From Campylobacteraceae bacterium (GTDB lineage: Bacteria; Campylobacterota; Campylobacteria; Campylobacterales; Sulfurovaceae), in NCBI GenBank assembly GCA_027068975.1, contig JALXFN010000107.1, forward strand, positions 1-48,937: 48,937 bases of DNA, in the 5' to 3' direction. Positions 1 through 48,937 of the stretch are shown here, one piece after another. Position numbers and translations under genes: made by a program. A model generated the notes under the pieces. That model searched no databases and was not told the origin of the DNA. It was given only the letters and a program-made list of their open reading frames with translations. Within the stretch, counting starts at the first letter, position 1, and each line of letters starts with the position of its first letter.

Positions 1-88
1 TGGTTGGATTTGGAAGTTTAATTTTAACATCTAACCTCTTCAAATCCCAAGTTACTATTTTTTAGCTTTTCGTATTTCTTATCAAATA

Positions 89-958
89 CTAAAAGTTTAG
101 AAATTGCACTTTGGGTTTAAATTCGGGACTTACAACTAAAAAGAACCCTCCATAAAAGAAGATAGGCAAAATTAACTGTTCGGTAGATTTTTTATAGACT
201 GTTTTAATAATATGAGGAATAATTAGTCCCACAAAACCAATAGGTCCTGTAAGACTTACACAAACACCCACTGCTATAGAGACAGAAACTAGTAAAACAG
301 TGTTGGTTCTTTTTACGTTCACTCCTTTTAGGTAGGCGTAGTCGTTCGAGGTGAGTAAAAGTTTTAACTCTTTTTTGTAAAAAGTAGAAAGAGCCAAAAG
401 CCCAATACTTGCAAAAATGATGGGTAGCGTCTTCTCTAAACCAACGACATCAACAGACCCCATGGTAAAACGAATAATTTCAAAACTTTGTGACTCATCA
501 CTAAGGTAAAAGAGAATCATCAAAGCAGCATTGTAAAAGAATGCAAGGGCAATCCCCACCAAAAGCAGGGCATTGGTCTCATAGGATTTTAGTCTTAAAG
601 TAAGAGCAAAAAGAATAATCACGGTAAACAATGCCCCAAAAAATCCAAACAGCGAAAGCATAGATGAGAACCCAAACACAATAGCAAAAGCCACCCCAAG
701 AGTAGAACCACTAGCCACCCCTAAAGTGTAAGGTGTAGACATAGGGTTTTTAAACAAAGACTGAAAAATAAGCCCACCAAGAGCCAAAATACCCCCTGCA
801 AAAAAAGCCACCAGTACACGAGGCAGACGAATGTCCCAAAAGAGTTTGTAGTCTATGGTTGTTGGGGTGTCTAAGTTGTAGAGTTCTATGGGAATCTGCC
901 CGTGGAATGGGGCAATGATGATGAGGGTTAGGGTGAGGAGGTAGAGTATGGGTTTCAT
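89..958 (-). CDS. BtuC/FecCD-family ABC permease, C-terminally truncated
   Basis: This is an integral inner-membrane permease of the BtuC/FecCD family, which imports cobalamin or Fe-siderophores with a BtuD-type ATPase and a BtuF-type binding protein. The N-terminal half is canonical: IRLPRVLVAFFAGG, the FQSLFKNPMSTPYTLGV stretch, and the late GPIGFVGLIIPHI motif. The product is 289 aa, against about 320-335 aa in the family. It follows the family up to GGFFLVVS and then ends in about 18 unrelated residues, so the conserved final E-(I/L)-P-(V/I)-G...G-x-P segment and last helix are missing. I found that segment in none of the minus-strand frames down to base 1. The start ATG overlaps the mcrC stop (ATGA) and has no SD. 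The gene is probably non-functional or altered; it is cut off from its likely ATPase partner at 6879-7571. Confidence 0.8.
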   Translation of the reverse strand: MKPILYLLTLTLIIIAPFHGQIPIELYNLDTPTTIDYKLFWDIRLPRVLVAFFAGGILALGGLIFQSLFKNPMSTPYTLGVASGSTLGVAFAIVFGFSSMLSLFGFFGALFTVIILFALTLRLKSYETNALLLVGIALAFFYNAALMILFYLSDESQSFEIIRFTMGSVDVVGLEKTLPIIFASIGLLALSTFYKKELKLLLTSNDYAYLKGVNVKRTNTVLLVSVSIAVGVCVSLTGPIGFVGLIIPHIIKTVYKKSTEQLILPIFFYGGFFLVVSPEFKPKVQFLNF

Positions 959-2199
959 TGGTTTATCACTTTTAACTCAAAAGAAAAACTTTTATCATAA
1001 CCATAAGTATATAGATGATTTAATTTAAATTTAGAAGTTGAACTCTGTTTAGGATAAATCAAAATTCCTTTACTCAAACCCCTAACTTTTGCATCTCTAG
1101 CCAATTTTTGAATATCTATCTCTTTAGGTTCATCTAATATTTTCCACTTTACATCTATAACAAATAACTCATTATCTTTTTTTCCTATCAAATCAGGATT
1201 AGAACTATACTCTTCTTTATGCTCTTTAGATTGTAGATAAAACTTCTTTTTAGTTTCGTTATTATGAAGCCCCTCATAATACAACTCACTAAATTCAGAA
1301 CTTTTCAATAGATAGTCATAAACTTTCCACTCAAAAAGTTTCTCAGGTCGAAAAAAATGAGCATGTTGATTGTGTAGTTTCAACATCTCTTTATAGCTAT
1401 TGTCTTCAAAATAACTCTCAACTCCAAGCAGAGTCAAAAGAGCCAAATACAACTCTTTTTCATCGCTACTTTTAAAAAGTTTCAAAACCTTTTTAGAGCT
1501 TATCTCTTTTGGTTTAAAGCTATAACTCTCTAAATTGTACTTAGCCTCTATTTGGTTTTTTAACTTTTTGGCTTCTCTATCTCTGCTTTTATGTTTAAGA
1601 AAATAGTGCAACACCTCCACACTAATAATAGCAAGTTTAGAGTAGAGATAAGGCTCTTTTTTTCGTTGATGTATTTTGCTTTTATCTGCTTCTAAAATAT
1701 TGCGTTTAAGGTCAAATTGATGTCTAATATTTTGAGAATAATATCTCTTCTCTTTTACCAATGAATTTTTATGTTTTTTAAAAAAACTCTCTACGGTCTG
1801 CAAAGCATCACTATATTTATAGGCTATAAAATCATCAAGTTTATCACTTCTTTGTTGCTCTTTTTGGCTCTCTAAAGAGAAGTCAACTATGTTTCTGTTT
1901 CGTTTTTCAAATTTTATAGAGCTGTATCTGTTTTTGAGTTGGTAATATTTTGAGAGTAAATCTATAAAGTTTCTTTTATTTGTCTCGTCATTTATTACTC
2001 TTGGTGTGGTCTTAGGTAAAATATAGATTTTATAGTAAGTCTCACCTTCTAAAAATTGATAGTAGCCAATGTAGTTATTGTTTGCTTTGTTAGATATAAA
2101 TTTAAGATGTGTAATATCTAAATTAAAACCCTGTTTTATACAAGCCTCAAAGATATTTTCATTCTCATTAACAAAAATTAGTTTAGTCAAGGAAATCAT
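955..2199 (-). CDS. mcrC: McrC-like nuclease subunit of an McrBC-type restriction system
   Basis: This is the nuclease partner of an McrB-type AAA+ motor; classical McrBC cuts DNA carrying modified cytosines. The protein is 414 aa. A PD-(D/E)xK core is visible near the C-terminus: P335-D336, then D349-V350-K351 in the string VIDVKWK, as in the McrC family (PF10117). The N-terminal ~100 residues resemble the McrC N-terminal region that docks on McrB. The gene overlaps the upstream LRR-McrB gene by 17 nt and shares an ATGA overlap with the downstream permease, so it should be translated from the same mRNA as its motor. The family call is firm. The target (modified DNA or another nucleic acid) is unknown, because the associated McrB has an unusual sensor domain. 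Confidence 0.88.
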   Translation of the reverse strand: MISLTKLIFVNENENIFEACIKQGFNLDITHLKFISNKANNNYIGYYQFLEGETYYKIYILPKTTPRVINDETNKRNFIDLLSKYYQLKNRYSSIKFEKRNRNIVDFSLESQKEQQRSDKLDDFIAYKYSDALQTVESFFKKHKNSLVKEKRYYSQNIRHQFDLKRNILEADKSKIHQRKKEPYLYSKLAIISVEVLHYFLKHKSRDREAKKLKNQIEAKYNLESYSFKPKEISSKKVLKLFKSSDEKELYLALLTLLGVESYFEDNSYKEMLKLHNQHAHFFRPEKLFEWKVYDYLLKSSEFSELYYEGLHNNETKKKFYLQSKEHKEEYSSNPDLIGKKDNELFVIDVKWKILDEPKEIDIQKLARDAKVRGLSKGILIYPKQSSTSKFKLNHLYTYGYDKSFSFELKVINQ

Positions 2200-3931
2200 A
2201 TCCTGCTTTGGTTTGTAAATCTTCTATTAAAGCCTTATATGAACTTAACTCTAACTCCTCTACTAATGGTAACTTTTCAACTATCTCTTTAAAATCACTA
2301 AACTCAACCTCTTTAATATCTTTAAACTCTACAACAACTTTTAAAAAGGCTCTATAGAACTTCTCTTTATTATCTACTTCTAACCAATTTGAGTGACCTA
2401 TTAAAAATCTATCAGGGTGTATCTCATCTTTCATAACTTCTAAAATATTCTTATTGAGTTGGCTAAAAAACTCTTTGCAATACTCATGAACTACACTATC
2501 CTTTGGATAAATCTCCAATACCTCAAATCGTCTTAGCAGATTATCCTCTATAACCTTTTTATCATCTCTATAGTTAGAGGTACAGAAGATATAAAGATTA
2601 TCTGGCATTATCATTTTTCGATACTTTGTGCTATCATTAACCAAATATGGAATCTCTACATAAGAGGTTTGAGAATTAGCTTTTATAATTTTCTCTACCA
2701 ACTCTTGATAATTATACTCTTTGTCATCAGCAACTATATCTTTAGCTCGTTTATCATCTTCTATTAGGTAAATCAAATCGCCTATTAACTCATTTAAGCT
2801 ATTCTCTTGTATCTCTTCAAGTATAAGCACAAAGGGTTGATTAGGGTGAAAAGTAGCTCTCTCTATAAGATTTAAAATCAACCCTTGTTTCTCTTTGTAC
2901 TCTATCTGTCCATCTTTAGAGCTTATGCCTATTCCTTGCATTAGGTCAGCATTTGATGAGGCAGAGTGTATGTTTATTCTTAGTATGTTTTCTTTGTAGT
3001 CTTTTAGGTTCAGTTTGTTGTTAATGATATTTTCAATGGCTCGGCTCTTTCCTGTTCCTGGGACTCCTTTTAGTAGGAGGTTTTTGTGGGGGAATGTTAG
3101 GTTGCCTAGTTTATTAGTTGAAAAAATATCTTTTTTTAAAGGTTTTTTGTTTTCTAGTTGTTCTTTTTTCATTTCATTGTTAATCCTAATATAGGGTTCT
3201 CCATTCAATTTTTCCAAATTAACTAAATTTGATAATTCATCAGGTAGTTTTTCAATAGCAGTTGAACTTACATCTAACTCTTTTAATTGCATTAAATTGC
3301 CTATCTCTCTAGGTAACTCTTTTAAGTTTGAGTTTGCAAATAAATCTAATTTTTTTAATTGTGTTAAATTTCCAATTTCTTTAGGTAATTCTTTTAGATT
3401 ATCACAAGAATAAACTTTTAACTTTTCAAGAGCTGATAACTTCTCTATCTCCTGTGGTATCTCTTTAAACTTTCCCCATCTTAAAATAAGATGTTTTAAA
3501 TTCTTCATCTCAAATAACTTATTTGGAATTATAGAAAATTCATTAATGCTTAAATATATAAAGTTCTCAATATTGAGTTTTTGAAATAAGTCATTCATCA
3601 AATTTAATTGATTCTTACAATGGTATAAGCTTATATCTAAATGCGTAATATTTTTTAATCCATCTTTTGGTAAAAGGCTTAATAGATTACAAGGAATATC
3701 TAAACCCTTTAATTTTGGTAATTTAAATAATTCAGATGGTATATTTTTGATTTTAGAATAAGAATCAAGGATTAAATACTCTACCTCTAAAATATTTATT
3801 TTTCTTCTAGGAATACCCTTTCTCCAATTTAGTATTTCGTTTCCTAAGTTCTCTTTCTTTATACCTCTATTTTTAATATCATTTTTATCTGCCCAATCAA
3901 ATATTTTTTGTATTTCTTCGTCTGTTATCAT
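2183..3931 (-). CDS. LRR-McrB fusion: leucine-rich repeats plus McrB-type AAA+ NTPase
   Basis: The protein is 582 aa. Residues ~45-245 are leucine-rich repeats with the x-LP-x-EIGNLxxLKxLD pattern, clearest at 180-240. Residues ~275-580 are an AAA+ module of the McrB/DYN-A type. Walker A is GVPGTGKS (289-296). Walker B is FVLILEE (367-373), with Glu where Asp is usual. The sensor-1 region CTSNYRD fits the McrB NxxD signature (N453, D456), and an RR pair at 467-468 is a candidate arginine finger. Canonical McrB has a DNA-binding N-terminal domain; here LRRs take that place, giving an architecture reminiscent of NLR sensors. The gene overlaps mcrC by 17 nt and follows the membrane-protein gene by 18 nt. 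Whether it uses GTP or ATP, and what the LRRs detect, cannot be told from sequence. Confidence 0.85.
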   Translation of the reverse strand: MITDEEIQKIFDWADKNDIKNRGIKKENLGNEILNWRKGIPRRKINILEVEYLILDSYSKIKNIPSELFKLPKLKGLDIPCNLLSLLPKDGLKNITHLDISLYHCKNQLNLMNDLFQKLNIENFIYLSINEFSIIPNKLFEMKNLKHLILRWGKFKEIPQEIEKLSALEKLKVYSCDNLKELPKEIGNLTQLKKLDLFANSNLKELPREIGNLMQLKELDVSSTAIEKLPDELSNLVNLEKLNGEPYIRINNEMKKEQLENKKPLKKDIFSTNKLGNLTFPHKNLLLKGVPGTGKSRAIENIINNKLNLKDYKENILRINIHSASSNADLMQGIGISSKDGQIEYKEKQGLILNLIERATFHPNQPFVLILEEIQENSLNELIGDLIYLIEDDKRAKDIVADDKEYNYQELVEKIIKANSQTSYVEIPYLVNDSTKYRKMIMPDNLYIFCTSNYRDDKKVIEDNLLRRFEVLEIYPKDSVVHEYCKEFFSQLNKNILEVMKDEIHPDRFLIGHSNWLEVDNKEKFYRAFLKVVVEFKDIKEVEFSDFKEIVEKLPLVEELELSSYKALIEDLQTKAGYDFLD

Positions 3932-3949
3932 ATTTTCTTGCTTCCCTAT

Positions 3950-4486
3950 TTATTTAACTTTAACACTATTTGATTTTAATAATTCATTTTCCAGTGATTC
4001 AATAAGAATCTTTTTAGATTTATACCTTTTACCTAAACTATCTTTAACAATAATTTGTATTTTTTCAGAAGAGATAAAATTATCTTTTAACTTTGAAAGA
4101 AAATATTTTAAATTCTCTTGTCTTTTATATAGTTCTCCTACTTCTAGCTTATAAGGAAATTTATCTGTACCATCCCTATGTAAAAGATACATATGGTCAC
4201 CTTCCCCCTGAATTAATCGAGGATATTTTATTAAGGGATTTTGAATAAATATTGGAATACTACCTATATTTAAAATATTAATTGATAACATTCTTACTCC
4301 ATAATCTAAAGAAATATCTTCATTTTTAAAACTAAGAGGAAACTCTATAGTTATTTCTAAACTTTTTTTATGGTCAACTATTCGGTTACGAATAATTAAT
4401 AAAAGAGTTGTAAGAGATAAAAATATACTAACAATCATTAAAAATAATTTTATTTCACTATCAGACAAATTTTGTATATATTCCAT
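3950..4486 (-). CDS. Membrane-anchored hypothetical protein of the LRR-McrBC operon
   Basis: I do not recognise a family. I place the start at the ATG at 4486 (178 aa), because AGGA lies six bases upstream of it; an ATG at 4522 in the same frame adds 12 residues but has no SD. A single transmembrane helix lies near the N-terminus (LFLMIVSIFLSLTTLLLII), followed by a ~145-residue, probably beta-rich, soluble domain. It is the first gene of a tight operon with LRR-mcrB and mcrC. That suggests a membrane-tethered sensor or effector for the nuclease system, but this is inference from position only. The upstream repeat at 4514-4593 may carry its promoter (TAAAAT/TTATAT on the minus strand). Confidence 0.6.
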   Translation of the reverse strand: MEYIQNLSDSEIKLFLMIVSIFLSLTTLLLIIRNRIVDHKKSLEITIEFPLSFKNEDISLDYGVRMLSINILNIGSIPIFIQNPLIKYPRLIQGEGDHMYLLHRDGTDKFPYKLEVGELYKRQENLKYFLSKLKDNFISSEKIQIIVKDSLGKRYKSKKILIESLENELLKSNSVKVK

Positions 4487-4513
4487 GTATATTCCTATTT
4501 CCTTCAAAAATTG

Positions 4514-4593
4514 TAAAAGCATGTTAAGCCTTTCGGCACAAATATAATTTTATGCAAGTTTGGTTTTGACGGTGCAATAGCAATTGCACCCTA
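4514..4593 (-). repeat. Island repeat copy A (hairpin-bearing, ~80 bp)
   Basis: On the minus strand it reads GTAGGGTG-hairpin (GGTGCAAT...ATTGCACC, 8-bp stem), then a conserved GTCAAAACCAAACTTGCATA spacer, then an AT-rich part and CCGAAAGGCTTAA. Near-identical copies lie at 5431-5500 and 6266-6334. The TAG inside its first GTAGGG is the stop codon of the PIN toxin gene at 4591-5079. Confidence 0.9.
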
Positions 4594-5079
4594 CGACTTC
4601 AACTTCTCAAAAAACACTTTTTCCAACTGCTCACTAACTCTCAATCCTTGCTCTTTAAAAAGTAAAAAATAGAGTTTTAACTCATCAAGAGTAATAAACT
4701 CTTTTCTATAATTCTCTATTAAAATACCCAAAACACCAACAATTCTAAGCCCTTGATTTAGAGCTATCTTTCTACCTTTTCGCTCATCTATAATAAGCAT
4801 TAAATTTAACTCAAGAGCCAAACTAATTGCTTCTACTTCACCTTTGTCAATTTTTAATATTTTGATTCTCTCTAAAGTAGCAGTATCAGTCACAGGCTTT
4901 ACTTCGAGTTTATCAAACTCTTTAATGCGATAATTAACAATATCCTCTTTTACCATCAACTCATCATAAACAGCTTTGGGAATATAGATTTTTTGAAAAA
5001 GATTAGAGAGCAGAGAGAAAGCGTCTGATTTGGCAAGAATAATAAGAGCCGTAGTATCACTAATTACAATATCATTCAT
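4591..5079 (-). CDS. PIN-domain (DUF3368-type) toxin, VapC-like
   Basis: This is a predicted ribonuclease toxin of a type II toxin-antitoxin pair. At 162 aa it is the usual size for DUF3368 PIN proteins. Acidic metal-binding positions expected for the fold are visible: SDTTALI at the N-terminus, KGEVEAI mid-protein and LIIDERKGRKIA further on. It lies 5 nt after the UPF0175 antitoxin gene, which is the standard antitoxin-first arrangement for this family. Its stop codon TAG is contributed by the repeat at 4514-4593. It is a paralogue of the toxin at 5498-5965. The RNA target is unknown. Confidence 0.85.
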   Translation of the reverse strand: MNDIVISDTTALIILAKSDAFSLLSNLFQKIYIPKAVYDELMVKEDIVNYRIKEFDKLEVKPVTDTATLERIKILKIDKGEVEAISLALELNLMLIIDERKGRKIALNQGLRIVGVLGILIENYRKEFITLDELKLYFLLFKEQGLRVSEQLEKVFFEKLKS

Positions 5080-5084
5080 AAAGA

Positions 5085-5384
5085 CTACTTAAACGCTCCA
5101 AACTCTTGCTCTAAATACTCACTATCTACACGTACAAAAGGAATATCATATTTTTTTAGAAGTGCCATGGTATCGGTTTTTGAAAGGTTTAATATATTGG
5201 CTACTTGCCCTAAAGACAACTCTCCTCTATCATAAGCTTTCAAAAGATTATACTCTTGGGTTTCAAGTCTTGAAGTACTTTGAAAAAGTTCTTTAATGGC
5301 TTCAATAAATTTGTTTTTGTCGTTATAAAATTTTGTCTCTAAAAGTGTAGTTATAAAAGAGTCTTGTATCTGTATGGTTTGCAT
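5085..5384 (-). CDS. UPF0175-family antitoxin
   Basis: The 99-aa protein has a helix-turn-helix-like segment, YDRGELSLGQVANILNLSKTDTMALLKKYDIPF, shown here in part as ELSLGQVANILNLSKTD; this layout is typical of UPF0175 antitoxins paired with DUF3368 PIN toxins. An AGGAG SD lies about six bases before the ATG, and a TATAAT box is at 5411-5416. Such antitoxins usually repress their own operon and neutralise the PIN partner; both roles are inferred here from the family and the pairing. Confidence 0.8.
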   Translation of the reverse strand: MQTIQIQDSFITTLLETKFYNDKNKFIEAIKELFQSTSRLETQEYNLLKAYDRGELSLGQVANILNLSKTDTMALLKKYDIPFVRVDSEYLEQEFGAFK

Positions 5385-5410
5385 AAATACTCCTCATTTG
5401 TTGATTTTTT

Positions 5411-5416
5411 ATTATA
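5411..5416 (-). promoter_or_regulatory. -10 box of the first PIN toxin-antitoxin pair
   Basis: Minus-strand TATAAT in the context TTTTTTCGCTATAATAAAA, about 27 bp upstream of the antitoxin ATG. The same string recurs before the other two modules (6245-6250 and, slightly changed, 6848-6853), so the cassettes share promoter sequence. Confidence 0.6.
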
Positions 5417-5430
5417 GCGAAAAAAGATTA

Positions 5431-5500
5431 TTAAGCCTTTCGGAAAAAATATAATTTTATGCAAGTTTGGTTTTGACGGTGCGATGGCAATCGCACCCTA
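5431..5500 (-). repeat. Island repeat copy B
   Basis: Second copy of the repeat. The hairpin reads GGTGCGAT...ATCGCACC, so relative to copy A both stem arms changed together (T-A to C-G at the same pair), which argues that the stem is maintained. The repeat runs into the promoter of the next module. Its GTAGGG supplies the TAG stop of the PIN gene at 5498. Confidence 0.9.
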
Positions 5501-5965
5501 CAAGTTTTCTCCACAAATCTCTAAAACCTTTTCTATTAATTTTTGAGAAATATAGACCTCTGATTTTTGAATTTCATCTAAAAAAGTCTTAACTCTTTCA
5601 ATATGCCCTTTCTCTTTTGCTTTAACAAGAATACCCAAACTACCAATAACCTTTACACCATTTAAAGAAGCATACTTTTTAGCACGATTATCATCTATAA
5701 GCAAGACATCAGCATCTAACTTTTTATAGAGAGTTATCGCTTCGAGTTCACCCAATCCAAGCCCTAGATGAGTTAATGTTAAATCAACCTGTTTTACTTT
5801 ACCTTGTAAAAATTGTCTTAGTTTATTACTTTGAGGTTTACCTATTTGCGTTACTTCATCAAAAACTGCTTGTGGAATATAGAGATTATCATAAAGTTTT
5901 TCTAAAAGTTCTAACTGATTGACAACAGCTAGTGCTACCAATGCTGAACTATCTCCAATAACCAT
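5498..5965 (-). CDS. PIN-domain (DUF3368-type) toxin, second copy
   Basis: A 155-aa paralogue of the toxin at 4591-5079. It has GDSSALVALA at the N-terminus, the acidic LGELEAITL motif mid-protein and LLIDDNRAKKYA near the C-terminal third, giving the Asp/Glu cluster of a PIN ribonuclease. Its start codon overlaps the antitoxin stop by one base (TAATG), so the two are translationally coupled. The stop is the TAG of repeat B. Divergence from the first toxin implies two modules of different specificity, not a recent tandem duplication. Confidence 0.85.
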   Translation of the reverse strand: MVIGDSSALVALAVVNQLELLEKLYDNLYIPQAVFDEVTQIGKPQSNKLRQFLQGKVKQVDLTLTHLGLGLGELEAITLYKKLDADVLLIDDNRAKKYASLNGVKVIGSLGILVKAKEKGHIERVKTFLDEIQKSEVYISQKLIEKVLEICGENL

Positions 5966-6216
5966 TATATGCCCTTTAATGCGTTCAATTCAGCCTCAAT
6001 ATCATAATCATCAATAGCAGGAATCTGATGTTCATTAAGAAGTTTCATAAAAGAGTAAATATCCATCTCTAAAAACTTAGCACCTTGACTAATAGATATT
6101 TTATGATTTTTATAAAGCTCTAATGTCAATTTTTGCTTGGCAATATTTACCAAATTTTGAGAACTTTCATTAATGCTTAAAAAAAGTTCATCAGGTATAT
6201 TTATGGCTAGTTGCAT
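5965..6216 (-). CDS. UPF0175-family antitoxin, second copy
   Basis: The 83-aa protein begins MQLAINIPDELFLSI and contains the short helical segment KISISQGAKFLEMDIYSFMKLL, shown here in part as ISISQGAKFLEMDIYSF, followed by the EHQIPAIDDYD tail that matches the UPF0175 pattern. GGAG lies shortly upstream of the ATG and TATAAT is at 6245-6250. It overlaps its PIN partner by one base. Confidence 0.8.
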   Translation of the reverse strand: MQLAINIPDELFLSINESSQNLVNIAKQKLTLELYKNHKISISQGAKFLEMDIYSFMKLLNEHQIPAIDDYDIEAELNALKGI

Positions 6217-6244
6217 TATGGACTCCTTATTTTTGATTTGTTTT

Positions 6245-6250
6245 ATTATA
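6245..6250 (-). promoter_or_regulatory. -10 box of the second PIN toxin-antitoxin pair
   Basis: Minus-strand TATAAT in the same TTTTTTCGC-TATAAT-AAAA context as at 5411-5416, directly downstream (in transcription) of repeat C. Confidence 0.6.
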
Positions 6251-6265
6251 GCGAAAAAAAATTAT

Positions 6266-6334
6266 TAAGCCTTTCGGCACAAATATAATTTTATGCAAGT
6301 TTGGTTTTAACGGTGCAATAGCAATCGCACCCTA
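6266..6334 (-). repeat. Island repeat copy C
   Basis: Third copy, differing from copies A and B at a few positions only (for example GTTAAAACC for GTCAAAACC). One stem pair here is mismatched or G-T (GGTGCAAT / ATCGCACC). It supplies the TAG stop of the antitoxin-like gene at 6332. Confidence 0.9.
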
Positions 6335-6544
6335 CGAGTTCAATTTCAAGGGGTTTTGCCCATTATTCATCAAATTAATTAAAGTTCGTAACGCTTCATT
6401 TACAGACTTAGCATCAGGAAAAAATTTCATTACATCTGTATCTAGTTTAACAATATTGACACCCTCTTTATAAGCTTGTGCATACTTTCCTCTAATACCA
6501 TTACTAAAATCATACTCTTCTAACATCTCATCTTTTTGGTTCAT
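6332..6544 (-). CDS. Small BrnT-partner protein, probable antitoxin
   Basis: A 70-aa protein of the LEEYDFSNGIRGKYAQAYKEG type, with a C-terminal VNEALRTLINLM helix, a family often found beside BrnT toxins. Its ATG is two bases after the intended stop of the brnT-like pseudogene, and GAGGAG in the end of brnT serves as its SD. It is therefore probably the antitoxin of the module, although the BrnA family as usually defined looks different. The reading frame is intact, so an antitoxin may remain while its toxin is broken. Confidence 0.65.
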   Translation of the reverse strand: MNQKDEMLEEYDFSNGIRGKYAQAYKEGVNIVKLDTDVMKFFPDAKSVNEALRTLINLMNNGQNPLKLNS

Positions 6545-6546
6545 GA

Positions 6547-6826
6547 TTAATACTCCTCATAAAATTTTTGTTCATGCTTTGTTGCTTTTCTTGCTGAAAT
6601 AATTCGTATAGATTCTCTTCGTTCAACATGAACAACAACCGAAAGTTTTAAATTGCTTAGATTGACCAATCAAAATGAGTCTATCTTCATCATCACTATG
6701 TAAAGGGTCATCAATTGTAATTGAAAGTTCATCAGCAAACGCTGTTGTTGCTTCTTCAAAGGTTATACCATGTTTTCGTTTATTTATTTTAGCTTTTTTT
6801 TCATCCCATTCAAACTGTAAAGCCAC
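6547..6826 (-). pseudogene. brnT: brnT-like ribonuclease toxin, frameshifted
   Basis: The N-terminal two thirds is a clear BrnT/DUF497 toxin: FEWDEKKAKINKRKHGITFEEA, given here in part as FEWDEKKAKINKRKHGI, then DDPLHSDDEDRLILIGQSKQF. In that frame the protein stops at 67 aa with an aberrant tail. Moving one base at the AAAA run near 6653-6656 restores the family C-terminus: VVVHVERRESIRIISARKAT, then KHEQKFYEEY and a stop at 6547. So a +1 A explains everything. The start is GTG at 6826, six bases after AGG. This is either a true inactivating mutation or a homopolymer sequencing error. Confidence 0.85.
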
Positions 6827-6847
6827 ATTTATCCTTTTGTTTGATTT

Positions 6848-6853
6848 ATTATA
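6848..6853 (-). promoter_or_regulatory. -10 box of the brnT module
   Basis: Minus-strand TATAAT in TTTCGATATAATAAATC, resembling the promoters of the two PIN modules, 21 bp before the GTG start. Confidence 0.5.
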
Positions 6854-6878
6854 TCGAAAGATATTAAAATAAAATATT

Positions 6879-7571
6879 TCATAAATTCACCATAACAGAA
6901 TCATTTACCATTTTAATCGAAGTTCCAAAATAGTCATTAAGGTTGGTTTCATGAAAGAACTTTTTAGAAGTGTCAAAAAAAGTAATTTTACCTTCATTGA
7001 TGCAAAGTACTTTATATCCTAAACGGTAGGCGAGGTTTAGGTCATGAGTAATAATAATCTTAGATTGAAAGATGTTACTTTTAAGTAATGAAAAAATATT
7101 ACGACTTTTTTGTGGGTCTAGGTTGGCTGTGGGTTCATCAAAAATAGTAATTTTTGCATTATGAAGTACGGCTGTAGCTAACATGGTAAGTTGTTGCTCA
7201 CCAGAGCTTAGTTGTTGACAAGGTTTGTTTTTTAGGTGGTCTATCTCTAAAAGTTTTAGCATGTTATTAGACTCTAAAAGTGTGTGGAGACGGCTTAGAT
7301 TAAGGTATTCGTTAAGGGTGATGTACTCATCAAATATCTCTAGTTTTGCAGGAATATAGTTAATGTACTTTGTTCGTTCTTTCACTTTTACTTTGTGTAA
7401 CTCTTGTCCGTGAAGAGTAACACACGAAGAGGGGGTAATACCACACAGTACCCTAGCAAGGGTGGATTTTCCTGCACCGTTTGAGCCTAAAATAATGAGG
7501 TTTTCATTTGTTTTTAGTTCAAAAGAGATATTTTTTAAAATTTCATTACTATAGTTATCAATTGTCAGCAT
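6879..7571 (-). CDS. BtuD/FepC-type ABC transporter ATPase
   Basis: This is the cytoplasmic ATPase of a cobalamin or siderophore importer, 230 aa. Walker A is GSNGAGKST, the Q-loop region is YINYIPAKLE, the ABC signature is LSSGEQQ, Walker B is ITIFDEPTANLDP and the switch His lies in IITHDL. It follows the lipoprotein gene by 9 nt and shares its direction with the binding-protein and receptor genes. No intact permease is adjacent: the only candidate lies 6 kb further on, beyond the island, and is truncated. It belongs to the family of small (~230-250 aa) FecE/BtuD ATPases; the substrate is inferred from the BtuB-like receptor. Confidence 0.88.
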   Translation of the reverse strand: MLTIDNYSNEILKNISFELKTNENLIILGSNGAGKSTLARVLCGITPSSCVTLHGQELHKVKVKERTKYINYIPAKLEIFDEYITLNEYLNLSRLHTLLESNNMLKLLEIDHLKNKPCQQLSSGEQQLTMLATAVLHNAKITIFDEPTANLDPQKSRNIFSLLKSNIFQSKIIITHDLNLAYRLGYKVLCINEGKITFFDTSKKFFHETNLNDYFGTSIKMVNDSVMVNL

Positions 7572-7580
7572 TATCTACTT

Positions 7581-8336
7581 TTATTTTGTTTGATTTGTGT
7601 CATTTTTAACTTCTGTTTTTTCTATTTCTTGCTTTTTCTCTGTCTCTTTTTTGGCTTTAACCTCTTCTGTAACGGCTTTTACAGAGTTTTTAACAGCCTC
7701 AATACTAATGGGTGCTTTGGTAGAGGCAAGTGCTGGTTGGTGGATGTTTTGTTGCATTGCTTTTAATGCTCTATTAATCTCAATAAGCCCATACTCTTCA
7801 GCACACTGTTTGTCGTAGGTTAGCATATCTTTTTGAAATGCTTCTAAAGAGTACTCTTTTTCAGAGAGTTTTTGTTTCTCTTTCATTTTTTTAGCATAGC
7901 GTTCTCTATTAATCTCAACACCTCTAAAAATTTCTGGAGAGAGAGCCTGTTTATAAGAGTTTTGATTCTCTATTTTATCCTCTTCTCTTGAGACCATTAC
8001 TTTGGCAGTATCGGTAATGAGTTTCATTCCAAAGAGGCTACTGACTGTATCGAATATGTTCATGTATAAACTGCTATTTTCTGCTTCTGTAGTGGCTTGA
8101 ACTTGTGGCGTATTTAAATAGTTTTCACACTGCATGTCTGATTTCAATATAAACTCATCCATATAACTGTTGCGATTTTTTAATTCACTTATGAAACTTG
8201 TTGTGTTGGTTTTAAATGTTAGTGCTTTTTGGTTGTTGTTATTGCTTAAATTTGAAGGTATTAGAGGGTTCGATACACATCCACTTAAAAGTAATCCTGC
8301 TGTAGCCATTGTTGTTAATATAATTTTTCTTTTCAT
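7581..8336 (-). CDS. Lipoprotein of unknown function in the corrinoid uptake operon
   Basis: The 251-aa product has a signal sequence ending in the lipobox LLSGC (Cys ~20), so it is probably a lipid-anchored envelope protein. The mature part is mostly helical and charged, with a Lys/Glu-rich C-terminal tail (EVKAKKETEKKQEIEKTEVK). I do not recognise a family. I chose the ATG at 8336, seven bases after AAAAAGG, over a GTG one codon earlier. It sits between the binding-protein and ATPase genes of the uptake locus and is probably co-transcribed with them. Confidence 0.7.
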   Translation of the reverse strand: MKRKIILTTMATAGLLLSGCVSNPLIPSNLSNNNNQKALTFKTNTTSFISELKNRNSYMDEFILKSDMQCENYLNTPQVQATTEAENSSLYMNIFDTVSSLFGMKLITDTAKVMVSREEDKIENQNSYKQALSPEIFRGVEINRERYAKKMKEKQKLSEKEYSLEAFQKDMLTYDKQCAEEYGLIEINRALKAMQQNIHQPALASTKAPISIEAVKNSVKAVTEEVKAKKETEKKQEIEKTEVKNDTNQTK

Positions 8337-8393
8337 CACACTACCTTTTTCCCATACTTAAATAAGTATACTTTATTATTAATATGGAATGAA

Positions 8394-9230
8394 TTAATTT
8401 TTAGGATTTATGCGTTTTTTATAATCCTCTAACATCTCTCTAAAATCTCTTAAAAAGAGTACCAAACGGTCACTGGGCATTGAAGCATAAATGTTGTTGT
8501 TAACATAGATAGAGTTTGTTTTAGAGGCACTTATAGGTAACTCTAACCAAGGTTTGATAAGCTCTTTATTGTCAACGCCATCTGTTTGACAACGTGCTAA
8601 AAGTAGGACAATATCAGGGTTAGAAGCTATGATGTTTTCCATGTTTAAAATGGGTTGACCTTTTCGTTCTGATTGTAGGGCATTTGTGTTATTGCTTTCG
8701 TTAATGATTTCATCAAAATAGAGGTTCTGTCCTGCCACAAAAACTTGTTTGTCTAATTTGATGTAACGTCCAAAAACAATGAGGAGTTTTTTCTTAGTCA
8801 CTATATTTTTTAAATTTTTGAGTTCATCATTAATATTTTTAACGATTTTTTTAGCACTCTCTTTTTTATCTAAAATATCACCAATTTCTATAATAGATTT
8901 TTTAATATTTTCAAGTTTGTCTATTTTTATAATTTTAGTTTTAATACCAAGCTGTTCAAGTTTTAGGCTAAGTTTGTGGTTGTTTTGTTGCATAATGACC
9001 AGCGTAGGTTGAAGTGAAACAATTTTTTCTAAAGAGGGGCTAAAGTAGCCACCCACTTTGGGAACCTTTATAGATGCTTTAGGATAGAGTGCGTAGTCTG
9101 TGTTGCCAACTATTTGTTCACCTGCATCTAGTGCAAATATAATTTCGTTGATTGATGGGCTTAGAGCGATGATTCGTTCTTGGGCATTTAGGGTTAAGGT
9201 TATAAATAGTATTAGTAATATTTTATTCAT
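8394..9230 (-). CDS. BtuF-like periplasmic corrinoid/siderophore-binding protein
   Basis: The substrate-binding component of the importer, 278 aa from the ATG at 9230. A signal peptide (MNKILLILFITLTLNA) is followed directly by ERIIALSPSINEIIFAL, the classic start of BtuF-type mature proteins. Further motifs are VGGYFSPSLEKIVSLQPTLV and ASNPDIVLLLA. An in-frame extension to 9284 would be encoded partly by the repeat at 9264-9372 and lacks an SD, so I rejected it. The gene lies downstream of the TonB-receptor gene, and cargo is expected to pass to the ATPase/permease pair. Vitamin B12-type corrinoid is the best guess; haem or siderophore is possible. Confidence 0.82.
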   Translation of the reverse strand: MNKILLILFITLTLNAQERIIALSPSINEIIFALDAGEQIVGNTDYALYPKASIKVPKVGGYFSPSLEKIVSLQPTLVIMQQNNHKLSLKLEQLGIKTKIIKIDKLENIKKSIIEIGDILDKKESAKKIVKNINDELKNLKNIVTKKKLLIVFGRYIKLDKQVFVAGQNLYFDEIINESNNTNALQSERKGQPILNMENIIASNPDIVLLLARCQTDGVDNKELIKPWLELPISASKTNSIYVNNNIYASMPSDRLVLFLRDFREMLEDYKKRINPKN

Positions 9231-9263
9231 TTTTTTGCTTTTATTTGTAATTGAATTCATAAA

Positions 9264-9372
9264 CCGTAGGTGTGACCGTGTCACACGTCAAAATAAACAT
9301 GGCATAAATAAAAATTATAAATATCCATTTAATTCAAACCGAGATTTAATGTGTGACATGGTCACACCTACG
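9264..9372. repeat. Complete palindromic element D with inverted ends
   Basis: The ends CGTAGGTGTGACC and GGTCACACCTACG are perfect 13-bp inverted repeats, and each side folds on itself (GTGTGAC...GTCACAC). The inner CGTCAAAATAAACATGGCATAAA matches the spacer of the island repeats. The element lies between the TonB-receptor stop and the binding-protein start. Confidence 0.85.
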
Positions 9373-9384
9373 TATAAATTTATT

Positions 9385-11244
9385 TTAATATGTCAGTTTC
9401 ATTCCTGCATAAACAGCTCTTGGGCTAGAGGCATAACCATAAACAGTTTGGTAATCTTTGTCTGTAATGTTATCTACTTTTCCATAAAGACTCATATGTT
9501 GGTCTATTTCATAGTTGGCTGTGAAGTTGGCAACGGTATATTTACCTGTTTCTACTTTTGCATAAGTTGCGAAGTCTGTGTCTTCTCTTTTGCCTATATA
9601 TTCACCATTGAGACCAAGATGTAAATTGTCTATTCCATAGTAGTCAAGACCAAATTTAAGAGACTGGTCTACCCGTCTTTTTAAATCTTTCCCCTTATGG
9701 TCTTTTGCATCAAGTTTGGTATAACCTAAAGAGAGTACTGCAACATCAGAAATATCTGCATTATACGCCACTTCAAAACCTTTTATTTTTGATTTTCCAT
9801 CAACATTGGCATATTTGCTTGTTGCAAAGTCATAATCTATAATGTCTTCAATTTCATTGTTAAAGTAGGTTAAGCTTAAATCTTTATATGTAATGGTTAC
9901 ATCATACCCTTTGGTGATTTCTGGTTTCATATTGGGATTGCCATAGAAAGAGTAGAGTTGAAATGATGAAGGTACATTATAAGCTGTTCCATAGTTTATA
10001 GATGTACTTAACCCTTCTATATTGGTATGTATATGTTTAAGACCTATTTTCCCTGTGGTTTTGTTGTCAAATTCATCATATTTGTCGTATCGTAATGATT
10101 GAGTAAATATAGTCTCTCCTCCTACTAGACCGTCAAACTTGTTGTAGTTGGTTAGAAAAACTCCTTTGTTTGTAAATGATTTGTTAATACCTGCTTTGTC
10201 TTCAAACTTTTTATAGTCACCACCAATAAGAAGAAAACTATTGTTCATATAAGGTACTTTAGATTTTATACCATACTCTTTTACTTCACCCTCATACTCT
10301 TTAGTAAATTCTTGTGGATAGCTTCTCTCAAATGTAGATTTTTTAGCGTAAATGTCCACTTCATTAAAGCTATCTATATGGTTAAAGTTAACAGATGAGA
10401 GGGTACTTTTGTTGGAACTTTCTGCTTGACTGTTTGCTGATTTTACTCTATTTAAGACCGAATTAGGGTAGACACCATCATAAACACTTTGGTCATAGTT
10501 TGTTGTGGCATCTATGATACTGTGTGAAATGTCTATTTTGTTGGTTGGCGTAATATTGAACCCTGCTTTTAAATTGCTACTGCTGTTTTTGTACCCATCG
10601 TCTTCAAAGTTTTTTAAATCTTGCCCTTTGGGAGCTTGTGCTGTAAATCCATCACTATCAATTCTGCTTTGTGAAGCTTTAACATAGAAGAGCTCATTTT
10701 TGTATGAAGCAGCAACATTGCTTGTAGTTGAGTTGAAACTACCAAACTCTTGTGATGCATGGAAGTTTAGTCCATCTTTTGCACCTTTAGTTGTAATGCT
10801 AATAACAGCAGCAGCTGCATCGGCACCCCAAACACCTGACTGGGCTCCTTTAAGAACTTCTATACGTTCTATGTCTGAAGCCATAAGATGTGCAAAAGTT
10901 GCACCTGAACTGTTACTAATATCGTTGTATCTAACACCATCTATAAGCACTAGAACTTTATTGTTATCAAATCCTCTTAATCTTACAGTTGATGTTGTTC
11001 CTAGTCCACCATTTGAGTTTATGCTAACAGCAGTTAAAGAGTTAAGTGCTTGAGTTACGGTTGTGTAATGTCGCTCTTCAATTTGTTGAGCTGTAATAAC
11101 ATTTATAGTTGAAGTCACATCTTCTAGCTTTTGAGTTGTCTTTGTTGCTGAAGTTACTAAAATATCTTCAAGCTTTTCATCTGCGATGAGGTTTGAGCTA
11201 AGTAGTAGCGTTGTAATTAGACTGAGTTTTATTGTTCTATTCAT
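9385..11244 (-). CDS. btuB: BtuB-like TonB-dependent outer-membrane receptor
   Basis: This receptor brings corrinoid-like substrates across the outer membrane using TonB energy. It is 619 aa (E. coli BtuB is about 614). After a signal peptide ending near NLIA, the TonB-box-like EDILVTSA precedes the plug. The plug carries STVRLRGFDNNKVLVLIDGV and DIERIEVLKGAQSGVWGADA, with AAAAVISITTK closing it. The remainder is a ~22-strand barrel ending in aromatic VYAGMKLTY (terminal Tyr). It is the first large gene of the uptake cluster, followed by the BtuF-like gene. I saw no cobalamin riboswitch (no GCCACTG box) in its upstream region. The family is firm; the substrate is moderately sure. Confidence 0.85.
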   Translation of the reverse strand: MNRTIKLSLITTLLLSSNLIADEKLEDILVTSATKTTQKLEDVTSTINVITAQQIEERHYTTVTQALNSLTAVSINSNGGLGTTSTVRLRGFDNNKVLVLIDGVRYNDISNSSGATFAHLMASDIERIEVLKGAQSGVWGADAAAAVISITTKGAKDGLNFHASQEFGSFNSTTSNVAASYKNELFYVKASQSRIDSDGFTAQAPKGQDLKNFEDDGYKNSSSNLKAGFNITPTNKIDISHSIIDATTNYDQSVYDGVYPNSVLNRVKSANSQAESSNKSTLSSVNFNHIDSFNEVDIYAKKSTFERSYPQEFTKEYEGEVKEYGIKSKVPYMNNSFLLIGGDYKKFEDKAGINKSFTNKGVFLTNYNKFDGLVGGETIFTQSLRYDKYDEFDNKTTGKIGLKHIHTNIEGLSTSINYGTAYNVPSSFQLYSFYGNPNMKPEITKGYDVTITYKDLSLTYFNNEIEDIIDYDFATSKYANVDGKSKIKGFEVAYNADISDVAVLSLGYTKLDAKDHKGKDLKRRVDQSLKFGLDYYGIDNLHLGLNGEYIGKREDTDFATYAKVETGKYTVANFTANYEIDQHMSLYGKVDNITDKDYQTVYGYASSPRAVYAGMKLTY

Positions 11245-11302
11245 TTTGTTTCCTTGATATATGTTACTTAGGTTTGGTAATACCGAACATTATTAATATG
11301 TT

Positions 11303-11479
11303 TTACAGTAAATAATAAGCGTACAGATAGGGAGGAGAAGTCTTATGTTCAGGGGTTTTAAAGGCATACTTATGGTACTTGTAGTTTGCGTCAATTGTAC
11401 ATAATTTAAACAATGTTGAATACATAGCAATAATAGCTAATGAAAAGTAACGTTGTTTATAACCTTTTAAATGTTTCAT
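11303..11479 (-). CDS. 58-aa small hypothetical protein upstream of the TonB receptor
   Basis: An ATG-to-TAA frame of 58 aa fills most of the 335-bp gap between the receptor gene and the divergent M23 peptidase gene. It starts MKHLKGYKQRYFSLAI, has a hydrophobic stretch (FSLAIIAMYSTLFKL) that could be a membrane segment, and ends in an unusual aromatic tail, KTSPPYLYAYYLL. The low-complexity-free composition and position 58 bp before the receptor start suggest a real gene. There is, however, no good SD upstream, and I do not recognise the family. The remaining gap holds the two divergent promoters. Confidence 0.5.
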   Translation of the reverse strand: MKHLKGYKQRYFSLAIIAMYSTLFKLCTIDANYKYHKYAFKTPEHKTSPPYLYAYYLL

Positions 11480-11546
11480 GTGCGAAGTTTACTTAAAAAA
11501 TCTTATAGTTATATAATGTTACTTTGAGCTTTTAGTTAGCATAAGT

Positions 11547-11552
11547 TATAAT
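11547..11552 (+). promoter_or_regulatory. -10 box of the M23 peptidase-Nudix operon
   Basis: TATAAT in AAGTTATAATTGATA; transcription should start near 11559, leaving a 20-nt leader that contains the AGGAG SD at 11569-11573. Confidence 0.55.
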
Positions 11553-11578
11553 TGATATAACTGACTATAGGAGAAATT

Positions 11579-12784
11579 TTGAGGAGTATTGGTTTACGTA
11601 GGGTCGTCGTGTTATTGTTACTTTTATCAACGATAACATTTGCTGCAAAAGTAAAGCGTTTGGCATGGGTAAACGGTATGAGTTTCAAAACTTATCTTCA
11701 AAAACATAATGTCCCCAAAACTGTTTTAGATGAGTTAGATGAAGATGATGCTCTTATTGTATCAGATGTAGAGAATTGTCGAAGTTATTATGAACTTATT
11801 GCTAGTACAGGGGTACTTTTACAGGCACTTATTCCTGTTGGTGAGGAGTTGCAACTTCATTTGTATAAGACACATAGAGGTTATAAATTAGAGGTGATTC
11901 CTATAGAGTATCAGGAAGATACTTATATTGCTCTACTTAAGATAGATAGTAGTCCTTATGGAGATATTGTTAAAAAAATCAAGAATAGACGATTAGCCAA
12001 TGAGTTTACTCGTCTTCTTAAACATAGTGTGAATTTTAGAACGATTAAAAAAGGTGACCCTTTAGCTATTGTATATACTCAAAAAATGCGTCTTGGTCAG
12101 CCTATAGGTGTCCCAAATATAAAAGCTGCTATGTTGGAGACAGCTGGTAAAAAGCATTATGTTTTTAAACATACTGACCATAAGTATTATGATGAAAATG
12201 GTAAAGTTCTTATTAAAAAATATATGAGGAGACCTCTTAATCATATAAGGATTACCTCAAAGTTTACAAAGAGACGGTTTCATCCTGTCTTAAAACGATG
12301 GAAAGCCCACCACGGAACAGATTTTGGTGCAAAACGTGGTACACCTATCTTAGCAGCTGCAGATGGAAAAGTCATATTTGCTGGTCGAAAAGGTGGGTAT
12401 GGTAAGGTGATTAAGATTCAACATAAAGATAATTATGTAACTCTATATGCTCATCAGAGTAGATTAAAGGCAAAACTAGGAGAGTATGTATCTGCAGGGC
12501 AAGTTATAGGTTACGTAGGAAATACAGGTCGAAGTACAGGGGCTCATTTGCACTTTGGACTCTATAAAAATGGACGTGCTATAGACCCCATGCAAATGGT
12601 AAAATTTTCTACCGATGGATTGACAGGAAAAGGGAAGAGAGCATTTATAGCAAGGAAAAGAAAATATACTAAGATAATAGATGAACTGTTTAAAAATCAA
12701 ACACCTTCTCAAGTTTGGAATACAGTTAATGATATTGGTGTCTCTCCTGAGATGAAAAACTATTATCAAAATAGAGGATGGTAA
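11579..12784 (+). CDS. M23-family peptidoglycan DD-metallopeptidase
   Basis: This is an exported zinc peptidase that trims peptidoglycan cross-links. It is 401 aa from a TTG start placed five bases after AGGAG. The N-terminal segment (VVVLLLLLSTITFA) is a signal peptide. The LytM/M23 domain lies at about residues 225-340, with HHGTDFG supplying His and Asp zinc ligands and GAHLHFGLY supplying the HxH pair. A region before it resembles the OapA/LysM-like N-terminal domains of Campylobacterota cell-shape peptidases (Csd/Pgp type). A structural or shape role is likely. The Nudix gene starts within its stop codon (TAATG). Confidence 0.88.
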   Translation: MRSIGLRRVVVLLLLLSTITFAAKVKRLAWVNGMSFKTYLQKHNVPKTVLDELDEDDALIVSDVENCRSYYELIASTGVLLQALIPVGEELQLHLYKTHRGYKLEVIPIEYQEDTYIALLKIDSSPYGDIVKKIKNRRLANEFTRLLKHSVNFRTIKKGDPLAIVYTQKMRLGQPIGVPNIKAAMLETAGKKHYVFKHTDHKYYDENGKVLIKKYMRRPLNHIRITSKFTKRRFHPVLKRWKAHHGTDFGAKRGTPILAAADGKVIFAGRKGGYGKVIKIQHKDNYVTLYAHQSRLKAKLGEYVSAGQVIGYVGNTGRSTGAHLHFGLYKNGRAIDPMQMVKFSTDGLTGKGKRAFIARKRKYTKIIDELFKNQTPSQVWNTVNDIGVSPEMKNYYQNRGW

Positions 12785-13350
12785 TGAAAAATATAATAGA
12801 AGAGTTTAAACTTCAACCCTTAGAAAATGCAAATTTTGTAAAGACGGCATTGGCAACATACTGTCAAAATGGAGTAGAGAAATCATGGGAGATTGTAGAG
12901 TCACATGACTCTGTAGCTATTTTAATCTATCATACAGAACGAAAATCTTTTGTTTTAGTAAAGCAGTTTAGACCTCCTGTATATCATAGAAATAGTGATG
13001 GTATGACAGTAGAGTTGTGTGCAGGTCTGATTGATAAAGATAAATCTTTAGAGCAGATAGCCAAAGAGGAGATAGAGGAGGAGTGTGGCTTTAATGTTCC
13101 TCTTGAAAATATAGAGCGTATAACTAAAGTTTTAAGCTCTGTTGGAACTTCAGGTGTTAGTCAGGTTATCTACTATGCAGAGGTTGATGAGTCTATGCGA
13201 GTTAGCCAAGGTGGAGGCATAGAAGATGAGCAGATAGAGGTTGTTGAGATACCTGTAAGCGAAGCAAAAGAGTTTATGTATGATGAGAGCATAGGTAAAA
13301 CGGTTGGGTTGATGTTTGCTATTTTATGGTGGTTTGACCGTAGGGTATAG
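12784..13350 (+). CDS. Nudix hydrolase, ADP-ribose/UDP-sugar pyrophosphatase type
   Basis: The 188-aa enzyme is predicted to cleave nucleoside-diphosphate sugars to a nucleotide and a sugar phosphate. The Nudix box is visible as GLIDKDKSLEQIAKEEIEEE followed by CGF; it has KE where the consensus has RE. The start at 12784 overlaps the upstream stop and has GAGG six bases before it, which fits better than the in-frame ATG at 12778. The last codons, encoding RRV and the TAG stop, lie in the left end of repeat element E, so that element has shaped the C-terminus. Confidence 0.82.
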   Translation: MKNIIEEFKLQPLENANFVKTALATYCQNGVEKSWEIVESHDSVAILIYHTERKSFVLVKQFRPPVYHRNSDGMTVELCAGLIDKDKSLEQIAKEEIEEECGFNVPLENIERITKVLSSVGTSGVSQVIYYAEVDESMRVSQGGGIEDEQIEVVEIPVSEAKEFMYDESIGKTVGLMFAILWWFDRRV

Positions 13351-13438
13351 ACCCCGTCTACACCGACAAAACCAAAATAGCATAAATTAAATATTTATCA
13401 TTTTTAACACGGTGTAGTTGGGGACTACAACCCTACGG
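13338..13438. repeat. Complete palindromic element E with inverted ends
   Basis: Perfect 8-bp terminal inverted repeats CCGTAGGG and CCCTACGG. The left arm contains TATAGACCCCGTCTACA, which folds only partly; the right arm has GTAGTTGGGGACTAC. The inner ACCGACAAAACCAAAATAGCATAAATTA matches the spacer of the island repeats. The element fits exactly between two convergent genes, whose stop codons lie in or next to its ends. Confidence 0.85.
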
Positions 13439-14740
13439 TTATTTCTTCAAAGCCTCAGCAATCAATTCCAACGGATTTTTAAAAATCGTTTCAACATCTG
13501 CATTGTTCATTGCTTCACTTAGCTGAACTCTACAAGCAGAACACTCAGCACTTACATAGTGAGCTTTTGTCTCTTTTATCATGGCTGCTTTGGGTTTTCC
13601 TGCTGCCTCGGCAAAGTGGAACTTCTCTGTCTGCATGGTGACTCCACCAAACCCACAACATCTATCTGACTCACTCATCTCTACTATTGGGTAGTTAGGA
13701 GCTAAAAGGTTACGAGGTTGTTTGTAGATGTTTTGAACCTTTTTAGCGTGACAGGGGTCATGGTAAGTAACCGTTGTATCAAAAGTTCCTTTTGTTTTTA
13801 AAAGTGCTTGTAGTTCTGTATTGTCATCTAGCCACTCTGTAGCCATAAATATTTTCTTGGCTACTTTTTTAGCACGTGCTTCCCACTCTGGCATGTTATG
13901 ATTTTTGAAAAAGACTTGCCAGTCATGTTTAACCATGGCAGAACAGGTAGCTTCAGGAATAAGCATGGCATCACACTCATCCATAAAACTCTCAAAGTAC
14001 TCTATGTTGGCTTTTGTCATACGCTCAACAGAATCTACAGCTCCTGTAAAGTAGGCAGGGGCTCCACAACAGAGTTGCTCTTTTGGTATAAATATGTCAA
14101 TGTTTAGCTCTTTTAATATCTCAACCAAAGAGTCACCAATTCCTGTATAGTTGTAGTTACCAAGACAACCAATAAAGAGTGCCACACGTATATTTTTCTT
14201 CTCTTGGTTTGGTGCAGGTATCTCTTCTGGATAGCTATTTAAAAAACTAATTTTTGACATAGAAGGGAGCAGTCGTCCTTTTTTGACCATTGGCATTCTA
14301 AATCTAGCTTTTAGTCCTCTTTCTTTTTCATCTTCAGCTAAAGCACATGTTTTAAACATAAAGCCAAACTTCATTACTATGTCCATTACTTTACGATGCT
14401 CTAAAAGATAAAAGGCAATTTTTTTAAACCATGCAATACCAAACTTATCTGCAATATCAGCACGAACCTCTTCTATAACCATGTCAGTAGGTAGGCTATT
14501 GGGACAGACTTCGGTACATGCTGTACAGAGGAAACAGCTCTCAAAAATATCTTTTGCATTTTTGTCCAGCTCTAGGTTTCCTGCTTGGTACTGTCCTAAT
14601 AGGTCAATAAATCCACGAGGAGAAGTTACTTCATCGGCATTGACTTGGTGAATGGTACAGACAGGTATACACTTTCCACATTTGACACAGTCGTCTGATG
14701 TTGCTTGAAAGTTAAAAATATCTTCTGGTTTTTTTGTCAT
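13439..14740 (-). CDS. Fe-S oxidoreductase subunit, GlcF/HdrD type
   Basis: The 433-aa protein has two N-terminal 4Fe-4S motifs, CVKCGKCIPVC and CFLCTACTEVCPNSLP, and two C-terminal cysteine-rich CCG domains (LCCGAP near the middle and DPCHAKKV...RCCGFGG). This is the arrangement of GlcF, the glycolate-oxidase iron-sulfur subunit, and of heterodisulfide-reductase-like electron carriers. No flavoprotein (GlcD) partner lies next to it, so it may serve another dehydrogenase. It is read in the same direction as hemN and argF, with repeat element F between it and hemN. Confidence 0.82.
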   Translation of the reverse strand: MTKKPEDIFNFQATSDDCVKCGKCIPVCTIHQVNADEVTSPRGFIDLLGQYQAGNLELDKNAKDIFESCFLCTACTEVCPNSLPTDMVIEEVRADIADKFGIAWFKKIAFYLLEHRKVMDIVMKFGFMFKTCALAEDEKERGLKARFRMPMVKKGRLLPSMSKISFLNSYPEEIPAPNQEKKNIRVALFIGCLGNYNYTGIGDSLVEILKELNIDIFIPKEQLCCGAPAYFTGAVDSVERMTKANIEYFESFMDECDAMLIPEATCSAMVKHDWQVFFKNHNMPEWEARAKKVAKKIFMATEWLDDNTELQALLKTKGTFDTTVTYHDPCHAKKVQNIYKQPRNLLAPNYPIVEMSESDRCCGFGGVTMQTEKFHFAEAAGKPKAAMIKETKAHYVSAECSACRVQLSEAMNNADVETIFKNPLELIAEALKK

Positions 14741-14751
14741 TTATTTCTCAC

Positions 14752-14823
14752 TGTAGGGTGCAATTGCTATTGCACCATGATTATATTATTTGTAAGTGGT
14801 GTGATAGCAATCACACCCTACGG
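14752..14823. repeat. Short palindromic element F
   Basis: GTAGGGTG at the left and CACCCTAC at the right form the ends. The left half folds as GGTGCAAT/ATTGCACC, as in island copy A, and the right half as GGTGTGAT/ATCACACC. The conserved spacer of the other copies is reduced. It lies between the hemN stop and the Fe-S gene start. Confidence 0.85.
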
Positions 14824-14838
14824 ATTCTTTGAATATAT

Positions 14839-16206
14839 CTAAACCGTCTTAGAAAATGCTTTTTTACTTTGTGCGTATTTTTTCATGTAGGCATCAAATG
14901 GCATAGCAATATTTCTTATTAAAAGTGTTCCTGTGGTACTAACCGATATTTTATCATCTGTTATAGTAACCAATTCTGCATCTACAAACTCTTGTAAAGC
15001 TTCTAATGCATCAGAGAAATACTCTTTAAAATTAATGTCATGCTCTCTTTCTACACGTTTCATATCAATAGAGAAGTTTGCCATCAGTTCCATAATGACG
15101 GCTTTTCTTAGAAAGTCATCATCATCTAATACTACACCTCTTTCAAAGGGAAGTTTCCCTTCATCTAGCCTCTCTTCATACGCTTTCATATCTTTTGTAT
15201 TTTGAGCATAGTAACGCTTTCCTTCACCGATGCTTGTTAGACCAATTCCTACTAAGTTTGCACCACCTTTTGTGGTGTAACCTTGGAAGTTTCTATGTAG
15301 TTCACCTTTCTCAATGGCTCCAAAGAGTTCATCTTCTGGTTTAGCAAAGTGATCCATACCTACCATTTTATATCCATGTTTTTCAAAAAAGTCAATGGTG
15401 TATTGAAAAATTTGTAGTTTAACATCAGGGGTAGGTAGAGTGGTTTCATCAAACTTACGCATGGTTTTCATAAGCCAAGGTACGTGAGCATAGTTAAAGA
15501 CAGCTACTCTGTCAGGGTTGAGTTGGGTCGATAGCTCTAGGGTCTTTTGAAATGTCTCTAATGTTTGGTAAGGTAAACCATAGATGAAGTCGGTATTAAT
15601 AGAGTTGATACCATATTTACGTGCCAGTTCAACAGCCTTTTTAGTTAGCTCAAGTGGTTGAACACGGTGAATCTCTTTTTGTACTTTCTCATCTAAATCT
15701 TGCACACCAAAGCTAATTCGGTTAAAGCCATGTTTTTGGAACACTTTCATCTGCTCTTCATTGAAATATCTTGGGTCAATTTCACAAGAGATTTCAGCAT
15801 CACTGCTCCAGTTAGGGAATTTTGACTTGATATAAGTAACAATTTCATCGAGTTCAAAGGCTTTATAAAAAGTGGGTGTTCCACCACCAAAGTGAAATTG
15901 AATCACTTCACGATTGGTATCTATGTGTTCGGCTAAAATATCAATCTCTTTTTTTAAGTAGTCAACATAACGACTTAGTTTCTGCTCTTTTGAAGTAAAG
16001 ACAACATTACATCCACAGAAGTAACAAGCACTTCTACAGAAGGGGAGGTGAACATATAAAGAGAGTTTTTCTGTAGAGTTCTCAAGGAACTCAATGTATT
16101 TATCATGTTTAAAATCATTGTTAAACTCTAAAGCTGTAGGGTACGAGGTGTATCTAGGTCCTGGTTTAGAGTATTTTGAAAACTTCTCAAAATCTATATT
16201 GCTCAT
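14839..16206 (-). CDS. hemN: Oxygen-independent coproporphyrinogen III oxidase
   Basis: This radical-SAM enzyme converts coproporphyrinogen III to protoporphyrinogen IX in haem synthesis without oxygen. It is 455 aa, matching HemN (E. coli 457). The cluster motif CRSACYFCGC is present in YVHLPFCRSACYFCGC, with FHFGGGTPTF after it and YGLPYQTLETF mid-protein. The start codon shares one base with the argF stop (TAATG), so argF and hemN are co-transcribed. Another haem gene, hemB, is at 20249. The full length and the extra Cys in CxxxCxxCxC favour HemN over HemW. Confidence 0.93.
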   Translation of the reverse strand: MSNIDFEKFSKYSKPGPRYTSYPTALEFNNDFKHDKYIEFLENSTEKLSLYVHLPFCRSACYFCGCNVVFTSKEQKLSRYVDYLKKEIDILAEHIDTNREVIQFHFGGGTPTFYKAFELDEIVTYIKSKFPNWSSDAEISCEIDPRYFNEEQMKVFQKHGFNRISFGVQDLDEKVQKEIHRVQPLELTKKAVELARKYGINSINTDFIYGLPYQTLETFQKTLELSTQLNPDRVAVFNYAHVPWLMKTMRKFDETTLPTPDVKLQIFQYTIDFFEKHGYKMVGMDHFAKPEDELFGAIEKGELHRNFQGYTTKGGANLVGIGLTSIGEGKRYYAQNTKDMKAYEERLDEGKLPFERGVVLDDDDFLRKAVIMELMANFSIDMKRVEREHDINFKEYFSDALEALQEFVDAELVTITDDKISVSTTGTLLIRNIAMPFDAYMKKYAQSKKAFSKTV

Positions 16207-17150
16207 TATTTTCCTTCTGTTATTGTATCATCACGGTGTTGGTCAAGCCAAACCATGATTCCTTTTTGGGCATGTAGTCTATTTTCTGCTTCTAAGAAGA
16301 TTTCATCTGCATGTTTTTCAAATATCTCTTCACTCACTTCAAGACCACGATAAGCAGGTAAGCAGTGTAAGAATATAGCATCTTCTTGGGCCAAACTCAT
16401 AAGTGAAGCGTCTACAATATAACCATCAAATGCTTTTAATCTTATCTCTTTTTCATCCTCTTGTCCCATAGAGACCCAAGTATCTGTAGTCACTACATTG
16501 GCTCCCTCTACGGTAACCTTTGGGTCATGTCCAAATGTAATAGTAGCACCACTCTCTTTCGCAAATATTAACGCTTTATTAACGATTTCTTGGTCACACT
16601 CATAACCCTTTGGTGTGGCAATACGGAGTTCAAAACCAAGTTTAGCAGCCAACATTAACCAAGAGTGGGTCATGTTGTTGTTTCCATCACCTACATAAGC
16701 AACAATAGGGTTTTCAACACCACACTCTAGCAGGGTAAGGAAGTCTGTCATGAGTTGAACAGGATGATAGGAGTCTGTTAATCCATTGATTACAGGTACT
16801 TTTGAGTATTTTGCAAACTCTTCTATGTTGCTATGTGCAAAAGTTCGTATCATGACCATATCAACCATACGGCTAATCACTCTGGCTGTATCTTTCATGG
16901 GTTCACCACGCCCTAGCTGAATATCATTTGATGATAAGAATAGACCAATCCCACCAAGCTGGTAGATACCAGTTTCAAAACTCACACGTGTTCTTGTAGA
17001 GCTTTTTTCAAAAATCATACCAAGGGTCTGTTTCTCTAAATAGGGTACGAATTTTTTTGCTTTTGTTTCTGTTTTAATCTTTTTGGCTAGATTAATCATC
17101 TCTAAAAGTTCAGTTTTTGTAAAGTCTTTTATGCTTAAGAAGTGTCTCAT
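16206..17150 (-). CDS. argF: Ornithine carbamoyltransferase
   Basis: This enzyme joins carbamoyl phosphate and ornithine to make citrulline in arginine synthesis; it is cytosolic. At 314 aa it has family length. Carbamoyl-phosphate binding is shown by [10 protein letters not shown], the ornithine site by DSYHPVQ and the catalytic [23 protein letters not shown] is also diagnostic. AGGAA precedes the ATG. The gene overlaps hemN by one base. Confidence 0.95.
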
Positions 17151-17243
17151 GGGGGAGTTCCTATTACATTACTTACCATATAATAAGTAGTTTTAATTTA
17201 AGGGAGCCATTTTACCATGAAAATGTTATAAAGAAATTAATCG

Positions 17244-18080
17244 CTAAAAATCAAAAAGTATATTGTAGGTTTGTTCAGCTTTTTTTTGTTTAGATTCAAA
17301 AGGTGCAGAGTAAAATTTTATGGTTTTGTCTTCTATAATCGCACAGCTTAAGGTGTTACCATAAATGGCAGAGGTGTCTATACAGATTTTGTTTTTATAT
17401 TGACGTATACTGGGTTGTGAAAGGTGTCCAAAAATATGATAATGTTGGTTCTCTTTAGCCTCTTCATGTGTGTAAGGGAGCAGCTCATCTAATGGCATGT
17501 TAGGGTTTTTACTGCGTGAAACACATTTTATCATTTTTTTTCTTGAGATTGTATCGTTTTTTGCTAAGTATTTCTCTTCACATGGTGCATGAGTTAAGGT
17601 GACAGAGAAGTCACTATCTTTTTTATAAAGAAGATAGGTATCACAAAAACTGTATAGCTCTAAAAAAAGCTTTTTTAGTTTAGGCTCTTTTTCTAAAAGG
17701 GCTACAGTATTGTAGTAGAGAGCTTTATTTCTAATGGTCTTTGGATTAACAATAATGGTTGGGTCATTTGTGATATATCTGTAAACCATATCTTCATGGT
17801 TTCCAAGAATCAAATAGAGACGTTTTCGTTGTTGGTTTAGGTGTTGGTAGTTTTTGTAAAGAAACTCAATAGTTTGAGTCAGTTTTTCCTCGGAGGCTTT
17901 GTCGACAAAGTCTCCAAGTAAGACAATAGATTTATGTTCATTTTCAGAATTTATTTCTAATAAATCCTCTTTATTGGTTGTAAACCCTTGAGTTTTTAAA
18001 AGAGTCTTAAGTTCATCAATACAACCATGAACATCACCAATGACAATGTATTGGTGATTGGTAGGTAGAAATATAGAAAT
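17244..18080 (-). CDS. PPP-family metallophosphatase with no standard start codon
   Basis: This is a calcineurin-like Ser/Thr-phosphatase-family enzyme. The three metal motifs are all in one frame: GDVHG, GDFVDKA and GNHE. The first ATG, GTG or TTG downstream of the preceding stop is a TTG at 17813, which would remove the first two motifs, so the real start must lie further upstream. No ATG, GTG or TTG occurs between the upstream stop and GDVHG. The best candidate is an ATT at 18080, seven bases after AAAGG, giving 278 aa starting MSIFLPTNHQYIVIGDVHG; the motifs then fall at residues 15-19, 56-62 and 93-96. It follows the four-helix membrane gene by 18 nt. The substrate is unknown. Confidence 0.75.
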   Translation of the reverse strand: MSIFLPTNHQYIVIGDVHGCIDELKTLLKTQGFTTNKEDLLEINSENEHKSIVLLGDFVDKASEEKLTQTIEFLYKNYQHLNQQRKRLYLILGNHEDMVYRYITNDPTIIVNPKTIRNKALYYNTVALLEKEPKLKKLFLELYSFCDTYLLYKKDSDFSVTLTHAPCEEKYLAKNDTISRKKMIKCVSRSKNPNMPLDELLPYTHEEAKENQHYHIFGHLSQPSIRQYKNKICIDTSAIYGNTLSCAIIEDKTIKFYSAPFESKQKKAEQTYNILFDF

Positions 18081-18098
18081 ATTATAGCCTTTTAGAAA

Positions 18099-18515
18099 TT
18101 ATCCAATAGAGATATCACGTTTAGCTGCTTTTAGCTCAATAATAAATCCACCTGTAGCATCAATTAGAGACATCATCGCTAAGATAAGGAAGGTCGCATT
18201 TTGTGCCCATGAAACCATAAAAAACATCACAACAAAAACAATTGAGACAATAAAGCTTAAAAGTGTTTCAGTTGGACCAAATTTAGTAGATGTTGCTGCC
18301 TTTGATATCTCTATAAATAGTGCAAATGAACCTATAATTAGAAATAGCTCTCTAACTCTTAATATAAAGTCTCTCTCTGGACTAATATGATGTGTTAGTA
18401 TGATTGAATCAAGACTTAAACTTTTAAATGCACTGACATAATCATGTCCTAAATGTAAACCTACGTATGCAAGTAAAACCCATGTAAATGTTGACATTCC
18501 TGTTATAAAAAACAT
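18099..18515 (-). CDS. Four-helix inner-membrane protein of unknown function
   Basis: The 138-aa protein is almost entirely membrane: hydrophobic segments lie near the N-terminus (FTWVLLAYVGLHLG), at LFLIIGSFALFIEI, at LLSFIVSIVFVVMFFMV and at ATFLILAMMSLIDATGG. I do not recognise a characterised family. AAAGGA precedes the ATG. It lies 20 nt after the SPFH gene and 18 nt before the phosphatase gene, so the three probably form one operon. Confidence 0.7.
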   Translation of the reverse strand: MFFITGMSTFTWVLLAYVGLHLGHDYVSAFKSLSLDSIILTHHISPERDFILRVRELFLIIGSFALFIEISKAATSTKFGPTETLLSFIVSIVFVVMFFMVSWAQNATFLILAMMSLIDATGGFIIELKAAKRDISIG

Positions 18516-18535
18516 ATTTTTTCCTTTTTTGTTGA

Positions 18536-19438
18536 TTATTTTATATCGTTGTTAGGTATATTACGTGTCATATACTCAGCATTCATAACTTTATCCATAG
18601 GTTGCTGTACATCAGTTGGATATAGAACAAACTTGGAGTTAGAAGAAGAAGACAACTCTTTCATAGAGTCAATATATGCTGTCTTTGTTAAAAATTGCAT
18701 AATCTTCTCATCTGATAAATCAGGCATTAACTCTTTTAAGTCTTTGATAACTTTATGAGTTGCCTCAGCTCGTTTTTCAATCAGAACACGTTCTCCATCT
18801 GCATGAAGTTCATGTACTTTATGATCTCCTTCTGCCTTAAGAATAGCAGCTCTTTTCTCTTTTTCTGCAACAATCTCTTTTTCCATAGCTTGTTTAATGT
18901 CTTCAGAATAGCTAATGCTTTCAAATCTAACTTGTGCAATTTTTACACCCCATCTTAAACTGTCCTTTTCGACATGAGTTAAGACCTCTTTTGAGATACT
19001 CTCTAAATTCATTTGAATCTCTTTGAGTTCCATTTTACCCATAATGTCAACTACTCCAGTCTGTATGAGACTATTGACAGCCTTTTTATAATCACTTACA
19101 TCCATAACTGCCTTCAATGGGTCAACAACCTTTATCATTGCAATCATATCAACTGTAATACTAATGTTGTCTTTTGTAATAATAGCTTGAGGTTCAGGGT
19201 CAACGGGTTGCTCTTTTAGTGAAATTTCACCTTCAATTTTCTCTATCCAAGGAAAATAACGGTTGATTCCCTCTGTTAAGACCCTATCCTTTCCTAAACG
19301 ATTATCTACAATTACTGCTTTTTGTGAATCTACAATAACTACAGGTAAAAAGTTTTGTAACACACCTGTATAATAAAGTATAACCAATATGGTAGCAATT
19401 AAAAATATTCCTACCATCCAGAATGTTGCTGCATCCAT
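18536..19438 (-). CDS. SPFH/band-7 (stomatin-like) membrane protein
   Basis: The 300-aa protein has one N-terminal transmembrane helix (FWMVGIFLIATILVILYY), an SPFH domain at ~35-200 (AVIVDNRLGKDRVLTEGIN, DPEPQAIITKDNISITVDM) and a helical Ala/Glu/Lys-rich coiled-coil (MEKEIVAEKEKRAAILKAEG) before a C-terminal tail. This is the stomatin/prohibitin layout; such proteins form membrane microdomain scaffolds and often regulate proteases. GGGAG precedes the ATG. No NfeD-type partner is adjacent; the small membrane protein downstream takes that position. Confidence 0.85.
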   Translation of the reverse strand: MDAATFWMVGIFLIATILVILYYTGVLQNFLPVVIVDSQKAVIVDNRLGKDRVLTEGINRYFPWIEKIEGEISLKEQPVDPEPQAIITKDNISITVDMIAMIKVVDPLKAVMDVSDYKKAVNSLIQTGVVDIMGKMELKEIQMNLESISKEVLTHVEKDSLRWGVKIAQVRFESISYSEDIKQAMEKEIVAEKEKRAAILKAEGDHKVHELHADGERVLIEKRAEATHKVIKDLKELMPDLSDEKIMQFLTKTAYIDSMKELSSSSNSKFVLYPTDVQQPMDKVMNAEYMTRNIPNNDIK

Positions 19439-19665
19439 AATGTTCTTCTCCCTTTTATTTTAGTTATAATAACACAAATTAATGTAATAAATAACATTAT
19501 TTGCGTTGAATTATTCAATTATTAGTATTATATCAAACAAATAGGGTTCTGTGGTAACAAATATGTAAAAAATGTGATTTAAAAGAGATTTTATTGATTT
19601 TTATGTTAGAATAATCATATTAAATTAAAAATAAATTAAAAATATATTCTAAATAAAGGAACAAC

Positions 19666-20238
19666 TTGTTTAAAAACAATAAAGAAGATGAAGTTGATTT
19701 TTGTGAAGCTTATAAATCTCAAATATTAAATAATAATTCAGAAGATAAAGAATCATCGCCTATAATTTCAATATTAATTATTCTGTTTTTATTGGCTATG
19801 ATTATTGCCCTTTCAATTTTTGGATATAATTACATTATGAATATGAATAGTAAAACTTCAGGCTTACAGAGTTCAGTTGAAATTATATCAGATGAGGAGT
19901 TAAAGGTGACAGCTGAAGCTACTGAACCTATCCAAATAGAAAATAAAATGAAAGATAAAGAGGTTAAAAAAACTGTTGTTAAATCATTAAGTGAGTTACC
20001 AAAATCAAAAAGTTTAGATGTTAATGATTTGGCAGATCAAATAAAAATTGATATGTCTAAAAGTGAAGAGAAAAACAAGGCTCATGAAAACAGTACAAAT
20101 AATGATAATAAAACAGAGAGTAGATATATAGAGTCTTTAGCAAAAACAACAAAAAATATTGAATTAGACAGTGTAGAGAGTAAGTATATAAAAGATTTAG
20201 AAGCATTAACCAAAGAGATTGATAGAGAGAGAGAATAA
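19666..20238 (+). CDS. Single-pass membrane protein of unknown function
   Basis: The 190-aa product starts at TTG, five bases after AAAGGA. A short acidic cytoplasmic segment is followed by one hydrophobic helix (PIISILIILFLLAMIIALSIF) and a polar, Lys/Glu-rich external part. Two similar motifs, ESRYIESLAKTTKNIELDS and ESKYIKDLEALTKEIDRE, suggest an internal repeat near the C-terminus. I do not recognise a family. The stop codon lies in a terminator hairpin shared with hemB. The 227 bp before it (from 19439) hold only promoters as far as I can see. Confidence 0.65.
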   Translation: MFKNNKEDEVDFCEAYKSQILNNNSEDKESSPIISILIILFLLAMIIALSIFGYNYIMNMNSKTSGLQSSVEIISDEELKVTAEATEPIQIENKMKDKEVKKTVVKSLSELPKSKSLDVNDLADQIKIDMSKSEEKNKAHENSTNNDNKTESRYIESLAKTTKNIELDSVESKYIKDLEALTKEIDRERE

Positions 20239-20258
20239 AAATCTCTCTTTATTTATTT
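20224..20258. terminator. Bidirectional hairpin terminator between convergent genes
   Basis: AGAGAGA-ATAAAAA-TCTCTCT gives a 7-bp stem and 7-base loop, with TTATTTATTT after it on the plus strand. It overlaps the stop codons of the membrane-protein gene and is adjacent to the end of hemB. Confidence 0.6.
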
Positions 20259-21220
20259 AAAAGTTTAGCTACCTCTTTAGCATGATAAGAGATAATAATA
20301 TCAGCTCCAGCTCGTTTAAACCCAATCATGGTTTCTATCATTACTTTTTCATAGTCAATTACCCCAGCTTTTGCAGCCATTTTTAACATAGAGTATTCAC
20401 CACTCACATTATAGACAGCCAGTGGGAGTGAAGAGTTCTCTTTTATATCTCTTACAATATCTAAGTAAGCAAGAGCAGGTTTAACCATTAAGATATCTGC
20501 ACCTTCTGCCTCATCTGCCATACTCTCTAAAATAGCCTCTTTTCGATTTGCAGGGTTCATTTGATAGGAACGTCTATCTCCAAAACTAGGAGAGCTTTCA
20601 GCTACATCTCTAAATGGTCCATAATAAGCAGAAGAGAACTTAGTCGAGTAGGACATAATAGGTATATGAGAGTACCCCTCCGAATCAAGTCCTTCTCTTA
20701 TGGCTGTTATCATTCCATCCATCATACCACTTGGTGCTATCATGTCGGCTCCAGATTTAGCATGAATAACAGCTTGTTTTTGTAGGTTGGTTAAGGTGAT
20801 GTCATTATCAACTGTCTCTAAAATTGGGTCAAGTACTCCACAATGACCATGGTCAGTATATTCACAAAAACATAGGTCTGTAACCACAAACATATCAGGA
20901 TGAGCCTCTTTTATGGCACGTATACTTGAAGCAATAATCCCGTGGTCACACATGGCATCACTTCCGACTGAGTCCTTAACCTCTGGAATACCAAAGAGAA
21001 TAATGGAGTAAATTCCTAAAGATTTTAGTACCTCACACTCTTTTAAAACTTCATCAATACTCATCTGAAAAACACCAGGCATAGAGTCAACCTCTTTTTT
21101 TATACCTTCTCCACTTCTGATAAAAAGAGGATAGATAAAATCATCCACTCGTAAATGAGTCTCTTGAAGAAGGTCTCTTAATACAGGGTTGAGTCTTTTT
21201 CGTCTAAATCTGGTAAACAT
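20249..21220 (-). CDS. hemB: Delta-aminolevulinic acid dehydratase (porphobilinogen synthase)
   Basis: This enzyme condenses two 5-aminolevulinates to porphobilinogen, the second step of tetrapyrrole synthesis. It is 323 aa. The zinc-type cysteine cluster is visible in [14 protein letters not shown], the first Schiff-base Lys region in [20 protein letters not shown] and the catalytic Lys in [26 protein letters not shown] is also characteristic. GGGAAA lies before the ATG. It diverges from ribA across 56 bp. Confidence 0.95.
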
Positions 21221-21263
21221 AATTTTCCCTTATTTTAATTTGCTGAATTTTATCATAAACTGA

Positions 21264-21269
21264 TATAAT
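21264..21269 (+). promoter_or_regulatory. -10 box abutting ribA (leaderless transcript expected)
   Basis: TATAAT ends seven bases before the ribA ATG at 21277 and no SD is present, so transcription should start at or next to the start codon. Confidence 0.55.
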
Positions 21270-21276
21270 TTTGCCC

Positions 21277-21843
21277 ATGAGACAAATTGATATTTCTAAA
21301 GTTGCAAAACTCCCAACCAAATATGGTACATTTAACATTCAAGCCTTTAAAGAGGGAGACAAAGAACATCTGGCTATTTTTACAGATGATTTAAGTGATA
21401 ACCCTATTGTTAGAGTACATTCAGAGTGTTTAACAGGTGATGCTTTGGGGTCTATAAAGTGTGATTGTGGAGAGCAGTTGGCTTTTTCACAAGAGCTTAT
21501 TGCCTCACAGGGTGGGATGATAATCTATCATCGCCAAGAGGGAAGGAATATCGGGCTTTTAGGAAAAGTAAATGCGTATGCCCTGCAAGATAGAGGCTAT
21601 GATACGGTAGAAGCAAATCATCAATTAGGCTTTAAAGCAGATGAGAGAACGTATGAAATAGTAGAGTATATTTTAGATTATTTTAATATTAAAAAGATTC
21701 AACTTCTTACTAACAATCCTAGCAAAATAGATTCATTGAAAAATGTAGAGATTACAAAACGTATACCGATTCAGATGGAGCCAAATAGTTATAATGAAGG
21801 TTATTTAAAAGTTAAGAAAGAGCAGATGGGGCATTTACTGTAG
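21277..21843 (+). CDS. ribA: GTP cyclohydrolase II
   Basis: This enzyme opens GTP to the first committed intermediate of riboflavin synthesis. It is 188 aa from the ATG at 21277; an in-frame TTG at 21271 lies inside the promoter spacing. The zinc-binding cysteines are in CLTGDALGSIKCDCGEQL, and catalytic RQEGRNIGL and the LLTNNPSK motif are present. It is a stand-alone enzyme, without the RibB domain that is often fused to it. It heads a tight plus-strand operon with rsmG and two small genes. Confidence 0.93.
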   Translation: MRQIDISKVAKLPTKYGTFNIQAFKEGDKEHLAIFTDDLSDNPIVRVHSECLTGDALGSIKCDCGEQLAFSQELIASQGGMIIYHRQEGRNIGLLGKVNAYALQDRGYDTVEANHQLGFKADERTYEIVEYILDYFNIKKIQLLTNNPSKIDSLKNVEITKRIPIQMEPNSYNEGYLKVKKEQMGHLL

Positions 21844-21844
21844 T

Positions 21845-22384
21845 ATGGAAAAAAAATTACAAAAATTTAGAGAGTTGTTGTTAGAGTGGAATAAGATTCA
21901 TAATTTAACAGGTGCAAAAACTCCTGTTGATGTTGAAAATAATATTGAAGATTCACTCTTTCCTACTACTTTTATAGAGAAACCAAGTTCAATTTTAGAT
22001 GTAGGTACAGGGGCTGGTTTTCCTGGATTGATTTTAGCAATAGCTTACCCTAATGTGAAAACAGTACTTTGTGAACCACGAAAAAAACGGGCTATGTTTT
22101 TAAAGTATGTGGCTATGGAGCTAGAGCTTAGCAATGTAGTTGTCGTAAAAGAGCGTGTAGAAGATTTTGACGATGAACCCTTTGGACTTATTAGTTCACG
22201 TGCTGTGACCGATACTAAAATGTTACTTAGGCTTACCCATCATCTACAATCAAAAGATACAAAGTATCTCTTCTATAAGGGTGAACGCGTTTTTGATGAA
22301 ATAGAAGATGTTCAGAGTGCTTTAGATTATGATATAATTGAAAAAGATAGAAGAAATTACCTCTATATAAAAGGGATAAAATGA
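21845..22384 (+). CDS. rsmG: 16S rRNA (guanine-N7) methyltransferase
   Basis: A 179-aa SAM-dependent methyltransferase that modifies G527 (E. coli numbering) of 16S rRNA. The N-terminal LLEWNKIHNLTG and the SAM-binding DVGTGAGFPGLILAIAYP are diagnostic; ISSRAVTD follows at the expected position. It begins one base after ribA ends and overlaps the next gene by ATGA. It is slightly shorter than the ~205-aa E. coli enzyme, as is usual in this group. Confidence 0.92.
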   Translation: MEKKLQKFRELLLEWNKIHNLTGAKTPVDVENNIEDSLFPTTFIEKPSSILDVGTGAGFPGLILAIAYPNVKTVLCEPRKKRAMFLKYVAMELELSNVVVVKERVEDFDDEPFGLISSRAVTDTKMLLRLTHHLQSKDTKYLFYKGERVFDEIEDVQSALDYDIIEKDRRNYLYIKGIK

Positions 22385-22623
22385 TATTAAAGTTGATAAT
22401 TTTTGCAGTAATAGCAGGATTTATTTATAGATTAATGGGGGGGAGTATTCCCTTTATAGATAGACCTAAATCAAAAAAATCAGAGCATGAGTTTGGTGAA
22501 ATAGAAGCTACTTCTGAGTGTGCTAGTTGTGGAACTTACATGACAGAAGATGATGCTCTTATTTATCATAAAAAAGCATACTGCTCAACTGAGTGTGTAG
22601 AAAAAGCCAAAAGGTTAAAATAG
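22381..22623 (+). CDS. PP0621-like small zinc-ribbon membrane protein
   Basis: The 80-aa protein has an N-terminal hydrophobic helix (LKLIIFAVIAGFIYRLM), a charged linker, and a C-terminal Cys motif CASCGTYMTEDDAL...YCSTEC, like the PP0621 family of small metal-binding proteins. The function is unknown in the family. It overlaps rsmG by four bases. Confidence 0.75.
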   Translation: MILKLIIFAVIAGFIYRLMGGSIPFIDRPKSKKSEHEFGEIEATSECASCGTYMTEDDALIYHKKAYCSTECVEKAKRLK

Positions 22624-22626
22624 TTT

Positions 22627-22989
22627 ATGAAAATATTTGGACACCCTTGGATAGAGACTGAACAGTTTTATGTGGTTGAGAATCAAGAAGATATTAAAAA
22701 AACACCTGCAAACTCTACACTAAAAATTGAAAACTTCAATATAGAGCTAATGAAGTATTGTAAGATAAACTCTTTAGCATACATGGTTAATGTAAGCGAT
22801 ATAAAAGAGGCTATTTTTGCCAATATTTTTAAAGCAAAGTATATAAAAGCTTCTAAAGAGTTAGCCAAAGAGCTTATGCCTATTGCCCAAAACTACTTGT
22901 TTGACTCTCAAATTTTAGGGGTTATCTCTAAAGAGTTAGAGATAGAAGAACTTGCAAAAGCCAATGTAGATGGAGCATGGTTTAAGTAA
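22627..22989 (+). CDS. Conserved hypothetical cytosolic protein
   Basis: A 120-aa soluble protein beginning [20 protein letters not shown]; no signal or membrane segment is present. The fold looks like a small alpha/beta domain ([16 protein letters not shown], then helices of [15 protein letters not shown] type). I do not recognise a characterised family, though the sequence has the look of a Campylobacterota-conserved protein. It is the last gene of the ribA operon, and its 3' end overlaps the convergent alr by 8 bp. Confidence 0.7.
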
Positions 22990-23989
22990 CCACTCTTTTT
23001 ACATCTGAATGTAGTTGAGTCATAAGCTCATAAGAGATAGTACCTAACTGTTTTCCTGCAGCTAAAGCATCATTAAAGATACACACTTCATCTTTAGTAG
23101 ACTCTAAAATAACATAATCCATAGAGACACGACCAAGTAGAGGTAATCCCTCGGCTGTAACAAATGACTCAAAACTATTACTTCTCATCCACCCATCACC
23201 ATAACCTAAGTCGTAAGTAGAGACAGTCATCTCTTTTGGGGCTACAAATTGACCTCCATAGCCAACTCTTTGACCTTTTTTTAACTGACGTGTAGAGATT
23301 CTTTTTGCCCAAAGTGAAAGTACTGGTTTTAAATTTAAGGTGTCATAAATAGCAGGTAGTTCAGAGTATCCATAAGCTCCTATGCCTAGGCGAATAAATT
23401 TTTCATTATAACACGCAAGTCGTAATGCTGTAGCAGAGTTAAAGTTATGGTAGGTAATGAGTTGAGTATCGACTAATTCTTCAATACGTTTTTTAACTTC
23501 TAAAAAATTTTTATGTTGCCAAAAAAGTTCGCTACTTAGTTCATCGGCTGAACGGTTATGTGACATTACTCCTACGAGTAATAGTTCTTTTTTTTCAATT
23601 AATTTCAATGCTTTTTCTATTTCATGCATGGCAATACCATTTCTATGCATTCCTGTATCTACTTTGAGTTCAACACAAGCATTTTTTTCTGCTTTGTAGA
23701 TATCCTCTAGGCTGTTAAGTGCAAAAGTATAAGGCTCTTGAGCAATAGCCTTATCACCCAAGACAAGTATATATTTAAAATAGGGTTTGATTTGCTCTGC
23801 TTCTTTAGTGGTACGAACCACAGCTTTGGTTAGTCCAAACTCAGCCGAAAGTTTTGCCATAAGGTTTAAGCCATGACCATAGGCGTTGTCTTTTAGTACA
23901 ATAGCAATGCTGTTTTTTGAACCTATTTTTTTTGTAAATTGAGATAGATTATGAAAGAAATTTTCTTTGTTTATTTTTATAAATGCCAT
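22982..23989 (-). CDS. alr: Alanine racemase
   Basis: This PLP enzyme makes D-alanine for peptidoglycan. It is 335 aa. The PLP-lysine motif is [10 protein letters not shown] (the usual form is VKANAYGHG), the catalytic Tyr is in GQRVGYGG, and VDTGMHRNG and SMDYV are in place. A TATAAT box (minus strand, 23995-24000) ends five bases before the ATG and no SD is visible, so the mRNA is probably leaderless. Confidence 0.93.
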
Positions 23990-23994
23990 GCTGA

Positions 23995-24000
23995 ATTATA
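23995..24000 (-). promoter_or_regulatory. -10 box abutting alr (leaderless transcript expected)
   Basis: Minus-strand TATAAT in GCTATAATTCAGCATG; only five bases separate it from the ATG. Confidence 0.55.
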
Positions 24001-24065
24001 GCTAAAAGGAACTTGAAAATAATGAGTGATATGGTAGATTGTAAGAGGGAAAATAAAAAGAAAGT

Positions 24066-24105
24066 TTGGTGATAAATAGAAAACAAAGAAAAAATTTATC
24101 ACCAA
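24066..24105. other. Perfect 12-bp hairpin in the alr/24274 intergenic region
   Basis: TTGGTGATAAAT and ATTTATCACCAA are perfect inverted arms around a 16-base A-rich loop. It is upstream of both flanking genes, so it is not a terminator of either. It could be an operator or part of a small RNA. Confidence 0.6.
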
Positions 24106-24106
24106 G

Positions 24107-24208
24107 TATAATATATAAGTTGTTTAATTAAGACAAACTATAACTTTTAAGGAGGTATATATTTTGTCTTGTGTTATTATATATTTAAAATTGTTAAATA
24201 ATGCTTAA
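24107..24208 (+). other. Possible small transcript with orphan SD and 14-codon ORF
   Basis: A TATAAT box lies at 24107-24112. A hairpin AAGACAAA (24130-24137) / TTTGTCTT (24163-24170) encloses a perfect SD, AAGGAGGT (24149-24156). Seven bases on, a TTG at 24164 opens a 14-codon frame, MSCVIIYLKLLNNA, ending at 24208. This could be a leader peptide, a tiny hydrophobic peptide or a small RNA. The evidence is positional only. Confidence 0.3.
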
Positions 24209-24273
24209 ACGGTGAAAAATAAACTATATTTAGATGAAAAATTATGGTATGATTACTTTTTGGGGAGTAATTT

Positions 24274-24879
24274 ATGAAAACAATCTTTATTTTATCGCTA
24301 TTTTTTATGCAACTTTTTTCTGCTTCATTAGAGCATGTAACTATTAATAATAATGACTTTTCTCTTGTTAAAGAGCATTATGATGACTATGATAGTAAAG
24401 GAGAGGTGTTAAAGCTTTACAAAGAGGAACAAAATAGTAACCTAACCTTTCTTCTAAGCTTTACACTATCAGACACTACAGGTGGTTGTTCTTCTAAAAG
24501 TATGGTTAAAGGGAGTTATGAAATATCAGGCAATACCATTACTTTTTATACTATGTGGACGAGACGAGGTAAAGCCTATTTGTCCCCATATGGAGCTAGG
24601 GTACAGCGTTATAAAGTTTTAGATTCTGGAAAACTAGAGTTAATAGAGGGTAAAGTTTATGTTGAAGAGACAAAGAAGAAGTATGATAATGAGAGTGGTA
24701 TGGAGTACCTTTTTCATGCTCCTAAAACTCAAGAGGAAAAAGAACAACTACAAAGTTATGTAAAGGCTGTAGAAGAGAAGTATAAGGCTACTTTTATGTT
24801 TAAAGAAGAAGGAAAAGCACTTATAGAAGAAGTTAAAAAAGCATTAAAAAGGAAGATGAAAGCACTATGGAGTCGTTAA
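24274..24879 (+). CDS. Exported hypothetical protein
   Basis: The 201-aa protein has a signal peptide (MKTIFILSLFFMQLFSAS) followed by a beta-rich middle (LTFLLSFTLSDTTGGC, GNTITFYTMWTRRG) and a helical Lys/Glu-rich end. I do not recognise a family. GGGGAG precedes the ATG and TATGAT at 24248-24253 is a plausible -10 box. It overlaps the nuclease gene by 13 bp in another frame, so the two are probably one operon. Confidence 0.7.
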   Translation: MKTIFILSLFFMQLFSASLEHVTINNNDFSLVKEHYDDYDSKGEVLKLYKEEQNSNLTFLLSFTLSDTTGGCSSKSMVKGSYEISGNTITFYTMWTRRGKAYLSPYGARVQRYKVLDSGKLELIEGKVYVEETKKKYDNESGMEYLFHAPKTQEEKEQLQSYVKAVEEKYKATFMFKEEGKALIEEVKKALKRKMKALWSR

Positions 24880-25664
24880 AATTTAGTTTAGTTTTTGTAT
24901 TGTTTTTAGGTTTTACTGGGTGTGATACTGTAGATAGTTCAGATATAAATGAGAGTTCATCTCCTGATAGCAATAGTAGTATAAAAAGTCCAGATATTAA
25001 TAGCACTGATACGGTAGAAGTAAACAAAACCATAAATCTTGACAATTTCATCAATGATACCAACTGTGACCAAGTTTTAGAAAAAGAGTTTTCTACTGGT
25101 AATTTGCTCTCTATCTGTTATGATTATGGGTATAAATCTGCAAAATATGTGGCATATACCCTTGATGGAGAGTTGATTAATAAGGTTAATATAGAGGAGA
25201 GACCGAATTTTTATAGAGAAAGAGAGATTCCTCGTGAGTATCAGATTTTATATAGTGACTATACTGGAAGTGGGTATGACAGAGGGCATTTGGCTCCTGA
25301 TGCTGACTTTGATTATAATGAAGAGGATTTAAGGCTTATCTATTCTTTGGCAAATATTATTCCACAAGACCCCAATGTAAACCGATACTTTTGGACAAAA
25401 GCAGAGTATCAAGAGCGTTTGGTTGCTGCAACTTTAGGAGAGTTAAGTGTTATTAATGGGGTAGTTTTTGATGAAAAACCTGACTATATAGGAGAAAATA
25501 GAATAGCTGTATCTAAAGCTTTTTGGAAAATACTATATAACGATGAGGAAAAGTTTAGACAATGTTACTATTACGACAACTTTGTCTTATTTGATGCTGA
25601 CAAAGATACATTGGATAAACATTTAGTTAACTGTAATAGCTTGATTATAGGGGATGATGAGTAG
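24867..25664 (+). CDS. DNA/RNA non-specific endonuclease, lipoprotein (NUC1/Serratia type)
   Basis: A secreted, lipid-anchored nuclease of 265 aa. The signal ends in lipobox GFTGC (Cys ~19), followed by a Ser/Asp-rich linker to about residue 55. The beta-beta-alpha metal motif is YDRGHLAPDAD, with the Mg-binding Asn in SLANIIPQDPNVNRYFW. It is therefore probably displayed in the envelope, where it could degrade environmental nucleic acids for nutrients or limit DNA uptake. A tex-like regulator gene follows 21 bp later. Confidence 0.87.
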   Translation: MESLKFSLVFVLFLGFTGCDTVDSSDINESSSPDSNSSIKSPDINSTDTVEVNKTINLDNFINDTNCDQVLEKEFSTGNLLSICYDYGYKSAKYVAYTLDGELINKVNIEERPNFYREREIPREYQILYSDYTGSGYDRGHLAPDADFDYNEEDLRLIYSLANIIPQDPNVNRYFWTKAEYQERLVAATLGELSVINGVVFDEKPDYIGENRIAVSKAFWKILYNDEEKFRQCYYYDNFVLFDADKDTLDKHLVNCNSLIIGDDE

Positions 25665-25674
25665 GATAATTGGG

Positions 25675-25680
25675 TATAAT
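25675..25680 (+). promoter_or_regulatory. -10 box abutting tex (leaderless transcript expected)
   Basis: TATAAT ends five bases before the tex ATG at 25686; no SD is present. Confidence 0.55.
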
Positions 25681-25685
25681 TTCCC

Positions 25686-27785
25686 ATGCAAAATTTAATA
25701 AACTTACTAACCCAAAAAACTTCACTTAACAAAAATCAAATCAGTAATATACTAAAACTTTTAGATGAAGGGGCAACCATCCCCTTTATTGCCCGTTATC
25801 GTAAAGAGATGACAGGTGGTGCCTCTGATGATGTGCTTCGTGACTTTCATGAAGCGTATATGTTGGTAAAACGACTGCTTGATAGAAAAGAGGAGATAGT
25901 CAATCTTTTAACTGAACGTGAGCAGATAACCGTGGAGCTAAAAAATGCCATAGAGAATGCCAAAACCATGACAGAGCTTGAAGATATCTATAGACCCTAT
26001 AAAGAGAAGAAAAATACCCGTGCCTCTGTAGCCATAAAAAATGGTCTTGAACCATTAGCCAACATATTGCAGTCAGCAAAGCTTAACAAAAAAGAGTTTG
26101 AAGCAAAAGCAAAAACCTTTGTAAGAGGTTCTGTAAAGAGTTTAGATGATGCTATAAAAGGTGCTAAAGACATTATAGCCGAACGTTTTTCAGATTCTGC
26201 AAAAGAGCGTAATATCGTAAGAGATATGACCCTAAAACACGGAACATTAGAGGTTAAAGCAGGTAAATCTTTTGATGAAAAAGGGGTTTATAAAAACTAT
26301 AAAAACCATAGTGAAAAAGTAGCCTATGTTCCCTCTCACCGTTACCTTGCCATAAAGCGTGGGGAAAAAGAGAAGGAACTTTCAGTAAAAATCACCATAG
26401 ACTCTGACCGATATTTAGAGACTCTTAAACGTTATAAACTCCGTGACCATATGGGAAGTTCTAAAGAAATCTTGTTTGAAGCCTATAAAGATGGTTTTAA
26501 ACGTCTGCTTTTTCCGTCGATAGAGCGTGAAGTCTTTGCTGTTTTAAAAGAGCGTTCCGATTTGGCTGCCATAGGGGTTTTTGGTAAAAATTTAGGTCAA
26601 CTGCTTATGACTCCACCTGTAACGGGAAAGGTACTTTTAGGTGCTGACCCTGCCTACAAGACAGGTTGTAAACTGGCTGTTATAGATAAAAATGGTAAAT
26701 ATTTAGATGATGAGCTTATATTTCCAGCACCTCCTAAAAGTGACTATGAGGGTTCACGTAAAAAAGTACTAGAGTTGGTTAAAAAGTACAACATAAAAGG
26801 GGTAGCCATAGGAAATGGAACAGCCTCAAAAGAGACCCAAGAGTTTTTTGCAAAGATAAACAAAGAGTTAAATGGAGAGCTAAAATACACCGTAGTTTCA
26901 GAAGCAGGGGCATCGGTCTACTCAGCCTCTAAAGTAGGAGCCGAGGAGTACCCAGACTTAGATGTAACGGTTCGTGGAGCCATCTCTATAGTAGGGCGTG
27001 TGCGTGACCCTATGGCAACGTTAGTAAAAATAGACCCAAAATCGTTAGGAATAGGGCAGTACCAACACGATGTTGACCAAAAAATCTTAGAGCGAAAACT
27101 TCATGAAGGTGTAGAAGATTTGGTAAACCGTGTGGGGGTAGATGTTAACTCTGCTTCGGCTTCACTGCTTTCGTTTGTGGCAGGGGTTGGTCCAAAATTG
27201 GCAAAAAGTATTGTAGAGTATAGAGAGACCCATGGTGCATTTAAAGCTAAAAAAGAGCTTCTAAAAGTAAAAGGTTTAGGAGCAAAAGCCTATGAACAAC
27301 TGGCAGGGTTTATTAGAATTCGTGATGGAGAGAGTATTTTTGACAACACAGGAATTCACCCCGAGAGTTATGCTGTAGCCAAAGAGCTTGAAAAACTCTC
27401 TGATATTTCAGATACCAAAGCCCTGGCTGAAAAGCTTGGGGTAGGTGAGGTAACATTAAAGGACATCATAAAAGAGTTAGCAAAACCAGGCTTTGACCCA
27501 CGTGAAGAGCTAGAAGCCATTCCTTTTAAAGATGACTTGACAGACATAGCAATGCTTCGTGAAGGCTCAATTGTCTCAGGTGTGGTACGAAATATTGCAG
27601 ACTTTGGAGCTTTTGTAGATATAGGGCTAAAAAATGATGGCATGATTCACATCTCACAAATGAGCCAAAAGAGAATCAGCCACCCCTTAGAGGTTTTATC
27701 TGTCAATCAGTACCTGTCTAAAGTTGAAGTGATTAGTATAGATGTTGAAAAAGGGAAGGTTGGGTTGAGTCTAAAAAATCTTTAA
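25686..27785 (+). CDS. tex: Tex-family RNA-binding transcription accessory protein
   Basis: A 699-aa cytosolic nucleic-acid-binding protein. The Tex N-terminus is clear (GATIPFIARYRKEMTGG), followed by the YqgF-like RNase-H fold (LLGADPAYKTGCKLAVID), helix-hairpin-helix repeats (SFVAGVGPKLAKSIVEYR, LKVKGLGAKAYEQLAGFIRI) and a C-terminal S1 domain (GSIVSGVVRNIADFGAFVDI). The first domain set matches E. coli Tex/YhgF; the total is shorter than its ~770 aa. The last 4 bp overlap the convergent lipoprotein gene. Confidence 0.92.
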   Translation: MQNLINLLTQKTSLNKNQISNILKLLDEGATIPFIARYRKEMTGGASDDVLRDFHEAYMLVKRLLDRKEEIVNLLTEREQITVELKNAIENAKTMTELEDIYRPYKEKKNTRASVAIKNGLEPLANILQSAKLNKKEFEAKAKTFVRGSVKSLDDAIKGAKDIIAERFSDSAKERNIVRDMTLKHGTLEVKAGKSFDEKGVYKNYKNHSEKVAYVPSHRYLAIKRGEKEKELSVKITIDSDRYLETLKRYKLRDHMGSSKEILFEAYKDGFKRLLFPSIEREVFAVLKERSDLAAIGVFGKNLGQLLMTPPVTGKVLLGADPAYKTGCKLAVIDKNGKYLDDELIFPAPPKSDYEGSRKKVLELVKKYNIKGVAIGNGTASKETQEFFAKINKELNGELKYTVVSEAGASVYSASKVGAEEYPDLDVTVRGAISIVGRVRDPMATLVKIDPKSLGIGQYQHDVDQKILERKLHEGVEDLVNRVGVDVNSASASLLSFVAGVGPKLAKSIVEYRETHGAFKAKKELLKVKGLGAKAYEQLAGFIRIRDGESIFDNTGIHPESYAVAKELEKLSDISDTKALAEKLGVGEVTLKDIIKELAKPGFDPREELEAIPFKDDLTDIAMLREGSIVSGVVRNIADFGAFVDIGLKNDGMIHISQMSQKRISHPLEVLSVNQYLSKVEVISIDVEKGKVGLSLKNL

Positions 27786-28381
27786 AACTTAACAGTTGAT
27801 GAATAGTTTTCTAGTTTTATGGCTTGGTGGTCAAAATTAACCAAGCCATCTACTTTGAATGAGATTTTATTTAAAGAGTTGTCATCATTATATGAGACAC
27901 TACTCTTTACAATAAGCTCTTTTTGAAGCACTATATCATTAAAGTTATAGGCTTCTTTAACCACTAATTTTAAAGTTTGTGGGTATTGACCTTCATTGTC
28001 TGTAAGCCCATAAGTAAGTTTAATCTCTCCATTTTGAGTATGCTTTTCTGTTTTACATGCTTCATATTTGATATCTAAAGTAGAACCATTTACCCATTGC
28101 TTCAAGCCTGAAATATCACAATATCGTAGCTCACTTTCAGAATTTGCTGCCTCTTTTTGAGATATTTCATTAAGTTGCACTTTTAATATCTTGGCAATAG
28201 CGTTAGATACTTCATTTAAAGCTTGAGTTGATGGTGCCATCTCAGCTTGTTTATCATCAACAGTAATAGAAGCAGCCGAACCAATAACAGGAGGATGCTT
28301 CTCTTTTTCTGGCTCTTCACAACCTTGAAACAGTAGCGATGAAAAAATAAGAGCAGTTAGTAGCGTTTTACAATTTTTCAA
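27782..28381 (-). CDS. Lipoprotein of unknown function
   Basis: The 199-aa protein starts at TTG with GGAG five bases upstream. The signal ends in lipobox LLFQGC (Cys ~21), and a Glu/Lys-rich linker follows. The mature part has beta-strand character (GEIKLTYGLTDNEGQYPQTL, KLVVKEAYNF). I do not recognise a family. It is transcribed toward tex and overlaps it by 4 bp. Confidence 0.7.
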   Translation of the reverse strand: MKNCKTLLTALIFSSLLFQGCEEPEKEKHPPVIGSAASITVDDKQAEMAPSTQALNEVSNAIAKILKVQLNEISQKEAANSESELRYCDISGLKQWVNGSTLDIKYEACKTEKHTQNGEIKLTYGLTDNEGQYPQTLKLVVKEAYNFNDIVLQKELIVKSSVSYNDDNSLNKISFKVDGLVNFDHQAIKLENYSSTVKF

Positions 28382-28443
28382 ATAGACTCCTTTATATTAG
28401 TAGTCTATTATACTTAAAAAATTATTAAAATTTATATATAATA

Positions 28444-29520
28444 TTATTTTTTATAAATTTTTTTAAGATGTTCCATTTTTTTACCTATATTAAGCAAAGT
28501 CATATCGGCTAGAACCAAAGCCATCATGGCTTCACAAACAACGGAACCTCTTATGGCCACACAAGGGTCATGGCGACCTTTTAGTTCAAATTTCATTGCC
28601 TCATTTTTAGTATTGACGGTATTTTGCTCTTTAAATATAGAAGGGGTAGGTTTAAAGTGTGTTTTAACTATGAGGTCATCACCGTTGGAGATACCACCTA
28701 AAATACCACCAGCATGGTTTGTTTTAAATCCTTTTGGTGTTATTTCATCATTGTTCTGACTACCTTTTAGATGTGTACTGGCTACACCATCACCTATCTC
28801 TACAGCTTTGGCTGCATTTATTCCCATCATCGCTTCTGCTAAAATGGCATCGAGTTTGTAGTAGAGGGGTTCACCAAGACCAATAGGCACACCAGTAGCA
28901 ACAGTTAGTACTACACCACCCACAGAGTCATGGTTGTTTTTTGCAGCGAAAATAGCCTCTTCTTGTTGGGCTTCTACTTTTGCATCAAGGGCATAGAGTT
29001 TTGATGTTTTTGCATGAGTAAAATCAAAAGATTCACCTTTAATTCCATCGACTTCACAAAGACCAGACTCTATCTTTATACCAATGGTTTTAAGCATCAG
29101 TTTTGCAATAGCTCCTGCTGCCACTCGTGCTGCTGTCTCTCTTGCAGAGCTTCGTCCACCACCACGGTAGTCACGTAGTCCATACTTGTGAAAGTAGGTA
29201 AAGTCAGCATGACCTGGGCGAAACAAATCTTTTACATTCTCATAGTCACGGCTCTTTTGATTGCCATTAAAAATAATCATCATAATGGGAGTTCCTGTAC
29301 TTAGACCTTCAAAAGTACCTGAGAGTATTTCTACTTTGTCATCCTCTTTTCTTGCCGTTTCTAGTTTAGATTTCCCTGGTTTTCTTCTGTCTAATTCTGA
29401 CTGTATAAAAGCTTCATCTATGGCTAAACCTGCTGGAACACCATCGACGATGCATCCCAAGGCTTTTCCGTGTGACTCACCAAAGGTGGTCATGGTAAAC
29501 GCTTTTCCAAATGTGTTCAT
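28444..29520 (-). CDS. aroC: Chorismate synthase
   Basis: This is the last shikimate-pathway enzyme, which uses reduced FMN to make chorismate. It is 358 aa. [28 protein letters not shown]-like DRRKPGKSKLETAR and RGGGRSSARETAARVAAGA are characteristic. FKTNHAGGILGGISNGD and GRHDPCVAIR are also present. Its start codon overlaps the rnc stop by one base. Confidence 0.95.
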   Translation of the reverse strand: MNTFGKAFTMTTFGESHGKALGCIVDGVPAGLAIDEAFIQSELDRRKPGKSKLETARKEDDKVEILSGTFEGLSTGTPIMMIIFNGNQKSRDYENVKDLFRPGHADFTYFHKYGLRDYRGGGRSSARETAARVAAGAIAKLMLKTIGIKIESGLCEVDGIKGESFDFTHAKTSKLYALDAKVEAQQEEAIFAAKNNHDSVGGVVLTVATGVPIGLGEPLYYKLDAILAEAMMGINAAKAVEIGDGVASTHLKGSQNNDEITPKGFKTNHAGGILGGISNGDDLIVKTHFKPTPSIFKEQNTVNTKNEAMKFELKGRHDPCVAIRGSVVCEAMMALVLADMTLLNIGKKMEHLKKIYKK

Positions 29521-30197
29521 TAAATTTCACCTTTTAATGTTTTTAGAGCTATTTCAGCTGCTTTTTGTTGTGCCTCTTTTTTGCTTTTACCTATAGCAGA
29601 AGAGATAGTTTTGTTTTGTAATATAACAGCTATCTCAAACTCTTTTCTATGGTCTGGACCAAAAGTTTTTATGAGTTTATAGGTTGGTGTCTCTCCAAAG
29701 TCTGCTTGGGTTAGCTCTTGGAGGGTTGTCTTAAAATCTTTTGAGAGAGAACTTAGGTTTATGGTTGGGTAGTTTGACTCTATTAAGTCTATAGATATTT
29801 TGGCTACAGTCTCTAAGCCAGACTCTAGGTAGATAGCACCAATAACGGCTTCAAATGCATTAGATAGCAGTGAGGGTTTGGTTCTTCCTTCATTGTTCTC
29901 TTCAGCTGAAGATATAAGTAAAAAATCTCCTAAATTAATGCTAAGAGCCAGTTTGGTAAAACCTTTTTCATTTACAAGTGAAGCCCTGATTTTAGAGAGA
30001 ACGCCTTCATCTTCTTTGGGAAATCTTTTAAAGAGGTATTCTCCTACGATTAAGTCAAGGACAGCATCACCTAAGAACTCTAATCGCTCATTGTTATAAG
30101 GTTTTTTATAACTTTTATGCGTGAGTGCTTCGGTGATGAGGTCACTTTGTTTGAATTTATAGTTTAAAGCTTGTTCGAGTGCTTTAAGGTGTTTCAT
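29520..30197 (-). CDS. rnc: Ribonuclease III
   Basis: A double-strand-specific RNase that processes rRNA and other structured RNAs. It is 225 aa. The catalytic signature [21 protein letters not shown] (given here as [13 protein letters not shown]) lies in the N-terminal domain, with a second acidic site in [18 protein letters not shown]-terminal dsRBD ([35 protein letters not shown]) completes it. AAAGGAAAAA precedes the ATG. It overlaps aroC by one base. Confidence 0.95.
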
Positions 30198-30226
30198 CTG
30201 TTTTTCCTTTTTTTTATTTGATGCTA

Positions 30227-31276
30227 TTAGAGTAGAGAGTAACCTGTATGTGACTGTTTTTTTGCAACGGTCTCTTTAACTTGTATAGCATCTATGGCAT
30301 AACATTTTGGACAGCGTGTAAAGCTTATGGGGAAGTGTTGTTTACATTTTCCACATCCATAGCTGAACATTAAGTCTACCTCTAAGTTTCCACCTTTTTG
30401 AGCAGAAATAATGGTGTTAATCGCAAAAATATCACTTTTTGGAGTAACCTCTTTAGGCTCTATGAATCCTTTTGCGAGGTAGATGGCAGACAATGTTTCA
30501 TCTGTAGAAATTATATCTAAGTTGAGATTTGAAGAGGGTAAGAACCATAGAATATCAAGTATGGAGACTATTTTGTCACTTTTTATGTTGTGCCAAGCAA
30601 CATCTAAATTCAGTTCAAAAAGTGCTTTCATAATTCGTCTGTATGCATAATGTTCATTTTTTAGTAGTTCAGTTAATTTTTCAACTTTTTCCTGTGTGGA
30701 GAGTTTTTTGTTAACTAAAAATTTATTTAATATAAGATGTGCTTCTAGGGCTTTGGTGTCTTCACCTAAAATTTTTAGGGGTTGTATGGTCTCAATGGCT
30801 TTTTCATGCTCTTGCAGAAGTTCATAGACTACCCCTAAATGGTAGAGTGCCTCTTTACTTCTAGCATGTTTACTAAGAATTTGTAAAAAAATAGACTCGG
30901 CACGTTTTAAAAAACCTGCTTTGAGGTAAGTTTGACCAAGCTGTTCAAGTATCATCTCTTTTTCAATAAACCTTGGGATATTCTCTATAAGATAGAGGTT
31001 TAAATTTATAGCTTTTTGGTATTCTCCTTGATTCTTAAAGGCATGAGCTAAGATGGTAAGAGGTTTAATGAGTGCTTTGTCAAAGGGCATCTCTTCTACA
31101 TCAAGTTGACACTCTTTTGTGTTAAAACGGTTTAGAAATTGATTGAGACTTTTACGTTTTCGCTCCTCTTTGATGTTCCCTAAAACAAAAGAGGCAATAG
31201 CAACAATGAGAATAAGCACCACAATAATTAAAATACTAAAAAGTGGGTCATCGTAAGCAGGTAAAATATTATCCAA
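30227..31276 (-). CDS. LapB-like TPR protein with C-terminal zinc ribbon
   Basis: The 349-aa protein has an N-terminal membrane helix ([21 protein letters not shown]), TPR repeats (~65-240; for example [20 protein letters not shown] and [19 protein letters not shown]), and a C-terminal rubredoxin-type ribbon CGKCKQHF...CPKC. This is the layout of LapB/YciM, which controls LPS assembly and LpxC turnover in E. coli. The start is TTG at 31276. It diverges from dnaG across 49 bp and ends 29 bp before rnc. Confidence 0.8.
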
Positions 31277-31313
31277 AAGTTCTCTTTTTTTCTTAATATT
31301 CTATCACATTAGA

Positions 31314-31319
31314 TATAAT
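31314..31319 (+). promoter_or_regulatory. -10 box abutting dnaG (leaderless transcript expected)
   Basis: TATAAT ends six bases before the dnaG ATG at 31326; no SD is visible in the 49-bp divergent gap with the LapB-like gene. Confidence 0.55.
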
Positions 31320-31325
31320 ACCAAT

Positions 31326-34118
31326 ATGATAGATGACGCATCGGTTGAACAACTAAAAAACAGCATGGACATTGTTGAGATTATCTCGAACTATATTGAG
31401 GTTAAAAAAGCAGGAGCTAATTTTAAGGCAAACTGTCCTTTTCATGGTGAGAAGACTCCGAGTTTTGTTATAAGTCCTGCGAAGCAGATTTATCACTGTT
31501 TTGGGTGTTTGGCTCCAAATGAAGAAATTAGAACAGATAAAGGTTTGAAAGAGATTCAAAGTGTAGAAGTTGGAGATGTTGTTTTTGCTTCTAATGGAGA
31601 GCCAACAAAAGTAATAGAGACTTTAAAGCATAAACCTCAGTATGGAATGCTTCAATTTCAAACTGATTTGATTGGTGATTGGTCAATCTTTACTAAAAAC
31701 CATGATATGTTGGTTGTCACTAAAGAAGAGGCATTTGAAAAATTACCTTATATTCGTGTAGAGAAAAATAGACCTCAAAAATTTTATGGTGTTATTAAAA
31801 AACGAAAACATATTAAAGCGATTGATATTAAAAGTAAAGTCGCTTTTGCTGAAGATATAAAAAAGGGAGATTACTTTTTATATCCTGTTGATAGAACTAT
31901 TATTGAAGAAGAGATGATTGACGTAGAATCTTTTTGGGAAAAGAAAAATTTTGGACCAAATGTCTCTAAATTGGACTCTATAAAAATTACTCCTAATTTG
32001 ATGTGGTTGTTTGGTATGTATATTGCAGAGGGGAGTACCTATAGAGGTGGAATTAAATTCTCACTTCATTCAAAAGAAGAAAATTATGCAAAACGCATCG
32101 TTCAAGTTTTAAAAGAGTCTTTTTCCAAAGATGCTTCTCTTTTTTACCCTAAAAATCGTAAAAACTCTTTAGAAGTTACGTGTTCTAGCACAAATTTGGA
32201 ATATATTTTTAAAGAACTTTTTTCTAAAGGTGCTGAACATAAAAAGTATCCTTACAATTTTAATTATTTAAAAAAAGAACTTCGAGAGTCTTTGTTGGCT
32301 GGTCTTATGGATGGTGATGGTTGCCATAGTAGAGGAACGTATACAACCATTAGTCGAGAGTTAAGTTATGCTATGGTGGATTTGGCGATTAGTTTAGAGA
32401 TGATACCTGCACTCTATAGGGAAGAGGCTTATGTAGATAAGGATGGGGTAAATCATAAAAAATCTTATACCATTCTTTTTAGAAAACGAGAATCTTTAAA
32501 AAGCTTTTTTGAAGAAGTTCATGGAACAAAGTATCTTTTTATGAGAGTAAAAGAGGTAAAGGAAGCTCCTAAAGAAGAGTTTGTTTATGATATTACTGTT
32601 GATGATGCAACGCATACCTTTTTAACTAAAAGTTTTATAGTAGGTAACTGTGGAGTTGGTGGTGATGCCATTAAATTTGTGATGGAGTATGAGAAATTAA
32701 ACTACCCAGAGTCACTAGAAAAAATAGCCTCTATGATGAACTTCTCTTTGGCTTATACACAAGGTACATCGGACAACAATGAGGCCAGAAGAGTTTTAGA
32801 GCAGGTGCAAGAGTGGTATGTTAAAAACTTAGATTCTAACTCAGTCTCTTTGGAGTATCTACGCAATAGAGGCATAACTCAACAGTCCATAGAGACTTTT
32901 GGCATAGGGTATGTGGGTGCTTCTCATGAGCTTATGAACTTTCTTTCTGCTAGTATGTTACCCATTCCCAAGGCAGAAGAGGCAGGGGTAGTTGCCCAAC
33001 GTGAACGGGGTGGTTTTTATGCTCGTTTAACAGAGCGTATTACTTTTCCTATCTACTCTGCAAGTGGTGCTATTGTAGGTTTTGGTGGGCGAACCATTAC
33101 TAACCATCCTGCAAAGTATATAAACTCACCTCAAACTAAAATGTTTAATAAATCGCGTCTGCTTTATGGTTATGCGAAAGCAAAAGATAACATATATAAA
33201 AATAAAAAGCTTATTGTCTGTGAAGGGTACTTAGATGTTATTATGTTTCATCAGGCTGGTTTTAAAGAGGCAGTGGCTACTTTAGGAACAGCTCTAACCG
33301 AAGAGCATCTTCCTATTTTGCGAAAAGGTGAGCCTCATATTGTCTTAGCTTATGATGGTGACAAAGCTGGGGTTGCTGCTGCTTTAAAGGCTGCCTCTAT
33401 GCTTACAGAGGCTGGATTTGATGGTTCAGTTGTTCTTTTCCCTGATGGAAAAGACCCTGCTGACATGATAGCACAAGGGCAAGTGCAAGAGGTAGCTAAC
33501 TTGTTGCGTCATGGTCAAGCCTTGATTCCTTTTGTTATAGAGATGATGGCTAAGAGTTATGACCTTAATAACCCACGAGAAAAAGAGGTGGCTTTTGGTC
33601 ATGTGAAAACTTACCTAGACAATTTAACACCAATTATTCGTGATGCCTACATAGCTCATGCTTCAACAGTTTTGGGTGTAAACTCAGTACTTTTTGGTAA
33701 AAATGCAAAATTAGAAAACACTAAAGCACGTTTTGAAGAGGGCAGCCGTGATGATGTGGGGCAGTTGAGCATTATAAAAACTCTTCATGAAAATAGACAT
33801 TTTATAAACAAAGTAACCAATGTCATAGAGCCTTCTATGTTTGGAGCTTATGCAGAGTTACTAGATGCTGTGATAAAAAAAGAAGAGAACCCAAATATAA
33901 TAGGTTTGAGTTTAGATGAGACCATAAAAGTTATGAGTGAAGAGGAGTTAAAACAGTCGTTGGCTTCTTTTCTTTTTCGTCACTATGCTATGCAGTTAAA
34001 AAGTATAACTACTGATGCAAGTATGCCCTTGGAAAAAAAGAGTTTTTTGATTAAAAAAATAAAAATAGATATAATGCCACGCTTAAAACGTGGAGAGTTG
34101 GTCTCTTACAAATTTTAA
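31326..34118 (+). CDS. dnaG: DNA primase carrying an in-frame intein
   Basis: DnaG makes RNA primers at the replication fork. The translated product is 930 aa; removing intein residues 61-441 leaves 549 aa, the usual size in this group. The N-terminal zinc ribbon is ANCPFHGEKTPSF...IYHCFG-C, with ligands C37, H40, C58 and the fourth Cys provided by the first residue after the intein (CGVGGDAIKF). The catalytic core has RLTERITFPIYSASGAIVGF, VCEGYLDVIMFHQAGF (Toprim Glu) and AYDGDKAG (Toprim DxD). The C-terminal helicase-binding part follows to the stop. It is a stand-alone transcript from a leaderless start. Confidence 0.96.
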   Translation: MIDDASVEQLKNSMDIVEIISNYIEVKKAGANFKANCPFHGEKTPSFVISPAKQIYHCFGCLAPNEEIRTDKGLKEIQSVEVGDVVFASNGEPTKVIETLKHKPQYGMLQFQTDLIGDWSIFTKNHDMLVVTKEEAFEKLPYIRVEKNRPQKFYGVIKKRKHIKAIDIKSKVAFAEDIKKGDYFLYPVDRTIIEEEMIDVESFWEKKNFGPNVSKLDSIKITPNLMWLFGMYIAEGSTYRGGIKFSLHSKEENYAKRIVQVLKESFSKDASLFYPKNRKNSLEVTCSSTNLEYIFKELFSKGAEHKKYPYNFNYLKKELRESLLAGLMDGDGCHSRGTYTTISRELSYAMVDLAISLEMIPALYREEAYVDKDGVNHKKSYTILFRKRESLKSFFEEVHGTKYLFMRVKEVKEAPKEEFVYDITVDDATHTFLTKSFIVGNCGVGGDAIKFVMEYEKLNYPESLEKIASMMNFSLAYTQGTSDNNEARRVLEQVQEWYVKNLDSNSVSLEYLRNRGITQQSIETFGIGYVGASHELMNFLSASMLPIPKAEEAGVVAQRERGGFYARLTERITFPIYSASGAIVGFGGRTITNHPAKYINSPQTKMFNKSRLLYGYAKAKDNIYKNKKLIVCEGYLDVIMFHQAGFKEAVATLGTALTEEHLPILRKGEPHIVLAYDGDKAGVAAALKAASMLTEAGFDGSVVLFPDGKDPADMIAQGQVQEVANLLRHGQALIPFVIEMMAKSYDLNNPREKEVAFGHVKTYLDNLTPIIRDAYIAHASTVLGVNSVLFGKNAKLENTKARFEEGSRDDVGQLSIIKTLHENRHFINKVTNVIEPSMFGAYAELLDAVIKKEENPNIIGLSLDETIKVMSEEELKQSLASFLFRHYAMQLKSITTDASMPLEKKSFLIKKIKIDIMPRLKRGELVSYKF
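31506..32648 (+). mobile_element. Intein with LAGLIDADG homing endonuclease, inserted in dnaG
   Basis: The element encodes 381 residues in frame, removed from DnaG by protein splicing. It begins CLAPNEEIRTDKGLKEI (Cys1, block A) and has a TxxH block B (T63-H66). Two LAGLIDADG motifs are present, LFGMYIAEG at 168-176 and LLAGLMDGDG at 263-272. Block F is YDITVDDATHTFLT (His370), and the terminal Asn381 precedes the +1 Cys of the C-extein. The residue before Asn381 is Gly, where most inteins have His. With both splice residues and both endonuclease motifs intact, splicing and homing both look possible. Splicing itself is not shown by sequence. Confidence 0.93.
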
Positions 34119-34136
34119 ATTATACAAAGGAAAAAC

Positions 34137-34415
34137 ATGACAGCAACAGCAAAACATATCTTAGTACAAGATGAGGCAAAATGCCAAGAGTTAAAAGATA
34201 AAATCACTTCAGGTGAAGCAACTTTTGAAGAGGTAGCAAGAGATAACTCTTTATGTCCATCGGGTGTAAAAGGTGGAGACTTAGGAAGCTTTGGACAAGG
34301 TGCAATGGTTCCAGAGTTTGACAAAGTGGTTTTTAACGATGAGGTAGGAGTGGTTCATGGACCAGTGCAGACACAGTTTGGTTATCATTTACTTTTGATT
34401 ACAAGCCGTTCATAG
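34137..34415 (+). CDS. ppiC: Parvulin-type peptidyl-prolyl cis-trans isomerase
   Basis: A 92-aa cytosolic parvulin very like E. coli PpiC (93 aa), which speeds cis/trans proline isomerisation. The whole protein is one rotamase domain: AKHILVQDEAKCQELKDKI, CPSGVKGGDLGSFGQGAMVP, EFDKVVF, GPVQTQFGYHLLLI. AAAGGAAAAAC lies before the ATG. It follows dnaG by 18 bp. Confidence 0.93.
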   Translation: MTATAKHILVQDEAKCQELKDKITSGEATFEEVARDNSLCPSGVKGGDLGSFGQGAMVPEFDKVVFNDEVGVVHGPVQTQFGYHLLLITSRS

Positions 34416-34418
34416 GTA

Positions 34419-34814
34419 ATGACAGATAATAAAATAAACCTTATCATGAAGCTTCTTATGGCTTTAATGTTGGGGTATTTTGCCTACTTTAAAGGGTGGG
34501 TTTTTTCTGACTTTGAAAATATTTCTCCACAAGAGGCTCATAAGCTATTATTTTCTCCCAATAAAATCTTACTTATAGATGTACGTTCTAAAAAAGAGTT
34601 TGAGAAAGACTACATACAAGGTGCAAGACACATTCCCCTAAATAAAATAGATACCGAAGTTATTAGAGATGCAGAAATTATCGTCTACTCAGAACGAGGA
34701 GAACGTTCTGTAGAAGCTTCAAGAATATTAGCAAACAGAGGCTATCAATCGGTTTCAAACCTTGAAGGTGGTGTGGTTTTTTGGATAAGGGCAGGGTATG
34801 AGTTAACTAAGTAG
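34419..34814 (+). CDS. Membrane-anchored rhodanese-like protein without the catalytic Cys
   Basis: The 131-aa protein has an N-terminal membrane helix (IMKLLMALMLGYFAYFKG) and one rhodanese domain (ILLIDVRSKKEFEKDYIQGA through NLEGGVVFWIRAG). The active-site loop usually reads C-R-x-G-x-R-S; here it is SERGERS, with Ser in place of Cys. It should therefore be inactive as a sulfurtransferase and may bind substrate or serve as a structural domain. It starts 3 bp after ppiC, and its last 8 bp overlap pgeF on the other strand. Confidence 0.85.
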   Translation: MTDNKINLIMKLLMALMLGYFAYFKGWVFSDFENISPQEAHKLLFSPNKILLIDVRSKKEFEKDYIQGARHIPLNKIDTEVIRDAEIIVYSERGERSVEASRILANRGYQSVSNLEGGVVFWIRAGYELTK

Positions 34815-35565
34815 TTAACCCTATCATCGACATAAATCGCCCAGAGCATCCCCCCTCTTTTCTGTAAGAAAAATAGTCATCTACCTCACAAGCAGTACAG
34901 ATATTAGAGAGTTCTATATTTTCTTCTTTTAGTCCAGCTTGTAGAAGTTGTATTTTATTAATATGGGGCAAATCTAACATATATTTCTCATCTTTTTCAT
35001 CATAAGCATTTTTTACATCTTTAAAATGTTGAGCCACATTCCAGTCTACTTCATAACAACACTTTCCAATAGATGGGGCAACTCCAGCTATGATGTCATT
35101 TGGATTTGAGTTAAATAGTTCTTTCATCTTCTTTACAGTTTTAAAAACTATCTGTTGTTCTGTTCCTTTCCATCCTGCATGAATGGCTGCAACAACTTTT
35201 TGTTTTGGGTCAAAGAGGAGTATGGGTACACAATCAGCAGTGAGTATGGTGAGCATGATGTTTTTTTGATTGGTAATAAGTGCATCACAATCTTCTATGG
35301 CGTGTTTTTCTCTATCACTGAGCCAAGTTTTGTTTGCCTCTTTAATGATTTTTATATTGTCACTATGGGTTTGATTGGCGACGATGAAGTTCATGTTTGG
35401 AAAACTTTTAGCTATAGCAGTTCTGTTTTCTATAATCTTTTGAGGCTCTTCCCCTGTATGCAGGGCAAGAGAGAAGTTATAGGCTTGACCTATATTTTTT
35501 TTTGTGATAAGGTGGGTACAGTTTTTGTGAGCTGATAGGTTTTTGAATTTATGGGTTTTTTTCAT
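34807..35565 (-). CDS. pgeF: PgeF/YfiH-family peptidoglycan-editing factor (laccase-like)
   Basis: The 252-aa protein is a DUF152/LACC1-type copper or zinc enzyme. E. coli YfiH (PgeF) removes L-Ser from mis-made UDP-MurNAc peptides. The metal-site motifs are NQTHSDNIKII, LTADCVPILLFD and AAIHAGWKGT; APSIGKCCYEV and GGCSGRFMSMIGL follow at the end. Its last 8 bp overlap the rhodanese gene. Confidence 0.9.
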   Translation of the reverse strand: MKKTHKFKNLSAHKNCTHLITKKNIGQAYNFSLALHTGEEPQKIIENRTAIAKSFPNMNFIVANQTHSDNIKIIKEANKTWLSDREKHAIEDCDALITNQKNIMLTILTADCVPILLFDPKQKVVAAIHAGWKGTEQQIVFKTVKKMKELFNSNPNDIIAGVAPSIGKCCYEVDWNVAQHFKDVKNAYDEKDEKYMLDLPHINKIQLLQAGLKEENIELSNICTACEVDDYFSYRKEGGCSGRFMSMIGLTT

Positions 35566-35593
35566 GTTTTTTCTTTTATAGCAATGGGGTAGG

Positions 35594-35615
35594 GGGTAGA
35601 GCGATATCTCTACCC
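35594..35615. terminator. Hairpin after the malic-enzyme gene
   Basis: GGGTAGAG (35594-35601) and CTCTACCC (35608-35615) form an 8-bp stem with a 6-base loop. No T-run follows on the minus strand, so termination is uncertain; on the plus strand TTTATTG follows. Confidence 0.4.
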
Positions 35616-35627
35616 TTTATTGATGGT

Positions 35628-36917
35628 TTAGATCTCCTTTACAGAAGAACTCTCATGCTGGTCTACGTAAATCATTTTTCGTAGTTTTTCTCTGTACTCT
35701 TCTGTATTGCATGTTTTCATGTTGGTTACACCATCTTTAAAAGCAGCTTCTGCAACAGCCGATGCTACCCATACCAGTGCCTCTTTTGAGAAAGGAGTAG
35801 GGATAATATGTTTTTTACCATAGACTAAGTCAGGGTCATTGTAGATGGCTTTTACATAGTACGGAACAGGCTCTTTTGCTAGGGCTGCTAGAGCTTTAGC
35901 TGCTGCCATTTTCATGTTTTCGGTGATTTTTTTAGCACCTGCATCTAAGGCACCTCTAAAGATAAAAGGAAAACCTAAAACATTGTTTACTTGGTTAGGG
36001 TAATCAGAACGTCCTGTACCTACTATAATATCTGGTCTAACTGCTTCTACTCTGTCAGGGGTAATCTCTGGAGTAGGATTAGCACAAGCAAAGATGATAG
36101 CATTGTGTGCCATGGTCTTAACCATTTCAGGTGAAACAATGTTGGCAGAAGAGAGACCCAACATCATGTCGGCATTTTTAAGGGCATCTTCTAAGGTTCT
36201 ATCTTCTGTATCTATGGCAAATTCTCTTTTATATTTGTTTAAATCGTCTCTACCTGAATGAATAACACCTTTTGAATCTAGTAAGGTGATGTTGGTAGCT
36301 CCTAGTTGTTTATACATTTTGGCAGAAGCGATTCCTGCTGCACCAGCTCCAATAATAACTATTTTAATATCTTCTATTTTTTTGTTAGAAAGTTCTAAAG
36401 CGTTAAGCAGTCCAGCAGAGGTAATGATGGCTGTACCATGTTGGTCATCGTGCATGACAGGAATGTCTATACGCTCTTGAAGTTTTCGCTCTATTTCAAA
36501 ACATTCTGGTGCTTTAATGTCTTCTAGGTTAATACCTCCATACGTATCTGAAATAGCAGCACAGGTCTCAACAATCGCATCAATATCTTGAATATTTAAA
36601 ATAACATCAACAGCATCAACATTGGCAAAAGATTTAAATAGAACAGCTTTTCCCTCCATAACAGGTTTTCCTGCTAGACCTCCAATGTCTCCAAGACCCA
36701 AAACAGCTGTACCATTTGAGATGACAGCAACAGTGTTACCTTTATTGGTGTATTTGTATGCTAAAGATGGGTCTTTTTCAATCTCTAAACAGGGGTAAGC
36801 CACACCAGGGGAGTATGCCATGGACAACTCTTCTTGTGTTTTACAGGGTTTGGTTATTTTGGTAGCAGTTTTACCATCGATATGGTACTCTAAACATTCA
36901 TTTTTGAATTTATCCAT
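35628..36917 (-). CDS. Malic enzyme (malate dehydrogenase, decarboxylating)
   Basis: This enzyme converts malate to pyruvate and CO2 with reduction of NAD(P). At 429 aa it matches the short bacterial form, without the phosphotransacetylase domain found in the long MaeB type. The catalytic Tyr is in [10 protein letters not shown], the Lys in [21 protein letters not shown] and the NAD(P)-binding [14 protein letters not shown] follow. The second cofactor-side motif [13 protein letters not shown] is present. NAD versus NADP cannot be told. GAGGATT precedes the ATG. Confidence 0.93.
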
Positions 36918-37144
36918 GTTGGAATCCTCTTTTATGAGCTAATTTTTTTAAAATGAAATTTTAGCAGAATATAATTAATTCTTAACTATGAATTATTTTC
37001 TTAATCAATGTAGAGATAAAACACTTCTCTTTAATAAAAATCTTTATTTATATGATTCTTTTTCATTTAATATTAATATTTATACTTTTCTTAAAATTAT
37101 GTTACAATAGTTTTAACAAAATTCTATCATGGGAGTGGTGAAGT

Positions 37145-38815
37145 ATGAAAAATTGTTTATTTGGAGTTGTAACAGTTTTTTTATTGGTTGGGTGTGCCCA
37201 GAAACATCAGATTAATATTGGTGAGATTACACTTGAGAAATATGAGTCTGTTCCCAAAAGGAGTTCTGAATATTATATGTCATTTACTCAGGAGTACTAT
37301 GATAACAAACTATATCCTGTAAGTGAGTATTGTGATGATAAACGAGCCTATCTGAGTGATGATAAGTTTTCTACGGAGACCTACTTAAAACTTAGTAATG
37401 AACGTACCAAGCAAAGTAGAGTAGGGAAGTACCCCATTTGGTTTTTGCTGAATGATGATGCTTCCAATATCTCTTGTGTTAAAAAGAGTGCAAACTTTAT
37501 AAATGAAGAGCCTTTTGTGGTAAGTGACAGTGATACTCTTTCGGTGAAACTTCTGCAAAAAAATGAGGCTGAAAAAGGTGTGCCTATTAGGGAATTGGGT
37601 GTACTTATAGATTTTGTCTCTTTGGTTGTTCCTCAAACGGCAAATTTTTTACTTCATACCAATAACATTATAAAAGACCCCATTACTCAAAACTATTTAA
37701 ACATGATGGATGAAGCATTTAAACATGGTGACCTTGATGGTACCAAAAGTCGTGATTTTAAGACCAATATAGCAGCTATAAAAGTAAAGCTAAATGTCCC
37801 AAAAGAGAAGAGTGTGCAAGAGTTGGGATATATACTTCTAAAACCTAAATATAGAACAACTTTAACTACTGTTGATACGCTTGATGGTGTGCCAAATTTT
37901 AAATTTATTTATAACAGCAGCGACCATCGTATAGAAGATATCATGAGTTATCAGTTAAAAGGTAAAAATATTTCTGTTAAAACGGTTGTTGATAATTTTC
38001 GACAAGTCTCAGACGAACATGTTGTAGAGGCACTCTCTTTGTTAAATACAGATTTGATGAATAGATTTACACGCTACGACAGAGCTTTAGTTTTAAGTTT
38101 GGCTTTGCGTCAAAGTGATATGTATAAACGTTTAGCCTATAGCGTACAGATGAAAGATGTAGAGAAAGTTAAAGTATATATGAGACTGTTAGCCGATAAG
38201 CAGAATCCTCTACATGATTTAAATAAAGAGTTAAAAGCAACAGGTTGTGACTACTATGGACTCATGTATCAAGCACAAGAGCTGATAAAAAAGTCAGAAG
38301 CCCTTGAAGCTCAAAATGCTGTTCAAGCACAAAGAATAAAAGATGAAGAAATTCGTCAACAGATTGCCTTAGAAGGGATAGAAAACTTCCTACGTCCTGT
38401 ATCTAACTGGAATTATATACCAAAAATGTTTGCACAAAATGTTCAGATACGTGAAACAAATGGAAAAATCTTGAATGTAGGAGAACTTCAATCCACATAT
38501 AAACGTGATACTAATGTTAGTGCTTATGGTTGTTATGTAGATTTACAAAGTAAAATTCATGGTGTCACAGTACAAGACTATCTTATTCATCCTAGTTATA
38601 CAGGAGGTGTCAAATATAATTATATGGCACTTTCAGTAGACAAGTCAAATAAAATAGATACAATTTTTTATAAATTAACAAGAGGGAATCCGTTGAGAAT
38701 AGAGCAGATGCTTATTGATAAAAACAATCAATTTATTATGAAAAGAAGGGTTCAAGATGTACTTAATAGCCAAAAATCAAGAAGCTGTTCATCTAATATA
38801 AGTAGGTTATTTTGA
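37145..38815 (+). CDS. Large lipoprotein of unknown function
   Basis: The 556-aa product has a signal ending in lipobox LLVGC (Cys ~17). The rest is soluble, mixed alpha/beta in the first ~300 residues (DFVSLVVPQTANFLLHTNN) and helical in 330-400 (LYKRLAYSVQMKDVEKVKVY-like stretch with AQNAVQAQRIKDEEIRQQ). I do not recognise a family. The 227 bp upstream carry a TACAAT box and no other gene. It is monocistronic as far as can be seen. Confidence 0.7.
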   Translation: MKNCLFGVVTVFLLVGCAQKHQINIGEITLEKYESVPKRSSEYYMSFTQEYYDNKLYPVSEYCDDKRAYLSDDKFSTETYLKLSNERTKQSRVGKYPIWFLLNDDASNISCVKKSANFINEEPFVVSDSDTLSVKLLQKNEAEKGVPIRELGVLIDFVSLVVPQTANFLLHTNNIIKDPITQNYLNMMDEAFKHGDLDGTKSRDFKTNIAAIKVKLNVPKEKSVQELGYILLKPKYRTTLTTVDTLDGVPNFKFIYNSSDHRIEDIMSYQLKGKNISVKTVVDNFRQVSDEHVVEALSLLNTDLMNRFTRYDRALVLSLALRQSDMYKRLAYSVQMKDVEKVKVYMRLLADKQNPLHDLNKELKATGCDYYGLMYQAQELIKKSEALEAQNAVQAQRIKDEEIRQQIALEGIENFLRPVSNWNYIPKMFAQNVQIRETNGKILNVGELQSTYKRDTNVSAYGCYVDLQSKIHGVTVQDYLIHPSYTGGVKYNYMALSVDKSNKIDTIFYKLTRGNPLRIEQMLIDKNNQFIMKRRVQDVLNSQKSRSCSSNISRLF

Positions 38816-38850
38816 TAAGGGAATTGATTTGAAGTAGAAGTAAAATTTAG

Positions 38851-38925
38851 TGGTGACCCCTAGGAGACTCGAACTCCTGTAACATGGATGAAAACCATGG
38901 ATCCTAACCGCTAGACGAAGGGGCC
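38851..38925 (-). tRNA. tRNA-Glu (anticodon UUC), copy 1
   Basis: The minus strand gives a 75-base cloverleaf from GGCCCCTTCGTCTAGCGG to the encoded CCA. The anticodon arm is CATGG-TTTTCAT-CCATG with UUC, and the T-arm has GTTCGAGTC. The acceptor arm GGCCCCT pairs with AGGGGTC. Confidence 0.95.
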
Positions 38926-38955
38926 ACTAAATGTAAAAAAAGTACAAGTTAAAAA

Positions 38956-39030
38956 TGGTGACCCCTAGGAGACTCGAACTCCTGTAACATGGATGAAAAC
39001 CATGGATCCTAACCGCTAGACGAAGGGGCC
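38956..39030 (-). tRNA. tRNA-Glu (anticodon UUC), copy 2
   Basis: Identical in sequence to the first copy over all 75 bases, and 30 bp away from it in the same orientation. Both encode CCA. The tandem pair is probably one transcript. Confidence 0.95.
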
Positions 39031-39146
39031 ATCAATAGCTTGTGGACGAAATTATAGCTAAGTATTCTTAATCTAATATAAAACCAACTAAAAATATTTA
39101 TAGCATAAATTACGTGATATTTGTTATAATAAAAAAAAGGATAAAT

Positions 39147-39629
39147 ATGATGAAAAAACACATGGGACTACTACTTGGTAGTATACTCTTTTTCAATGCT
39201 TGTACAGGTCAACCCAAAAAAGAGGAGAGTGCATTTATAGTACTAAAAACAGCCAGTATGAAGTATGCTGATATGGGTTTTATAAAAAACAGTCCCTCTA
39301 AAGTAGAAGTTGAAATGTATGCAGCAGGGCAACCCTTGGTAAGTATAGAGATTAACGGAATGAACATATGCATGTCAACATTTGAATGTATGGAAAAAAG
39401 TGATTTTAATAAAAAAGTTTTACACTCCTCTTACCCTGACACACTTTTAGAAAATATTTTTAAATCAAAACCTATTTTTAATTCTAAGAATTTAGAAAAA
39501 AGTAGTGATGGATTTACACAGAAAATTCAAAAAGAAGATAAGTATGATATAACATACACTGTTATAAGTGGTGAGAGAAAATTTCGTGATAGAATAAATA
39601 AAATATTAATTAAAGTGAGAGAAGAGTAA
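39147..39629 (+). CDS. Small lipoprotein of unknown function
   Basis: I place the start at the ATG at 39147 (160 aa), six bases after AAAAGG; an earlier in-frame ATG at 39114 overlaps the TATAAT box (39125-39130). The signal ends in lipobox FFNAC. The mature part is beta/alpha mixed with a Cys pair ([10 protein letters not shown]). I do not recognise a family. It overlaps the nfo start by one base, so the two are an operon. Confidence 0.75.
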
Positions 39630-40522
39630 TGAAATTTGTTGGAGCCCATGTTAGTGCAAGTGGTGGAGTAGATAATGCCCCTTTAAATGCCATGAAGATA
39701 GGAGCAAAAGCTTTTGCCCTTTTTACAAAAAACCAAAGACAGTGGGTCGCCAAACCTTTAGAAGAAAAAATGATAGAGAGTTTTAAGGAAAATCTTGAAA
39801 AATCTGGAATTTCTCCTAAGCATGTTTTGCCTCATGATAGCTACTTAATTAATTTGGGTCACCCAGAAGTAGAGAAGCTAGAGAAGTCACGAGAAGCGTT
39901 TATAGATGAGTTACATCGTTGTGAACAACTAGGCTTAGAGCTTCTTAATTTTCACCCTGGAAGTCATTTGGTTAAAGTAGCGAAAAAAGACCCTGAGTAT
40001 GATGATAAAATTATGGAAGCAGAGTTAAACTGTTTAGATGTTATTGCTGAGTCACTTAACATAGCTATTGAAGCAACTAAAGGCTCAAATGTAAAATTGG
40101 TTATTGAAAATACAGCAGGGCAGGGTACAAACCTTGGGTACAGATTTGAACATTTAGCGTATATTATCAATAAGATAGAAGATAAAAGTCGAGTAGGTGT
40201 TTGTTTAGATACTTGTCATACTTTTACAGGTGGTTACGATTTGAGAACACGTGAGGCTTATGATAATACGATGGATAATTTTGAGCGTATTGTTGGCTTT
40301 GAGTACTTGTCTGCGATGCATATTAATGACTCTAAACCAAAACTAGGAAGCCGTGTTGACCGTCACCACTCTTTAGGGCAAGGTGAGATAGGTTGGGATG
40401 CCTTTAAATTCATTATGAATGATGAGCGAATGGACGATATTCCGTTAGTATTAGAAACCATTGATGAAACTATTTGGGATAGAGAGATAGTAGAACTCTA
40501 TAATTTAATCGAGGAGGTGTAG
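39629..40522 (+). CDS. nfo: Endonuclease IV (AP endonuclease)
   Basis: A 297-aa zinc-dependent enzyme that cuts the backbone 5' to abasic sites in base-excision repair. The signatures are [45 protein letters not shown] and [20 protein letters not shown], which together hold the trinuclear-zinc ligands. Its length is close to E. coli Nfo (285). It overlaps the preceding lipoprotein gene by one base. Confidence 0.95.
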
Positions 40523-40593
40523 TTGCAAAATAGTGAGGTAAGTAGGTTTTAGTGTAGATAATTAAAATTTTGAAAATTTCTTAAGGAGGAATG

Positions 40594-41850
40594 ATGAAAC
40601 AGATAGTTAAAACAGTAGCGATAGTAGCCCCTTTATTAGTCTTTGTAGGTTGTGGTGATGGGTTAGATGACCCATCAGAAAAGGTTAAAGGTGGAGAGCT
40701 TGTAATAGATTTTCCGAGTCAATTAATAAAGCCAGGTTTGGTAAAAAAAGGTCTTATTCCTGAAAGTCAAACTGTTTATGGATATAAAGCCTATAAGATT
40801 CCCTATACAACAACAGATGAGGAGGGTGAAGAGGTTGCTGCATCAGGTATGTTGATAATTCCTACGGAGTTGCCTGATGTTGTCTCTAAAACATTAGGTT
40901 TATCTATGGTATCTGATGACCATGGAACCATTTTTGCAAATAGAGAAGCACCAACACTTATGAACAGTACCATTGGTAAACCTCCTGCTAGTTCAGCATT
41001 GGTTTTAACAACCATTGGTGGTTTTGCAACTTTACAGCCAGACTATATAGGTTTTGGTGACTCTAATGACCATTATCATCCATTTATCTTAAAAAAATCA
41101 TTAGCCAATGCAACCGTTGATTTTATAAAAACGGTTAAAACTTTTGCTAGTGAAAATAGTATTAAGTTAAACAATCAACTCTTCTTAACGGGTTACTCTG
41201 AGGGTGGTTATGCTGCTATGGCAACACTTAAAAAGATAGAAGATGAAAACTTAACCAACTTAAAAGTAACCATGGCTGCACCGATGGCTGGACCTTATGC
41301 TCTAAAACCCTTAGCAGATACTGTTTTAAATCAGGAAAAACTAGGTGTTCCCTCTTTTATGGCAAACGTAGGCTATGCTTATGCAAAAGCTTATAATCAA
41401 GATATAGAGACAGTTATTAATGAACCTTACGCTTCTAAGCTTCCTACACTTTTTAATGGAGAGTTAGAGCGTAGCCAAATTGACCCAGAGTTAACGCATG
41501 ATACCAAAGGAGCAACTGGACTTTTTGTTGACAATTTTGTTACAAACTATTTTACAGATGAAAATAATTGGTTTAAAAAAGCTGTAATTGAAAATAATCT
41601 TTATCAATGGGCTCCTAAAACACCTGTTCGTTTGGTTCATTGTGAAGGTGACAATGTGATTCCTTATGCAATCTCTCAGTTAACAGAAGGAACAATGAAA
41701 GCCATGGGTGCAGCTGATGTACAGATTGTACCCGTAGAAAAATCACTTCATTTAGGTGTCTCTTTAGAACATCCTGCTTGTGGTTTACCTGCTTATGGTG
41801 TAACTGCAAAAATATTTGCTACTGTTAGAAAACAGACCATTGGATACTAG
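40594..41850 (+). CDS. Lipase/esterase-like alpha/beta-hydrolase lipoprotein
   Basis: The 418-aa product starts at the second of two ATGs (40594), four bases after AAGGAGG. The signal ends in lipobox VFVGC. The nucleophile elbow is LTGYSEGGYAA (GxSxG), with the acid in HCEGDNVIPY and the His in KSLHLGVS, as in secretory-lipase-type alpha/beta hydrolases. It is therefore a lipid-anchored envelope esterase. It heads a tight operon with a FadL porin, an acyl-CoA ligase and an MMPL transporter, which suggests that it releases fatty acids or other acyl groups for import. The substrate is inferred. Confidence 0.8.
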   Translation: MKQIVKTVAIVAPLLVFVGCGDGLDDPSEKVKGGELVIDFPSQLIKPGLVKKGLIPESQTVYGYKAYKIPYTTTDEEGEEVAASGMLIIPTELPDVVSKTLGLSMVSDDHGTIFANREAPTLMNSTIGKPPASSALVLTTIGGFATLQPDYIGFGDSNDHYHPFILKKSLANATVDFIKTVKTFASENSIKLNNQLFLTGYSEGGYAAMATLKKIEDENLTNLKVTMAAPMAGPYALKPLADTVLNQEKLGVPSFMANVGYAYAKAYNQDIETVINEPYASKLPTLFNGELERSQIDPELTHDTKGATGLFVDNFVTNYFTDENNWFKKAVIENNLYQWAPKTPVRLVHCEGDNVIPYAISQLTEGTMKAMGAADVQIVPVEKSLHLGVSLEHPACGLPAYGVTAKIFATVRKQTIGY

Positions 41851-41859
41851 GAGATGATG

Positions 41860-43098
41860 ATGAAAAAAACAATATTACTCAGTATAACAGCAAGTTCTTT
41901 GCTAATGGCAGGTGCCTATAAAGTTCCTGAACAGTCAGTAAACTCAATGGCATTGGGTGCAGCTTATGTAGCACATACGGATGGAGCTGATACAGCCTAT
42001 TTTAACCCTGCCAATATGGCATTTATGGAAGATAAACAGTTTGCAGAAGCAGGTTTGACTTGGGCACACTTACCTAGCAACAAGTTTAAAGGTGTTCAAG
42101 CCTATTCTGCGAGTGAACTGTACCCTGCTTCTAATAAATCTGAAATAGAAAACTTACAACTACCATTTTTACACTATGTGGCAGCCCCAATGGGAGCTTT
42201 TAGATGGGGGGCTAGTTTAACAGTTCCTGGAGGTCTAACAAAACGTTGGGAGAGTGGACAGCAGAAGCTCTTTGCTGAAGAGTTTACACTGAAAGTTATA
42301 GAGGTAAATCCTGTAGCTTCATATAAGGTTTCTGATAACTTTGCAGTGGGAGGTGGTTTACGATTTATCTACTCGGAAGGGGTTGTCAATGGTGATGGAG
42401 CAGAGACAACCAAGCCTATTAAGCGTGAGATGGAGGGAGATACAGTTGAGTTTGGATATAACTTAGCGATGAGCTATAGACCAACTTCTGACATAAACAT
42501 GGCTGCAACTTACCGTTCAAATATTGATTTAAAGGAGGAGGGTGAAGCCAATTTATACTTGGCAAATATGGGAAATCAGTATAGTGCCTCGGTAACCGTT
42601 CCTCTTCCTGCTGCATTAAACTTAGCCGTTAGTAAAACTTGGCAAGATAAATATACGGTTGAGTTAAATTATGAAAAGACCTATTGGTCAGCTTATGAAG
42701 AGTTAGATTTTAATTATGGTTCAGCCTTACCAAATGCTATTTTAAGAACTGCTTTTGATGACCCAAAACCCAAAAACTGGAAAGATACAGATACTTTTAG
42801 AGTAGGTCTTTCAGCAAAAGTCTCTCCAAAATTAACACTTATGGCTGGGTATGCTAAAGATGAGTCACCGATTGATAGAAAGTATATCTCTTATGAATTG
42901 CCTGATTCTGATGCCAATATCTATACTTTTGGTTTTCGTATTAACGCCAATGAGAACCTTTCATACGGTTTTGCTTACTTGCATGATGAAAAGGAGTCTT
43001 TTACTTTAGCCGCAGGTGAGAATGAAGGTGGAATTACAGGTAAATTTTCAGGAGGAGGTGCTGACCTTTTAAGTGCAGGTGTAGCATACAAATTCTAA
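41860..43098 (+). CDS. FadL/OmpP1/TodX-family outer-membrane transporter
   Basis: A 412-aa beta-barrel that imports hydrophobic compounds such as long-chain fatty acids or aromatics. I place the start at the third ATG (41860), six bases after AGGAG. A signal peptide ends near MAGA, and the mature N-terminus (YKVPEQSVNSMALGAAYVAH) with AYFNPANMAFM is the FadL signature; the end is AGVAYKF with terminal Phe. It follows the lipase-like gene by 9 bp and precedes the ligase gene by one base. Confidence 0.9.
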   Translation: MKKTILLSITASSLLMAGAYKVPEQSVNSMALGAAYVAHTDGADTAYFNPANMAFMEDKQFAEAGLTWAHLPSNKFKGVQAYSASELYPASNKSEIENLQLPFLHYVAAPMGAFRWGASLTVPGGLTKRWESGQQKLFAEEFTLKVIEVNPVASYKVSDNFAVGGGLRFIYSEGVVNGDGAETTKPIKREMEGDTVEFGYNLAMSYRPTSDINMAATYRSNIDLKEEGEANLYLANMGNQYSASVTVPLPAALNLAVSKTWQDKYTVELNYEKTYWSAYEELDFNYGSALPNAILRTAFDDPKPKNWKDTDTFRVGLSAKVSPKLTLMAGYAKDESPIDRKYISYELPDSDANIYTFGFRINANENLSYGFAYLHDEKESFTLAAGENEGGITGKFSGGGADLLSAGVAYKF

Positions 43099-43099
43099 T

Positions 43100-44647
43100 A
43101 TGAAGTATCCATTTAGTAGTTTTTATGACTTAATTTTTACACAGGCAAAGAAACGAGGTCGAAAAACAGCTCTGTATGTGGGAGATGAAAAAATCTCTTA
43201 TAGACAGATACAACAAAAAGCAGATATTTTAGCTGCATACCTCTCTAGTAGAGGTGTTGAAAGAGGAAATAAAGTTGCTCTTTTTATGCGTAACTCTGCA
43301 GAGTTTGTTTATGCTGTTTTTGCTATCTCAAAGCTTGGTGCTGTCTCTGTTCCTATTAATACTTTTTTAAAAGAGGGGGAACTGGCGTATATTTTAGAAG
43401 ATTCAGATGCTAAGGTACTTATATCTTCTGTTGTTCATGATGAAGTAGTCTCATCCGATGAGGTACAAAAATTTTTAGATTTTACCATTTGGGAAGGTGC
43501 TTATAGAGGTGATAGCCTACGTCATGTATCTTTTGAGAAAGTATTAACTTTTCCAGAAAGTGTTGATGCTCGGCTTATGGATTTGGATGATTTGGCTGTT
43601 ATTATCTACACTTCAGGAACAACTGGTAAACCAAAAGGAGCTATGCTCTCTGCTAAAAATATCTTCTCTAATGCCCATGGAGGAAGCTTACATGTTAAGG
43701 CAAGTTCAAGAGATAGGGTTATAGTTTTTTTACCTATGTTTCACTCTTTTACTTTCTCCATAGGGATTATTATGCCTCTCTATAAGGGTGGGAGTATCGT
43801 TGTGATTAAATCGTTAAAACCTTTTGCAAATATCTTTAAACAAGTACTTGTAAAACGAGTAACTATCTTTTTAGGTATTCCAGATGTCTATAACGCTTTG
43901 ATTAAAGCAAAATTGCCATGGTACTTTATGTGGTTTAACAGGGTTCGTATTTTTGTCTCTGGTGCAGCTGCATTACAGCCAAAAACATTAGAGGCGATGA
44001 AAGAGAAGTTTAAAAGAGGTGTTCTTTTAGAGGGGTATGGCTTAAGTGAAGCTTCTCCTGCAATCTCTATTAATCCTATTACTCAACAAAAACCTAAGTC
44101 AGTTGGTACAGCACTTTATGGGTATGAGATAAAAATAGTAGATGATAATTTACTTGAATTGCCAAGAGGTGAGGTAGGTGATATTATTGCAAGAGGTGAG
44201 AACGTTATGTTGGGTTATCTTAACCGTCCTGAAGCTACTGATGAGACCATTGTAAAAGGTTGGTTACTCACAGGTGATATGGGTTATATGGATGAAGATG
44301 ATTTTCTCTATATTGTTGATAGAAAGAAAGATTTGATTATCTCTAAAGGGATTAACATCTACCCTAGAGAGTTAGAAGAGGTTATAGATAGCTTTAAAGG
44401 TGTTGCCTCTTCTGCTGTCATCGGTATAGCCGATGAGAAGAGTGGAGAGATACCTATTGCTTATATAGAACTAGAAGAGGGTGTTGATGAGATAGATGTG
44501 AGTGAGTTACGTAAGCATTTGCGTAATCATCTGGCAAACTATAAGGTACCAAAACAGTTACATTTTATAGATGAGTTACCTAAAAATGCTACAGGTAAAG
44601 TTTTGAAACGAGAGTTGAAAGTTAATCTACTTAATCTTAATAATTAA
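43100..44647 (+). CDS. Long-chain acyl-CoA ligase (AMP-forming), FadD-like
   Basis: The 515-aa enzyme activates carboxylic acids to acyl-CoA through an acyl-AMP. Motifs in order: AMP-binding YTSGTTGKPKGAMLS, YGLSEASPAISINP, TGDMGYMDEDDFLYIVDRKK, SKGINIYPRELEEV, and the C-terminal Lys in LPKNATGKVLKREL. It lies in the same operon as the FadL-type porin, consistent with vectorial uptake in which the ligase traps imported acid as its CoA ester. Chain length cannot be deduced. Confidence 0.9.
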   Translation: MKYPFSSFYDLIFTQAKKRGRKTALYVGDEKISYRQIQQKADILAAYLSSRGVERGNKVALFMRNSAEFVYAVFAISKLGAVSVPINTFLKEGELAYILEDSDAKVLISSVVHDEVVSSDEVQKFLDFTIWEGAYRGDSLRHVSFEKVLTFPESVDARLMDLDDLAVIIYTSGTTGKPKGAMLSAKNIFSNAHGGSLHVKASSRDRVIVFLPMFHSFTFSIGIIMPLYKGGSIVVIKSLKPFANIFKQVLVKRVTIFLGIPDVYNALIKAKLPWYFMWFNRVRIFVSGAAALQPKTLEAMKEKFKRGVLLEGYGLSEASPAISINPITQQKPKSVGTALYGYEIKIVDDNLLELPRGEVGDIIARGENVMLGYLNRPEATDETIVKGWLLTGDMGYMDEDDFLYIVDRKKDLIISKGINIYPRELEEVIDSFKGVASSAVIGIADEKSGEIPIAYIELEEGVDEIDVSELRKHLRNHLANYKVPKQLHFIDELPKNATGKVLKRELKVNLLNLNN

Positions 44648-44694
44648 TCTAGGGTTCATTTTGGTATGATAAAATCATGCCAAATGGAGACAAA

Positions 44695-47091
44695 ATGCAT
44701 AAAAAACTAGAAAACTTAATGGGTCGCTTTGGCTCATTTATTCATGACAACCCTTTTAAAGTCCTGTTGGTGTTAGCACTGCTGTTAGCCTTCCCAATTT
44801 CTCATGTACCACAAATAAAGATGGACACCTCTACTGAAGGCTTTATGCATGAAGATGACCCTGTTCTTTTAACCTACAATAAGTTCCGTGAACAGTTTGG
44901 GCGTGATGAACGTGTTGTTTTGGCTATTAAAAATGACAATATTTTTTCACTTGATTTTTTAACAAAATTACGAGATTTACATAAAGAGATTGAATCTAAA
45001 GTTCCTTACCTTGATGATGTAACATCACTCTATAATGTACGAAACACAAGAGGTGAGAAGGATAAGCTTATTACCGATGACCTTTTAGAGCCTTTTCCTA
45101 CAACCCAAGATCAAGTAGACGATATTAAAAAACGAGCCATGGCTTCTCATTTTTATAAAGATTTGCTCTTAAGCCAAGATGGGAAAATGACCACTATCGT
45201 TATTGAAACCGATGCTTACTCTCATGCAGGAGAGAAAAATGTTTCAGTAGAAGATGAGTTTAATGAAGGATTTGATGATGAATCTACTCAAAAAGATACT
45301 CCAAAAGTTTTTCTATCTGACCAAGAGAACCATGAGTTGCTCGTAGCTGTTAATAAAATTGCTGATAAATATAGAGCTGAGGGTTTAGAGATTTATATTG
45401 CAGGTTCTCCTGCTGTTAACAATGCTTTAAAAGCACAAATGAAAGCCGATATGCAAAAATTTATGCGTATTACTTTTCTGATTATTATGGTTTTCCTTTT
45501 TGTGGTTTTCAGACGTTTCTCAGCTGTTTTCTACCCTCTATTGGTGATACTCTTCTCTCTATTGACAACGGTTGGAACCATGGCTTGGGCAGGGGTGGCA
45601 TTTAAGTTACCGACACAGATTGTTCCTTCACTCTTGTTGGCTGTCTCTGTTGGGGCTACGGTGCATATTTTATCCATATTCTTTGACCAATTTAACCAAC
45701 ATGGCTCTAAGAAAGAGGCACTCTCTTATACCTTGGGTCATTCTGGTTTGGCTATTGCCATGACTTCACTAACAACAGCCATTGGAGTTGGCTCTTTCGC
45801 TGGGTCTGAGGTGGCTCCTATTTCAGACTTGGGAATATTTGCCTCTTTGGGAGTGATGGTTTCGCTTGTTTTAACATTGACCCTTTTACCAGCACTTTTG
45901 AGCATCACAAAGTTGAAGCAAAAAACCAAAAGTGAAGCAGGTAAAATAGATAATTTTATGAAAAGTATGGCTGTCATTCCTGTGAAACATACTAAAAGTA
46001 TCTTGATAGGAAGTTTTTTGGTGGTAGCACTCTCTTTAGTGGCAGCAACTCAAGTAAAGCTTTCGCATAATCCACTAAAATGGTTTCAACCTGATAATCC
46101 TAATAGGATTTCAACAGAGGTTATAGATGAAAATATGAATGGTTCAGTGACCATTGAAGTGGTGATAGATACAGGTAAAGAGAATGGTTGGATAGACCCT
46201 GAAAAATTGGCAAAACTCAATGCCCTCTCTGCTAAATTAGAGACCTATAAAGACCAGTATACTCATGTGGGTAAAGTTGTATCTTTGGCGACAATTGTCA
46301 AAGAGACCAACAGAGCTTTACATGAGAATAAAGAGGAGTTTTATACCATTCCAAAAGAGAAAAACCTAGTCTCTCAAGAGTTACTGCTTTTTGAAAATTC
46401 AGGTTCTGATGATTTGGAAGATGTGGTAGATAGTCAGTTCTCAAAGGCTAGAGTAACCATCAAGTTACCATGGACAGATAGTATTCATGCGATGGATGTT
46501 TTAAGCTATGTAAAAAAAGAGGCAACCAATAGTTTCCCTAACGATAAGGTAGAGACTACAGGAATGATACCTCTACTTATCAACACCTTTACACATGCTA
46601 TCTCTTCATCGGTTATCAGTTATCTTATTGCTGCTATTGCTATTACCTTTATGATGATGTTTATCTTAGGTTCACCACGATTGGGTTTAATCAGTATGAT
46701 TCCAAACTTTACACCTATTATTATGGGACTGTTTATTATGTATGTAGGTCACATGCCATTAGATATGTTTACGCTACTTATTGGGTCGATTGCCATTGGG
46801 TTAGCTGTAGATGATACCATTCACTTCATGCATAACTTCAGACGTTACTATCTTGAAACAGGTGATTCAGCCAAAGCCATAGAGCAAACGTTCTTCACGA
46901 CAGGTAAAGCGATGGTGATTACCACTTTAGTATTGTCATTGGGGTTCTTTGCCTACATAGCAGCCTACATGATTTCTGTACAAAACTTTGGTATATTAAC
47001 AGGTTCAGTCATTATTTTTGCTCTATTAGCTGACCTTCTTTTAGCTCCTGCACTTATGGTTGTAGCTGCTAAAAAGGGTTGGATAAAATAG
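44695..47091 (+). CDS. MMPL/RND-superfamily lipid transporter, HAE3-like
   Basis: A 798-aa inner-membrane protein. I place the start at the ATG at 44695, five bases after GGAGA; the earlier ATG at 44677 has no SD and lies six bases after TATGAT. It has two halves, each with a large periplasmic loop and about six helices: TM1 is VLLVLALLLAFPI, a first set runs from ~265 to 410, and a second begins near VISYLIAAIAITFMMMF. It ends in a helix and KKGWIK. MMPL/HAE3 proteins move lipids or hopanoids. No membrane-fusion or outer-membrane factor genes are adjacent. It is the last gene of the lipase-porin-ligase cluster. Confidence 0.85.
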   Translation: MHKKLENLMGRFGSFIHDNPFKVLLVLALLLAFPISHVPQIKMDTSTEGFMHEDDPVLLTYNKFREQFGRDERVVLAIKNDNIFSLDFLTKLRDLHKEIESKVPYLDDVTSLYNVRNTRGEKDKLITDDLLEPFPTTQDQVDDIKKRAMASHFYKDLLLSQDGKMTTIVIETDAYSHAGEKNVSVEDEFNEGFDDESTQKDTPKVFLSDQENHELLVAVNKIADKYRAEGLEIYIAGSPAVNNALKAQMKADMQKFMRITFLIIMVFLFVVFRRFSAVFYPLLVILFSLLTTVGTMAWAGVAFKLPTQIVPSLLLAVSVGATVHILSIFFDQFNQHGSKKEALSYTLGHSGLAIAMTSLTTAIGVGSFAGSEVAPISDLGIFASLGVMVSLVLTLTLLPALLSITKLKQKTKSEAGKIDNFMKSMAVIPVKHTKSILIGSFLVVALSLVAATQVKLSHNPLKWFQPDNPNRISTEVIDENMNGSVTIEVVIDTGKENGWIDPEKLAKLNALSAKLETYKDQYTHVGKVVSLATIVKETNRALHENKEEFYTIPKEKNLVSQELLLFENSGSDDLEDVVDSQFSKARVTIKLPWTDSIHAMDVLSYVKKEATNSFPNDKVETTGMIPLLINTFTHAISSSVISYLIAAIAITFMMMFILGSPRLGLISMIPNFTPIIMGLFIMYVGHMPLDMFTLLIGSIAIGLAVDDTIHFMHNFRRYYLETGDSAKAIEQTFFTTGKAMVITTLVLSLGFFAYIAAYMISVQNFGILTGSVIIFALLADLLLAPALMVVAAKKGWIK

Positions 47092-47108
47092 GATAGATAA
47101 TGCTATCT

Positions 47109-47133
47109 AGTTCCTATGTTAAATGTAGGAACT
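47109..47133. terminator. Hairpin after the lipid-transport operon
   Basis: AGTTCCTA / TAGGAACT form an 8-bp stem with a 9-base loop shortly after the MMPL stop. No T-tract follows, so a terminator role is tentative. The rest of the 240-bp gap shows no gene. Confidence 0.4.
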
Positions 47134-47332
47134 AATTAAGTCACACAAAATTCATACCAACAATATCCTCAAACGAAAAGCTTTCTTTGCTCCAAACCCT
47201 GTTTCAATCTTCTTGTTTTATACAAAAAATGTTTGTAAGTTTGAGTGGGAGAGGCTTAAGTAGTTTTATTTTTTACAATAAGCAATTTAATCTATTTCTG
47301 ATATACTTAAAATAAAATCCATAGGAGTTTGT

Positions 47333-47590
47333 ATGCAGATAGCCATCAATATATCTAATGAACAGCTTTTTGATAAAATATTGTGGTTTTTGAGTAGTTT
47401 TAAAAATCAAGGGTTGGAGATTGTGGAAAGTAAGCAAACAGATTTATTTAAATCTGATAATTCACAAGATGAAGTTTTGAGCAGTTTTAGAGATAGTATA
47501 AAAAATATAAAAAAATTAAAAAATGGTGATAGCTCTGTACTCTACAATGGTTCTCTTGATGATATGATTTGGTATTCGTTCAAAATTTAA
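47333..47590 (+). CDS. Small hypothetical protein, antitoxin-like
   Basis: The 85-aa protein begins MQIAINISNEQLFDKILWFL and ends in SLDDMIWYSFKI. The opening resembles the UPF0175 antitoxin start (MQLAINIPDELF) at 5965-6216, and the middle is Lys/Asp-rich. I do not recognise a family; an antitoxin role is only a suggestion. GGAG is upstream of the ATG. The ATPase gene follows 40 bp later. Confidence 0.5.
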   Translation: MQIAINISNEQLFDKILWFLSSFKNQGLEIVESKQTDLFKSDNSQDEVLSSFRDSIKNIKKLKNGDSSVLYNGSLDDMIWYSFKI

Positions 47591-47630
47591 TTAGAAATGA
47601 TTTTAAAAAATTGATTAAAGAGTTAATAAC

Positions 47631-48937
47631 ATGAAAACCCTACCAATAGGAATCCAAACATTCGCAAAAATAAGAGATAAAAAAGAAAACTATATTTATA
47701 TAGATAAAACAGATTTAGCTCTAAACCTTATAAACAGTAGTGGGTACTACTTCCTCTCACGTCCACGCCGTTTTGGTAAGTCTCTCTTTTTAGATACACT
47801 CAAAGATATATTTGAGGGTAAAAAAGAGCTGTTTGAGGGGCTTTATATTTATGATAAGTGGGATTGGGAGAGAACTTATCCTGTGATTAAAATTAGTTTT
47901 GGGGCAGGTGTCATTGAAGATAGAGCTGATTTAGATAAACGAATTTTTAATATTATTAAAAATAATCAAGAAGAATTGCAAATAGAGTGTGAGGATATTG
48001 AAGATAGTAGAGAGTGCTTTCTTCAATTAATTAAATTGGCTTATGAAAAATATAATCAAAAAGTAGTCATTTTAGTTGATGAATATGATAAACCTATACT
48101 TGATAATATAACTGACAAAAAACTCTCTAAAGAGATACGAGATAGATTAAAAAATATTTACTCTGTAATAAAAGATAGTGACCGATATGTCAAGTTTGCA
48201 TTTTTAACAGGGGTAAGTAAATTTTCAAAAGTAAGCCTTTTTAGTGGTTTAAATAATTTGGAAGACATATCCTTAGATACAAACTATGCAACTATCTGTG
48301 GATATACTCATGACGACATAAAGAAATCTTTTGAAAAACGACTAGATGGTGTTGATTTAGATGAGTTAAAAAAGTGGTACAACGGTTATAACTTTTTAGG
48401 AGAAGGTGTTTATAATCCTTTTGATATATTGCTCTTTTTTTCCAAAAACAAACTCTATAGACATTATTGGTTTGAGACAGGTAGCCCAGCATTTTTGATT
48501 GAGCTTTTAAAAGAGCAAAAATATTATTTGCCAAGTTTAGAAAATATCTATATGAGTGAGACCGATTTAAGTAGTTTTGATGTAGATGATATAAAGATAG
48601 AGACACTTCTTTTTCAAACAGGATATTTAACTATCAAAGAGGTTAAGACACGCTTTAATCAAGAGACTTTTAAATTGGGCTATCCAAACCTTGAAGTACG
48701 AACAGCTCTTAATGAACGAATTTTTCGCTATCTTTTAACTGACACTATTTTACAAAAAAATCCTATATTTGATGCTATTGAGTTTAAAGATATGACCATC
48801 TTTGAAAATGCAATCCGTCAACTCTTTGCTATGTTGCCTAATGACAGCTATAGAAAAAATGAGATGCAAAATCATGAGGGGTATTATGCTAATGTTATCT
48901 ATGCTTATCTAGCAGGGTTGGGTATTGAGTTTAGAGC
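47631..48937 (+). CDS. AAA-ATPase-like protein (DUF1703 type), cut by the window edge
   Basis: An open frame of at least 435 codons runs off the right edge. It starts MKTLPIGIQTFAKIRDKKEN and has the AAA-ATPase-like features FLSRPRRFGKSLFLDTL (Walker A, GKS) and VVILVDEYDKPI (Walker B). The later YLPSLENIYMSETDLSSFDV part and TLLFQTGYLTIKEV match the pattern of PF09820 proteins, which usually end in a PD-(D/E)xK nuclease domain (DUF1703) that lies beyond this window. AAAGAG is upstream of the ATG. The biological role of the family is unclear; defence or toxin functions have been suggested for relatives. Confidence 0.8.
   Translation, partial: MKTLPIGIQTFAKIRDKKENYIYIDKTDLALNLINSSGYYFLSRPRRFGKSLFLDTLKDIFEGKKELFEGLYIYDKWDWERTYPVIKISFGAGVIEDRADLDKRIFNIIKNNQEELQIECEDIEDSRECFLQLIKLAYEKYNQKVVILVDEYDKPILDNITDKKLSKEIRDRLKNIYSVIKDSDRYVKFAFLTGVSKFSKVSLFSGLNNLEDISLDTNYATICGYTHDDIKKSFEKRLDGVDLDELKKWYNGYNFLGEGVYNPFDILLFFSKNKLYRHYWFETGSPAFLIELLKEQKYYLPSLENIYMSETDLSSFDVDDIKIETLLFQTGYLTIKEVKTRFNQETFKLGYPNLEVRTALNERIFRYLLTDTILQKNPIFDAIEFKDMTIFENAIRQLFAMLPNDSYRKNEMQNHEGYYANVIYAYLAGLGIEFR

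Follow-up and report, generated by a model that had tools for sequence, protein, structure and literature searches.

What are the palindromic elements D, E and F of the window (the whole 48,937-nucleotide stretch analysed here), and how do they relate to the single hairpins A, B and C of the neighbouring island? The initial annotation described them as one family of palindromes with inverted ends, linked to the island repeats; our analysis supports that reading and supplies the kind it left unnamed, REP/REPIN with a RAYT transposase. We conclude with high confidence that D-F are REPINs and A-C REP singlets, that is, non-autonomous miniature elements that would be moved as single-stranded DNA by flavour-specific RAYTs, because structure, copy number, covariation, RAYTs of the same flavours and the hairpins of RAYT relatives all point to it.

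Direct reading of the sequence identified D, E and F as outward-facing pairs of GTAG-tagged hairpins, 69-106 bp long and non-coding, with inverted ends (GTAGGTGTGACCGTGTCACAC ... GTGTGACATGGTCACACCTAC in D, GTAGGGTATAGACCCCGTCTACACC ... GGTGTAGTTGGGGACTACAACCCTAC in E and GTAGGGTGCAATTGCTATTGCACC ... GGTGTGATAGCAATCACACCCTAC in F) (Table 1). The flavour F2 pattern, that of element D, is GTAGGTGTGACC[AG]TGTCACAC. The right hairpin of E carries one extra T and was therefore overlooked by the flavour pattern. As had been proposed, both stops that flank E lie in or against its ends: the stop codon (13348-13350) of a NUDIX gene (12778-13350) falls within the left hairpin, and a minus-strand gene (13439-14740) ends 3 bp past the right end. 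A, B and C, proposed to be half-elements, indeed keep one hairpin and the tag; they are REP singlets of the same family as D-F, either remnants or half elements. In each of them TAG is the stop codon of a gene, namely a PIN toxin gene (4591-5079, stop 4591-4593) for A, a PIN/DUF3368 gene (5498-5965, stop 5498-5500) for B and a small ORF (6332-6544, stop 6332-6334) for C. Nine sites in the window combine GTAG with a stem of 7-10 bp, eight of which belong to D, E, F and A-C, against 1.05 ± 1.03 sites in 200 dinucleotide shuffles.

Table 1. REP hairpins and REPINs of the window.
Feature	Positions	Strand	Basis
Element D, REPIN, flavour F2	9266..9371	+ (from tag)	inner tag at left end
D left REP hairpin	9266..9286	+	flavour pattern and hairpin scan
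D right REP hairpin	9351..9371	-	flavour pattern and hairpin scan
Element E, REPIN, flavour F1 (TAGAC/GTCTA)	13340..13436	+	direct reading and pattern searches
E left REP hairpin	13340..13364	+	F1 pattern and hairpin scan
E right REP hairpin, GTAGGGTTGTAGTCCCCAACTACACC	13411..13436	-	direct sequence reading
Element F, REPIN, flavour F3, without inner tag	14753..14821	.	F3 pattern and hairpin scan
F left REP hairpin	14753..14776	+	F3 pattern and hairpin scan
F right REP hairpin	14798..14821	-	F3 pattern and hairpin scan
A, single REP, flavour F3, then tag	4571..4594	-	F3 and tag patterns
B, single REP, flavour F3, then tag	5478..5501	-	F3 and tag patterns
C, single REP, flavour F3, one stem mismatch	6312..6335	-	F3 pattern and hairpin scan
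Degenerate REP-like hairpin TTAGGTTTGGTAATACCGAAC, near flavour F5	11268..11288	+	pattern search

A count of genomic copies confirmed a single palindromic family with several stem flavours, comprising at least 126 hairpin units at 87 sites. This number is a lower bound, obtained after removal of duplicates from the loci that the flavour patterns retrieved. The patterns matched the genome 38 times for F3, 28 times for F2 and 49 times for F1, and their reversed controls never did. A whole-genome CM search gave at least 84 matches; since only 150 of its 1684 candidates were scored this figure is also a lower bound, and the unit counts were therefore taken from the pattern searches. Across the 87 sites we observed 35 head-out pairs (three of them single palindromic units) and no head-in pair. 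Both units belonged to one flavour class in 34 pairs, and the remaining pair combined two F1 variants. By flavour patterns a lone unit occupied 49 of the 87 sites, a count that includes some overlooked partners, as the right hairpin of E shows. The base at position -1 was C or T in 106 of 119 units. The inner spacer said to be common to D, E and the island repeats stood in part: its CG(T/A)CAAAA..AAA portion was upheld (the tagged-end pattern GTAGG...CGNCAAAANNAAA had 27 genome matches versus none for the reversed control), and the GCATAAA portion proved weaker, a minority feature, with GCATA found within the next 22 nt in 12 of 43 tagged units. Those 43 were found among 125 units, and many elements are without the tag. 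A CGTC-tagged REP class, defined by an unpaired CGTC end and a stem starting with A-T pairs, was rejected because in the alignment CGTC straddles the stem end, its C being the last paired base, and the stems start with G-C.

We then asked which enzyme could serve these hairpins. The genome encodes six Y1_Tnp genes, two of which score 152.8 and 154.4 bits on NCBIfam NF047646 (REP-associated tyrosine transposase, cut-off 80). Residues H58, H60, W111, Q112 and Y132 are conserved in the RAYT alignment, and we take them to represent the HUH motif and the catalytic tyrosine. Each of the two RAYTs is bordered on both sides by hairpins of one flavour, F1 (that of E) for one and F3 (that of F and A-C) for the other. 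No RAYT with flavour F2, that of D, or with F4 was found in this assembly; congener RAYTs bordered by F2 hairpins are present in L066, L067 and G047, the last of which holds RAYTs of both F2 and F4. RAYTs of matching flavour thus occur in this genome for F1 and F3, and only in congeners for F2. Within 300 bp, a GTAG hairpin was present at 74 of 80 RAYT relatives (on both sides at 53) and absent at six. Hairpin density was 4.9 per kb around these relatives versus 0.16 per kb far away, and RAYT protein distance correlated with hairpin distance (r = 0.41, n = 64 RAYTs, 0 of 2000 permutations). GTAG hairpins were not detected by the scan at two near-full-length RAYT genes of G045 (C222 and C52, the latter with a TAG in frame), at the neighbouring Y1_Tnp genes L002-L004, or at the more distant Y1_Tnp matches among L070-L089, apart from a single weak case in L087 (this distant set excludes the close relatives L081 and L082). 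The Y1_Tnp gene L001 has a hairpin pair on one side only.

D-F could also be thought of as MITEs of an ordinary insertion sequence, whether a DDE element or an IS200/IS605 member that brings its own TnpA. Inverted ends that are short and copies that are dispersed are in keeping with MITEs in general, and RAYTs are related to the TnpA of IS200/IS605, NF033573 being matched by both RAYTs as well, under its cut-off. We find this scarcely conceivable: GTAG precedes each hairpin, no target duplication was seen at the filled/empty pairs of sites inspected, and the RAYTs are the only enzyme genes seen with these hairpins on both sides. In IS200/IS605 elements the two ends do not form an inverted repeat. 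An IS200/IS605 element proper, with a transposase gene inside and ends that are not inverted copies, was likewise rejected for D, E and F.

The suggestion that structure is under selection was borne out by the stems, where 94.9% of cells were paired versus 63.4% after shuffling. Seven of nine stem pairs showed compensatory changes on both sides, and the covariation score was 0.677 versus 0.133 in shuffles, none of 500 being as high. Covarying stems are also what would be expected of fixed, non-mobile RNA structures that selection keeps at gene ends, whether as terminators, as 3' protectors of the mRNA or as brakes on translation. Two scans speak against this: between 9000 and 15000 we counted 3 terminator-like sites, in which a hairpin is followed by a T run, versus 2.9 in shuffles, and the Rfam search gave no family at or above its gathering score. 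The one terminator-like site in D, E and F has 5 pairs and overlaps the right hairpin of E. Rfam returned three sub-threshold matches over 4300-15000, the best of which, mir-2011 on element F (33.6 bits versus a gathering score of 80), we took as a chance match to a palindrome.

Position at genes bears on the same alternative. The tendency towards gene 3' ends that had been predicted was found, 92 gene 3' ends versus 70 gene 5' ends facing elements, and this too would suit fixed RNA structures, as would REPs in E. coli that lie no more than 15 nt from a stop codon and lower translation, according to work cited in the RepRanger report (PMC12306157). The stop codon is the TAG of GTAG in 22 of the 92 element-facing 3' ends, all within the 54 that lie no more than 15 bp from an element edge. 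Because the TAG peak (22/92) alone could pool truncations of any length, homologues were compared: the protein length equalled that of at least one homologue in seven of the eight TAG-stop ends having an element-free homologue. The stop codon of a gene can come to be provided by a REPIN while the protein stays the same or nearly so, and in two cases one element supplies the stop codons of both convergent neighbours.

Comparison of orthologous sites in relatives spoke against a fixed structure. We queried 22 sites, and 20 were informative after L008 and L011 were dropped for want of a usable two-sided comparison. The expected empty sites were found, with the element absent from relatives in 13 of the 20 comparisons; a different flavour was present in a congener at 12 of the 20, several at the same base, and at two sites the same element was inverted in place. 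At the D site the same element is present in G045, another flavour in G047 and G003, and none in G046 and G011. At the E site G007 has a different flavour in the opposite orientation at the same place. At the F site G012 has the same flavour with compensatory changes, G013 has flavour F1, and G029 and G032 have no element. Given such element-free, re-flavoured and inverted sites, and REPs that border RAYTs, we regard fixed RNA structures as very improbable, and a 3' function may exist on top of mobility. Read from the sequences, the interspecies presence/absence polymorphism is gain or loss, and it says nothing of the enzyme.

Differing flavours at one site could arise in two ways, a matter of site turnover and not of element identity. 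Insertions that happened independently in a shared stop-codon hot spot would fit the 22 of 54 close 3' ends that stop at the TAG of GTAG, and also L148, L158 and L016, three stop-codon sites with differing flavours at one and the same base. We give this explanation slightly less than an even chance. Against it, the flanks of L148 are 94-96% identical between this genome and G045, which differ only in flavour and spacer and have in common 9 nt beside the element that are missing from the element-free congeners inspected, suggesting that an older resident was swapped. We tentatively propose, as a possibility that we would not yet favour, that gene ends in this genus act as docking slots: a RAYT would put a REPIN exactly at the stop, GTAG would replace the stop with protein length kept, the resident would later be exchanged or flipped by transposases, and the slot would outlive its occupant.

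Together these results give the following scheme for the REPINs. Two REP hairpins stand head to head, each with GTAG on the outside, immediately 5' of a stem that pairs perfectly or nearly so. A RAYT (TnpA-REP) would move the element as single-stranded DNA, each RAYT recognising its own stem flavour, with GTAG guiding cleavage at a pyrimidine-rich border. Elements settle at gene 3' ends, where the TAG of GTAG often becomes the stop codon with the hairpin directly after it. By analogy with the E. coli literature, a hairpin past the stop would probably affect how stable the mRNA of the upstream gene is or how its translation terminates. At a later stage another flavour could take the place of the occupant, or the occupant could be inverted.

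Elements of this kind are known, and Sulfurovum is already on record as carrying them. The rule for GTAG-class REPs is GTAG or GTGG 0-2 nt 5' of a 7-20 bp stem with a short loop, as quoted in PMC6006769, and we found the features of this class: GTAG and stem, inverted doublets, copy number, compensatory changes, a cognate RAYT and presence/absence polymorphism. Like the REPINs of Pseudomonas fluorescens SBW25 (Bertels and Rainey 2011, PMC3116915), they are extragenic, inverted REPs around a spacer, with many copies, compensatory changes and a RAYT link; unlike those, one end here often has an inner tag, G[TAC]CAAA, and several flavours coexist in the genome. The tag at one end makes many elements asymmetric and so makes inversion visible. 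With the GTAG-tagged REPs and REPtrons of Di Nocera et al. (2013, PMC3733652) they share the GTAG tail, head-head dimers, RAYTs bordered by their own REPs, location at ORF 3' ends and TAG stops; that report already described TAG stop codons from GTAG REP termini and named epsilonproteobacteria and Sulfurovum NBC37-1 as carriers. To that report we add, for the present flavours, their match with RAYTs, and further the conserved inner tag, filled, empty, swapped and inverted orthologous sites, and C-termini conserved at the insertion point. As in the RAYT orthogroups of Nunvar et al. (2013, PMC3686654), where orthologous RAYTs are bordered by different REP classes in related strains, flavours turn over; the turnover described in that paper is at the RAYT locus itself, and here it is at ordinary REPIN sites away from RAYTs. 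With IS200/IS605 (IS608 and others; PMC8266576) the shared features are HUH Y1 transposase chemistry, hairpin recognition and a guide sequence 5' of the hairpin; unlike there, the ends are inverted copies of one hairpin and the transposase gene lies outside the mobile unit. In the literature covered, many subscription papers excepted, we found no in-place REPIN swapping or inversion beyond Nunvar et al. and a remark in Di Nocera et al. on REPs in Xanthomonas recB that lie at nearly the same position.

In all, the identity of the window palindromes is settled, supported by structure, copy number, covariation, RAYTs of the same flavours and orthologous turnover, and the orthologous-site comparison is what adds to the known picture. 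REPIN movement in general still has to be deduced for the most part. This genus offers many empty, filled, swapped and inverted orthologous sites, several RAYT-flavour pairs and an inner tag that marks orientation, and target choice, replacement and inversion are therefore testable in it.

Of the six palindromic elements of the window (see table), D, E and F are REPINs, that is paired REP hairpins tagged with GTAG, and A to C were read in the initial annotation as half-elements retaining one hairpin, which agrees with their being single hairpins of the same make as those of D to F. A scan of the window detected nine GTAG hairpins, eight of them belonging to A to F, compared with 1.05 ± 1.03 expected from 200 dinucleotide shuffles. 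The motif derived from the initial annotation (GTAGG, 8 to 30 nt, CGNCAAAANNAAA) matched 27 times in the 2.78 Mb genome and its reversed pattern never. Patterns for the stem flavours (hairpin sequence versions) F1, F2 and F3 gave 49, 28 and 38 matches, with 0 for each reversed control. Once duplicates had been removed, 126 units of all flavours remained in the fetched loci, at 87 sites, which bears out a genomic repeat family. Head-out pairs account for 35 of these sites, three of them being one palindromic unit each, matched on either strand; 49 sites have a lone unit, three have some other grouping and none has a head-in pair. Both units belonged to one flavour class in 34 out of the 35 pairs, the last combining two F1 variants.

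Elements, operons and other features of the window
Feature	Position	Strand	Description	Flavour
A	4571-4594	minus	single hairpin	F3
B	5478-5501	minus	single hairpin	F3
C	6312-6335	minus	single hairpin	F3
D	9266-9371		head-out hairpin pair, GTAG directly 5' of each hairpin	F2
E	13340-13436		head-out hairpin pair, GTAG directly 5' of each hairpin	F1
F	14753-14821		head-out hairpin pair, GTAG directly 5' of each hairpin	F3
Operon island	4500-6850		run of three small toxin-antitoxin-like operons	
Third operon	6623-6826		toxin-like ORF, ends early	
Third operon	6547-6669		overlapping ORF	
Putative tRNA genes	38851-39031		two identical 76-nt copies, 105 nt apart	

The claim that stem arms vary but stay complementary was also upheld. 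Across this genome's 23 distinct tagged hairpins, pairing held in 94.9% of stem cells versus 63.4% after shuffling, changes affected both sides in 7 of the 9 stem pairs, and the covariation score was 0.677 versus 0.133 for shuffles, which ignore relatedness and of which 0 out of 500 scored as high. Sliding the stem by 1 to 3 columns reduced pairing to 51% or less. A compensatory change also separates orthologues, the left stem of element F being CAATTGC/ATTG here and TGATTGC/ATCA in the relative G012.

REPINs, GTAG REPs and RAYTs (REP-associated tyrosine transposases, forming REPtrons) are of a known kind, described in epsilonproteobacteria including Sulfurovum NBC37-1 (PMC3733652). Of the six Y1_Tnp genes of this genome, one on contig C6 and one on C137 score above the cut-off of 80 with the REP-associated tyrosine transposase model NF047646 (153 and 154 bits). 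The C6 gene, which ends inside its downstream REP, is flanked by F1 hairpins and the C137 gene by F3 hairpins; F1 and F3 are the only flavours with a RAYT of their own in this assembly, and one with the flavour of element D is found in congeners (L066, L067 and genome G047). We retained 80 of the 162 RAYT relatives found in named genomes, mostly labelled Sulfurovum or Campylobacterales, which makes a Sulfurovum-like host probable. A GTAG hairpin lies within 300 bp of 74 of these 80, on both sides in 53, and hairpin density is 4.9 per kb near the gene versus 0.16 per kb at distances beyond 800 bp. For the 64 RAYTs with hairpins, protein distance correlated with hairpin distance (r = 0.41; 0 of 2000 permutations). 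Locus L131 (G000:C59:9389-9609) is a RAYT remnant with an internal deletion, adjoining hairpins of another flavour, GTAGGGTCGATTTATCGACC. Same-clade relatives in Melainabacteria/Gastranaerophilales and Brachyspira (L392, L399, L400, L404, L407 and L416), with GTAG hairpins that are weak in L400 and L404, possibly reflect distant transfer. A further Y1_Tnp gene (L004, contig C101) lies amid a second class of palindromic repeat, CATGGACTTTAGTCCATG with its variants.

We then considered the 92 gene 3' ends (ORFs of at least 80 aa) facing an element. The stop codon coincides with the TAG of GTAG in 22 (21 TAG and one TAA from a mutated GTAA) and with a TAG inside the F1 hairpin in four, versus 28 in all ending at +1 to +15; TAG is used by 9 of the 34 other window genes of at least 150 aa. 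One element provides the stops of both convergent neighbours in two cases (L022 and L158). Elements A, B and C each provide the stop of the last ORF of a toxin-antitoxin-like operon, that of C (70 aa) being outside the 92. Eight gene ends with a GTAG-supplied stop could be compared with a homologue devoid of the element, and seven equal at least one homologue in length: L021 (C-terminus FVKL), L016 (DYCL), L148 (SFA; length as in G010, with G001, G012 and G013 one residue shorter), L018 (WFF to WFS), L030 (KRIIR to KRVAQ), the L022 minus-strand gene (SSF to SSL) and L023 (VV to VL). The eighth, the L022 plus-strand gene, is three residues shorter. These elements thus lie mostly at the stop codon instead of truncating genes. 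That GTAG REP termini often provide TAG stops was already stated by Di Nocera 2013 (PMC3733652).

Between the three operons lie near-identical units of ~100 nt, each made up of a REP, a tag (the inner motif beside the hairpin), a mini-hairpin of sequence GCCGAAAGGC and a stretch resembling TATAAT. Among 416 fetched loci, the ~32 nt core that follows the REP was confined to this region, and the units therefore look like a local duplication. The toxin-like ORF of the third operon, putatively BrnT-like, seems to be continued by the overlapping ORF, as if frameshifted.

Orthologous sites were compared between species for 22 sites (E, F and 20 more), insertion-point homology being judged by eye in fragmented assemblies whose contigs often break at REP repeats; 20 comparisons were usable. 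Element-free counterparts, which the initial annotation had proposed to look for, were found in at least one relative at 13 of the 20 sites: D (G046, G011), F (G029 and G032, from other families), L012, L013, L014, L016, L018, L021, L022, L023, L030, L138 and L148. A different flavour occupies the homologous place at 12 of the 20: D, E, F, L010, L013, L014, L016, L017, L020, L138, L148 and L158. The borders of these differing elements fall (i) at the identical base on both sides in L148 and L014, (ii) at the identical base on the left in L158 and L016 and (iii) at the identical base on the right and 1 nt off on the left at E. At F in G013 the other flavour is offset by 3 bp, in L138 and L020 it occupies a different part of the gap, and in L017 the second flavour sits inside a remnant of the first. 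L010 is filled here and in all nine relatives by at least four flavours or mixtures, with another repeat kind alongside in two. The inner segment is reverse-complemented relative to this genome in L018 (G045, G047), where flanks are unchanged, and in L022 (G045, G046), where the right flank matches and the left is a different gene end. In L030 two relatives carry a single GTAG-hairpin-CTAC unit versus the pair here, and the CATGGACTTTAGTCCATG class occupies L023 in G045, G046 and G047. In congeners, some REPIN sites adjoin or contain further palindromic repeats resembling CGTTCCCACCGTCTCGG or GTTACGAAGCTCTAG: D (G003), L010 (G011, G021), L138 (G021) and L020 (G007).

The literature searched gave no account of REPINs being systematically exchanged or inverted in place at ordinary sites; here both are deduced from comparisons between species. 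In single-stranded DNA, RAYTs recognise GTAG together with the stem, and they cut at a short site that includes pyrimidine; in Marinomonas GTAG selects the cleavage dinucleotide (PMC8266576). Here a pyrimidine, C or T, precedes GTAG in 106 of 119 units, with CC as the dinucleotide in 37, which would fit cleavage or targeting at the element border. By analogy with work cited in PMC12306157, a hairpin directly after the stop codon would probably influence the upstream gene. A GTAG hairpin is available on each strand of a REPIN, so that a RAYT could handle either one, which may account for inversion in place.
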